DNA from: Gemmatimonadaceae bacterium
GTDB lineage: Bacteria > Gemmatimonadota > Gemmatimonadetes > Gemmatimonadales > Gemmatimonadaceae
NCBI GenBank assembly: GCA_036273715.1
Contig: DASUHB010000061.1
Coordinates: 1 to 44,607, forward strand
DNA: 44,607 nucleotides
Reading direction: 5' to 3'
Shown here: positions 1-44,607 of the stretch, piece after piece
Layout of the letters: every line of letters starts with the position of its first letter
Position numbering within the stretch: the stretch's first letter is position 1
Notes under the pieces: model-generated
Seen by the model: the letters and a program-made list of their open reading frames with translations, nothing else
Told to the model about the DNA's origin: nothing
Database searches by the model: none
Position numbers and translations under genes: made by a program

Positions 1-5
1 GAAAC

Positions 6-48
6 TTGACGAAACACTAGGCCGTCTATATAACTAGACATCCTAGTG
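6..48 (+). promoter_or_regulatory. sigma70-type promoter with operator-like inverted repeat before padR
   Basis: TTGACG at 6-11 and TATAAC at 29-34 are separated by 17 nt, a near-consensus sigma70 arrangement. The 7-bp arms CACTAGG (15-21) and CCTAGTG (42-48) form a perfect inverted repeat that encloses the -10 box. A dimeric repressor bound here would block the promoter. PadR regulators commonly autoregulate, so the following gene product is the natural candidate; this is inference. Confidence 0.6.
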
Positions 49-57
49 CTCCGACCC

Positions 58-387
58 GTGACCAAACCCATCCCGCTCCTCCAGGGCACCCTGGACCTGA
101 TCGTTCTCGAGATGCTCCGCGCCGAGCCGACCAACGGCTACGATCTCGCGCAGCGCATACAGGCGGTGTCCCGCGACGTGCTGCACGTCAACGCCGGCTC
201 GCTCTATCCCGCGCTCTACCGGCTCGAAGAGCGCGGACTCGTCCGCGCCGCGTGGAAGGACACCGATACCGGCCGCCGCGCCCGCGTCTACTCGCTCACC
301 AACGCCGGCCGCAAACAGCTCGCCGCGCAGCGCGACGAGTGGGAACGGTTCGCCGGCGCCCTCGCCACCATTCTCAAGCGAGCCTAA
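58..387 (+). CDS. PadR family transcriptional regulator
   Basis: Small winged-helix repressor of the PadR family, about 109 residues, a usual length for the single-domain group. The N-terminal PIPLLQGTLDLIVLEML segment and the SLYPALYRLEERGLV wing/recognition region are family hallmarks. PadR proteins dimerise and repress neighbouring transport genes, often responding to small aromatic or toxic ligands. An in-frame GTG at 46 also exists, but it lies inside the inverted-repeat arm and almost at the predicted transcript start, so the GTG at 58 is preferred. The TAA stop falls within a GCCTAACG word, and the permease gene begins 4 nt later, so the two form an operon. The ligand is unknown. A decayed copy of this gene lies at 22237-22345. 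Confidence 0.9.
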   Translation: MTKPIPLLQGTLDLIVLEMLRAEPTNGYDLAQRIQAVSRDVLHVNAGSLYPALYRLEERGLVRAAWKDTDTGRRARVYSLTNAGRKQLAAQRDEWERFAGALATILKRA

Positions 388-391
388 CGCC

Positions 392-3046
392 ATGTCCTTC
401 ATCGCGCGGATGATGCGCCGCGTGCGCGCCGCCCTCTTCTTCCGGCGGCGCGAGCGCGAGATGCAGGAGGAAATGCGCGGCCATCTCGAGCAGGCCGCTG
501 AGCGGTTCGCGGCGCGCGGGCTCTCGGGCGCCGATGCGCGCATCGCCGCGCGACGGGAGTTCGGCAACGCGACGGTGATCGAGTCCCACGCCCGCGAGGC
601 GCGTGGCGCACTGTGGGCGGAATCGCTCGCCACCGATACGCGGCTCGCGCTCCGCGGCCTGCGGCGCACGCCGCTCGTCGCCGTGGTCGCCGTGCTGTCG
701 ATCGGCATCGGCGTCGGCGCGACGACGGCGATCGTCACGATCGCCAACGCGCTCCTGCTCGAATCGCCGGCCGGCGTTGGGCATGCGGATCGCGTGGTGA
801 GCATCGGCAGCACGCGTCAGGGCCACGGCTTCGACACGTTCTCGTACACCACCTATACCGATTATGCGCGCGCGCCGAGCCTCGCCGCGATGGCGGCGAT
901 GGACCTGGAGCCGCGCGCCTTCAGCGTGGTGGACCACGACAACGGTCAGGCGGCGCAGGGCGGCGTGGTGTCGGGCAACTTCTTTCGCGTGCTCGAGGCC
1001 CGGCCGGCGTTAGGCAGGTTCTTCGGCGCGGGCGATGACACCGATGCCAATCCTGCGTCGGTCGTCGTGCTCAGCGACCGCTACTGGCGCAAGCGATTCG
1101 GCGGCGATTCGAGCGTCGTCGGCCGCACCGTCGACCTCAACGGGTCGCCGTTCACCATCGTCGGCGTGGCGGCGCCGGGATTCGAGGGTCCGTTCGTCAT
1201 CGCTCCCGATCTGTGGCTGCCGCTGCATGCATGGGCACAGCTGTCGCACTCGCGCTCGGTCTTCACGGAACGGGAATCGGTCTGGCTCATCGGCATCGGA
1301 CGCCTGAAACCGGGCCGGACGCCGAGTCAGGCGCAGATCGAGATTGGGGCGATCGCCGCGCGGCTGCGCACCGCGTATCCGAAGGAGTCGGACCTGGATG
1401 GCGTGCGCGTGGCGCCGGTGTCGCTCATTCCCGGCGACGGGCACGCCGTGGTCGGCGCGTTCATGCTCGTCTTGTTCGTGATCGCCGGGTTGGTGCTCGT
1501 GGTCGCCGCGGCGAACGTCGCCGGGATGCTGCTCGCGCGCGCCGTGGGCCGGCGGCGCGAGATTGCGCTGCGCCTTGCGTTAGGCGCGTCGCGCCTCCGG
1601 CTGGTGCGCCAGCTCGCCACCGAAAGCGTGGTCCTCGGCCTGGCCGCCGGGGCGGCCGGCCTCGTGCTCGCCCACTGGCTCGTGACGGCGCTGATGTCGC
1701 TCCAGCCCAAGCTCCCGGTACCGCTGCGCGTGCATCCGGCGATCGACGCCCGCGTGCTCGCGTTTGCCACGTGCCTAACGCTTCTCGTGGCCGTGCTCGT
1801 CGGGACGCTGCCCGCGCTGGAAAGCGTCCGGCCCGATCTCGTCCCCGCGCTCAAGATCGATACCGGCGCCACCGCGCGCCGCCACCGCGTGCGCAGCGTG
1901 CTGCTGGTGTCGCAGCTCGGGGTGTCGATGCTGCTGCTCGTGGTGGCGGGATTGTTCGGCCGGTCGCTCGTGCGCGCGCGCGCCGTCGACACCGGTTTCA
2001 CGGCGCACAGCATCGACATCGTTTCACTCGATCTGGAGCTCGCCGGATACGACTCCGTGCGCGGCGTCACGCAGGCGCACGCGCTGCTCGAGGAGAGCCG
2101 CACGCTGCCCGGCGTCACCCAGGCGGCGCTCTCGGCGATGCTGCCGCTCTCCGGCTCTGCGATGGGCTTCGGGCCCATCGCCATCGATGGGCACCCCGCT
2201 CCGCGCGGCGAAGACGGATGGACGGCGGACTGGAACGTGGTCACCCCGGGCTACTTCGAGACGTTAGGCGTGCCGCTGGTCGCCGGCCGCGCGTTCACCG
2301 ACGCCGACCGCGCCGGCGCAACGAACGTCGCCATCCTGAACGAGACCTTTGCCAAGCGGGTGTTCGGCACCACGAACGTCGTTGGGCAGACACTGCGGAA
2401 CGCGAACCGCGTGATCACCGTGGTGGGGGTCGCGCGCGACGCGAAATATCGGTCGCTGGATGAGGCACCGCTGAATTACATCTACGTGCCGCTGGCGCAG
2501 TTTTATCAGCCGGCCACGAATCTGATGGTGCGAACCAATCGGGAGCGTTTCGTCGCGCCGTTGCTCCGGCGCCTCGTCGCGCGGTTCGATCCCCATCTGC
2601 CGATCCTCAATCAGCAAACGATCGAGGACGCGACCGCATTCTCGCTCTTCCCGCAGCGGCTGGCCGCCCTGGTGAGCGGCGCGCTCGGCACGGTCGCGCT
2701 CGCGCTCGCGATGCTCGGGATTTACGGGGTGATCGCGTACACGGTGGCGCAGCGGACGCGGGAGATCGGCGTGCGCGTTGCGTTAGGCGCAACGCACCGC
2801 ACCATCCTTGCGATGGTGCTGCGGCAGGGGCTGGTGCTCGCGGGCATCGGCATCGCCATCGGTCTTGCCACGGCACTGCTCGTGACGCGGCTCCTGGCCG
2901 ACTTTCTGTTCGGCGTGCAGCCGACGGATGTGCCGACCTTCGCCGGCGCCGCGGCGCTCCTGGTGATCGTTGCGCTCGCCGCGAGCTGGGTGCCCGCCCG
3001 CCGCGCGGCGGCGAGCGATCCCATGATCTCGTTGCGAGCGGAGTAA
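392..3046 (+). CDS. ABC transporter permease, MacB/FtsX type with duplicated core (ADOP family)
   Basis: 884-residue inner-membrane protein. After a charged N-terminal segment (about residues 15-75, ending in an ARREFGN-type motif) there are two copies of the MacB periplasmic core plus FtsX permease unit. The first has a transmembrane helix near 97-120 and three helices around 350-470; the second lies near 505-525 and 770-875. This is the layout of the 'acidobacterial duplicated orphan permease' family, typically paired with a PadR regulator and lacking a linked ATPase, as here. MacB-type systems move peptides, lipids or drugs across the envelope by mechanotransmission; the substrate here cannot be read from sequence. 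The segments LALGASR and VALGATH use the rare TTA leucine codon inside GTTAGGC words. Confidence 0.9.
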   Translation: MSFIARMMRRVRAALFFRRREREMQEEMRGHLEQAAERFAARGLSGADARIAARREFGNATVIESHAREARGALWAESLATDTRLALRGLRRTPLVAVVAVLSIGIGVGATTAIVTIANALLLESPAGVGHADRVVSIGSTRQGHGFDTFSYTTYTDYARAPSLAAMAAMDLEPRAFSVVDHDNGQAAQGGVVSGNFFRVLEARPALGRFFGAGDDTDANPASVVVLSDRYWRKRFGGDSSVVGRTVDLNGSPFTIVGVAAPGFEGPFVIAPDLWLPLHAWAQLSHSRSVFTERESVWLIGIGRLKPGRTPSQAQIEIGAIAARLRTAYPKESDLDGVRVAPVSLIPGDGHAVVGAFMLVLFVIAGLVLVVAAANVAGMLLARAVGRRREIALRLALGASRLRLVRQLATESVVLGLAAGAAGLVLAHWLVTALMSLQPKLPVPLRVHPAIDARVLAFATCLTLLVAVLVGTLPALESVRPDLVPALKIDTGATARRHRVRSVLLVSQLGVSMLLLVVAGLFGRSLVRARAVDTGFTAHSIDIVSLDLELAGYDSVRGVTQAHALLEESRTLPGVTQAALSAMLPLSGSAMGFGPIAIDGHPAPRGEDGWTADWNVVTPGYFETLGVPLVAGRAFTDADRAGATNVAILNETFAKRVFGTTNVVGQTLRNANRVITVVGVARDAKYRSLDEAPLNYIYVPLAQFYQPATNLMVRTNRERFVAPLLRRLVARFDPHLPILNQQTIEDATAFSLFPQRLAALVSGALGTVALALAMLGIYGVIAYTVAQRTREIGVRVALGATHRTILAMVLRQGLVLAGIGIAIGLATALLVTRLLADFLFGVQPTDVPTFAGAAALLVIVALAASWVPARRAAASDPMISLRAE

Positions 3047-3168
3047 CTGCCGCGTTCGGTGGCGCCGCCAAGTCACGTCGGCGAGGCTCGCCGATCGACG
3101 ACCCGCAGTTGACGCGAGCGTCCACCGCGAAGATGTTCGAGCGACACGCTCACCGGACGTCGCGATCG

Positions 3169-4254
3169 ATGCGGACACGATGGATTCTTCAGTCGCTCTT
3201 GGCGGCCATGACCGCGGGCGTGGCTCTCGCGGCGCATGGCCCGGGTCGCGGCGCAGCCGCCGGCACCCGGATCCAGCCGCTTCTTGGCGATGAAGGTCCG
3301 ATGCCCGAATTGAAGGGCGACAAGGGCTGGCTCAATTCCGCACCGCTCTCCACCACGTCGCTGCGCGGGAAGGTGGTGGTCGTCGACATCTGGACATATT
3401 CGTGCATCAACTCGCTGCGGCAGCTGCCCTATCTCGAGCGTTGGGCGGCGCAGTACAAGAATCAGGGCCTCGTGGTGATCGGCGTGCACGCGCCCGAGTT
3501 CGGCTTCGAGAAGATCCCCGCGAACGTCGACAGCGCGGTGCGCGAGCTCGGCGTGACGTATCCGGTGGTGATCGACAGCGACCACAAAATCTGGGACGCG
3601 TTTCACAACCAATACTGGCCGGCCGATTATTTCATCGATGCGAAGGGACGCATCCGCCACCACCATGTCGGCGAAGGCGATTACGACGAGTCGGAACGCG
3701 TGATCCAGGAGCTCCTGAAGGAGGCCGGACACACCGGCGCCACCGCCGGCGACTCCGCGCGCCTAACGGAGACCGCGATCGAGGCGCCGGCGAACACCGA
3801 GTTCCGATGGTCGCCGGAGACGTACGTCGGCTACCGCCGCGCCGAGAACTTCGCGTCGCCCGAGCACGTGGTGCACGATCATGCGGCCGTGTACAGCCTG
3901 CCTGCCACGCTCGACCTGGACGATTGGGCACTCGACGGCTCGTGGAGCATCGGCGCCGAGTACGCCGTCTTGGCGGCGGCGCCGGGAGCGATCCGGTTCC
4001 AGTTTCGGGGGCGCGACGTGCACCTGGTGCTCGGCCCGTCGCCTAACGGGGTGCCTGTACGGTTCCGCGTCACGGTGGACGGCGCGGCGCCGGGCGAGAA
4101 TCACGGCGCCGATGATGCCGCCGACGGGTCGGGCGTCGTGCGCCGGCCGCGCCTCTACCAGCTCATCCGGCTCCGCGAGCCTGCGGAGGGCCACACGTTC
4201 GAAATCGAGTTCCTCGACCCGGGCGTGCAGGCGTATGTGTTCACATTCGGTTAG
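3169..4254 (+). CDS. secreted thioredoxin-fold protein, DipZ C-terminal-like, with CxxS active site
   Basis: The ATG at 3169 starts a signal-peptide-like N terminus (MRTRW, then a hydrophobic stretch ending in ALAAHG), so it is preferred to the TTG at 3109 or ATG at 3133. A TlpA/AhpC-like thioredoxin domain spans about residues 45-190, followed by a beta-rich domain (about 200-361) like the C terminus of DipZ. DipZ proteins have WTYSCINCLR here; this protein has WTYSCINSLR, so the resolving cysteine is replaced by serine (codon TCG). A CxxS thioredoxin fold usually acts in isomerisation, glutathionylation or peroxide chemistry rather than full disulfide exchange. The membrane domain of full DipZ is absent. 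The gene stands alone, 123 nt after the permease. Family call is confident; exact role is not. Confidence 0.8.
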   Translation: MRTRWILQSLLAAMTAGVALAAHGPGRGAAAGTRIQPLLGDEGPMPELKGDKGWLNSAPLSTTSLRGKVVVVDIWTYSCINSLRQLPYLERWAAQYKNQGLVVIGVHAPEFGFEKIPANVDSAVRELGVTYPVVIDSDHKIWDAFHNQYWPADYFIDAKGRIRHHHVGEGDYDESERVIQELLKEAGHTGATAGDSARLTETAIEAPANTEFRWSPETYVGYRRAENFASPEHVVHDHAAVYSLPATLDLDDWALDGSWSIGAEYAVLAAAPGAIRFQFRGRDVHLVLGPSPNGVPVRFRVTVDGAAPGENHGADDAADGSGVVRRPRLYQLIRLREPAEGHTFEIEFLDPGVQAYVFTFG

Positions 4255-4278
4255 GAACGCCGCCGGACGCCCAGCCGA

Positions 4279-4593
4279 TCATGGAAACGCGCCCGGCGCA
4301 ATCATGCCCGGATGCCACGCCGGATCCCAGATGACGTGCGTCTCGACCCGCTCGATTCCTGCCACCGCAGCAACCGCACTATGGATGCCGTCGGTAATCA
4401 CGCGCTCCATCGGGCACCCGGGCGTGGTGAGCGTGTGCGTGATGCGCGCGATCGGCCCGTCGACTTCCACTCCGTACACGAGACCGAGCGTAACAATGTC
4501 GAGTCCGAGCTCGGGATCGATCACCGTAGCGAGGGCGGTCCAGATCGTATTGACGAGAGAATCATGATTTGCTGTCGGCATCGCTGCTCGCAT
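4279..4593 (-). CDS. MIP18/DUF59 family iron-sulfur assembly protein (SufT/PaaD-like)
   Basis: About 104 residues if started at the ATG at 4593; ATGs at 4581 and 4623 are alternatives, and the open frame continues upstream to 4779. The core VIDPELGLDIVTLGLVY, followed by TTPGCPMERV with the conserved cysteine, is the DUF59/MIP18 signature. Proteins of this family help deliver Fe-S clusters (SufT) or assemble oxygenase components (PaaD). It is divergent from the molybdoenzyme gene at 4734 and convergent with the thioredoxin-fold gene, 24 nt away. The Mrp-like ATPase at 6572 also carries an N-terminal DUF59-like domain, so the two may act in the same metal-cluster pathway. Family call is firm; the client protein is unknown. 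Confidence 0.82.
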   Translation of the reverse strand: MRAAMPTANHDSLVNTIWTALATVIDPELGLDIVTLGLVYGVEVDGPIARITHTLTTPGCPMERVITDGIHSAVAAVAGIERVETHVIWDPAWHPGMIAPGAFP

Positions 4594-4733
4594 GCGAGAG
4601 TCACCAAAAATCTCGCCCGCCATCAACCTTCGGCGCGTGACTCTTGTCACACGGGGCTCGACCAGCGAACCATGTGGCGACGCCGGTCCAGCGTGCACAT
4701 TGACTGCAACTCGCGATCGGCGCACGATAGAAA

Positions 4734-6506
4734 ATGAACTCGACATCACCATCCTCACCCGAACCCCAGGGCGTGTCACCGGAGGTGGTGAGCCAACTCC
4801 GAGAGCAGCTCACCAAGGGAGACGACGTCATCGACCCCAAGACGTGGGCCGGTTCCGTTCCCGCTGCGTTCGGCATAGCACCCCGCCTGCGAATCGGCGC
4901 GAAGCGATGGTTGAACCTCGTCTGGCTCCTTCCGATCGCTTGGGCGTTGCTCCTGTTAGGCGTCGCCGCAGCCCAATATCTGCGCGGCATTCCGTCGGTC
5001 GAGGCGTTCGTGCAGGCACATCCGGGGACCGGCTTCGCTACCACGTTTGCGACGCCGATGCCGGTCTGGCTGCGTGCCCAGCATTTTCTCAATCTGCTGT
5101 TTCTGACGTTCATCGTTCGCGCGGGCGCGCAGATCCTGGCTGATCATCCCTTTCTGTACTGGACACGCCACTCCACGCCGGGGAAGGAATGGCTTCGGAT
5201 GCAGAAGGCGGTGCCACGCATCCCGCTCTGGACCGCCAAAGACGATTCCCTCACGCTGCCCAAGCATATCGGGCTCCCCGGAATTCGCCACTCGATCGGA
5301 CTCGCTCGTTGGTGGCACCTCGGCGTCGATACCCTCTGGCTCGCGAATGGGCTGGTCTTTTTCGTGCTCCTTTTTGTGAGCGGAGAATGGCGTCGCGTTG
5401 TGCCGACCAGCTGGCAGGTGTTCCCCGACGCTGCGTCGGTGCTCCTGCAATACCTGTCGCTGCGCTGGCCCGCGGACGAGAGCTGGGTCGCGTACAACGG
5501 CCTGCAGATGCTGGCCTATTTCGTCACGGTCTTCATCGCGGCTCCGCTCGCGCTCGTCACAGGCTTGGGCATGTCTCCCGCGCTCTCGACACGATTCCAC
5601 GTCATCAGCAAGCGACTCAGCATCCAGGCGGCGCGCTCGCTGCACTTTCTCGTGCTCTGCTGGTTCCTCTTCTTCACCTTTGTCCACATCACACTGGTCT
5701 TCGCGACGAGCGCACTCCGGAACTTGAACCACATCTACGCCGGGACTAACGCGCAGGACTGGGTCGGCTTCGGCATCTTCGCGGCGTCGATGGCGGTGGT
5801 CGCGATCACCTGGTTCGCGGCAACGCCGCTAACGTTGCGTCATCCGAGGCTGATCCAACGCGCTGGATTCGCGCTCGTCGGTCCGGCACAGCGATTGTTC
5901 GAGCATCTCGACGCCGAACCAGGGACGTACACCGAGAAGGACGTGTCGCCGTACTTCTGGCACAACGGCAAGTACCCCGAGACGGCTGAGTATCGCGCGC
6001 TCTTCGACGCACAGTTCGCGGACTGGCGACTTCACATCCACGGCTTGGTCAACAATCCGGTGACGCTGAGTCTCGCCGATCTGCGCGCGCTCCCGCGTCA
6101 CGAGCAAATCACGCAGCATTTCTGCATACAAGGGTGGTCCGGTATCGCGAAATGGGGCGGCGTGTCCATGCAGACCATTCTCGATCTCGTCAAGCCGACG
6201 CCCGCGGCGAAATGGGTCGTCTTCTATTCGCTCGGTGACGGGGCGGATGGCGGCCGCTACTACGACGCGCACCCCATCGAGCAGATGCGCTATCACCTGA
6301 CGATGCTGGCGTATGACATGAACGGCGCGCCGCTCTCGTACGGCCACGGGGCGCCGCTCCGGCTCCGCAACGAAGTCCAACTTGGATTCAAGCAGGTGAA
6401 GTGGATCGCGGGCATCGAGTTCGTCGCCGACATCGCGGAGGTCGGCGGCGGCTACGGCGGCTATAACGAAGATCACGAGTTCTTCGGATATCGGCAGTCG
6501 ATCTGA
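4734..6506 (+). CDS. fusion of cytochrome b561-like membrane domain and sulfite-oxidase-type molybdopterin domain
   Basis: 590 residues. Residues about 60-400 hold several transmembrane helices with conserved histidines (RAQHFLNLLF, RWWHLGVD, HFLVLCWF, FVHITLVF) that fit a two-haem cytochrome b561-like fold. Residues about 400-590 are a molybdopterin domain of the sulfite oxidase/MsrP family. The motif HFCIQGWSG supplies the cysteine that binds Mo. In MsrPQ these functions are two proteins, periplasmic MsrP and membrane MsrQ; here they are fused, so electrons can pass between the quinone pool and the Mo site within one chain. There is no Tat signal because the domain follows transmembrane helices. 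The substrate is not readable: sulfite, methionine sulfoxide or another small oxyanion/oxide is possible. Start ATG at 4734 leaves a divergent 140-nt promoter region shared with the DUF59 gene. Confidence 0.82.
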   Translation: MNSTSPSSPEPQGVSPEVVSQLREQLTKGDDVIDPKTWAGSVPAAFGIAPRLRIGAKRWLNLVWLLPIAWALLLLGVAAAQYLRGIPSVEAFVQAHPGTGFATTFATPMPVWLRAQHFLNLLFLTFIVRAGAQILADHPFLYWTRHSTPGKEWLRMQKAVPRIPLWTAKDDSLTLPKHIGLPGIRHSIGLARWWHLGVDTLWLANGLVFFVLLFVSGEWRRVVPTSWQVFPDAASVLLQYLSLRWPADESWVAYNGLQMLAYFVTVFIAAPLALVTGLGMSPALSTRFHVISKRLSIQAARSLHFLVLCWFLFFTFVHITLVFATSALRNLNHIYAGTNAQDWVGFGIFAASMAVVAITWFAATPLTLRHPRLIQRAGFALVGPAQRLFEHLDAEPGTYTEKDVSPYFWHNGKYPETAEYRALFDAQFADWRLHIHGLVNNPVTLSLADLRALPRHEQITQHFCIQGWSGIAKWGGVSMQTILDLVKPTPAAKWVVFYSLGDGADGGRYYDAHPIEQMRYHLTMLAYDMNGAPLSYGHGAPLRLRNEVQLGFKQVKWIAGIEFVADIAEVGGGYGGYNEDHEFFGYRQSI

Positions 6507-6571
6507 CGGTCGCGCGCATCTCGAGCCGCACGCGGTGGTGAGACATCCGTCACACCATCGCGCAGCGACGG

Positions 6572-7666
6572 ATGCGAGCGTTCGGCATGAGCCTTCCTTG
6601 CCCGCTCCCGCCGGCCGCGCCCGACGCGCTCACGGTCGAGCGCGTTCGCGCAACACTACGGACGATCGCCTACCCCGGCCTAACGCGCGACCTGGTGTCG
6701 TTCGGGATGGTGCAGCACGTCGCGGTGTGTGATGGCCGCGTGAGGGTTCAGTTAGGCCTGCGCACATCTGACGAGACCATTCCCGCTCGCCTCCGCGCGT
6801 CCATCGAGGCAGCGCTCATGCCGCTCGGGGCGACGAGCGTCGCAGTCGAGATTGTGGCGCCGGCAGCGACGCCCGCGCGGCCTCGGAATACCACACCGGA
6901 TCCGTGGGCGGACCAGGTTCGTCTCGCGAGCGTGCGCCACATCATCGCCGTTGGCGCCGGCAAGGGCGGCGTCGGCAAGAGCACCGTCGCCGTGAATCTC
7001 GCCCTGGCACTGGCGCGCGAGGGGCTGCGCGCGGGGCTGCTCGACGCGGACATCTATGGGCCCAGCCTTCCGATTCTTCTCGGCCTCGACGATGGCGCAT
7101 CGAAAGTACGGATGTCCGCCGAGAAGCACATCGAACCGCTCGAGGCGTACGGCCTGCCAATGATCAGCTTCGGCTTTTTTCTCGGCGAAGGATCACCGGC
7201 GATCTGGCGAGGCCCGATGGTCTCGAAGGCGGTGAAGCAGTTTGCTCGCGGCGTCGCGTGGCCCGAGCTCGACGTGCTCGTCGTTGATCTTCCGCCGGGC
7301 ACGGGCGACGTGCCGCTGAGTCTCGTGCAGGCCGTCGCACTATCCGGTGCAGTGATCGTCACGCAGCCGCCGCGCGTCGCGGTCGCGGAGGCGCGCAAGG
7401 CCGCGGAAATGTTCCGCACGCTGGACGTGCCGGTGCTGGGTGTCGTCGAGAACATGAGTGGCGTGTTCGGACGCGGCGCGGGACGCAGCGTGGCCTCCGA
7501 AATCGGCGTGCCGTTCCTCGGCGAGATTCCGTTCGACGAGACCGTCGTCGAGGAAGGAGACCGCGGGACACCGACGATGGTCGAGCGCGCGCACAGCGCG
7601 ACCGGCCTGGCGTTCGATCACATCGCGGCAACCGTGGCCGAGGCGCTGGGATGGCGGCGAGCCTAA
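6572..7666 (+). CDS. Mrp/NBP35-type P-loop ATPase with N-terminal DUF59 domain, lacking CxxC
   Basis: 364 residues. An N-terminal DUF59-like domain spans about 20-105 and a P-loop ATPase about 120-355. Visible motifs are the deviant Walker A GKGGVGKST, DADIYGPSLP, LVVDLPPGTGD and VVENMSG. Mrp/ApbC proteins carry and transfer Fe-S clusters, usually through a CxxC motif right after the ENMS segment. Here that stretch is shortened to VFGRGAGRS and contains no cysteine, so classical cluster bridging at the dimer interface should not work. It may act on a specific metalloenzyme, perhaps the upstream Mo protein; that is inference. An ATG at 6587 is an alternative start. The stop TAA lies inside a GCCTAACG word, and the next gene starts 16 nt before it. 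Confidence 0.88.
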   Translation: MRAFGMSLPCPLPPAAPDALTVERVRATLRTIAYPGLTRDLVSFGMVQHVAVCDGRVRVQLGLRTSDETIPARLRASIEAALMPLGATSVAVEIVAPAATPARPRNTTPDPWADQVRLASVRHIIAVGAGKGGVGKSTVAVNLALALAREGLRAGLLDADIYGPSLPILLGLDDGASKVRMSAEKHIEPLEAYGLPMISFGFFLGEGSPAIWRGPMVSKAVKQFARGVAWPELDVLVVDLPPGTGDVPLSLVQAVALSGAVIVTQPPRVAVAEARKAAEMFRTLDVPVLGVVENMSGVFGRGAGRSVASEIGVPFLGEIPFDETVVEEGDRGTPTMVERAHSATGLAFDHIAATVAEALGWRRA

Positions 7667-8991
7667 CGACTGGAACGACGCCGCCGCATCGCGGGACGTC
7701 GATATCGGGCAGCGTTAGGCTCGGCGCAGTTGCGCCCGCGTCCGGATCGATTCGGTTGGCCGCCGAGCACTTCACTGCGGCGACGCTGTACCTGCTCGCG
7801 GGATCCGTGGGGCTCGTGTGGATCGCGCCCGAGCTCGCAGCGGGCAACTACCTGTCGCCACACGTTGCAGGCGTGACGCATCTCTTCACGCTTGGCTGGA
7901 TCACGATGACGATCTTCGGCGCTCTCTACCAACTCCTGCCGGTCGCACTCGGCGCGCCGATTCGTTGGCCGAAGCTCGGGCACACGAGCTTCTGGACCTT
8001 CGCACCCGGCGTGGGACTGTTCGCGTGCGGCATCGCAGACAACTCGACGCTGCTCCGTCATGTTGGCGTCGGTCTCGTCGCGATCGGCGTCATCCTGACG
8101 GTGACCAACGTTGCCGCGACGCTCCCGCGCGCTCGTTCGCGCGACGTGACCTGGGCGGCGATCGCCATCGCGATCACGTACCTGTCCTCGACGCTGGTAC
8201 TCGGCGTCGTTCTCCTGCACAACATCCACACCGGCTTCATTGCCGCGGTTCGCGTGCAGGTGCTGGCAACGCATCTCCACGTCGCGATCGTCGGTTGGGC
8301 GCTCATCATGATCGTCGGCGTCGCGCACCGCCTGCTGCCGATGTTTCTGCTGGCGCACGGCGCCAATGTGCGTTGGACGAAGCCTGCGCTCGGCCTGCTC
8401 GCCTGCGGCGTGCCGCTGCTTGCAGTGGGCATCACGACACGACATGACGCCGCATCGTGGACGGCAGTTGTGCTGATGGAAGCGGGCCTCGCCTGCTTCA
8501 TTTACCAGGCCGTATCGTTCTTCCGCGTCCGCGTGCGCAAGCGCATCGATGTCGGGCTGCGGTTCGCGGCGGCGGGTCTCGCGTTCCTCATCGCTGCCGC
8601 TCTGTTCGGGCCGGTCGTGCTCTGGCGCGGCCCGAGCGCCACGCGTCTTGCCACAGCGTACGTGGTCCTCGCGCTGTTGGGCGGCATCGTCGTCTTCGTA
8701 TCGGGCTTCTTCTACAAGATCGTTCCGCTGCTTGCCTGGACGGCTCGTTACAGCGGGCCCAAACGAATCGAAGGCGCACCAACTGTCGCCGAGCTCTTCT
8801 CGGCGCGCGTTGCCGAGGTTCAGCTCGGCGTGATGGTGAGCGCACTCATCATTCTCTCGATCGCCATTCTCCTTGGCTCGTCCGCGGGCGCGTATGCCGG
8901 CGCCGCCCTGTTTGCGTTAGGCGTCCTATTGTTCCTGAGCCAGATCGGCCGCGCCGCACTCGGGCGCCCGCGCAGAGGTATCGCGACATGA
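7651..8991 (+). CDS. polytopic membrane protein related to haem-copper oxidase subunit I / NnrS
   Basis: 446 residues with about 12 hydrophobic helices and little else. Two similar segments each carry conserved histidines: THLFTLGWITMTIFGALYQL near 85-105 and THLHVAIVGWALIMIVG near 207-225. This pattern is seen in CcoN-like and NnrS-like membrane proteins, where such histidines bind haem. NnrS is linked to nitric-oxide stress in denitrifiers. The CuB HH pair of a true oxidase is not evident, so it is probably not itself a terminal oxidase. It overlaps the Mrp gene by 16 nt and the next gene by the ATGA tetranucleotide, so the three are translationally coupled. Family assignment is moderate. 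Confidence 0.6.
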   Translation: MAASLTTGTTPPHRGTSISGSVRLGAVAPASGSIRLAAEHFTAATLYLLAGSVGLVWIAPELAAGNYLSPHVAGVTHLFTLGWITMTIFGALYQLLPVALGAPIRWPKLGHTSFWTFAPGVGLFACGIADNSTLLRHVGVGLVAIGVILTVTNVAATLPRARSRDVTWAAIAIAITYLSSTLVLGVVLLHNIHTGFIAAVRVQVLATHLHVAIVGWALIMIVGVAHRLLPMFLLAHGANVRWTKPALGLLACGVPLLAVGITTRHDAASWTAVVLMEAGLACFIYQAVSFFRVRVRKRIDVGLRFAAAGLAFLIAAALFGPVVLWRGPSATRLATAYVVLALLGGIVVFVSGFFYKIVPLLAWTARYSGPKRIEGAPTVAELFSARVAEVQLGVMVSALIILSIAILLGSSAGAYAGAALFALGVLLFLSQIGRAALGRPRRGIAT

Positions 8992-9812
8992 CTTCGACGA
9001 CCGTTCCAATTTCTCCGCAGGACAAAGTGCACGACGTGCTCGCGCGCGACGAATCGCTGGTCGAGGTATTCGTGCGCGCCGCGCCGCATTTCGCCAAGCT
9101 CCGTAATCGCGCGATGCGCCGCGTGATGGCGCGGCTCATCACCGTGGAGCAGGCCGCCCGGACCGCGAAGATTCCGACCGATCGTCTGGTGCGCGAGCTC
9201 AATGCCGCTCTGGGCCTGGCCGACGAGGAGTCGAGCGCCGGGGCGACGCCAACCCCGCCTGACGCGGTATCGTTAGGCGAGCGACATCCGCCCAACGCGG
9301 CGGTCGTGGAGCTCGACGTCCGCGAGGATCTGCGTTCCGGACGAGAACCGTTCTCCCGCATCATGAGCGCGGTGGCCGCGCTGCGCGGGGATGAAGTCCT
9401 CCGCCTCCGCGCGATCTTCGAGCCGGCCCCGCTCTACAGCATACTGACCAGGCGCGGGTTCGCGCACGAAGCCGAGGCACACGCCGCCGACGACTGGTCC
9501 GTGTGGTTCTGGCGGTCGGCGGCAGGCAGCGCTGAGACGCCGTCCACGATACCAACGAGCACCGGCGCGGACGACGTTCCTGCGGACGACGAGGAACGTA
9601 CCTATCTGGACGTTCGCGGATTCAGTCCGCCCGAGCCATTGATGCGTACGCTCGCCGCCATCGAGACGCTCGCACGCGGACGCACCCTGGTCCAGATCAA
9701 CAATCGTGTCCCGCAGTTTCTGTTCCCCATGCTCTCCGAGCGTGGGTTCACGTGGGAGATCGACGAGTCGCACCCCGATCGCGTGCTCGTTCACATCTCG
9801 CACGCCAAGTAG
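8988..9812 (+). CDS. DUF1858 plus tandem DUF2249 protein
   Basis: 274 residues starting at the ATG that overlaps the previous stop (ATGA). The first 75 residues resemble DUF1858, the small helical domain also found at the N terminus of ScdA/RIC-type proteins. Two DUF2249 modules follow, at about 100-180 and 200-274, recognisable by their LDVREDLRSGREPF and LDVRGFSPPEPL starts and the LFPMLSERGFTWEI end. DUF2249 is a TusA-like fold often encoded beside NO, nitrite and oxidase genes in denitrifying bacteria. No enzymatic residues can be named. Its placement between an NnrS-like protein and an oxidase cluster suggests a role in redox-enzyme maturation or NO handling; that is inference. Confidence 0.78.
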   Translation: MTSTTVPISPQDKVHDVLARDESLVEVFVRAAPHFAKLRNRAMRRVMARLITVEQAARTAKIPTDRLVRELNAALGLADEESSAGATPTPPDAVSLGERHPPNAAVVELDVREDLRSGREPFSRIMSAVAALRGDEVLRLRAIFEPAPLYSILTRRGFAHEAEAHAADDWSVWFWRSAAGSAETPSTIPTSTGADDVPADDEERTYLDVRGFSPPEPLMRTLAAIETLARGRTLVQINNRVPQFLFPMLSERGFTWEIDESHPDRVLVHISHAK

Positions 9813-9842
9813 TTCGCCCTTCAACCAAACCAATGAGCATCA

Positions 9843-10076
9843 ATGCCGACCAAGACGACCGAACTCGACGCCCGCGTGATTCCACCGCGGGAGAAGCACC
9901 CGACGATCTTTCGTACCTTTGACGGCCTGGCACGCGGTGAGTCCATGGTCATCATCAATGACCACGATCCCCGGCCTCTTCGCTACCAGCTCGACGCGGA
10001 GCATCCAGGCGAGTTTGTCTGGACCTATGAGTCCGAAGGCCCGGAGGTGTGGCGCGTGAGAATCGACCGGCGTTAG
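9843..10076 (+). CDS. small DUF2249 protein
   Basis: 77 residues forming a single DUF2249 module. LDARVIPPREKHPTIFRTFDGL opens it, and the VIINDHDPRPLRYQL and WRVRIDRR segments are typical of the stand-alone family members. It follows the double-module protein by 30 nt and is probably in the same transcript. The fold is TusA-like; stand-alone forms are common next to nitrite, NO and oxidase genes, but the biochemical role is not established. The TAG stop is supplied by a CGTTAGGC word. The next gene lies on the opposite strand and converges on it. Confidence 0.85.
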   Translation: MPTKTTELDARVIPPREKHPTIFRTFDGLARGESMVIINDHDPRPLRYQLDAEHPGEFVWTYESEGPEVWRVRIDRR

Positions 10077-10154
10077 GCCGCCGGCTCACGGCCTCGGTGG
10101 CACGGTTGCGCTCGAGCGAAGAAGACCGTGCGCGCATCCTGCTCGCGGACAACG

Positions 10155-10949
10155 TCACACAACCCGAGTGGAGAGGCGCGCCGGCTGGCGGATCACGAGT
10201 GCAGCCGCCACCGTGAAGACGATCGCGCCCGGGAACCACATCAGAGCGCCGGCGAGCCGCTGATCGGCGAGCGCCGATGCCGGCGTCGCGCCTGGCACGT
10301 GCAGGTACGCAGTGTACAACACGCTCTGATGGAACGTGATCAGCGCGCCAAGGAGCGCGGACTGCATCATTCCCGCAACGAGGTAGGCGACGCGTGCGCC
10401 ATTGGTCGCGAGCGAATCCATCTCCCGCGACGATTCGATCAGTGGCCACCAGTAAAGCAGATAGGCGCCGAGAAACGAGAGATGCTCGATGTGGTGCACT
10501 GTCTCATCGGCGAGCGTCCACGCGTAGGCGAGCGGTGCGTGCCACACCCAGAGCAGGATAGTGGAAGTCACCCAGGCGACGAGCGGGCGCGTGAGATGAC
10601 CGCCGGCGTTCCGCACGATCGCCGGCAACCGTTCGGCGCGATCGAGCATCGGAGCGACGCCGACGAGTACGAGCGGCGCGACCACCCAGATGAGCAGATC
10701 GTGCTCGACCATGTGCATCGAGAGCAGCCGCTCGCCGTTCACAGCGATCGGCGACAGGAGCGCGATCGCCATCACCGCCATGGCGGCCGTGAATGCCGCC
10801 ATGCGGCTCGGCGTTAGGCGCAGTCTGCGGCTGCCGATCCCGCCGCGCGCCCACAGAACGACGTAGACCAGCTCGGCGACGACGATCGCGGCGACGAACG
10901 GCGGGTCCCACTCCCACCCCCAGACGAAAGCGACTGAGCCCGTGCCCAC
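10155..10949 (-). CDS. ctaG: cytochrome c oxidase assembly factor CtaG (caa3 type)
   Basis: 264-residue membrane protein with about seven helices. The motifs SMHMVEHDLLIWVVAPL, WHAPLAYAWTLADETVHHIEHLSF and ITFHQSVLYTAY carry the histidines conserved in the CtaG_caa3 family. These proteins assist insertion of copper into subunit I of caa3-type oxidases. The start is a GTG at 10949, 13 nt after the end of the subunit I gene, and it is the last gene of the minus-strand cluster. It supports the view that the oxidase-like enzyme upstream has a copper centre and is assembled in the usual way. Confidence 0.88.
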   Translation of the reverse strand: MGTGSVAFVWGWEWDPPFVAAIVVAELVYVVLWARGGIGSRRLRLTPSRMAAFTAAMAVMAIALLSPIAVNGERLLSMHMVEHDLLIWVVAPLVLVGVAPMLDRAERLPAIVRNAGGHLTRPLVAWVTSTILLWVWHAPLAYAWTLADETVHHIEHLSFLGAYLLYWWPLIESSREMDSLATNGARVAYLVAGMMQSALLGALITFHQSVLYTAYLHVPGATPASALADQRLAGALMWFPGAIVFTVAAALVIRQPARLSTRVV

Positions 10950-10962
10950 GCGCTGGCCGCGA

Positions 10963-12486
10963 TCAGGACTGCAAGGCCGGACCCTCGGTTCCGCGCCACG
11001 CCGACAGAAAGCGCCTCGCCAGATCCCACGAGAGCCAGGCGAGCCCGAAGGCGAGAACGACCACGAAGGGGACGGCTACGCGCGCGTACATCTGCCACTG
11101 CGTGAGGTGCACGGCGTACCGTCGCGGAACGCTGTTCGCGCCGGCCACAAAGAACATGAGGATGAAACCCGCGCCGCCGATCCCGTACAACCATACGGCG
11201 ATCGAGCTCGCGCGAGCGGCGCGCCGATCGCTCAGCTCGTGCACCATGTAGAACAGGTATCCCCACGCGAACGCCACTGCGCCGAGCAGATAATAAGTGT
11301 GGAAGTGCGCGGGCACCCACATCGTGTTGTGCAGCACTTGGTTCACTGGAATCGTGGCGTCGAGCACCGCGCCCAGGCCACCGAACACCCATCCCCAGAT
11401 CCCGAGTGCCAGCAGCATCGGCGCCGCCGTCCAGCGAATGCCGGAGCGGTAGATGAGCGTGAGCGCCCCAATGATGGTGACGATGAACGACGGTAGCGCG
11501 ACAGCGTACGAGGCGATCTCGGCGAGGAGCTGAAGCCCGACGGGCTGTGCGAAATCCGCGTACAGGTGGTGCGAGTAGTTCGTTAGCATGAGGATGATGA
11601 TCAGGTCCCACGCGCACACCACGGCCCACGTCGTCCGCCACGGCCGGCCGGTAAAGGCGGGCAGCGCCGCGTAGACGAGCCCGGCCCCCACGTAGATGCT
11701 CAGATTCGCCATGGTGTGGCCGAAAAGGAGCACTGTGTTCTTCGCATAGAGCGCGTCGACGGACATCACGCCCGCCGCGTGGAGGAAGATGGGCACCAGA
11801 TAGAGCATACCCGCCGTCGCGGCGGCGATCCCGTCGATCGAGATGACGCCGGCGATGAGCTCGGGCGGCCGCGGCAGCGGATCGCGCGTGTCGCGTCCGA
11901 GGGAGAACAGGAAGCGCAGTGCGAACAAGCGAACGAACCCGCCATGCGCGCGGGCGAGCGCGTGCAGCATGTGCACGCAGTAGAGGAGGAGGCCGAGCGC
12001 GATGAAGAGGTAGCCGGCGTACATCGCGAGGGCGGCATCCAGCGTCCACACGAGCCCGTGAGTCGGGAGTGGATAGAGCACCGTCCATCCGCCACCGAAG
12101 CCGCCGACCAGCGTCGCGAGGATCACGAAGCTGGTCCCGATGAAGTAGATGACGAGGGCGATCCAGAGGACGCGGGCGCTGAGGCGCGTGGTGGCGCTCA
12201 CCGCGGCCGCGAGGCCGCCGGTGACGGCAAGCAAGATCGAAGCGACCATGCCCGCCCCATGCAACGTCATCACGCGGTAGAACCATACGGGCGCGATCAC
12301 AAGGATGCCGCCCTGGTCGAGTCGCATGAGGAGGCCGAGCAATCCCATCAAAAGGAAGCTCCCGAGGCCGACCACGAGATAGACCAGCGCCACACGGAGC
12401 ACGCTGCTATTGGACCGATCCGGCGCGAGCAACGGCGTTAGGCCAGCCGCATCCGCGAGCGGTGCGCGACGATGCGGCGACGTCAC
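10963..12486 (-). CDS. haem-copper oxidase subunit I, B-family-like, lacking the catalytic tyrosine (candidate NO reductase)
   Basis: 507 residues with about 12-13 transmembrane helices. Haem and copper ligands are all visible: His76 (TLHGAGMV) and the HNTMWVPAHFH segment with His386, His394 and His396 for the haems, plus His257 and His306-His307 (NYSHHLY) for CuB. In A- and B-family oxygen reductases helix VI reads GHPxVY, where the Tyr four residues after His is crosslinked and needed for O2 splitting. Here it reads GHTMAN, so that position is Asn261 (codon AAT). The alternative C-family Tyr, six residues before the HH pair, is Met300. Tyr-less members of this superfamily are mostly nitric oxide reductases. 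It overlaps subunit II by GTGA. The superfamily is certain; NO reductase activity is inference. Confidence 0.85.
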   Translation of the reverse strand: MTSPHRRAPLADAAGLTPLLAPDRSNSSVLRVALVYLVVGLGSFLLMGLLGLLMRLDQGGILVIAPVWFYRVMTLHGAGMVASILLAVTGGLAAAVSATTRLSARVLWIALVIYFIGTSFVILATLVGGFGGGWTVLYPLPTHGLVWTLDAALAMYAGYLFIALGLLLYCVHMLHALARAHGGFVRLFALRFLFSLGRDTRDPLPRPPELIAGVISIDGIAAATAGMLYLVPIFLHAAGVMSVDALYAKNTVLLFGHTMANLSIYVGAGLVYAALPAFTGRPWRTTWAVVCAWDLIIILMLTNYSHHLYADFAQPVGLQLLAEIASYAVALPSFIVTIIGALTLIYRSGIRWTAAPMLLALGIWGWVFGGLGAVLDATIPVNQVLHNTMWVPAHFHTYYLLGAVAFAWGYLFYMVHELSDRRAARASSIAVWLYGIGGAGFILMFFVAGANSVPRRYAVHLTQWQMYARVAVPFVVVLAFGLAWLSWDLARRFLSAWRGTEGPALQS

Positions 12487-13019
12487 TCCTGCCTCGCCAC
12501 GGTGAGCCGGGCCGTCATCATGTGGTGTCCGACGCCGCAGTATTCCAGACAGCGCACGGTGTAGGTCCCTGGAGCGCTGAACCGGTACACGAGGCGGTTG
12601 ATGTAGCCGGGCATCGCCTGCACCTGCGTGAGCAGCCGGCCGTCCGGATCGTATATGGCGAAGTCGTGGTTCACGTCGCGCGACGTGACATCGAACTCAA
12701 TCGGGATGCCGGCCGTTAGGCGATCGCGCGAGATGATCCAGCCCCACTGCACGGCCGTTGCCGTGATCGTGACTTGCGGCGGGCCGAGCTCGGCGCGCCG
12801 TGATCCGGCGAACGGCAGCCGCGGCAGGCTGAGGACGAAGACCACGATCGCAATGGCAGCGAGGCCGCCGAGCAGGCCGACGCGAATACGATTCTCCGAT
12901 CGCTCCAGCTGCTCGACAGGGATCGACCGCCCCGACCGGGCCATGATGATCGCCCAGCCTAACGTCCACACCGCGCCCATCGCGATGAGGACGCCGAAGA
13001 TGACGTGAGGATTCTGCAT
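12483..13019 (-). CDS. haem-copper oxidase subunit II with intact CuA site
   Basis: 178 residues from the ATG at 13019; the open frame extends to 13064, but that part overlaps the DUF488 gene. Two hydrophobic helices (about 6-24 and 45-65) precede a cupredoxin domain. All CuA ligands are present: a histidine in VNHDFAIYD and the motif CLEYCGVGHHMM, which supplies two Cys, the Glu carbonyl position, His and Met. It should therefore accept electrons from a cytochrome c or cupredoxin. The complete CuA distinguishes this pair from NO reductases with a cytochrome c subunit and from quinol-type enzymes, whose subunit II lacks copper. The stop overlaps the GTG of subunit I. Confidence 0.9.
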   Translation of the reverse strand: MQNPHVIFGVLIAMGAVWTLGWAIIMARSGRSIPVEQLERSENRIRVGLLGGLAAIAIVVFVLSLPRLPFAGSRRAELGPPQVTITATAVQWGWIISRDRLTAGIPIEFDVTSRDVNHDFAIYDPDGRLLTQVQAMPGYINRLVYRFSAPGTYTVRCLEYCGVGHHMMTARLTVARQE

Positions 13020-13032
13020 CCTGGGCCGCCCG

Positions 13033-13464
13033 TCAGTTCTTCGAGCGACCCGGACGCTTCGCACCCGCCGTCCGCCTAACGCGCGCGGCGGGACGTTTCG
13101 CCTTCGGTGCGTTCAGCCGGCGCCCGAGGAGCTGACTGAGCACCGCGACGTCGCTGATGTCGGCGGCGTGCGATGCGTACACGAGCGTAACGCGGCCGCG
13201 TTGGCCGCGGCGGACCAGGTCATCGAGCACGGCCTGCGCGCCAGGCGACTTCAGCTCCTTCGCGTACCGTTTGCGAAACTCCGGCCACTTTGCGGGGTCG
13301 TGCTCGTACCACTCCCGCAACTCGCGCGACGGCGCGATCTCTTTGGCCCACGCGTCCAGATGCGCATTGGCCTTCGACAGACCGCGTGGCCAGAGCCGGT
13401 CAATGAGCACGCGGTAGCCGTCGGATGGCGCGTACGCCTCGTAGGCTCGCTTGGTCGCAATCAT
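13033..13464 (-). CDS. DUF488 family protein (YeaO-like)
   Basis: 143 residues. Motifs RVLIDRLWPRGLSK, WAKEIAPSRELREWYEHDPAKW and VTLVYASHAADISDVAVL define the YeaO-type DUF488 family, small cytosolic proteins often encoded near redox or nitrogen-oxide genes. Function is not established. The last 25 residues are strongly basic (many Lys/Arg with Ala/Pro), beyond the usual family end, so it may bind nucleic acid or simply carry a flexible tail. It ends 13 nt before the subunit II start, so it is probably co-transcribed with the oxidase genes. Confidence 0.85.
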   Translation of the reverse strand: MIATKRAYEAYAPSDGYRVLIDRLWPRGLSKANAHLDAWAKEIAPSRELREWYEHDPAKWPEFRKRYAKELKSPGAQAVLDDLVRRGQRGRVTLVYASHAADISDVAVLSQLLGRRLNAPKAKRPAARVRRTAGAKRPGRSKN

Positions 13465-13537
13465 CGATACTCCTCGACGGGCAGTGTGGAGCGCCCGTGC
13501 GGGCGGGGTCTCCGTTAGTCCGCCTCACAGTGGAACA

Positions 13538-14239
13538 TCAAGGCAACGGCGCCCTATCGTCCTCAGCGCCGCCGAGGCCGAGGCGGAAGCCTACGCCGCG
13601 GATCGTCCCCAGCAGCGACTCACCCGACGCTCGCCGCAGCTTTCGGCGCAGGTTCCCGACATGGACATCCACAACGTTGCTCTCCGGATCGAAATGCATG
13701 TCCCACACTTTCTCCAGAAGCGTGGTACGGCGGACGATCTCCCCAGGGTGCAGCATGAAGTGCTCGAGGAGCTGGAACTCCTTCGCCGTGAGATCCACGG
13801 GCCGCTCGTTGAGCGTCACCACGTGGTGCAGTCGGTCCATTACGATCGCGCCGTAGCGCAGCACATCCAGCCGCTCAGCACCACCGCGCCGATGCAGCGC
13901 GCGGATTCGGGCCAGTAGCTCGTCGAACTTGAACGGCTTGGCGAGGTAGTCGTCTGCGCCGACGTCCAGTCCGCGTACCACATCCTCGACCGCGTCGCGC
14001 GAGGTCAGCATGAGGATTGGCGTGTTCCGCCCCTCTCGCCGAAGCTCGGCGGCAACCTGAAATCCGTTCTTCTTCGGCAGCAGGACGTCGAGCAAGATGA
14101 TGTCGTAATCGTTGACGTGCGCGAGCAAGCTGGCCTCATCTCCATCCCGGGCCACGTCTACAACGTGTCCTTCCTCCCTCAGTCCGTGGTCGATGAATCC
14201 GACCACTTTGGAATCATCTTCAACCACAAGGATCTTCAT
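13538..14239 (-). CDS. OmpR/PhoB family response regulator
   Basis: 233 residues. A receiver domain (1-115) shows the acidic pocket EDD near 7-9, the phospho-acceptor Asp51 in ILLDVLLPKK and a KPF lysine near 102. A winged-helix DNA-binding domain (about 130-225) includes LTAKEFQLLEHFMLHPGEIV and VDVHVGNLRRKL. It is encoded 56 nt after the GAF histidine kinase on the same strand and is its likely partner. The DUF488 and oxidase genes follow in the same direction after 73 nt, so they are the obvious candidate regulon; that link is inference from position. Confidence 0.93.
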   Translation of the reverse strand: MKILVVEDDSKVVGFIDHGLREEGHVVDVARDGDEASLLAHVNDYDIILLDVLLPKKNGFQVAAELRREGRNTPILMLTSRDAVEDVVRGLDVGADDYLAKPFKFDELLARIRALHRRGGAERLDVLRYGAIVMDRLHHVVTLNERPVDLTAKEFQLLEHFMLHPGEIVRRTTLLEKVWDMHFDPESNVVDVHVGNLRRKLRRASGESLLGTIRGVGFRLGLGGAEDDRAPLP

Positions 14240-14295
14240 GACACGAATCTCGGAGGCTTGCCTGAATCTGATCGAAATGCAGCGTGAAGATGTCT

Positions 14296-15534
14296 TCAGG
14301 ATGAGATGGCGGGGATTTCGAGGATGAAATGCCCTCCCTTGCCGGGGATCGAGACGGCGCGAAGCTCACCTCCGAGCAAGCGCGCGAGTCGCCGTGAGAG
14401 CGGCAGCCCCAAGCCAACTCCACGACTCTCCTCCTCTCCCCTGCTCACGTATATGTCGAAGATTCGCTCCACCTCGCTCGGCGCCACTCCCGGGCCCTCA
14501 TCCTCGACGTCATAGGCAACGCGTCCGTCGCGCGACGTGATGCTCACCTGCACGACGCTTCGCTCGGGAGCGTACTTGATGGCGTTGCCGAGCAGGTTAA
14601 TCAGAATCTGCTCGACTCGATTGACATCGGTTGCGCAGTTAGGCAGATCGCGACTCACCGCCAGCCTGAAGGTGATCCCTCTCTGATCGGCGGCAGGAGT
14701 TTCGCGGCCCATCGCGCGCCTGGCCATGGCCGATGGCTCGACCATCCTGATGACGGGCTTCAGACGATCCTCGTCCAAGCGGCTCAGATCCAGCAAGTCG
14801 TTGATGAGATGGATCGCGTGTTCGGCCGAGCCCAAGACCTCGAAGGCGGCGCGCGGGACTGTCGCCGGATCCCGTTTCCGCACGAGCATTTCCGACCATC
14901 CGTAGACCGCCGCCAACGCGTTTCTGAGCTCGTGGTTCACCATCGCGAAGAACCGCTCTCGCATGCGCTGTAGCTGCTGCACCTCGTCGAGCAGTCGGGC
15001 ACTCTCTTCATGGTGCCGCGCGTTCTCGACTGCCGCGGCAGCATTGGCCGCCAGCAGTATCGCGATGTCCTCGTCCTCCTCGGTGAACTCGTGGCCACCG
15101 ATCTTCTCGGTCACGTAGAGGTTCCCGAACACACCTCGCCTTCCGATGATCGGGACGCCGAGAAAGGAATGCATCGGCGGGTGGTTCGGTGGAAACCCGT
15201 AGGAGCTGGGGTGGGCAGCGAGATCCGGCAGCCGAATCGGCTTGGCCTCCTTGATGACCAGGCCAAGGACGCCGTGCCCGTTAGGCGGCGCTCCAATCCG
15301 GCGCCCCAGCTCGGGGTCGATCCCATGCGTTACGAAGCTCTCCAGGCGTTTTCCGTCCGGGCCGATCACTCCAATGGCGGCGTAGCGCGCCTCGATCACC
15401 TCTGCGGCCACTTGCACGACGCGCTGGAGCACCGCCTCGAGAGACACGTCGGTGATGAGCGCCGCAGTCGCGACCTCGAGCCTTCTGAGACGCTGCTGCA
15501 TCGACGACGGCTCGGCGGCTGGTGATCCAGTCAT
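14296..15534 (-). CDS. GAF-domain sensor histidine kinase (DosS-like GAF)
   Basis: 412 residues from the ATG at 15534 (an upstream ATG at 15591 adds 19 residues without obvious conservation). A GAF domain spans about 15-160, a HisKA helix pair with VNHELRNALAAV carries the phospho-accepting His, and a HATPase_c domain shows N (LLGNAIKYAP), DEGPGV and GVGLGLPLS boxes. No transmembrane segment is seen, so the sensor is cytosolic. The GAF motifs VTHGID, GVLGLVI, IRLPDLAAHP, NHPPMHSFLGVPI and FGNLYVTEK closely resemble the haem GAF of mycobacterial DosS/DosT, which senses O2, NO and CO. The HPP histidine lies in the region of the DosS haem ligand, but the segment is also common in GAF kinases without shown haem. 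Confidence 0.9.
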   Translation of the reverse strand: MTGSPAAEPSSMQQRLRRLEVATAALITDVSLEAVLQRVVQVAAEVIEARYAAIGVIGPDGKRLESFVTHGIDPELGRRIGAPPNGHGVLGLVIKEAKPIRLPDLAAHPSSYGFPPNHPPMHSFLGVPIIGRRGVFGNLYVTEKIGGHEFTEEDEDIAILLAANAAAAVENARHHEESARLLDEVQQLQRMRERFFAMVNHELRNALAAVYGWSEMLVRKRDPATVPRAAFEVLGSAEHAIHLINDLLDLSRLDEDRLKPVIRMVEPSAMARRAMGRETPAADQRGITFRLAVSRDLPNCATDVNRVEQILINLLGNAIKYAPERSVVQVSITSRDGRVAYDVEDEGPGVAPSEVERIFDIYVSRGEEESRGVGLGLPLSRRLARLLGGELRAVSIPGKGGHFILEIPAISS

Positions 15535-15585
15535 AGTCCGCAACTTACAACGACCAGCGCACAGCTGGGGAGCAATGCGGCGATT

Positions 15586-15605
15586 AGGCAAAGCTTCCTT
15601 TGCCT
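15586..15605. promoter_or_regulatory. perfect 8-bp inverted repeat with 4-nt loop between divergent genes
   Basis: AGGCAAAG (15586-15593), loop CTTC, then CTTTGCCT (15598-15605). It lies in the region between the histidine kinase (minus) and the secreted protein at 15699 (plus). It could be an operator or an RNA hairpin in the leader. No T tract follows on the plus strand beyond TTC, so a terminator is less likely. Confidence 0.4.
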
Positions 15606-15698
15606 TTCATGCTCTCTTCACAATCGGTGGGAAATCCTTGTCATGCGGAGCTGAAGTAATGGCTACACCGAAACTCGAAACCAATATGGAGACGCCCG

Positions 15699-16127
15699 AT
15701 GAAACGTTTCGCACTCATGGCCCTCGTTGGTGCATTCGGCACTGGGATGTACTTGGTCTATCCCGCCGCTGCGGCGGCCCAGCGGACAGAACCTCCGGGT
15801 GGCGCCTACAAGCAGGTCAGTAAGCTCGTTCCTCTTCCCAGTTTTCTGCCCGGTCTCGGGACCCTGTACGTCGATCCCGCCACGCTCCCCGAGGGGCCGT
15901 TTCTCGCCTATGACCATCAAGGGCATCTCGTGAGCTCGATCTACATGATCCCGCTCAAAGACATGAACGCCCAAAAAGGATTTAGCGACTTGAAAATCGG
16001 GCAAGGCGAGCGAGTCGATCACGTCGACATCGTGTACAACGCCGGCCATCCGGGTGTAGCCGAGCCGCACTACCACTTCATCGTCTGGTACATCTCACCG
16101 GCCAAAGCGGCCGCGCTGACGAAGTAG
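15699..16127 (+). CDS. small secreted protein of unknown function, His-rich C-terminal segment
   Basis: 142 residues. A signal peptide is clear (MKRFALMALVG to about AAAAAQ, residues 1-27). The mature part contains PSFLPGLGTLYVDP, a FLAYDHQGHLVSSIYMIP strand pair and HVDIVYNAGHPGVAEPHYHF, a cluster of four histidines near the C terminus that could bind a metal. From memory it resembles the TTHB210-like/DUF5602 family, but I cannot confirm this. It precedes the PQQ dehydrogenase by 31 nt on the same strand, so it is probably part of that periplasmic redox operon. A GGAGAC element lies just before the ATG. Confidence 0.7.
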   Translation: MKRFALMALVGAFGTGMYLVYPAAAAAQRTEPPGGAYKQVSKLVPLPSFLPGLGTLYVDPATLPEGPFLAYDHQGHLVSSIYMIPLKDMNAQKGFSDLKIGQGERVDHVDIVYNAGHPGVAEPHYHFIVWYISPAKAAALTK

Positions 16128-16158
16128 CCGCCACCTCTTTCTCGAATCTCGAGGACAC

Positions 16159-17805
16159 ATGCAGATGAAACACGCATGGCTGTGTTTTGCCGTGGCGACG
16201 GTCAGCGTCGTACCCGCACAGGCACAGACTAACTGGTCGACGTACGGCGGAAGTGACTGGAACCAACGATGGTCCACGCTCGCGCAGATCAATGTTCGGA
16301 ACGTGAAGAACCTCGTGCCCAGAATCGTATTCCAGACGGGCACCGGCAAACTCGGCTCGTTCGAGACCACTCCCATCGTGGTCGACGGCAGGATGTACGT
16401 GACGACGCCAAACAGCGAGGCAATTATCGCGTACGATCTGCGAACCAAGAAGCAGTTGTGGAGACAGGAGCCGAAGATCGGACCGGTCATCACGTGTTGT
16501 GGACCGGTCAACCGTGGCGTCGCAATCGGCGGCGGCATGGTGTTCGTCGGGACGCTCGACGCACGATTGCTCGCTTTTGACGCGCTCACTGGCGAGCCGA
16601 AGTGGGAAGCGCAGGACGCGGATCCGTCGCTCAGCTACAGCATCACGATGGCGCCGCTCGTGGTAGGTGACAACGTCATTGTCGGCGTGTCCGGAGGCGA
16701 GTACGGCATTCGCGGTCACCTCACGGCATACAACATCACCACGGGCAAGCAGGTGTGGCGCTGGTACTCGATCCCCGCCCCGGGTGACGACCCCGTGGCG
16801 ACTAACGGATGGTGGGGTACCTGGGCGACCAAGGCGGAAAACGCCGACCTCCATCGGGACATCGCGAAGGAGAAGGCTGACAGCGCCAAGTATGCCGATG
16901 CATGGCAGCGCGGCGGCGGCGGCGTGTGGACGACGCCCGCGTACGACAAAGCGTCCAACACCATCTTCGTCACGGTAGGCAATCCGTCACCGGACTTGGA
17001 CGGTACGGCGCGCCCGGGTGACAACCTCTTCACCGACGCCATGGTCGCGATCGACGCGGCCACCGGAAAGACCAAGTGGTACTACCAGACCGTGCCCCAC
17101 GACGTCTGGGACCTCGATGCCACGTCGCCGTCGGTGGTCGCGATGTTAGGCAACAGGAAAGTTGTTCTTCACGCCGGCAAGACCGGCTGGCTCTACGTGG
17201 TCGACGCGTCCACCGGAAAGTTGGTGCGCAAGAGCCAGAACTTCGTGCCGCAGGAGAACATGTTCGCGCTGCCCACTCCCGAAGGGACGCGGATGCTGCC
17301 CGGTGCTAACGGAGGCTCCGAGTGGTCGCCGATCTCGGTGGATCCCAAGCTCGAATACGCTTTCGTCGCGGGTCTCCATCAGCCGATGAACTACAAGACG
17401 CACCCCGCACCGTGGGAGAAGGGTCGACTGTGGCTCGGCTCCGCATTCGTCGCCGCTCCTGGAGAGCCGCAGTATGGTCTGTTCTCGGCGGTGGACCTGA
17501 AGACGGGCAAGATCGCATGGCAGAACAAAGTTGATCAGCCAATGATGGGCGGATCGCTCGCAACCGCCGGCGGTCTCGTTTTCACGGGCGAAGGCAACGG
17601 CAACTTCAATGCGTTCGACGCGAAGACAGGCAAGCTGTTGTGGCAGTTCCACGCCGGCGCCGGGTGCAATGCCGCACCCATGACGTTCGAGATGGACGGA
17701 GAACAGTTCATCGCCGTCGCGTGCGGCGGCAATTTCCAACTCAGTTACCCACTCGGCGATGCCGTGATGATCTTCGGCTTGCCGAAACCGTGGGCGGCAC
17801 GATGA
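16159..17805 (+). CDS. PQQ-dependent alcohol dehydrogenase with lanthanide-type Asp-X-Asp motif
   Basis: 548 residues, periplasmic: a signal peptide ends near AQAQ (residue 23). Eight-bladed PQQ propeller repeats occur throughout (for example ATGKTKWYYQT, LKTGKIAWQN, AKTGKLLWQF). The vicinal disulfide Cys113-Cys114 in ITCCGPVNRG is diagnostic of PQQ alcohol dehydrogenases. HDVWDLD places catalytic Asp318 with a second Asp320 two residues on. This extra Asp marks lanthanide-dependent enzymes (XoxF, PedH); calcium enzymes such as MxaF have Ala there. There is no C-terminal cytochrome c domain. The stop overlaps the start of a blue-copper protein (ATGA), a likely electron acceptor. Substrate class (methanol, ethanol or another alcohol) is not determined by what I can see. 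Confidence 0.88.
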   Translation: MQMKHAWLCFAVATVSVVPAQAQTNWSTYGGSDWNQRWSTLAQINVRNVKNLVPRIVFQTGTGKLGSFETTPIVVDGRMYVTTPNSEAIIAYDLRTKKQLWRQEPKIGPVITCCGPVNRGVAIGGGMVFVGTLDARLLAFDALTGEPKWEAQDADPSLSYSITMAPLVVGDNVIVGVSGGEYGIRGHLTAYNITTGKQVWRWYSIPAPGDDPVATNGWWGTWATKAENADLHRDIAKEKADSAKYADAWQRGGGGVWTTPAYDKASNTIFVTVGNPSPDLDGTARPGDNLFTDAMVAIDAATGKTKWYYQTVPHDVWDLDATSPSVVAMLGNRKVVLHAGKTGWLYVVDASTGKLVRKSQNFVPQENMFALPTPEGTRMLPGANGGSEWSPISVDPKLEYAFVAGLHQPMNYKTHPAPWEKGRLWLGSAFVAAPGEPQYGLFSAVDLKTGKIAWQNKVDQPMMGGSLATAGGLVFTGEGNGNFNAFDAKTGKLLWQFHAGAGCNAAPMTFEMDGEQFIAVACGGNFQLSYPLGDAVMIFGLPKPWAAR

Positions 17806-18326
17806 TGAAAAAGCTTCTCGCGACGGTGGCGCTCGCCGTGATGGTGCCCACCGTCGCGAGCGCCCAGCGACAGGCGGTGGACCCCCACTGGCTGTCGGTG
17901 GACGCAAGTGCGAAGACGGCGCGGTTTCAGCTGATCGCCGGCCTAACGGGCACCAATGGCGCGCTGAACTTCAACGGGTTCGCCGATGGTGGCCTAACGA
18001 TCGTGATCCCCGTCGGCTGGACGGTCGAGATGGACTTCTTCAATCACGACGGCATGCTTCCGCACTCCGCCATCGTGGTTGCCGCCAAGCTTCCGATGCA
18101 GGCAGCACCGTCCGATCCAGCCATACCTCGGGCGTTCACGGTGAAGATGAGTGAGGGACTACCGCCGCTCGGGAAAGACACCATGCGCTTCACCGCTGCC
18201 CCAGCCGGCGACTACTTCATCGTGTGCGGCGTGCCGGGCCACGCGGCGGCTGGCATGTGGATCCGGCTGCAGATCAGCAGCACCGTGACGGCGCCGACGA
18301 TGTCCGCCACACAGCCACCAAAGTGA
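17802..18326 (+). CDS. sulfocyanin-like blue copper protein, secreted
   Basis: 174 residues beginning with a signal peptide (MMKKLLATVALAVMV to ASAQ). The mature cupredoxin domain shows a type 1 copper site: His in DGMLPHSAIVV and CGVPGHAAAGMW, with Cys, His and Met spaced as in sulfocyanin/plastocyanin-type proteins. The ATG overlaps the PQQ dehydrogenase stop, so the two are translationally coupled. In most PQQ alcohol dehydrogenase systems the acceptor is a dedicated cytochrome c; here no cytochrome gene is present and this protein is the obvious replacement. Two GCCTAACG words fall within the gene, both encoding Gly-Leu-Thr. Confidence 0.85.
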   Translation: MMKKLLATVALAVMVPTVASAQRQAVDPHWLSVDASAKTARFQLIAGLTGTNGALNFNGFADGGLTIVIPVGWTVEMDFFNHDGMLPHSAIVVAAKLPMQAAPSDPAIPRAFTVKMSEGLPPLGKDTMRFTAAPAGDYFIVCGVPGHAAAGMWIRLQISSTVTAPTMSATQPPK

Positions 18327-18340
18327 ACCATGGATTGGCT

Positions 18341-18904
18341 ATGACAACCAGACGCGCATTCATGCAGACCGCGGGGACGCTCCTCGCCGGTCTTGCGCTA
18401 CCGGCCCGATGGTACGCGTCGGCCCCGCGGAGCACGGTAACAGAGATCGCGATGAGAAGCGACGCGGCGGGAAGCAAGGTCTGGTTCGATCCGATAGGCG
18501 TGCTTGTCGAGCCCGGGGCGACAATTCGCTGGGTGGTCAAGGAAAACGTGCACACGACCACCGCCTATCACCCCAAGAACGACCACCACTCGTTGCGCAT
18601 CCCCCAAGGGGCCGAGCCATGGAACTCTGGATACCTCGTGAATCCGGGAGATCACTTCGAGATCACACTCAGCGTGCCCGGGGTCTACGACTACTACTGT
18701 ATGCCGCATGAGGCGGCGGGGATGGTGGGGCGGATCATCGTTGGGAAGCCGTTAGGCCCCGGTGCCGAGCCGTTCGACTACTGGGTAGGTCGGCCCGGAA
18801 CAAAAGATTGGCGCGATGTTCCGAGCGCCGCGCGCAAGGCGTTCCCGGAAATCGCGGAGATCCTCGCCAAACATCAAGTCCACACGGCCGAGGCGCGAGG
18901 GTGA
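18341..18904 (+). CDS. plastocyanin/pseudoazurin-like cupredoxin with Tat-type signal
   Basis: 187 residues. The N terminus MTTRRAFMQTAGTLLAGLALP is twin-arginine-like, although the residue after RR is A rather than S. The copper site is visible as a histidine in NVHTTTAYHPKN and the CMPHEAAGM loop (Cys, His, Met), after VYDYY. Following the cupredoxin domain, about 45 residues (FDYWVGRPGTKDW to the end) extend beyond the usual fold. It is encoded 14 nt after the first cupredoxin in the same direction. Two different copper carriers after one PQQ dehydrogenase could form a relay towards the terminal oxidase, whose subunit II has CuA. The partnership is inferred from gene order only. Confidence 0.82.
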   Translation: MTTRRAFMQTAGTLLAGLALPARWYASAPRSTVTEIAMRSDAAGSKVWFDPIGVLVEPGATIRWVVKENVHTTTAYHPKNDHHSLRIPQGAEPWNSGYLVNPGDHFEITLSVPGVYDYYCMPHEAAGMVGRIIVGKPLGPGAEPFDYWVGRPGTKDWRDVPSAARKAFPEIAEILAKHQVHTAEARG

Positions 18905-18973
18905 GTTGATGCCGGGTTCCGGTGTCGCCCGAAACGCATCTGTTCGCCGCAGTACGCGGCATGGAGAACACAC

Positions 18974-19462
18974 GTGAACAGCCCTGATAACAATGGTACC
19001 CCCATGGCTCCTTCGACTGCCGAACATCCGACGGCGGTCCCGTTAGCATCGAAGCGCGAGTCGCTCTATCCCGAAGCGACTCGAGAGATCGCTGAACAAC
19101 GAAGCCGTCTTGCCCCCGGACCGGCGAATGCCTTTCGCGCATTCAGCCAGAGCGTGTTTGCCGAAGGAGCGCTTCCCACCAAAACGAAGCAATTGATCGC
19201 CGTTGCGGTCGCGCACGTGACGCAGTGTCCCTACTGCATCCGCAGTCATACTCGCGCCGCGCTCCGCCAGGGGGCGAGCGGTGAGGAGATCATGGAAGCG
19301 ATCTGGGTTGCTGCGGAGATGCGCGCCGGCGGCTCCTATGCGCATTCGGCTCTGGCGCTGGACACAATTGCGCACGACGCGGGTCCGCGCACGAGCCATG
19401 TCGCGGAGACAAGCGACGTGCGGGAAACGGGTAATGACGCGTCCGCGCGGATCACACCATGA
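18974..19462 (+). CDS. AhpD/carboxymuconolactone decarboxylase family protein
   Basis: 162 residues, GTG start at 18974 with an internal ATG at 19004 as alternative. The AhpD-like core includes LIAVAVAHVTQCPYCIRSHTRAALRQGAS, with the redox-active CxxC followed by His three residues later. Such proteins act as small alkylhydroperoxidases or thiol reductases. The first 40 and last 35 residues are low-complexity and not conserved. The stop overlaps the GAPDH start (ATGA), so the pair is co-translated. Coupling to GAPDH, whose catalytic cysteine is peroxide-sensitive, is suggestive but unproven. Confidence 0.87.
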   Translation: MNSPDNNGTPMAPSTAEHPTAVPLASKRESLYPEATREIAEQRSRLAPGPANAFRAFSQSVFAEGALPTKTKQLIAVAVAHVTQCPYCIRSHTRAALRQGASGEEIMEAIWVAAEMRAGGSYAHSALALDTIAHDAGPRTSHVAETSDVRETGNDASARITP

Positions 19463-20475
19463 GCACCAGGGTTGCAATCAATGGCCTGGGGCGCATCGGT
19501 CGCGCCATTCTGAAACTCGTGATCGATGAGGCATCGCTCGAACTGGTTGCGGTGAACGACCTGGTCGACGCGAAGAACCTCGCGTACTTGCTTCGCTTCG
19601 ACACCGCATACGGCCGGTACTCAAAGCCGGTGGCGGTCGACGAAGGCGACTTGGTCGTCGCCGGACATCACGTGCGCAAGCTGACGAGCCGCGATCCCTC
19701 AGACCTGCCATGGAAGAAATTGGGGGTCGAGCTCGTGTTCGAGTGCACCGGAGTGCTAACGCGGCGTCAAGATCTCGAGAAGCACATCCGCGCGGGGGCG
19801 AAGATGGTGCTCCTCTCGGCACCGTCCAAGGACCAAGAGGTCGAAACGATCGTCCACGGTGCGAACACCCCGGGCGGTGTGCCCGTGATCATCTCCTGCG
19901 CCAGCTGCACCACCAACTGCATCACGCCCGTTGTCGAGGTGATCGGCCGCCGCATTGGGATCGAGAAGGCGGTGATGACGACAGTCCATGCCTACACCGC
20001 CTCGCAGTCGGTCGTCGATGGGGCGAGCAAGAGCTTCCGCCGCGGTCGCGCCGCGGCCGCGAATCTCGTTCCGACCACCACCGGTGCCGCGTTAGCAACG
20101 ACGCGCGCGCTGCCGGAGTACACGGGCTTGTTCGATGGCATTGCGATCCGGGCACCGGTTCTCGTCGGGTCGATCGCGGACATTACCTGCGTCACGTCGC
20201 GCAAGACGACCGTCGGTGAGGTGAACGCGATCCTAACGAGCGAGGCCGACACGGAGCGCTATGCCGGGGTGCTCGGCGTGTCGCATGACCCGCTGGTATC
20301 ATCGGACATCGTTGGCGATCCTCGTGCATCGGTGGTCGACCTCGAGCTCACGCGCGTCGTCGGCGGGGATCTGGTCAAGGTGATGAGCTGGTACGACAAC
20401 GAGTGGGGCTACGCGAATCAGATGCTGCGCGAGGCGATCTCGGCAACTAGAAGCGTGGGCGCTGACACCGGATGA
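19459..20475 (+). CDS. gap: glyceraldehyde-3-phosphate dehydrogenase, type I
   Basis: 338 residues, standard length. The NAD-binding start is VAINGLGRIGRA. The catalytic motif SCTTNC places Cys150, and HAYTASQ supplies the catalytic His. The C terminus ends in the conserved SWYDNEWGYANQM segment. The enzyme converts glyceraldehyde-3-phosphate to 1,3-bisphosphoglycerate in glycolysis. The Asp after VN (VNDLVD) favours NAD over NADP. No pgk or tpiA follows, so it stands outside the usual glycolytic operon and may be a second copy; the rest of the genome would tell. Confidence 0.96.
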   Translation: MSTRVAINGLGRIGRAILKLVIDEASLELVAVNDLVDAKNLAYLLRFDTAYGRYSKPVAVDEGDLVVAGHHVRKLTSRDPSDLPWKKLGVELVFECTGVLTRRQDLEKHIRAGAKMVLLSAPSKDQEVETIVHGANTPGGVPVIISCASCTTNCITPVVEVIGRRIGIEKAVMTTVHAYTASQSVVDGASKSFRRGRAAAANLVPTTTGAALATTRALPEYTGLFDGIAIRAPVLVGSIADITCVTSRKTTVGEVNAILTSEADTERYAGVLGVSHDPLVSSDIVGDPRASVVDLELTRVVGGDLVKVMSWYDNEWGYANQMLREAISATRSVGADTG

Positions 20476-20590
20476 TCATTTGGAGAGATCGCAGCTTCAA
20501 AGTTCGAGCTCAGGTATCTCCGCCTAACAATTACGAGTCGAACCTCGCTCGCTACCCACTCGTTGTTTCGCACGCCGATCGTAGGAAGCG

Positions 20591-21406
20591 ATGGAATGCT
20601 TGCGGTGGTGCGCGGCATCGTATGCGGCGCTGGTACCGCTGACGCGCGCGCTCGCGCCGCCCGCGCCGCGCACCGTTAGGACAGCGGCGATCGCGAATTT
20701 CCTCACCGAGATGCTGTTCCTCATCGGCATCGCGCTGGCCATCGACGCGGTGGAGCTGTACCGGCGCATGCAGCAGTCGCAACTCGCGCAGTCGCGCCTG
20801 GGACGCGCACTGGCGCACGCGCGGCTCGAAGCGCTGACGCTGCAACTGCAGCCGCATTTTCTCTTCAACACGTTGAACGCCGCCGTCGCGCTCATCCGGC
20901 ACGATGCGCGCGCCGCCGAGGACATGCTCACCGACTTGAGCGAGATGCTGCATGGCACGTTAGGCGAGCCGCAGCCTCAGCAGGTATCGCTCGAGCGAGA
21001 GCTCGACGACGTCGCCCGCTATGTTCGCATCATGACATACCGCTTCGGCCCGCGGCTGGCCGCCGACCTCGATGCCACGCCCGAGGCCCGGCTTGGCCTC
21101 GTCCCCCGTTTCATCCTCCAGCCGTTGGTCGAAAACGCCATCGAGCACGGACTCGCACGCCGCGCGGGCGCGGGCGGCGTGAAGATCACGGCGCGCACAG
21201 ATCCACGTCGCCTGACAGTGGAAGTTTGCGACTCCTGCGATGGCGGACCGGAAGGGACCACGGTGTCAAAGCACGGGCGCGGCATCGGCCTGTCGAACAC
21301 CCGGCGCCGGCTCGAAGCGCTCTATGGCGATGATTTCTCGTTCGTCGTGACGCCGCACGGGTCGGGGACGAGCGTCGTGATCGACATACCCTATCACGTC
21401 GCCTGA
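20591..21406 (+). CDS. LytS/YehU-type sensor histidine kinase, shortened at the N terminus
   Basis: 271 residues. The kinase core is complete: LQLQPHFLFNTLNA with the phospho-accepting His, LQPLVENAIEHGL (N box) and GRGIGLSNTRRRLEALYG (G box). Family members usually have 100-150 residues of transmembrane helices before the core. Here only one clear helix remains (about 37-55) after a short stretch, and an in-frame TAG lies three codons upstream of the ATG. The preceding 115 nt are less GC-rich and contain no coding extension, so the sensing part was probably lost. The response regulator gene starts one base after the stop codon. It may still be active but without its own sensor. Confidence 0.83.
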   Translation: MECLRWCAASYAALVPLTRALAPPAPRTVRTAAIANFLTEMLFLIGIALAIDAVELYRRMQQSQLAQSRLGRALAHARLEALTLQLQPHFLFNTLNAAVALIRHDARAAEDMLTDLSEMLHGTLGEPQPQQVSLERELDDVARYVRIMTYRFGPRLAADLDATPEARLGLVPRFILQPLVENAIEHGLARRAGAGGVKITARTDPRRLTVEVCDSCDGGPEGTTVSKHGRGIGLSNTRRRLEALYGDDFSFVVTPHGSGTSVVIDIPYHVA

Positions 21407-21407
21407 G

Positions 21408-22232
21408 ATGGCTGGTCCTCGACGCGTATTGATCGTGGATGACGAACCCCTGGCCCGCGGTCGCATTCGCGATCTATTGTCCGAGCGCGACGACGTCACG
21501 GTGATTGGTGAGTCGGCGGATGGACAGGCAGCCGTCGTGGACACGGCGCAACTCGAACCAGACATTCTCCTCCTCGACGTGCACATGCCCGCGATGGACG
21601 GATTCGAGGTTGTCGACGCCATCAGCGACATCGGGAATGGGTCGCGTGCGCCGATCGTGATTTTCGTGACGGCGTACGACCAGTACGCCGTGCGCGCGTT
21701 CGATGCGATGGCGCTCGACTACCTGCGCAAACCCGTGTCGCGCGCTCGACTCGATGCCGCCCTGGATCGCGCGATCGCGCAGCTCGAGCTGCGCGAGCGG
21801 GCTGAGCGCGCGAGCCATTCTATGTTCGGCGGCGATGGGGATGTGCGGGATACGACGCGAGCGCTTCGTCACACTTCTGGAGCGGATGCCACGCATGCAT
21901 CGCGGTTTGCCGTGCGCGACAAGGACGTCGTGCGCTTCGTGCAGCCGTCCGAGATCGATTGGATCGACGCAGCCGAGAACTATGTGCGCCTGCACGCCGG
22001 AGGCAAAGCATATCTGCTGCGCAGCCCGATAGGAGCCTTCGCGGCCCGGCTCGATCCGCGACACTTCATGCGCGTGCACCGCTCGGCGATCGTCAATCTC
22101 GACCGCGTGCATCGCATCGAGCCCTTCACGCGCGGCGAGTTCGTGCTGGTCCTGACCGATGGCACACGGCTTCGCTCCAGCCGAGCGTACGGCGCGAGGT
22201 TGCGTCAGCTCGTGCGCGACGGCGTCGGCTGA
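21408..22232 (+). CDS. LytTR-family response regulator
   Basis: 274 residues. The receiver (1-125) has the acidic DDE near 11-13, phospho-acceptor Asp57 in LLLDVHMPAMDG, and a KP pair in DYLRKPVSR. A linker near 140-165 leads to a LytTR DNA-binding domain (about 170-270) with VDWIDAAENYVRLH-like and FMRVHRSAIVNLDRV motifs. LytTR domains bind direct repeats upstream of target genes. It follows the LytS-like kinase by one base and is its partner. The padR remnant lies immediately downstream. Confidence 0.93.
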   Translation: MAGPRRVLIVDDEPLARGRIRDLLSERDDVTVIGESADGQAAVVDTAQLEPDILLLDVHMPAMDGFEVVDAISDIGNGSRAPIVIFVTAYDQYAVRAFDAMALDYLRKPVSRARLDAALDRAIAQLELRERAERASHSMFGGDGDVRDTTRALRHTSGADATHASRFAVRDKDVVRFVQPSEIDWIDAAENYVRLHAGGKAYLLRSPIGAFAARLDPRHFMRVHRSAIVNLDRVHRIEPFTRGEFVLVLTDGTRLRSSRAYGARLRQLVRDGVG

Positions 22233-22236
22233 CGCT

Positions 22237-22345
22237 CTGATCGTGCTCTAAATGCTCCGCACCGAGCTGACTAACGACTACGACCGGGCGCAGCGCATCC
22301 AGGCAGTGTCCGCGACATCCTGCAAGTGAACGCGGCTCTGACCCA
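22237..22345 (+). pseudogene. decayed padR gene fragment
   Basis: About 110 nt align base by base with positions 97-207 of the intact padR at the left edge, roughly four in five bases identical by eye. Shared words include GATGCTCCGC-like, GCGCAGCGCAT and GTGTCC...CGCGAC. The codon pair CTC GAG of the intact gene is CTC TAA here, and a single-base deletion follows GTGTC, so it cannot encode a regulator. No permease remnant is seen next to it. It is the fossil of another PadR-permease unit or a dispersed duplicate. Confidence 0.8.
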
Positions 22346-22350
22346 TCCGC

Positions 22351-23100
22351 CTATTGCCGTTCAAAGACATAGATCCTCGGCTCGCCTTCCCCCGCGATGT
22401 TCACGATCATCGTCAGAGTCTCGAGGTCTTGAGACAGCGCGAGCCGCCGGGTGAGCTTCACCTTGCCTCCCGACTTGCGCAGTATTTCGACGGTCCGCGG
22501 ATCGAGTCGCCGCGCCGAGAGCGTGGAGCCCGAGTGTGAATCGAGATGCTCCTTGCCGTCGAAGGTGACGCTGGTGGTGTCAGGTTGACCAGGGATGATG
22601 ACGAAGAGCCCGTCGCTCCCATGGGGACGGACTTGAAGAACTATGGCTGCTCCGAGCGGTGTGATGGTACCCACCCAGGTACCCGCAAACCCGGATCCCG
22701 CTGCCTTCCGTGCGTACCGATAATCCACGGTGGACGACGAACCATCGCTTGCGAACTGCGTAAAGTGGTCTCGAAGCGCGTTGCCATCCTTGGAGAGGGT
22801 CCAGGTCGCGGTGAGGAGCATGCGCCCATCCTGCTTGCGGACGACCTTCCAGTTAGGCCCGACGGCGCCTACAGACAGTGTCGTGCCTCCGCCGCCGCGC
22901 TGGTCGGTCCCATCCACCACAATGGTCTCGGCGCCGCCGCCGAAGTCAAAGGCATATGTGTTCGCTCGTATGCTCGTCACTTTCATCTGGTCGGTGAGCT
23001 TGACGAGCTTCCATTGGCCGACGAACGGGTCGTCTGCCGCGTGTGATGTGCCGGCGACGAGGCAGGCGCACAATAGCACTTGAGCGACGCGCTTGAACAT
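22351..23100 (-). CDS. secreted protein of unknown function, lipocalin-like beta-rich
   Basis: 249 residues. A signal peptide is clear (MFKRVAQVLLCACLVAGTSHAADD). The mature protein begins DPFVGQWKLVKLTDQ, and a second similar start, GFAGTWVGTITP, occurs near residue 138. This suggests two repeats of a lipocalin/fatty-acid-binding-like beta-barrel, since GxW near the first strand is typical of such folds. The rest alternates short strands with polar turns. No catalytic motif is visible. It faces the padR fossil and the LytTR regulator gene tail to tail and is followed upstream by the endonuclease-fold gene on the same strand. I do not recognise a named family. Confidence 0.7.
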   Translation of the reverse strand: MFKRVAQVLLCACLVAGTSHAADDPFVGQWKLVKLTDQMKVTSIRANTYAFDFGGGAETIVVDGTDQRGGGGTTLSVGAVGPNWKVVRKQDGRMLLTATWTLSKDGNALRDHFTQFASDGSSSTVDYRYARKAAGSGFAGTWVGTITPLGAAIVLQVRPHGSDGLFVIIPGQPDTTSVTFDGKEHLDSHSGSTLSARRLDPRTVEILRKSGGKVKLTRRLALSQDLETLTMIVNIAGEGEPRIYVFERQ

Positions 23101-23153
23101 CGAGTTCTCCCTAACGTGTCGTACCCGCGGCAGTCATCGGACCCGGACCGACG

Positions 23154-24071
23154 CTATTTGTCCACGTCCATTTTGTCGTCCGCCGGCGCTCCTGTCGCCA
23201 TCGCACGCCCTCGTTGTTCGGCTTGGCGAAACTGGGCGAAGAGCGACCGCGGCGTGGCAGCCGGTGCCGGCGCGGCAGGAGCCGGTATGGCGGCAGCCGC
23301 GCCCACTGTGTCCAGATACACCGGCACGTGATCGCTGGGCACGTCGTTAGGCGTGTCCCATCCCTGAAAGACGAGATCGGGCGGCGATTGCTGATCCATC
23401 GCTCCCCGGCGCGAAATAATGCGACCAGCCTGCGCGCCGTGCAGCACACCTCCAGCAGCCCCAGCAGCGGCGTTCCCATAGACTTTGTCGCGCGGGCTGC
23501 CGGTGCCACGCGCCGTCGTCGGCCTCGCACACAACACCTGCCAGTTGCCGCCACGGTGTGGTTGCTGTGCACCCGCCGTGTTCAAGTCTCCAATCCACGC
23601 GTCCACGCGATGCTGCGTGCGTCGTTCCCAATCTGTGATCTCATCGTCAGCGGCGCGCGCATATCGGATGACGACATCGCCGCCTTCCTGAAAGGGCGCG
23701 TGGCACGTTGCTACGCGCAGCGACTCGGCGCCCTTCACGAATCGCAGGATGAGGAGTTGACGGTACCATCCCTGATCGGCGAGGGGGTACAGGACGTCGT
23801 CTCGCCCGACAGTCACGCCGGCGCGCGTGGCGACGGCAATGCGTCCTTGATGCCGGTCGGCTGGCAACCCGCGCCCCTGGTGGAAGCACGTAACCCGCCA
23901 CGCTGCGCCTGGTCCTCGGGGAGCCACCTCTTGGTCGCGATGCATCGCATCGCTCGGCTCCACGAGGATGACGGCGTCGGCGTTCCAACTCTCGAAGAGC
24001 GGAATGAGCAACGCCGCCGTCTGGTAGCCGGCCTGGCCAGTGACGGCCATGTTCCAGCAGACAATCCTCAT
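23154..24071 (-). CDS. endonuclease/exonuclease/phosphatase (DNase I-like) family protein
   Basis: 305 residues without a signal peptide. Family motifs appear in order: MRIVCWNMA at the start, the VEPSDA glutamate near 38, VATCHAPF, WIGDLNTAG (GDxN) near 165 and the C-terminal SDHVPVYLD. These match the metal-binding and catalytic residues of the DNase I-like superfamily, which includes DNA-repair nucleases, inositol phosphatases and CdtB toxins. The last 50 residues are Ala/Pro-rich and then charged, beyond the fold. The substrate cannot be decided from sequence. It stands alone, with the lipocalin-like gene 53 nt downstream on the same strand. No toxin or phage genes are nearby. Confidence 0.82.
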   Translation of the reverse strand: MRIVCWNMAVTGQAGYQTAALLIPLFESWNADAVILVEPSDAMHRDQEVAPRGPGAAWRVTCFHQGRGLPADRHQGRIAVATRAGVTVGRDDVLYPLADQGWYRQLLILRFVKGAESLRVATCHAPFQEGGDVVIRYARAADDEITDWERRTQHRVDAWIGDLNTAGAQQPHRGGNWQVLCARPTTARGTGSPRDKVYGNAAAGAAGGVLHGAQAGRIISRRGAMDQQSPPDLVFQGWDTPNDVPSDHVPVYLDTVGAAAAIPAPAAPAPAATPRSLFAQFRQAEQRGRAMATGAPADDKMDVDK

Positions 24072-24391
24072 CTATGGTTTCCTCGCAGCGTGGTCACTTC
24101 GCGCCGATGCGTGGAGCCGCGAAGATGACACGGGATGAAGCGCGCCTCAAGAGTGGCGCCGCCAAGCTCGACTGCACGCTGCAAACAGATGTGGATCAAT
24201 CCTGTTGCGCCCGACACACACGACCCAGTTAGGCACTAGCGGTACACTCTCTACCACTACCCGTTCCTGCATCAGCTTGACTCAACTTACGGCGCGAGGC
24301 ACATTCGCCGTCGCACCAAGGGACCGCGCTGTGTCCCGTCACAAAGGGCGAGACACCGAGCCGCCCGACGCTGCAGCCCGGAGGTGGACCC
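24072..24391. other. intergenic region between divergent genes
   Basis: 320 nt separating the minus-strand DNase I-like gene from the plus-strand cupredoxin lipoprotein. It contains one GTTAGGC word (24238-24244), a TTGACT at about 24279 without a convincing -10 partner, and a good GGAGGTG ribosome site just before the ATG at 24392. No coding potential was seen. Confidence 0.5.
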
Positions 24392-24964
24392 ATGTCATCG
24401 CGCCTGTGGTTGTGCCAGGGAGTCGCTGCTGCACTCGCCGTATCGATGGCCATCGCGTGCACGGACGTCAATCGCCCCACTGGCCTAACGGCTAACGCCG
24501 TCGACCGGAATGCCGCTGCGCAACGGACCGTGAAGGTGAACATTCTCGACAACTGCGACAGCGCCACGTACAACGCCGCCGTGGGACCGGGCACGTGCGA
24601 TCGGGCCGGGGGCATCAAGTTCCCGCAGTTCATCAATCTCGTCGGGGCGCATCAGGCGCTCGCCTCGTACCGGTTCGCGCCGGCCGGCTTCACCGTGCAC
24701 GTGGGGCAGACGATCGCCGCGATGAACATGGGCGGCGAGACCCACACGTTCACGCGGGTGTCGAGTTTCGGCGGCGGCCTGGTTCCCCTCCTCAACCAGC
24801 TGTCGGGGAACAATACGGTGGTGCCCGAGTGCCTAACGATTCCCGGGAGCGAGTTCCTGGCGCCCGGCCAGACGGACGTGGAGTCGGTGGACGCGCCCGG
24901 CACGGCGTTGTTCCAGTGCTGCATCCATCCCTGGATGCGCGCGGTGGTCCAGGTCGTGCCCTGA
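24392..24964 (+). CDS. cupredoxin-like lipoprotein
   Basis: 190 residues. The signal peptide ends in a lipobox-like MAIAC, so Cys23 is probably lipidated and the protein membrane-anchored. The C-terminal half has a cupredoxin-type site: GGETHTFTRV supplies a histidine and FQCCIHPWM gives Cys, His and Met with the spacing of type 1 copper proteins. Two further Cys pairs (LDNCDS, GTCDRAG) may form a disulfide. GGAGGTG sits 7 nt before the ATG. It is a third predicted copper protein in this window but is isolated from the PQQ operon. Electron-transfer or copper storage roles are both possible. Confidence 0.75.
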   Translation: MSSRLWLCQGVAAALAVSMAIACTDVNRPTGLTANAVDRNAAAQRTVKVNILDNCDSATYNAAVGPGTCDRAGGIKFPQFINLVGAHQALASYRFAPAGFTVHVGQTIAAMNMGGETHTFTRVSSFGGGLVPLLNQLSGNNTVVPECLTIPGSEFLAPGQTDVESVDAPGTALFQCCIHPWMRAVVQVVP

Positions 24965-25049
24965 ACGCGCCGCCGCACGCCGGAGAACGCGGACGTGCGC
25001 GAGGCGCGCGCTTCCGCGTTCGCACATCAGCCGCCGCACGCCGGCACGA

Positions 25050-25288
25050 CTAGCGTGTTGCATTCGGGCGGCGCAAGAGAAGCGCGCGCACGAACGGACA
25101 CCGCGCAACCACGCGCCGATACTCACGCGCGGGACGCTCGAGCGCTGCGCAGTCGAGCAGATCCCCGTAGCCGCGTCCGCGTTGGTCGCGCCGGACCTCC
25201 GTGTGGATCAACCACGTCCTTGGAGCTCGTCGCGCGACAAGTAGGCCATCGCGACGTGGCATAGCTGGTCAGCATCGCGACACACCAT
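25050..25288 (-). pseudogene. decayed GNAT acetyltransferase (YidJ/YjdJ-type) with frameshift
   Basis: The minus strand encodes WLIHTEVRRDQRGRGYG followed by VVARCPFVRALLLRRP, matching the acetyl-CoA-binding motif and C-terminal segment of the small GNAT family (about 95 residues) that reads HTEVPPELRGRGIG ... VVPLCPFVRAYLRRHP. The preceding strand, VAMAYLSRDE, is encoded in a different frame just upstream, so a frameshift separates the two halves. No proper start is left. The gene is surrounded by non-coding sequence, as expected for a remnant. Confidence 0.6.
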
Positions 25289-25495
25289 ACTCTTTCAATT
25301 CCGCGGCGAGCCGTGCTCCTCGGTGGCGCCCGCCCGTGGCTTACGTTCCGCTCATCGGGCCTAACGGCTCGATCGGCACGTGAAGCCCAATCGCTCTGTG
25401 AAAGATCTGCGAACCAAGCTTTCTGTTATCTCCGTCACTCACAATAGCCTTTCGGTCCGCCAGGATGTGGCTGCGCTCCGCGACATCAAGATTGG

Positions 25496-25639
25496 GTGAC
25501 GTTCCACCACACCGGAATCAACGTGCCGCCGCCGGAGCTGATCTCGCGGCCCAGGACAACGCAACGGTTAGGCGAACTGATCCAATCCGCGGAGGGCGAC
25601 TTGCGCTTGGGATACACGGCGTGCACATTCGCGCCCTAG
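25496..25639 (+). other. short unassigned ORF, possible gene remnant
   Basis: A GTG-started frame of 47 codons reads VTFHHTGINVPPPELISRP and then QRLGELIQSAEGDLRLGYT, ending with TAG. Codon composition looks coding (GC-rich third positions, amphipathic LGELIQSAEGDL). The same frame is open further upstream without a start, suggesting a C-terminal fragment. I do not recognise the family. A GTTAGGC word encodes its Leu-Gly. Confidence 0.3.
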
Positions 25640-25665
25640 CACATTCCCTTCACAGCGAGATCTAC

Positions 25666-25941
25666 ATGAGCCAGCCCAGCGTAGCATCGCCAACTGCACC
25701 AGCAGCAGCGACGCCATCGTCGGGGCTACCAGCGACGCGCTCAAGCTACGGAAGCACAGCCGTGTGTCTGCTCGTCGGGATCATTCTTGTGATCGCCGGC
25801 CTTTACAACCTCGTGCTCAATCCCAGCGGCGACAACCCGCTGTCCGGCGGGGCGGTAAACCTTCAGGCCCTGTTTATGGGAATGACGTTCTTCATATCGG
25901 GATGCATCTTTCTCGCCGCCGTCTGGCGACCGCGCCCATAG
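25666..25941 (+). CDS. small two-helix membrane protein
   Basis: 91 residues from the ATG at 25666; the open frame extends upstream but only with low-quality sequence. An Ala/Pro/Ser-rich N terminus (about 30 residues) is followed by two hydrophobic helices: VCLLVGIILVIAGLYNLVL near 33-51 and LFMGMTFFISGCIFLAAVW near 68-86. The loop between them is NPSGDNPLSGG. The topology is that of small integral proteins of unknown role. Upstream purines GCGAGA give a weak ribosome site. It is isolated among gene remnants. No homologous family is recognised. Confidence 0.6.
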   Translation: MSQPSVASPTAPAAATPSSGLPATRSSYGSTAVCLLVGIILVIAGLYNLVLNPSGDNPLSGGAVNLQALFMGMTFFISGCIFLAAVWRPRP

Positions 25942-25999
25942 GCGGCCCGTCGAACGAATTGGGTAACGCCTCCTAAACGGCGAGGATCGCACCCGGCGC

Positions 26000-26146
26000 C
26001 TAGGGGAGCTCGAGCACCACGCGCCTTACGTGAATCGTGCACCGGGCGCACATGTCGAGCGAGATGCGTGACGGTAGAAGTAACTCGTGGTATCCCAGAT
26101 CCTTGCGATGCGGAGATCCGAAGGGGATGTAAAGCCAGGCCTGCAT
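26000..26146 (-). other. short unassigned ORF, possible gene remnant
   Basis: An ATG-started frame of 48 codons contains MQAWLYIPFGSPHRKDLGYH and CARCTIHVRRVVLELP before TAG. The frame is open for a further 14 codons upstream (RRLTFEAPSDTEP) and is then cut by a TAG, so it may be the C-terminal part of a broken gene. A CxxC is present. Family unknown. Confidence 0.3.
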
Positions 26147-26480
26147 TGGCTCGGTGTCGCTCGGCGCCTCGAACGTTAGGCGGCGCTATTCGGTCCGCGT
26201 GAGTGTGTGGGCGCGCTGAACGCCGGCCGCGTTCACGAAATGCCGCGCATGGACGCCGGGCGGCTCGAGCGCGAGGCGCTTACGCCCGGACGGCCCGAAC
26301 AGGCAAGCATGCACGCGCCACCGCAAGCCGGCCGAGGGGTGGAGTACGCGCAGTCAGGATCGTTGCGCTCAAGTCTCACGACGCGGTCGCGAGACGGCTC
26401 GCGAAGTCGGTGATCGCCGTGGTGGGTCGCGCATCTCGAAGCGACACGAGCCAACCAGTGCTAACTGATTGGCCCGCAAG
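26147..26480. other. intergenic region before tRNA-Met
   Basis: 334 nt with a GTTAGGC word at 26175-26181. Several short open frames exist on both strands, but their products are Arg/Ser-rich and typical of GC-rich non-coding DNA. No gene, hairpin or repeat could be supported here. Confidence 0.4.
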
Positions 26481-26554
26481 TAGCAGGGGCGGGACTCGAA
26501 CCCGCGACCCCGGCATTATGAGTGCCGTGCTCTAACCAGCTGAGCTACCCTGCC
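26481..26554 (-). tRNA. tRNA-Met (CAT), elongator type
   Basis: A full cloverleaf can be drawn on the minus strand. The acceptor GGCAGGG pairs with CCCTGCT (including one G-U at position 1-72). The D arm is GCTC...GAGC, the anticodon stem CGGCA/TGCCG holds loop CTCATAA with anticodon CAT, and the T arm is GCGGG-TTCGAGT-CCCGC. The paired 1-72 position and the lack of three G-C pairs in the anticodon stem make it an elongator rather than initiator. A lysidine-modified tRNA-Ile2 also has CAT and cannot be fully excluded. CCA is not encoded. Confidence 0.92.
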
Positions 26555-26683
26555 CCGTTCGCGTACCGTAAACCTGAAACCTACCCACCATAAATTGCGC
26601 ACGCAACGCGCAGCTGGCCCACCACGCTGCGCTCCGCGCCCATGCATACCTTTCTTCCCCACTCCGCACACCGACTCGGATCG

Positions 26684-27613
26684 ATGCGCATTCTCGTGGT
26701 CGGCGCCGGCGCAGTCGGCGGATACTTCGGCGGCAGACTCCTCGAGGCCGGCCGCGACGTCACCTTCCTCGTCCGCCCGCACCGCGCCGCCGAGCTCGCG
26801 CGCACGGGCCTCGTGATCCGGAGCCGGTTAGGCAACGTCCGACTCGGTGCGCCCACCGTCACCGCCGACGCGCTCGCGACGCCGTATGATCTGATCCTCC
26901 TCAGCTGCAAAGCCTACGACCTGGACGACGCCATGGCCTCGTTCGCGCCCGCGGTCGGGCCCGACACCGCCATTCTCCCGTTGCTGAACGGCATGCGACA
27001 CCTCGACGCCCTCGATGCACGCTTCGGAGCGGCGCACATCCTCGGCGGCCTGTGCTTCATTTCCGCGACGCGCAGCCCGCAGGGCGACATCATTCACCTC
27101 AACGAGAACCACACCCTCCCGTTCGGCGAGCGCGACGGCGCGCACTCATCGCGCATCGAGCGCATCTCCGGCGCCTTTGCCGGCGCCGCGTTCGACGCGC
27201 GCGCCACGAACACCATCGTACAGGAAATGTGGGAGAAGTGGGTCTTCATCGCCGCCGGCGCCGGCCTAACGTGCCTCATGCGCGCGACCGTGGGCGACGT
27301 CGTCGCCGCGGGCGGCGCGGACGTCGCGGTGGCGCTGCTCGATGAATGCGCGGCCATCGCGAAGCACGCGGACGTCCCGGTGCGGCCAGAGGCGATGGAG
27401 CGGGGCCGCGCGACGTTCACCGCGCCCGGGTCGACGCTCGCGGCATCGATGCTCCGCGACATGGAATCAGGCGGGCGCACCGAAGCCGACCACGTGATCG
27501 GGGCGCTCCTCCGGCTCGCACCAGATCCGGCCCGCTGTCCCCTGCTCCGACTCGCCCTCCTGCACCTCCAGAGCTACGAAGCCCGCCGCGCGCGCGAACG
27601 ACCGGCCACCTGA
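26684..27613 (+). CDS. panE: ketopantoate reductase (2-dehydropantoate 2-reductase)
   Basis: 309 residues from the ATG at 26684 (an in-frame ATG at 26642 would add 14 unconserved residues). The N-terminal Rossmann motif is ILVVGAGAVGGYFGGRL; LLSCKAYDL and LLNGMRHLD follow. The catalytic lysine is expected in EMWEKWVFIAA, and the C-terminal substrate region has GGRTEADHVIGALL. The reaction is NADPH reduction of 2-dehydropantoate to pantoate in coenzyme A synthesis, in the cytosol. The ApbA/PanE family also includes reductases of unknown substrate, and no other pan gene is near, so the substrate is likely rather than certain. An oxidoreductase gene follows after 115 nt. Confidence 0.85.
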   Translation: MRILVVGAGAVGGYFGGRLLEAGRDVTFLVRPHRAAELARTGLVIRSRLGNVRLGAPTVTADALATPYDLILLSCKAYDLDDAMASFAPAVGPDTAILPLLNGMRHLDALDARFGAAHILGGLCFISATRSPQGDIIHLNENHTLPFGERDGAHSSRIERISGAFAGAAFDARATNTIVQEMWEKWVFIAAGAGLTCLMRATVGDVVAAGGADVAVALLDECAAIAKHADVPVRPEAMERGRATFTAPGSTLAASMLRDMESGGRTEADHVIGALLRLAPDPARCPLLRLALLHLQSYEARRARERPAT

Positions 27614-27728
27614 GCGGCGCCGCTGGTATCTCGGCCCCGGCCAGGCCAGTTTGCGAATACCGAGCGCGCGCGGCGGCCCCTGCCGCATGCGTGCCAGCCG
27701 TCGATAGCTCGATCGCGGAGATGCACCC

Positions 27729-29162
27729 ATGCCCAACGCTACCAACAGCGCGTCCACAGCCCTCGGCGCTCCGACTCGCATCCTCATCCTGGGCGGCGGG
27801 TTCGCCGGCGTCATCGCCACCCGGCGCCTCGAAAAGCTGCTCGGCAGGCGACGCGACGTGGAAGTCGTCCTCGTCAGCCGCGACAATTTCTTCCTCATCA
27901 CGCCGTTCCTCTTCGAGGCGTGCTCGGGCACGCTCGAGCTGCGCCACTGCTCGCAGCCCATCCGGCCGTTCCTCCGGCGCGCGACATTCATCGAGGCCAC
28001 GGTGGGCCGGATCGACCTCGACCGGCGCATCGTGTCGCTCACCGTGCCGGAAGGCACCGCGCAGGACCTCTCGTTCGACCACCTGGTGCTTGCGTTAGGC
28101 GCAAAGACCAACGAGCGGCTCATCCCCGGATCCGCGCAGGCGTTCACGTTCAAGACGGTCGCCGATGCGATCGTCCTCCGCAACCACCTGATCGAGCGGT
28201 TCGAGCGCGCCGATGTCGAAACCGACCCGGAGCGCAAACGCGAGCTCCTCACCGTCGTCCTGATCGGCGCGGGCCTCGTCGGCACGGAGCTCACCGGCGA
28301 GCTCACCGCGTTCGTCGATGAGATCGTCCGCTGGTACCAGAATGTACGCCGCGACGAGGTGCACTTTCACCTCATCGAGGCCGGCCCGCGCATCCTCGGC
28401 GAAGTGGACCCGGCGCTGGCGGCGCACGCGGCCAAAGTCTTGACGAAACGCGGCGTCGACATCCGAACGCACACCCCGGTCAAGCGCATCGACCAGGACC
28501 GCATCACGATGGCCGACGAGGTGATCAAGGCCAGCACCATCGTGCTCTCGGCGGGCATCGAGCCGCATCCGCTCGTCGCATCGCTTCCGGTGGAGAAGGA
28601 CCGGCACGGCCGCATCATCGTCGAAGCGTCCATGCGCAGCGCGGCCCGCCCGTCGCTCTGGGGACTGGGCGACTGCGCCGCGATACCGGACCCGAGCGGC
28701 AAACCGTATCCGTCGCTCGCCCAACACGCGGTGCGCGAGGCCAAGGTCGTGGCGCACAACATTGCGCGGGCGCTCCGCGGCGAGCCGCCGCGCCCCTTCG
28801 TGTACTCGCAGTTGGGCGTGATGGCCGCGCTCGGTCACTTTCAGGCAATCGGCCGCGTCATGGGCATCCCGCTCACCGGATTCCCCGCGTGGTGGACCTG
28901 GCGCACGTACTACCTTTTCCAGATGCCGCGGTGGTCGCGCCGGGCTCGCATCATGATCGACTGGACGGTGGCGCTGTTCTTCCGTCCGGACATCGTGAAG
29001 GTGGACCTGGCGGTCGAGTCGAGGCAGTTGGAGCGGGCGTGCGCGGCAGGCGCAGACGCGCCGGTGCGGGTGGTGTCGGGCGAGGCGACTCGTCCGCGCC
29101 TAACAGAGCACGCCGAGCCGGCGTCGATGGCGGCGGCGCCGGCCAGCCGGCCCGCACCGTGA
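27729..29162 (+). CDS. type II NADH dehydrogenase-like FAD oxidoreductase
   Basis: 477 residues. The FAD-binding motif is ILILGGGFAGVIATRRLE (about 18-35), and the NAD(P)-binding motif VVLIGAGLVGTELTGEL lies near 177. A C-terminal FAD contact, LWGLGDCAAIP, is near 313. The LVLALGAKTN segment and an amphipathic C-terminal region (about 380-425, with Trp-rich FPAWWTWRTYYLF) fit non-proton-pumping NDH-2, a peripheral membrane enzyme that passes electrons from NADH to quinone. The last 45 residues are Ala/Pro-rich and unconserved. It starts 115 nt after panE and is followed by an SDR gene with its own strong ribosome site. Confidence 0.86.
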   Translation: MPNATNSASTALGAPTRILILGGGFAGVIATRRLEKLLGRRRDVEVVLVSRDNFFLITPFLFEACSGTLELRHCSQPIRPFLRRATFIEATVGRIDLDRRIVSLTVPEGTAQDLSFDHLVLALGAKTNERLIPGSAQAFTFKTVADAIVLRNHLIERFERADVETDPERKRELLTVVLIGAGLVGTELTGELTAFVDEIVRWYQNVRRDEVHFHLIEAGPRILGEVDPALAAHAAKVLTKRGVDIRTHTPVKRIDQDRITMADEVIKASTIVLSAGIEPHPLVASLPVEKDRHGRIIVEASMRSAARPSLWGLGDCAAIPDPSGKPYPSLAQHAVREAKVVAHNIARALRGEPPRPFVYSQLGVMAALGHFQAIGRVMGIPLTGFPAWWTWRTYYLFQMPRWSRRARIMIDWTVALFFRPDIVKVDLAVESRQLERACAAGADAPVRVVSGEATRPRLTEHAEPASMAAAPASRPAP

Positions 29163-29199
29163 GCACGACATGGGGACGCATGCACAGGAGGAGGACCGG

Positions 29200-29802
29200 A
29201 TGAAGGTGTTACTCATCGGCAGCCATGGCACCATCGGCAAAGCGGTGGCGGCCACCCTCACGCCGACGCACGTGGTGATCGGCGTCAATCATCGGACCAG
29301 CGATCTCACGGTCGACCTGGCCGATTCGACGTCGATCCGATCGCTCTTCGAGCACGTCGGCATGGTGGACGCGGTGATCTGCGCCGCCGGCGCGGCGCGG
29401 TTCCGTCCGTTAGGCGAGCTCACCGAAGAGGACTTCGTCTTCGGCAACCAAAACAAGTTGATGGGCCAGGTGAACGTCGCACGCCTCGCGCAGGGGTGGC
29501 TCGCCGAGCGCGGCTCGATCACGCTCACGAGCGGCGTGCTGGCGCGCGAGCCCATGCCGGGCAGCGCGTCTGTAAGTCTGATCAACGCCGGCATCGAAGG
29601 GTTCGTGCGCGCCGCAGCCCTCGAGCTGCGCTCGGGACTGCGCATCAACGCCGTGAGCCCTCCGTGGGTCACCGAAACGGTGCAGGCGATGGGCATGTCG
29701 ATCGCCGACACGCTGCCCGCGTCGACCGTCGCCAAGGCATACCGGGACAGCGTGCAGGGCACGATGACCGGCCAGATCCTCGACGCCCGGCGCTACGCCT
29801 AA
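29200..29802 (+). CDS. short-chain dehydrogenase/reductase without the YxxxK catalytic pair
   Basis: 200 residues from the ATG at 29200, chosen because AGGAGG lies five bases upstream; an ATG at 29170 is poorer. It starts VLLIGSHGTIGKAVAATL (cofactor loop), continues with VICAAGAARF, LTSGVLAREP and LRINAVSPPWV. In the position of YxxxK it has SLINAGIEGF, so the usual Tyr and Lys are missing. A known SDR subgroup shares this Asn-type variant, so this is family-typical rather than damage. Cofactor and substrate are unknown. The TAA stop is inside GCCTAACGG. Confidence 0.85.
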   Translation: MKVLLIGSHGTIGKAVAATLTPTHVVIGVNHRTSDLTVDLADSTSIRSLFEHVGMVDAVICAAGAARFRPLGELTEEDFVFGNQNKLMGQVNVARLAQGWLAERGSITLTSGVLAREPMPGSASVSLINAGIEGFVRAAALELRSGLRINAVSPPWVTETVQAMGMSIADTLPASTVAKAYRDSVQGTMTGQILDARRYA

Positions 29803-29960
29803 CGGAATCGGCTTCCGCAGCCCGACCGAACGCGTTCGTCCGACTCGCTGCATCGCTCGGCGCGCGGGACGCGGGCAGTCGTTACGTTGCTGCGCGCGTC
29901 CACGGAACACGACGGGCGCGGCAGTGTGCGGCCGAGCGTCGGCCACCGTCCAGCAAGAAA

Positions 29961-29988
29961 AAAGAGGCGCCCGAGAGGGCGCCTCTTT
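29961..29988 (-). terminator. rho-independent terminator after tRNA-fMet
   Basis: Eleven-base-pair stem AAAGAGGCGCC (29961-29971) and GGCGCCTCTTT (29978-29988) with a six-base loop. On the minus strand a run of Ts follows, matching the end of the tRNA transcript that stops at 29997. On the plus strand TTTCTCTT follows too, so it may act in both directions and end the SDR transcript. Confidence 0.85.
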
Positions 29989-29996
29989 CTCTTAAA

Positions 29997-30070
<74 letters not shown>

Positions 30071-30180
30071 TCAGTGCCCGCAATATCGTGCTGCCCGGTT
30101 GGCGAGTCAAGGCGCCCTGAGCGTCGTTCGCCCCACGCAGGCTGTCGAAAAACACACGCCTATCGCCTGCCCCATCCGCA

Positions 30181-30206
30181 CGCTATGTTCTCTATATGAC
30201 ATAGCG
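30181..30206. promoter_or_regulatory. perfect 8-bp inverted repeat, operator-like
   Basis: CGCTATGT (30181-30188) and ACATAGCG (30199-30206) are separated by the AT-rich spacer TCTCTATATG. The ATGT-N10-ACAT core resembles operators of PadR-type or related winged-helix repressors. It lies 117 nt before the radical SAM gene and 110 nt upstream of tRNA-fMet on the other strand, so it could control either. Confidence 0.5.
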
Positions 30207-30322
30207 GCCCACCTCCGCCTGTCACCTGCGCTTTCCCCGCCGCAGGGTTGATGTGCGCCGGCGCCGATGGCCCCGTCCCAAGCGACGCACTGCATTCTCA
30301 TCGCGAGAGCGAGGAGGCAACC

Positions 30323-31897
30323 GTGCGTCGATTGCGCATCACCGTCCTGGATCTCACCACCGAACGGCCCACCCGCGCCATGTATGCGCGGCTCATGAAC
30401 GCCAACCTCGCCAGCATCATGCCGCAGGCCGTGGCAGTCTGGTGCGAGCAAGCCGGCCACGACGTTCGCTTCATTTGCTATACCGGTTTCGAAGATCTCG
30501 CCAGCGAGGTCTTCGCCGAAGCCGATGTCCTGTTCGTCGGCGCCTTTACGCAGGCGGCGCACACCGCGTACGCGATCAGCAACATGCATCGCCGGCGCGG
30601 CGCCGTCACCGTCCTCGGCGGGCCGCACGCACGCTGCTACCCCGGCGACGCGGCGCGTCACTTCGACTATGTGTTAGGCTTCACCGACCGCACCGTCATC
30701 GACAACGTCCTCCGCGAGTGCATGCCGCAGCGCGCCATGGGCGTCCAATGGAGCGCGGCGCAGCAGCCGCAGTCGCTGCCGAGCGTCGAGGAGCGATGGA
30801 AATTCATCGAGCCGACGCTCGCCAAGACGCCGATGCTCAAGATCGTGCCGATGCTCGGCAGCCTCGGATGCCCGTACACGTGCCCCTTCTGCATCGACTC
30901 GACCGTCGAATACCAACCGCTCGGCTTCGATCAGATCCGCAGCGACCTGCGCTTTCTGCTCAGCAAGGTCCGGCGGCCGCGAGTCGGTTGGCACGATCCG
31001 AACTTCGGCGTCCGATTCGACGACTACATGGGCGCCATCGAAGATGTCGCGCCGCCCGACAGCATCGACTTCTTCGCCGAGAGCAGCTTGTCGCTCCTCT
31101 CCGAGCCGCGTCTCGCGCGCCTCAAGAAAAACGGCTTCAAGGCGATCCTGCCCGGCATCGAATCGTGGTTTGCGTTAGGCAACAAGACCAGGACCGGCCG
31201 CGATGTCGGGCTGGACAAGGTCAAACGCGTGGCCGAGCACGTGAACATGATTCTGCGCTACGTGCCGTACGTCCAGACCAACTTCGTGCTCGGACTGGAC
31301 ACCGACGAAGGACCGGAGCCGTTCGAGCTCACGAAGCGGTTTCTCGACATGGTGCCCGGCGCGTTTCCGGCGTTCTCGCTGCTCTCGGCGTTCGGGAGCG
31401 CCGCGCCGCTCAATCTCGAGCTCCAGCGCGCGGGCCGCGTGCTCCCGTTCCCGTTCCATTTCCTGGACGCGAGCCAGGCCATGAACGTGGTGCCGAAGAA
31501 CTACGAGTGGACCGCCTTCTACGATAACCTGCTGAGCCTCGAGCGGTACGCGTTCTCGTGGCCGCAGATCGCGCGCCGGTTCCGCGCCAATCAGGGCGCG
31601 ATTCCCAAGTGGATCAACATCCTGCGCGGCACGTCATCGGAGCGCTTTGGCCGTCTCAAGCAACACGAACGCGTGCGCGCGCTGCTGGATTCCGATGCGA
31701 GCGTGCGGAGGTTCTTCGAGCGGGAGACGACGACGGTTCCGCAGCCTTACCTCGACCGCATCGAGAACGACCTGGGACCGCTGTGGTCGTCGCTTCCCAG
31801 CGACGGCTTGGAGCACGACCAGAACGAGTATCTCCACACCCAGGCGCGCGCACCATCGTTATCGACGTTGCGCCCGGCTATGGTTCGGATATCGTAG
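30323..31897 (+). CDS. B12-binding-domain radical SAM protein
   Basis: 524 residues from the GTG at 30323; GAGGAGG lies five bases upstream and decides this start over an earlier in-frame ATG at 30248. The N-terminal third (about 1-150) is a cobalamin-binding-like Rossmann domain ending VTVLGGPHARCYPGDAARHFDYV. A radical SAM core follows with CPYTCPFC (Cys183, Cys187, Cys190) binding the 4Fe-4S cluster. The C-terminal 150 residues are not assigned. Members of this class carry out methylations, ring contractions or other radical rearrangements in natural-product or lipid pathways; the substrate is not readable. No biosynthetic partner genes are near. A Crp-like regulator follows 138 nt downstream. 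Confidence 0.85.
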   Translation: MRRLRITVLDLTTERPTRAMYARLMNANLASIMPQAVAVWCEQAGHDVRFICYTGFEDLASEVFAEADVLFVGAFTQAAHTAYAISNMHRRRGAVTVLGGPHARCYPGDAARHFDYVLGFTDRTVIDNVLRECMPQRAMGVQWSAAQQPQSLPSVEERWKFIEPTLAKTPMLKIVPMLGSLGCPYTCPFCIDSTVEYQPLGFDQIRSDLRFLLSKVRRPRVGWHDPNFGVRFDDYMGAIEDVAPPDSIDFFAESSLSLLSEPRLARLKKNGFKAILPGIESWFALGNKTRTGRDVGLDKVKRVAEHVNMILRYVPYVQTNFVLGLDTDEGPEPFELTKRFLDMVPGAFPAFSLLSAFGSAAPLNLELQRAGRVLPFPFHFLDASQAMNVVPKNYEWTAFYDNLLSLERYAFSWPQIARRFRANQGAIPKWINILRGTSSERFGRLKQHERVRALLDSDASVRRFFERETTTVPQPYLDRIENDLGPLWSSLPSDGLEHDQNEYLHTQARAPSLSTLRPAMVRIS

Positions 31898-32035
31898 GGC
31901 AAGCCTCAATTGGATCGGCGGCGCGCGCGCACGCACGTGCGCGCGCCGTTCATCTCACGACATCGAGATTCGGCGTCGCCGCCTCGTCGCCTGCCGTCAG
32001 GTGATTCACCCACGTGTCGCAGGCGAGGAGATCTC

Positions 32036-32749
32036 GTGCCCACATCCCATACGCCGAGGCGTCTGGAGCAGAACCAACTGCTCCTGGCGCTGCCTCGCGC
32101 GGACTACATCGAGCTGCAGGCCGACCTGCAGGACGTCGCGTTGCCGCACGGACATGTGCTGTTCGAAGCGCGCGAGCGGATCTCGCACGTGTACTTCCCG
32201 CAACGGTGCGTGATCTCACTGGTTGCGCCGATCGATGGACAGAAAGGCGTGGAAGTGGCGATCGTCGGGAACGAAGGCATGGCGGGCCTGAGCGCGTTCC
32301 TCGGCGTCCACACCGCATCGATTCAGGCGGTGATCCAGATACCCGACGCCGCCAGGCGCCTAACGGTCGCCGCGTTTCGCCGCGCGCTCGAGCGCGGCAC
32401 GGCGATGCGCCGCATCATGCTCCGATACACGGACGCGATGCTGAGCCAGGTCGCGCAGTGCTCGGCGTGCAACCAGCGGCATCGGGTCGTGCAGCGCTGT
32501 GCGCGCTGGTTCCTCATGACGCACGACCGCGTGGGCGACGATCAGTTCTCGCTCACCCAGGAATTCCTGGGCCAGATGCTCGATGTCGAGCGGCCGACGG
32601 TCTCGGCGGCGGCGCGGCAGCTGCAGGCCGCGGGGGCGATTCGCTACAGCAGGGGTCGCGTCACGGTCACGAGCCGCGCGAGCCTGGAAGAGGCGTCGTG
32701 CCCGTGTTACCGCCTGATGTTACAGGATTACGCGCGCGCGTTCGCCTAA
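32036..32749 (+). CDS. Crp/Fnr family transcriptional regulator
   Basis: 237 residues from the GTG at 32036, preferred because GCGAGGAG lies upstream and earlier codons are low-complexity. The cyclic-nucleotide-binding-like barrel (about 25-145) includes VALPHGHVLFEARERISHVYFP and the HTH domain (about 160-220) includes LTQEFLGQMLDVERPTVSAA. The Fnr N-terminal cysteine cluster is absent, so O2 sensing by an Fe-S centre is unlikely. Three cysteines (SCPCYRLM near the C terminus, plus QCSACNQRH near 143) stand out and might respond to redox state. The effector is unknown. The stop TAA sits in GCCTAACGG. It could regulate the upstream radical SAM gene. Confidence 0.88.
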   Translation: MPTSHTPRRLEQNQLLLALPRADYIELQADLQDVALPHGHVLFEARERISHVYFPQRCVISLVAPIDGQKGVEVAIVGNEGMAGLSAFLGVHTASIQAVIQIPDAARRLTVAAFRRALERGTAMRRIMLRYTDAMLSQVAQCSACNQRHRVVQRCARWFLMTHDRVGDDQFSLTQEFLGQMLDVERPTVSAAARQLQAAGAIRYSRGRVTVTSRASLEEASCPCYRLMLQDYARAFA

Positions 32750-32816
32750 CGGAATGACGCGCCGGGCGCACCGGCGGGCGTCCCGAATGGCCGGGGCTGC
32801 ATTGGCCGTCGCGCCA

Positions 32817-34453
<1,637 letters not shown>

Positions 34454-35209
34454 TTAGGCGGCGGTCTCCATGGGCGCGCCCGTCGGCGGCACGCCCTTCT
34501 CGCCCAGGGCCTGCGCGATGCGCTCCCACACGGTGCGCAGGAGCGCGTCCCGGTCGTCGTACGTCAGACCGGTGGTCGCGATCGGCTCGAGAAACGTGAG
34601 CTCGCACGTGCCGGAATGGATGGCGAACTGCCCTTTGCCCTGCACTTCCTTTGTCCCCCAGCTCACGACGGGCACCACCGGCACTTGCGCAGCAATCGCC
34701 AGCACGAACGGCCCTTTCTTGAACGGCCGCAGCGCGTACGACCGTCCGCGCGTGCCTTCCGGAAACACGGCCACCGACGTCCCACGCTTGATCTGCTCCG
34801 CGGCCTCGGCGTACGTCTGAAACGCAGCCTTCCGATTCTTGCGATCGATGAAGATCGCGGCGACTTCCTTCGCCGCACGCCCGAAGACAGGAATCGACGC
34901 GAGCTCCTTCTTCGCCACGAACCGGTAGTGCGGCAGCACGCACGCGAGGCCAAAGATCTCGTACCAGCTCACGTGGTTGGACACGTACATGCGCGCGTCG
35001 TTGGGCGCGCCGATGTGCTCGGGATTGCGCACCGTAAGGCGAACCGCCGATGCCCACAGCACCACCTTGGACCAGACGCGCGGCGCGCGGCCCAGAAAGC
35101 TGTCCGGCGGAATGTGCACACCGAAGAGCGACAACACGACGATGGGAACGCCGAGCACGATGGTCATGAGGACCATCGTGGGATAGACAATCAGAGCACG
35201 CATGCTCAC
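34454..35209 (-). CDS. plsC: 1-acyl-sn-glycerol-3-phosphate acyltransferase (PlsC family)
   Basis: 251 residues, GTG start overlapping the thiL stop (GTGA); an ATG two codons later is an alternative. One N-terminal hydrophobic segment (about 5-30) anchors it in the inner membrane. The acyltransferase box is NHVSWYE: the catalytic His is present, but the usual Asp of HX4D is Glu. The second box, FPEGTRGRS, is standard. The enzyme adds the second fatty acid to lysophosphatidic acid in phospholipid synthesis. The Asp-to-Glu change may reduce or keep activity. The stop TAA is in a GCCTAACG word on its strand. Confidence 0.88.
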   Translation of the reverse strand: MSMRALIVYPTMVLMTIVLGVPIVVLSLFGVHIPPDSFLGRAPRVWSKVVLWASAVRLTVRNPEHIGAPNDARMYVSNHVSWYEIFGLACVLPHYRFVAKKELASIPVFGRAAKEVAAIFIDRKNRKAAFQTYAEAAEQIKRGTSVAVFPEGTRGRSYALRPFKKGPFVLAIAAQVPVVPVVSWGTKEVQGKGQFAIHSGTCELTFLEPIATTGLTYDDRDALLRTVWERIAQALGEKGVPPTGAPMETAA

Positions 35210-36150
35210 GAAAAGTGGTCGAACCCGCCGCCCGGCGCAACGCGCGCGCCGTGCAGCGTGGCCACGACATCGGCGTCGCCGGCTTCGACGCGTCCGATTG
35301 CCGTGAGCGGCAGCTCGAATCGGCGCTCGAACTCCGCGGTGTCGATGTCGCGAGGCGACGCGACCAACAATTCATATTCGTCCCCGCTCCGGGCGGCGGT
35401 GTCCGGCGAGAGCCCGCCCAACGTGGGCAGATGATCGAGGGCGATCGCGAGCCGCACGTGCGACGCGGCGGCGATGTGTGCCGCGTCGCTGAGCAGACCA
35501 TCGGACACGTCGATCGCCGCATGCGCACCGTGCTCGGCGAGCCACCGGGCCTCGCGCACCCTCGGCACCGGATGCGCGACGCGCTCACGATCCGCGGGCG
35601 ATGGGCGACCGCCGCCTTGCCACGCAGTCAATGCGGCAAGGGGTCCACCGAAGCGCCCGGTGACGAACAACACATCGCCCGGGCGCGCGCCGTTGCGACG
35701 CAACGGATTGACCGCGGCGCCGAGCACGGTGATGGCAATGCACAACTCGCGAGCGCCGGTGAGATCGCCGCCCGCGATGTGAGCGGACGTCGCACGGGCT
35801 GCGTCAGCCAACCCGTCGGCAAGGTCGAGTATGTCGCCGAGCCACGCGTCAGGGATGGACAACGAGACGAGCATTGCCAGCGGGTCCGCGGCCATCGCCG
35901 CCAGATCGCTCAGTGCTGCTGCTGCGACGCGCCACCCGATCTCGCGCGGCGTGAGCCAGTCGCGGCGAAAATGGACGCCGTCGACGGCGCTGTCCGCGCT
36001 GACCACCAGCTGATGTCCGGGCGGCACGTCGATGAGCGCCGCATCATCGCCGATTCCGTGCGCCGCGTCGCCCCATCGTTGCTCGAGGGCGCGCACGAGG
36101 TCGAATTCCTTTCCGGGGCCGAGCGGGATGTCGTCGCGCATTCGGATCAC
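35206..36150 (-). CDS. thiL: thiamine-monophosphate kinase
   Basis: 314 residues with a GTG start at 36150 (ATG three codons later possible). Motifs GIGDDAALID, VSADSAVDGVHF, AAALSDLAAMAADP, GGDLT and AAIDVSDGLLSDAAHIA are those of ThiL/PurM-type ATP-binding enzymes. It phosphorylates thiamine monophosphate to thiamine pyrophosphate, the active cofactor. No TPP riboswitch was found upstream. It heads a minus-strand run thiL-plsC-eno-ftsB with 4-nt overlaps at two of three junctions. Notably, this gene contains no GTTAGGC word. Confidence 0.95.
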   Translation of the reverse strand: MIRMRDDIPLGPGKEFDLVRALEQRWGDAAHGIGDDAALIDVPPGHQLVVSADSAVDGVHFRRDWLTPREIGWRVAAAALSDLAAMAADPLAMLVSLSIPDAWLGDILDLADGLADAARATSAHIAGGDLTGARELCIAITVLGAAVNPLRRNGARPGDVLFVTGRFGGPLAALTAWQGGGRPSPADRERVAHPVPRVREARWLAEHGAHAAIDVSDGLLSDAAHIAAASHVRLAIALDHLPTLGGLSPDTAARSGDEYELLVASPRDIDTAEFERRFELPLTAIGRVEAGDADVVATLHGARVAPGGGFDHFS

Positions 36151-36323
36151 AAGCTAACGTCCCGCGCCATCCGTAGTGGAGCTTCTTCGTTTTTCGGAAA
36201 CGAACGGCGCGCACGCCGACCAGCGCGGGGGCGTCTTGATCCCGTCTTCCGTGCACGCCATGCTTCCCGCGGCGGCTTCGGCGTCCGGCGCTCTCGTCCC
36301 ACCGCCTAACGCGGAGCACACGC

Positions 36324-36525
36324 ATGACCGACGCAGAAACCGCGGAGCAGGACGTGCGACGCTCGAGTGACGCCGAAGTCGATGCCTTTCTGGGTCGTGA
36401 CTCGGGGGATGTGGGGCGGAACGATGCCGCTCGCCGGAAAAGCGCAGCATCTTCGGTTTACGGCCGTGTGGATGCAACACGACGGGCGGTGGCAGGAGGT
36501 GATCCGGCACGCGAAGGTCGTTTGA
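36324..36525 (+). pseudogene. decayed DUF4440/SnoaL-like gene with internal deletion and frameshift
   Basis: The ATG at 36324 begins MTDAETAEQDVRRSSDAEVDAFLGRD, the N-terminal helix pattern of DUF4440 proteins (about 130 residues). The typical C-terminal strands, LRFTAVWMQHDGRWQEVIRHA, follow in another frame and end at TGA 36523-36525. The middle 60 or so residues are missing. It therefore is a remnant, located between thiL and the DUF4142 gene in a stretch without intact genes. Confidence 0.65.
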
Positions 36526-36645
36526 TCACCGTACGCGGCGCGCTCGACGCGTCGGCTAACACCGTTGGTTCGCCGCGCACGGTGCACCTCTTGCGTCGCG
36601 TTAGGTGCGGGATTTTTCACGCACGATCGACCATCCGGAGGCTGT

Positions 36646-37272
36646 ATGCGACTCGCTCGCCGGCGGTACACCGAACTCTCGTTTCTCGTGTTTGCTTCCC
36701 TGGCGCTGATCGCCTGCAAAGGCAAAGAAAGCGCGTCTACAGCCGACACGACCTCAGCAGCGGCGCCTGCCGCGGCAGCGGACACAACGGCGCCCGCAGC
36801 GGCGCCAGCCTCGCCTACGGCGACGACGCTTTCGGATGCCAACATCGTCGCCTTGCTCGATGAGGTGAACATGGCCGACAGCATGCTCGGCGCGGCCGCG
36901 CTTCCGAAAGCAACGAACTCGCAAGTGAAGCAATTCGCCAAGTTGATGATGGGCGAGCATCACGCGCTGCGCGTCAAAGGCCAGCTGCTCGCGAAGGCGC
37001 AGAACATCACTCCGGAGAAGCCGGCGCAAGACCCGTTCACGAGCGCGGTGCAGAACGAACAGTCAGCGCTCGGGTCGGCCGCCAAGGGTCACGCCTACGA
37101 TTCGACGTACATCGCCAACGAGGCGGGCATTCACCAGGCAGTAATCGCCTGGGCGGACTCGGCGGAAAATCAAGCACAGAATCAGGCGCTCAAGGATCTG
37201 ATCAAGGCCGCGGGGCCGGTCTTACAGAAGCACCTCGATCGCGCGCAGGCAATCCAGAAGGTGCTGCACTAG
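36646..37272 (+). CDS. DUF4142 lipoprotein
   Basis: 208 residues from the ATG at 36646, chosen because GGAGG lies just upstream. The signal ends in the lipobox LIAC (Cys near 24), so it is probably lipid-anchored. An Ala/Pro/Thr-rich linker (about 30-65) leads to a four-helix DUF4142 domain with NMADSMLGAAALPKATNSQVKQFAKLMMGEHH and a C-terminal helix QKHLDRAQAIQKVL. DUF4142 proteins have a ferritin-like bundle, usually in the periplasm or outer membrane, and are frequent in soil bacteria with stress-related expression; no activity is established. It is a single-gene unit. Confidence 0.87.
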   Translation: MRLARRRYTELSFLVFASLALIACKGKESASTADTTSAAAPAAAADTTAPAAAPASPTATTLSDANIVALLDEVNMADSMLGAAALPKATNSQVKQFAKLMMGEHHALRVKGQLLAKAQNITPEKPAQDPFTSAVQNEQSALGSAAKGHAYDSTYIANEAGIHQAVIAWADSAENQAQNQALKDLIKAAGPVLQKHLDRAQAIQKVLH

Positions 37273-37285
37273 CGGACGCGTTAGG

Positions 37286-37316
37286 CCGGGGCGAGCGCTC
37301 GACGGCGCCGCCCCGG
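37286..37316. terminator. GC-rich hairpin after DUF4142 gene (possible terminator)
   Basis: Arms CCGGGGCG (37286-37293) and CGCCCCGG (37309-37316) form a perfect 8-bp stem with a 15-nt loop, 13 nt after the DUF4142 stop. No T run follows, so termination would be inefficient or factor-dependent. It may only protect the 3' end. Confidence 0.35.
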
Positions 37317-37424
37317 AGGATCCCCTGTCAATGCTGGCGCTGCGCGCGCGTCGTTCGTGACGCGAACGTCTTACACACGAGCGTGGCAAAGAACATCCGG
37401 CGAGACGCGGGCCTGCGACAACCG

Positions 37425-38783
37425 CTACGTGTCTTCATGCCCGCGGTTCAGGAGCCACCCACCGGTGAAGCCGGCCCGACGCAATCCGGCGCGTACGTAT
37501 GGACATGACCGCATGAGTCGCCAGATCAGTCCCGATCGGAAGTTCTCGACCATGAGTCCGGCCGGCCCCTGATTGATGGCATAGTCTCGCGGCGAAATCC
37601 ATCCCGGTCCGCCCCGTGATGTGCGGAACGATGGATTGATGCTGCACATGTAACCGTAGCTCCGCTTGGGTCCGGGATAGGTGGCGTGCACCGACTGTAA
37701 CGTCGGCAGCACGATCTCCGGCGCGAACGGGAGTGAAGCGGCCACGGCCCACGGCGACAACGTGCCGTCGTCCGGGCCATACGGGACGCCGCGCGCATGA
37801 TAGCCGTAGAACCTTCGCGGCGCCCCGTGCACGGTGCGCGTGGCGTTGCCAGGTCCGTCGCTCGCCGTCACGCCCCACCACGTGTCCCCGTACCAGTCGA
37901 AACGCCGCGGATTCCTAACGGCATATGCGCGCTGTACGTACGTGGCCCGCCGGCTGTTCTCGAAGTAGTCGATGCCCTTGCCGCGCATGTACGCGTCACG
38001 AATACCGCGGAAATCGATCCAAATGTGACTCAGATGGTGAATGAACAGGGGACCGGCGTGTACGTAGTCGCTGCCGTACGCCCGCACCCATCGGTACGTC
38101 GCGGTCCATCGCGCGTAGCAATCTCGCGGCAGCGCATGGGTGGGCGAGCCGAGCCCCAGCACGTAGAGCAACAAGGCTTCGGTGTATCCCCGCCACCGGT
38201 ACGGCAGAAACCGCCCGCCATTCTCCGGCTTCCATCCCATCGAGACGGCGCGGCCGGCGTTGAGCGCCCACCGCCAGTCCACCCGCCGATAAATATCGTC
38301 GCCTAACGACCTGATTTCCCGTTCGTGCGGCGTGTTTCGGTCAAAGTACGCGGCGGCGGACAGAATGCCGGCCAGCGCGATGGCAGTGTCGATGGTCGAG
38401 AGCTCGCACTTCCACACGCGGCGGCCGGTGGCCATGTCGAGGAAGTGGTAAAAGAAGCCGTGCGCTCCGGTCGCGTCGGCGGCATCGCCCTGCGGCGCGT
38501 TCCAGAGGAAGCGCAGGGCCGTGCGCGTCCGGCTGGCTGCCTCGCGGCGCGCCATGTAGCCGCGCTCCACCGCGGCCGTGTAGGCGCTCAGCGCGAACCC
38601 GGTGCCGGCAACTGAGGCCGGCGACTCACGATCGGTGTTGTCCCGCACCAGCCCGGTGGCGGGATTGACCTCGTGGTCGAAGTACGCGATCGCCTTGCGC
38701 TCGACGTCCTCCAGCATGGCCTCGTACGGCGCATCATGCTGTTGGGCATTGGCGAGAGCTACGTCTCGGCGCAGCTCCCTCAA
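37425..38783 (-). CDS. glycoamylase-family glycoside hydrolase (Pfam Glycoamylase, GH144-like)
   Basis: About 452 residues if started at the TTG at 38783, which overlaps the GH39 stop as TTGA; the open frame reaches 38972 but that part overlaps GH39. Motifs include NPATGLVRDNT, WGVTASDGP, FYGYHARGVPYGPDDGTLSPWA, MCSINPSF and MVENFRSGLIWRLM, seen in the COG5368 'glucoamylase' family, whose characterised members include GH144 endo-beta-1,2-glucanases. The fold is an (alpha/alpha)6 barrel. There is no signal peptide at the chosen start. Co-translation with GH39 suggests joint action on one glycan. Substrate is inference. Confidence 0.8.
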   Translation of the reverse strand: MRELRRDVALANAQQHDAPYEAMLEDVERKAIAYFDHEVNPATGLVRDNTDRESPASVAGTGFALSAYTAAVERGYMARREAASRTRTALRFLWNAPQGDAADATGAHGFFYHFLDMATGRRVWKCELSTIDTAIALAGILSAAAYFDRNTPHEREIRSLGDDIYRRVDWRWALNAGRAVSMGWKPENGGRFLPYRWRGYTEALLLYVLGLGSPTHALPRDCYARWTATYRWVRAYGSDYVHAGPLFIHHLSHIWIDFRGIRDAYMRGKGIDYFENSRRATYVQRAYAVRNPRRFDWYGDTWWGVTASDGPGNATRTVHGAPRRFYGYHARGVPYGPDDGTLSPWAVAASLPFAPEIVLPTLQSVHATYPGPKRSYGYMCSINPSFRTSRGGPGWISPRDYAINQGPAGLMVENFRSGLIWRLMRSCPYVRAGLRRAGFTGGWLLNRGHEDT

Positions 38784-40246
38784 GTGGAAGAGACCGGCGT
38801 GCCGAGCGTGAGGGTGACGGCCGCGACAGCGTGTGGAGGAATGTCGAGCTCGATCAGCAGGGCGCCTTCTTCGACACGCCATCGCTGCGGTTCGGCGACG
38901 AGCCGGGACGCATGGTGCAAGTGCTCCACGTCGGCAGCCGACGGATAGGCAGGCGATCCCATGGCGAGCCACGCCGCCTTCGCATTCGCGTGGTCCGCGT
39001 CGATGCGCTGCACGAACGCATTCGTTGGGCGAGGCGCTCCTTCGAGGCGCACCCGCACGTGCTCACACGCGATCGGATGACGCGGCAAGGCGTGGTTCGT
39101 TAGGACCACAGTAAGGCGTTGTGCGCCGGGATCGCGCGCGACCCAGACATCGACTGTCGGATGGATGTCGGTCAGCGAGGCGACGAGCTCCGTGCCCAGA
39201 TGGTGCAGCACCTCGAAGGCCCGATACGACGGTTTCGCGACTCCTTGGAGCGTGAGGAGTCCGAATCCGCCCTGAAATGGAATGGATGGAAAGTAGTTCT
39301 CCTCGAAAACGTCGCTGAAGGTCCAGTAGCTGTAGCCGTCCACCAGTCCGGTGGCTTCGAGCATCGTCTTCACGATTACTGCTGCCGCGTATGGTTCGTC
39401 GTGCATTGGATCGCGCGGGTTGGACGACGTGTTCCACTCGGTGTAGTACAGCGGCTTGCCCCGTGCTTGTCCGTGAACGCGGGCAGCTCGATCGCGAAGC
39501 ACGCTGCGCTCGCTCGCGGCGAGCTGTGCCTCCGTGTCATCGCCCGGCTTGCCGAATGCGTCCGTGGGATAGTGGTGCGTGCTCACGAAGTCGGCCGCTA
39601 CGCCGGCCTTTTCCGTGAAGTCCAGGAACTCGTCGATCCACGCGTCGTCCGCGGTCGCCGGCCCGCCCACGCGAAGCGCCGCATCCACGCTCTTGAGCGC
39701 GGCCGCGGTATGACGATAGAGCGTGAAGTAGTCCTGCTCCGTCCCCGTCCAGAAGGCGGGCAAGTTAGGCTCGTTCCACACTTCGAAGAACCACGTCCGC
39801 ACTTCCGCCACACCGTATCGAGCCACGCTCTCTGCCGCGAACTTGCGGATGAGCGTTTCCCACGCCCCATAGTCTCGCGGCGGCGTGACGTTGCCCCGGT
39901 AGTGAAAGACGGTCGTGCTTCCCGACGCGAGGATCGTCGGCATGAAGCTCAGCTCGACGAACGGACGCATTCCGGAAGCGAGCAGTGCGTCCCAGATCTG
40001 AAAGGCATTGAAGAACGAGTACACCAATTTGTCGAGCTCGCCGACGAGCGTCCCCACATCGTCGCAGAGCAGTCCGTGGAACCGCACGTGGCGGATGCCT
40101 AACTCGTCATGGCAGCGTTTGAGCTGCGCCTGATAGTCCGCGCGCAAGGCGAGCGGGGCATGTCCGCTCCCGACGGTGTGTTCCCACACATGTCGCAGCG
40201 GCACGCCCGGCGCCCTCACGTTGCACCGTAGCTCGACCGCGCTCAC
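38780..40246 (-). CDS. glycoside hydrolase family 39-like (beta-xylosidase type)
   Basis: 488 residues. A TIM barrel with FFEVWNEPNL gives acid/base Glu159, and LYYTEWNTSS gives nucleophile Glu270. The sequence VGGPATADD, STHHYPTDA and YWTFSDVFEE between and after them are GH39 features. A beta-rich C-terminal domain (about 375-488) follows. Family members hydrolyse xylosides, iduronosides or related beta-glycosides. There is no signal peptide, so it is likely cytosolic, acting on imported oligosaccharides. The stop overlaps the next glycosidase gene. Clan GH-A membership is firm; GH39 versus a close sister is likely. Confidence 0.85.
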   Translation of the reverse strand: MSAVELRCNVRAPGVPLRHVWEHTVGSGHAPLALRADYQAQLKRCHDELGIRHVRFHGLLCDDVGTLVGELDKLVYSFFNAFQIWDALLASGMRPFVELSFMPTILASGSTTVFHYRGNVTPPRDYGAWETLIRKFAAESVARYGVAEVRTWFFEVWNEPNLPAFWTGTEQDYFTLYRHTAAALKSVDAALRVGGPATADDAWIDEFLDFTEKAGVAADFVSTHHYPTDAFGKPGDDTEAQLAASERSVLRDRAARVHGQARGKPLYYTEWNTSSNPRDPMHDEPYAAAVIVKTMLEATGLVDGYSYWTFSDVFEENYFPSIPFQGGFGLLTLQGVAKPSYRAFEVLHHLGTELVASLTDIHPTVDVWVARDPGAQRLTVVLTNHALPRHPIACEHVRVRLEGAPRPTNAFVQRIDADHANAKAAWLAMGSPAYPSAADVEHLHHASRLVAEPQRWRVEEGALLIELDIPPHAVAAVTLTLGTPVSST

Positions 40247-40375
40247 CGTGCGATCTCGTCGGCCCTACGAACTGTGCGCATGATGTTGGGGTTCGGGTCG
40301 CACGTCAAAGCGGCTCCCGAAGAATCATCTTGCACGCTTCGTTCCGCGGGCAAGGTTCCTGCGGCGAAGCAGCGC

Positions 40376-41476
40376 ATGAAAGCGATTGCCATCGTTCCCG
40401 GTAAGGCAGGCGCCGAGCTGGCGGAACGAGCTGAGCCTCCGGTCGGCGCGCCTGATGAGATCAAGGTCAGGATCATTCGCGTAGGCATTTGCGGCACGGA
40501 CCGGGAGGAAGTGTCCGGGGGACGTGCCACGGCGCCCGACGGTCAGCATGACCTGGTGATCGGCCACGAGATGTTCGGTCAGGTAGTCGAGGTCGGCTCC
40601 GCGGTGACCCGGGCGACGAACGGCGACTACGTGGTGTTCACCGTGCGGCGAGGTTGCGGTCAATGCTTTTCATGTCTCGCGAGCCGTTCGGACATGTGTC
40701 AAACAGGGAAATACCGCGAGCGGGGCATAAAGGGATTGGACGGCTATCAAACGGAGTACGTGGTTGACAAGGAACAGCACGTCATCGTCGTGGCTCCCGA
40801 GCTCGCCTCGATCGCCGTGCTGATGGAACCGCTCTCGATCGTCGAGAAGGCGATCGATGACGCGATTCGGCTTCAAAGCATGCGCTGCCCCGAACCGGCG
40901 ATCACTCCTGCGTGGCTGTTGGGACGCTGCTGTCTGGTGGCGGGATTGGGACCGGTGGGGTTGCTTGCGGCGATGGTCCTGGTGCTGCGAGGCGCCAATG
41001 TGTACGGACTCGACGTGCTCGATAGCGCGAGCGCGCGCCCGAAATGGCTCACGGGAATTGGCGGGCACTACGTGGACGGCCGCCGGGTGCCGGCGGATCA
41101 AGTGCGCGACAAGGTGGGCGCCATGGACGTGATCCTCGATGCCAGCGGCATCGCGGCCCTCGAGTTCAATCTCCTGGACGCGTTGGCGCTGAACGGGGTC
41201 TACGTGGTGACGGGAATTCCGGGCGGCGATCGGCCGCTGCAGGTCGCCGGCGCCGAATTGATCCGGCGGCTGGTCATGAGCAACCAGGTCATGTTCGGCA
41301 GCGTGAATGCGGCGCACGGCCATTTTCAGATGGCGGCGGAAGATTTAGCGCGCGGGCATCGCCGCTGGGGTGGACACCTTGGCGCCCTGATTACACGGCA
41401 TCACCGTCCGAGTCAGTTCGCGGAGGCCTTCGGCGATCGTCCGTCCGATTCGATCAAAGAAGTGATCGAGTGGTGA
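40376..41476 (+). CDS. glucose 1-dehydrogenase-like zinc-dependent dehydrogenase
   Basis: 366 residues from the ATG at 40376 (an in-frame ATG exists at 40274). Catalytic zinc ligands are in GICGTDREE (Cys) and VIGHEMFG (His-Glu); the structural zinc site is CGQCFSCLASRSDMC. The Rossmann motif is LVAGLGPVGLLAAMVL. C-terminal features (GHLGALITRHH) match the glucose dehydrogenase branch of the medium-chain family, as in archaeal NAD(P)-dependent enzymes. It would oxidise glucose or a related aldose to the lactone. It is divergent from GH39 and sits upstream of DUF892 and phosphoglucomutase, consistent with glucose handling. Substrate is likely but not proven. Confidence 0.83.
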   Translation: MKAIAIVPGKAGAELAERAEPPVGAPDEIKVRIIRVGICGTDREEVSGGRATAPDGQHDLVIGHEMFGQVVEVGSAVTRATNGDYVVFTVRRGCGQCFSCLASRSDMCQTGKYRERGIKGLDGYQTEYVVDKEQHVIVVAPELASIAVLMEPLSIVEKAIDDAIRLQSMRCPEPAITPAWLLGRCCLVAGLGPVGLLAAMVLVLRGANVYGLDVLDSASARPKWLTGIGGHYVDGRRVPADQVRDKVGAMDVILDASGIAALEFNLLDALALNGVYVVTGIPGGDRPLQVAGAELIRRLVMSNQVMFGSVNAAHGHFQMAAEDLARGHRRWGGHLGALITRHHRPSQFAEAFGDRPSDSIKEVIEW

Positions 41477-41558
41477 GAGGCCCCATTGTTGCGTGACCCC
41501 ATGGTGCGCGACGATCGCCGGCCGCACGCGTCGCGACTAACACTCGCCAGGAGATCGC

Positions 41559-42224
41559 ATGGAACTCACTTCACTCGAGGAGCTCTACGTGGAGGAGCTC
41601 AGAGGTCTGTACGGCGCCGAGAAGCAGATCATGCGGGCGCTGCCCAAGATGATCAAGGCGGCGTCGCACCGAGATCTCAAGCGTGCCTTCACCACGCATG
41701 AGCGGCAAACGCGCGGCCACGTGACGCGGCTCGAGCGCATCTTCAAGCAGCTCGGCGAGCGTCCGAAAGCCCAGAAGAGTATCGGGATGGAAGGGCTGCT
41801 GGAGGAAGGTGCCGCGCTGATCAAAGTGAAGCCATCGCCCGAGGTTCTGGATGCGGGGCTCATCACCAAAGCGCAACGTGTAGAGCATTACGAGATGGCG
41901 TGCTACGGCACGGTCCGCACCTATGCCGCGTTGCTCGGACGGGACGACCACCGCCGACTGCTTCAACAGACGCTCGATGAGGAGCGTGAGACGGACAAGT
42001 TGCTAACGGACCTCGCGGAGCGTTCGATCAATTCCGACGCCGACGTCCAAGTACCCGCGGCGCGCGCGGCGAAGAGCGCTGCGCGGCGGCGCACGCGGCG
42101 AGCCGACGCGGAGGTGGGCCTGCTGAGCGTGGACGAGGCAGTGGCCCTCGATCCGACGCCCGCCGGCTGGGCCGCGCGCATCCGGGCGGAAGCCGGTCCA
42201 TCGGATCGCGGCCCGGTGCGCTGA
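41559..42224 (+). CDS. DUF892 ferritin-like protein (YciE/YciF type)
   Basis: 221 residues. AGGAGATCGC precedes the ATG. The DUF892 four-helix bundle covers about 1-160: LYVEELRGLYGAEKQIMRALPKM, FTTHERQTRGHVTRLERIFKQLG and KAQRVEHYEMACYGTVRTYA, with Glu/His positions that bind a di-iron centre in YciF-like proteins. The C-terminal 60 residues are basic and then Ala/Pro-rich, beyond the fold. Such proteins are produced under stress or in stationary phase; no precise activity is known. A GCTAACGG variant of the common word lies inside the gene. Confidence 0.88.
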   Translation: MELTSLEELYVEELRGLYGAEKQIMRALPKMIKAASHRDLKRAFTTHERQTRGHVTRLERIFKQLGERPKAQKSIGMEGLLEEGAALIKVKPSPEVLDAGLITKAQRVEHYEMACYGTVRTYAALLGRDDHRRLLQQTLDEERETDKLLTDLAERSINSDADVQVPAARAAKSAARRRTRRADAEVGLLSVDEAVALDPTPAGWAARIRAEAGPSDRGPVR

Positions 42225-42258
42225 GGGAGGAGATGGGCGGACCGCGCGGCAGGATCCG

Positions 42259-43920
42259 GTGACGACGCCGATCAGCCCGCTTGCGGGCCAGCTTGCTCAG
42301 GCCGCACAGCTGGTTGATGTCTCGCGGCTCATCGATGCCTACTATCGCCTAACGCCGGACCCGGCAGTGCTCGCCCAACGGGTTGCGTTCGGCACATCCG
42401 GGCATCGCGGCTCGTCGTTCGACGCCACGTTCAACGAGGCGCACGTACTGGCGATCACGCAGGCGATCTGCCGCTCCCGCCACGATCGTGGCGTCGATGG
42501 GCCGCTCTTCCTCGGTATCGACACGCATGCGCTGTCGGTGCCGGCGTTCCGGAGCGCGCTCGAGGTGCTGGCCGCCAATCGCGTCGACGTGATGATCGCT
42601 CCGGATGGTGAATTCACGCCGACGCCGGCCGTGTCGCACGCGATCCTTGCCTACAACCAGCGACGGACGCACGGCCTGGCCGATGGCATCGTGGTGACGC
42701 CGTCGCACAACCCGCCCGACAACGGCGGTTTCAAGTACAATCCGCCTAACGGCGGACCGGCACCGGCCGGCGTCACCGATCCGATCGAAGCCACGGCCAA
42801 CGCGCTGCTCGAGGGCGCGTTGCGCGACGTGCGCCGGCTCCCGTTCGAGCAGGCGTGTCGCGCCGCGACGACCCACGCGCACGATTTCCTGACGCCGTAC
42901 GTGAACGACCTCGGCGGCGTGGTCGACCTCGAGGTCGTGCGGGCTTCCGGCATCCGCATGGGCGTCGACCCGTTAGGCGGAGCGGGCGTCCACTACTGGC
43001 CGAGGATCGCCGAGCGGTACCGACTCGATCTGTGTGTCGTGAGCGAAGAGGTCGATCCCACGTTTCGCTTCATGACGCTCGACTGGGACGGCCGTATTCG
43101 CATGGATCCGTCCTCGCCGTACGCCATGCAGCGATTGATCGCCCGCAAAGACCGCTTCGACGTGGCGTTCGCCTGCGACACCGATCACGACCGGCACGGC
43201 ATCGTCACCCCGGCCGACGGCTTGCTCCCGCCTAACCACTACCTGGCGGCGATGGTCGACTATCTGTTCCGGCATCGGCCGGAGTGGAGCACCGGCGCCG
43301 CGGTCGGAAAGACCATGGTGAGCAGCGCGCTGATCGACCGGGTGACGCGCAGCATCGGCCGCGCGCTCTACGAGGTGCCGGTCGGGTTCAAGTGGTACGC
43401 CGACGGCCTGTTCGACGGCTCGCTGGCGTTCGCCGGCGAGGAAAGCGCCGGCGCGTCGTTCGCCCGAATCGACGGACGGGTGTGGACGCCCGACAAGGAT
43501 GGCATCGTGCCGGCGCTCTTGTCGGCCGAAATCACCGCGCGTACGGGCCGGGATCCGGGCGAGCTGTACCGTGACCTTGCGCGTGCGTTAGGCGAAGCCG
43601 CCGATGATCGAGTCGACGAGCCGGCTACGGTCGATCAGAAGAAGAGGCTGGCGACGCTTTCGCCGCAGCAGATACGAATCACCAAGCTCGCCGGAGAGGT
43701 CGTGACCGGAGTGATGGACCGCGCGCCGGGCAATGGCGCGCCGCTGGGCGGCATCAAGGTGGTGGCCGAGAACGGCTGGTTCGCGGCGCGGCCGTCAGGG
43801 ACCGAGGACCTCTACCGGATCTACGCGGAGAGCTTCCAGGGCGCGGGCCATCTGCGGAGCATCCTGCGCCAGGCACAGGACATCGTCGACCACGCGTTGG
43901 GAGCGGCGGCAATCGGTTAG
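42259..43920 (+). CDS. pgm: phosphoglucomutase, alpha-D-glucose phosphate-specific
   Basis: 553 residues, GTG start at 42259. Motifs: RVAFGTSGHRG at the start of domain 1, the phosphoserine loop VVTPSHNPPDNGGFKYNPPNGG, the metal site FACDTDHDRHG, GEESAGASF for sugar binding, and RPSGTEDLYRIYAE for phosphate binding. It interconverts glucose-1-phosphate and glucose-6-phosphate in the cytosol. It is in line with the sugar dehydrogenase and DUF892 genes. Four GTTAGGC-type words encode Leu-Gly, Leu-Thr or Pro-Asn in it, and its TAG stop lies within a fifth that also supplies the TAA of the converging gene. Confidence 0.96.
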   Translation: MTTPISPLAGQLAQAAQLVDVSRLIDAYYRLTPDPAVLAQRVAFGTSGHRGSSFDATFNEAHVLAITQAICRSRHDRGVDGPLFLGIDTHALSVPAFRSALEVLAANRVDVMIAPDGEFTPTPAVSHAILAYNQRRTHGLADGIVVTPSHNPPDNGGFKYNPPNGGPAPAGVTDPIEATANALLEGALRDVRRLPFEQACRAATTHAHDFLTPYVNDLGGVVDLEVVRASGIRMGVDPLGGAGVHYWPRIAERYRLDLCVVSEEVDPTFRFMTLDWDGRIRMDPSSPYAMQRLIARKDRFDVAFACDTDHDRHGIVTPADGLLPPNHYLAAMVDYLFRHRPEWSTGAAVGKTMVSSALIDRVTRSIGRALYEVPVGFKWYADGLFDGSLAFAGEESAGASFARIDGRVWTPDKDGIVPALLSAEITARTGRDPGELYRDLARALGEAADDRVDEPATVDQKKRLATLSPQQIRITKLAGEVVTGVMDRAPGNGAPLGGIKVVAENGWFAARPSGTEDLYRIYAESFQGAGHLRSILRQAQDIVDHALGAAAIG

Positions 43921-44607
43921 GCATTTGCCTCGCGCGAACGACCACCACGTTTCGGTTGGGCCGCAATGTCCGGCATGTACGCGAGCTCCGGTCGCGGCCG
44001 CGGCTGCCCGCCGTCGAGCGCCATCTTCAGGACCTGCGCAAGGTGCATCGCCTGCCGGTCCGTCGTCTGCGCGATCTGCTCCCGACAACTGAATCCGTTG
44101 CTCACAATCAAGGTATCGAGCGCGGCGTCACGGACCTTGGGCAGCAACACGCGCTCTCCGCACTTGATCGACACATCGTAGTGGTCGCCCTTCTCGAATC
44201 CGAAGGCCCCGCACATCCCGCAGCATCCCGAATCCAGCACCGTGTAATCCAGTCCGACCTTCGTGAGCAGCGTCGTCTCGCTGTCGAAGTCGAGCACCGC
44301 CTTCTGGTGGCAGTGACCGTGCACGAGCGCCTTGGCGTGCAACGCGGGGATCGCGAACGCAGGCGCCTTCGAGGCGAGAAACTCGCTCAAGAGGAGCGTC
44401 TGCTTGCTCAGGCGGCGCGCGTCGTCATCGTCAGGAAGCAGATTCCCCATCTCGTCTCGGAATACCGATACGCAGCTCGGCTCGAGCCCAACCACGCACA
44501 CACCGGCGCGAATCTCAGCGCGCAGCGTGTCGAGAATCCGGTGCAGCATCCGCTTCGCGAGATCCAGCATGCCGTAGTCGTAGAGCGGCCGCCCGCAACA
44601 CAGCGAG
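43917..44607 (-). CDS. Cys-rich (CCG) domain of an FAD-linked/Fe-S oxidoreductase, partial
   Basis: The frame is open to the right window edge, so the N terminus is missing. Visible residues begin SLCCGRPLYDYGM and include VVGLEPSCVSVFRDE, VHGHCHQKAVL and LDSGCCGMCGAFGFEKGDHYDVS, the repeated CCG domains of GlpC/HdrB-like proteins. This is how the C terminus of the large D-lactate or glycolate dehydrogenase-type fusions (FAD domain, 2x 4Fe-4S, CCG domains) ends. They oxidise 2-hydroxyacids and reduce quinone or a carrier. The fusion cannot be confirmed without the missing part. The stop codon is within GTTAGGC shared with pgm. Confidence 0.8.
   Translation of the reverse strand, partial: SLCCGRPLYDYGMLDLAKRMLHRILDTLRAEIRAGVCVVGLEPSCVSVFRDEMGNLLPDDDDARRLSKQTLLLSEFLASKAPAFAIPALHAKALVHGHCHQKAVLDFDSETTLLTKVGLDYTVLDSGCCGMCGAFGFEKGDHYDVSIKCGERVLLPKVRDAALDTLIVSNGFSCREQIAQTTDRQAMHLAQVLKMALDGGQPRPRPELAYMPDIAAQPKRGGRSREANA

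What the first reader, a model, noticed from the sequence alone, without database searches (positions are those of the whole stretch)
10963..12486. Haem-copper oxidase subunit I without the catalytic tyrosine: candidate NO reductase with CuA
The helix-VI motif of oxygen reductases GHPxVY is GHTMAN here; the Tyr position is Asn261 (codon AAT at 11704-11706 on the minus strand). All six haem/CuB histidines remain and the paired subunit II has a full CuA motif. The C-family tyrosine position, six residues before the HH pair, is Met. Loss of the crosslinked Tyr with retained metals is the pattern of NO reductases derived from oxygen reductases (groups described as eNOR, sNOR, gNOR, nNOR, bNOR). 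Which group, if any, cannot be settled by eye.
Basis: partly seen in the sequence, partly recalled or inferred. Interest (0 to 1): 0.76.

Follow-up and report, generated by a model that had tools for sequence, protein, structure and literature searches.

The report
sNOR-like nitric oxide reductase, Gemmatimonadota
A gene that databases would call an oxygen-respiring oxidase lacks the tyrosine oxidases need and belongs to a widespread sNOR-like family, so it probably turns nitric oxide into the greenhouse gas nitrous oxide and fills a step that looked missing in these soil bacteria; the kind of enzyme was already proposed, but it has not been tested biochemically.

Summary
ORF 10963-12486(-) is a 507-residue, 12-helix haem-copper subunit I. 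The crosslinking-Tyr position is Asn261 (AAT, 11704-11706). All six histidines are kept and the adjacent subunit II has a complete CuA site. It is not an oddity: Asn261 is invariant in all 96 family sequences compared, from more than ten phyla. They form one fully supported clade, sister to B-family O2 reductases plus Gln-bearing eNOR-like proteins. The clade contains the Ruegeria (Silicibacter) pomeroyi protein whose operon order (CuA subunit, subunit I, SCO, orf1) is that of sNOR. Best reading: an sNOR-like, CuA-fed NO reductase in a Gemmatimonadota/Chloroflexota subclade, with CtaG in place of SCO-orf1. Context fits: it is the only non-A-type haem-copper gene in the genome, which also has NirK next to NosZ. 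In 395 Gemmatimonadota genomes, 12 of 13 carriers have NosZ, against 131 of 395 overall. DrpA/DrpB (nitrate-respiration) homologues lie convergent to it. Function is inferred: I found no report of a purified sNOR, and one group argues it is a high-affinity oxidase. The family name is not final, because nNOR, bNOR and gNOR references could not be obtained.

The parts
10963..12486 (-). norY-like haem-copper subunit I (507 aa, 12 TM helices)
   Evidence: COX1 E 4e-44; AlphaFold model pLDDT 92, 12 helices; inside the Asn clade
11704..11706 (-). codon of Asn261, at the position of the crosslinked Tyr (Tyr237 in Thermus ba3)
   Evidence: AAT; invariant in 96/96 family sequences
11692..11694 (-). codon of Tyr265, family-specific invariant Tyr one turn below Asn261
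   Evidence: 96/96 in the Asn family; absent from the A/B-family sequences compared
12483..13064 (-). norS-like CuA subunit II (start probably the ATG ending at 13019), two N-terminal TM helices
   Evidence: COX2 E 1e-7; best PDB match Thermus ba3 CuA domain 3.5e-12; CuA ligands conserved 70/70, two TM in 64/70; its stop overlaps the norY start
10155..10949 (-). CtaG-like membrane copper-insertion factor, directly downstream
   Evidence: Caa3_CtaG E 1e-44; a CtaG-like frame also follows norY in related loci such as L036, L038, L041 and in Thermomicrobium roseum
14296..15591 (-). GAF histidine kinase, DevS-like haem-type GAF domain
   Evidence: GAF aligns to DevS-type GAF structures at 1e-38 to 1e-42; regulation of the operon is inferred
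13538..14239 (-). response regulator, downstream of the kinase and upstream of norS
   Evidence: ORF and sequence
9843..10076 (+). DUF2249 single-domain protein (DrpA-like), convergent to norSY-ctaG
   Evidence: DUF2249 E 2.6e-31; architecture of Thermus DrpA (PMC6282519)
8988..9812 (+). DUF1858 + two DUF2249 domains (DrpB-like)
   Evidence: members of the same module beside Asn-type genes in L068, L081, L077, L112, L071
7651..8991 (+). polytopic membrane protein, distant COX1-like, conserved in this module
   Evidence: COX1 E 0.13 only; homologues beside Asn-type genes in L068, L077, L081, L112
6572..7666 (+). Mrp/ApbC-type P-loop Fe-S carrier
   Evidence: ParA/Mrp E 2.5e-81 and FeS_assembly_P

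Best explanation
The gene encodes the catalytic subunit of an sNOR-like nitric oxide reductase (NorY), paired with a membrane-anchored CuA subunit (NorS) and a CtaG copper chaperone. Electrons from a periplasmic carrier (cytochrome c or a cupredoxin, inferred) enter at CuA, pass to the low-spin haem (H76/H396), then to the high-spin haem (H394) and CuB (H257, H306, H307). Two NO are reduced there to N2O (inferred). Without the His-Tyr crosslink the site lacks the extra electron/proton donor used to split the O-O bond. Asn261, with the invariant Tyr265 just below it, probably hydrogen-bonds and relays protons in its place (inferred). In this genome it would be the NO-reducing step between NirK and NosZ, probably controlled by the adjacent DevS-like GAF two-component system (inferred).
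For: Shown: Asn261, six His and CuA retained. One clade of Asn-bearing proteins, SH-aLRT 100 under two models, sister to B-family plus Gln-bearing eNOR-like proteins, holding R. pomeroyi SPO_RS20755. A published table lists sNOR as Asn and names Silicibacter (PMC8756737). A short Asn-type CuA-NOR is described as 12-TM subunit I with two-TM subunit II (PMC3475470), matched here. Only 4 COX1 genes in the genome, the other 3 A-type with GHPEVY/GHPWVY, so no cNOR/qNOR seen. NirK aligning over its Cu sites, beside NosZ. 12/13 carriers have NosZ, Fisher p 1e-5 without phylogenetic correction. DrpA/DrpB-type neighbours here and in other phyla. Rrf2-type regulators, nitrite transporters and SCO near relatives.
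Against: No enzyme of this clade is reported as purified in the papers read; sNOR function was proposed from sequence. PMC6967387 argues that N. europaea sNOR may be a high-affinity terminal oxidase, since it is induced under O2 limitation and B-type enzymes have high O2 affinity. NirK co-occurrence is weak (7/13 vs 109/395, p 0.04), and the co-occurrence tests are not corrected for phylogeny. No NirS or NarG in the genome.
Confidence: 0.77

Rival explanations
1. It is a high-affinity O2 reductase that works without the usual crosslinked Tyr, using Tyr265 (or Tyr398) as a relocated donor; NO reduction is a side activity.
For: Tyr265 and Tyr398 are invariant only in this family among those compared. 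The clade is sister to a group with B-family oxidases. N. europaea norSY is induced 2.7-10.8-fold under O2 limitation and its authors propose an oxidase role (PMC6967387).
Against: Tyr265 is at H257+8, two helical turns from the CuB ligand, too far for the known His-Tyr crosslink (inference from helix geometry; no model coordinates were available to measure). Carriers are enriched for NosZ and already have A-type oxidases. Neighbours are nitrogen-oxide genes.
Confidence: 0.15
2. It is an NO reductase, but of another named family (nNOR or bNOR in the scheme of Murali et al. 2024) rather than sNOR in the strict sense. This concerns the name, so it overlaps with the best explanation.
For: The window clade is one of five well-supported subclades with deep splits, and the R. 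pomeroyi protein lies in another. bNOR also has Asn (PMC8756737, PMC3475470). The defining paper and its HMMs are not held.
Against: The B. azotoformans enzyme (bNOR) is described with a 13-TM subunit I, a one-TM subunit II and a 46-aa peptide, and bNOR so far only in Bacillota (PMC3475470, PMC11388526), unlike this enzyme. All five subclades form one clade with one residue signature.
Confidence: 0.25
3. Decayed or non-catalytic oxidase subunit (sensor-like or pseudo-oxidase).
For: Loss of a catalytic residue.
Against: All metal ligands of both subunits are invariant across phyla and the operon with its copper chaperone is conserved.
Confidence: 0.03

Closest known systems
sNOR (NorSY with senC of nitrifiers; Ruegeria/Silicibacter pomeroyi SPO_RS20760-SPO_RS20755)
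   Same: Asn at the Tyr position, six His, CuA subunit II with two TM helices, short 12-TM subunit I, membership of one fully supported clade
   Different: About 35% identity to R. pomeroyi; separate subclade; CtaG directly downstream instead of SCO-orf1; Gemmatimonadota host
Thermomicrobium roseum TRD_RS11250 (annotated 'cbb3-type cytochrome c oxidase subunit I')
   Same: Same subclade, 48.5% identity, same CuA subunit, subunit I and CtaG set
   Different: A formate/nitrite transporter sits between subunit I and CtaG; function also untested
bNOR / CuANOR of Bacillus azotoformans
   Same: B-family-related, Asn at the Tyr position, CuA
   Different: 13-TM subunit I, one-TM subunit II, extra 46-aa peptide (PMC3475470); sequence not available here
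eNOR (Gln type; Thermus plasmid loci L156/L157 and L041_4931 here)
   Same: B-family-related, no Tyr, cupredoxin-type subunit II
   Different: GHGxQQ motif with Gln; separate clade
B-family (ba3) O2 reductases, Thermus and Aquifex
   Same: Closest solved sequences; same fold
   Different: Keep Tyr237; outside the Asn clade

Membership tests
sNOR | Asn in place of the crosslinked Tyr with all six His kept | tested here: met
   Asn261 and six His, invariant in 96 family sequences; sNOR = N in PMC8756737 Table A4
sNOR | CuA cupredoxin subunit II (NorS) encoded next to NorY | tested here: met
   CuA ligands complete, stop/start overlap
sNOR | Short 12-TM subunit I and two-TM subunit II | tested here: met
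   against PMC3475470 type II
sNOR | Clusters with a recognised sNOR sequence apart from O2 reductases | tested here: met
   Same clade as R. pomeroyi, SH-aLRT 100; Nitrosomonas NorY itself not available
sNOR | senC/SCO and orf1 downstream (operon context, not enzyme identity) | tested here: not met
   CtaG instead; SCO and orf1 occur in the proteobacterial and Bacteroidota subclades. For this reason the enzyme is called sNOR-like, not sNOR
sNOR | Top hit to the published sNOR HMM over nNOR/bNOR HMMs | not tested
   HMMs not held
NO reductase (activity) | Reduces NO to N2O | not testable with these tools
   biochemistry needed
bNOR (CuANOR) | 13-TM subunit I, one-TM subunit II, small extra peptide | tested here: not met
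   12 TM helices in subunit I and two TM in subunit II
eNOR | Gln at the Tyr position | tested here: not met
   Asn; outside the Gln clade
gNOR | Asp at the Tyr position | tested here: not met
   Asn; gNOR = D in PMC8756737 Table A4
nNOR | Published HMM / reference clade | not tested
   no reference sequence or definition held
B-family O2 reductase | Helix-VI Tyr crosslinked to the CuB His | tested here: not met
   Asn261; no Tyr at the C-family position either (M300)
cNOR/qNOR | Glu in place of Tyr, no CuA subunit | tested here: not met
   Asn261; CuA subunit II present; cNOR/qNOR = E in PMC8756737 Table A4

The most novel reading that the evidence does not exclude
The Gemmatimonadota/Chloroflexota subclade is a distinct NO reductase family in which an Asn261-Tyr265 pair replaces the His-Tyr cofactor, with its own CtaG-based assembly and a DrpAB/DevS-type context. 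It would make some Gemmatimonadota, including this genome, nitrite-to-N2 denitrifiers that current annotation misses.
Probability: 0.3. Interest if true: 0.65.

Novelty: new member of a known kind. Interest (0 to 1): 0.45.

Why it matters
Public annotation labels relatives 'cbb3-type cytochrome c oxidase', and the NCBIfam library sees this one only as a generic cytochrome c oxidase subunit I far below cut-off, so the NO-to-N2O step is invisible in routine genome surveys. A survey of over 400 Gemmatimonadota MAGs reported no complete denitrification pathway (PMC10581226), yet this genome has NirK, this enzyme and NosZ. Gemmatimonadota nosZ is said to be among the most abundant in soil (same paper), so whether these cells also make the N2O they consume matters for greenhouse-gas budgets. 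The invariant Asn/Tyr pair gives a directly testable question: what does an NO reductase need in place of the oxidase Tyr?

Tried and rejected
Relocated Tyr at the C-family position: the residue is Met300, rejected. Tyr304 or Tyr309 near the HH pair as a substitute: not conserved in the family. Pocket measurement on the AlphaFold model: no coordinates are returned, so side-chain distances could not be measured. Centring a genome search on a Bacillota locus to obtain bNOR was not accepted by the tool; plasmid searches gave no bNOR among the records looked at. NirS and NarG in the genome: only weak fragments, treated as absent. The defining sNOR/nNOR paper is not held. Fold comparison does not separate oxidases from NORs: Z 40 to aa3, 34 to Aquifex B-type and to cbb3.

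Full report
Observation. The ORF at 10963-12486 (-) starts with GTG, encodes 507 residues and has strong coding bias. It matches Pfam COX1 at 4e-44 and its closest solved sequences are B-family ba3 oxidases. Helix VI is GHTMANLSIY, with Asn261 (AAT, 11704-11706) where Thermus ba3 has Tyr237. H76, H257, H306, H307, H394 and H396 are all present, and residue 300, six before the HH pair, is Met. The adjacent subunit II has a full CuA set and aligns best to the Thermus ba3 CuA domain.

Not a private mutation. Relatives were collected from related genomes, from named genome contigs and from plasmids. In an alignment of 130 haem-copper proteins, 96 (window included) have Asn at this position, 33 have Tyr (A and B families) and one has Gln. 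The Asn proteins also share H76, H257, Y265, H306, H307, D311, N382, H386, N387, H394, H396 and Y398 (one truncated row has gaps after D311). Tyr265, one helical turn below Asn261, and Tyr398 are found only in this family among the sequences compared. Seventy linked subunit II proteins all keep H, C, C, H and M of CuA, and 64 of them have two predicted membrane helices.

Placement. Trees under LG+G4 (115 rows) and an LG+C20 mixture (78 rows) both place all Asn proteins in one clade with SH-aLRT 100, next to B-family oxidases and Gln-bearing eNOR-like proteins. Five subclades are supported: Proteobacteria-rich (with Ruegeria pomeroyi), Bacteroidota/Acidobacteriota/Verrucomicrobiota, Eremiobacterota/Bacillota, Actinomycetota, and the window's own (Gemmatimonadota, Chloroflexota, Thermomicrobium). 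These are quick trees without bootstrap, long branches separate the groups, and the order among subclades is not resolved.

What it is called. A published table gives sNOR the residue Asn and lists Silicibacter among its hosts (PMC8756737). The R. pomeroyi megaplasmid gene in this clade stands in the order CuA subunit, subunit I, SCO, hypothetical protein, formate/nitrite transporter, which matches nitrifier sNOR (norSY and senC in PMC6967387, and PMC3772326; the fourth gene, orf1, from general knowledge). The short Asn-bearing CuA-NOR of Bacillus (type II) has a 12-TM subunit I and a two-TM subunit II, while the type I enzyme (now bNOR) is longer, 13 and one (PMC3475470). The window protein has 12 helices in a confident model (pLDDT 92, pTM 0.91) and a two-TM partner. 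So sNOR-like is the best name. The defining paper and its HMMs are not held, and no bNOR, gNOR, nNOR or Nitrosomonas NorY reference could be placed in the tree, so nNOR is not excluded.

Genome context. The genes on the minus strand read, in order of transcription: GAF histidine kinase (DevS-like GAF), response regulator, DUF488 protein, norS, norY, ctaG. The norS stop overlaps the norY start. Converging on them from the plus strand are a protein with a molybdopterin oxidoreductase domain, an Mrp-type Fe-S carrier, a polytopic membrane protein, a DUF1858-DUF2249-DUF2249 protein and a DUF2249 protein. The last two have the architectures of DrpB and DrpA of Thermus nitrate respiration (PMC6282519), and DUF2249 genes are induced in haloarchaeal denitrification (PMC11218638). 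Members of the same module lie beside Asn-type genes in Bacteroidota, Eremiobacterota-like and Bacillota contigs. SCO, Rrf2 regulators and formate/nitrite transporters recur near other members.

Pathway. The genome has four COX1 genes: three A-type with the Tyr motif and this one, so no cNOR or qNOR was seen. It has a NosZ that matches the Sec-dependent (clade II) model at 916 bits, with a neighbouring copper nitrite reductase that scores below the TIGR02376 cut-off (204 of 296 bits) but aligns over the copper sites to solved NirK at 4e-61. No NarG or NirS was found. Across 395 Gemmatimonadota genomes, 13 carry an Asn-type gene; 12 of these have NosZ against 131 of 395 overall (Fisher p 1e-5), and 7 have NirK-type hits against 109 of 395 (p 0.04). 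In G071 the Asn-type gene and nosZ are about 18 kb apart on one contig. These tests are not corrected for shared ancestry. A survey of the phylum reported no complete denitrification pathway (PMC10581226); this enzyme would be the missing step in such genomes.

Mechanism. Shown: metal ligands, CuA, absence of the oxidase Tyr, conservation. Inferred: electron entry at CuA, NO reduction at haem/CuB, Asn261/Tyr265 as hydrogen-bond or proton relay, regulation by the GAF kinase. The main rival is that sNOR is a high-affinity oxidase, argued from induction under O2 limitation in Nitrosomonas europaea (PMC6967387). I weigh it lower because the Tyr is lost in every member, the genome already has three A-type oxidases, and neighbours and co-occurring genes point to nitrogen oxides.

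Novelty. The kind of enzyme is already proposed in the literature; this is a new member in a little-noticed subclade. Interest lies in misannotation, in the missing denitrification step of Gemmatimonadota, and in the testable Asn/Tyr pair.

Noticed in passing
L041:115-7872: A Chloroflexi contig carries an eNOR-like (Gln) subunit I with its cupredoxin subunit back to back with an Asn-type norSY and CtaG.
   Followed up: partly
L156:2821-4506 and L157:2821-4503: Thermus thermophilus plasmids carry a Gln-bearing eNOR-like enzyme annotated as ba3/cbb3 oxidase; in L157 it stands beside an Rrf2 regulator and a DUF542 gene. The low-spin haem His of HFH reads HFK.
   Followed up: partly
window 7651-8991: Polytopic membrane protein with only a trace of COX1 similarity, conserved beside DUF1858/DUF2249 genes in several phyla; function unknown.
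   Followed up: partly
window 16159-18326: PQQ-dehydrogenase-like protein and a sulfocyanin (SoxE) cupredoxin, a possible electron donor to CuA.
   Followed up: no
G000:C37:163889-164887: A second, partial NosZ at a contig end in the window's genome.
   Followed up: no
G071:C32:30840-31232 and similar places near nosZ in other genomes: Short frames with weak COX1 similarity lie next to nosZ.
   Followed up: no
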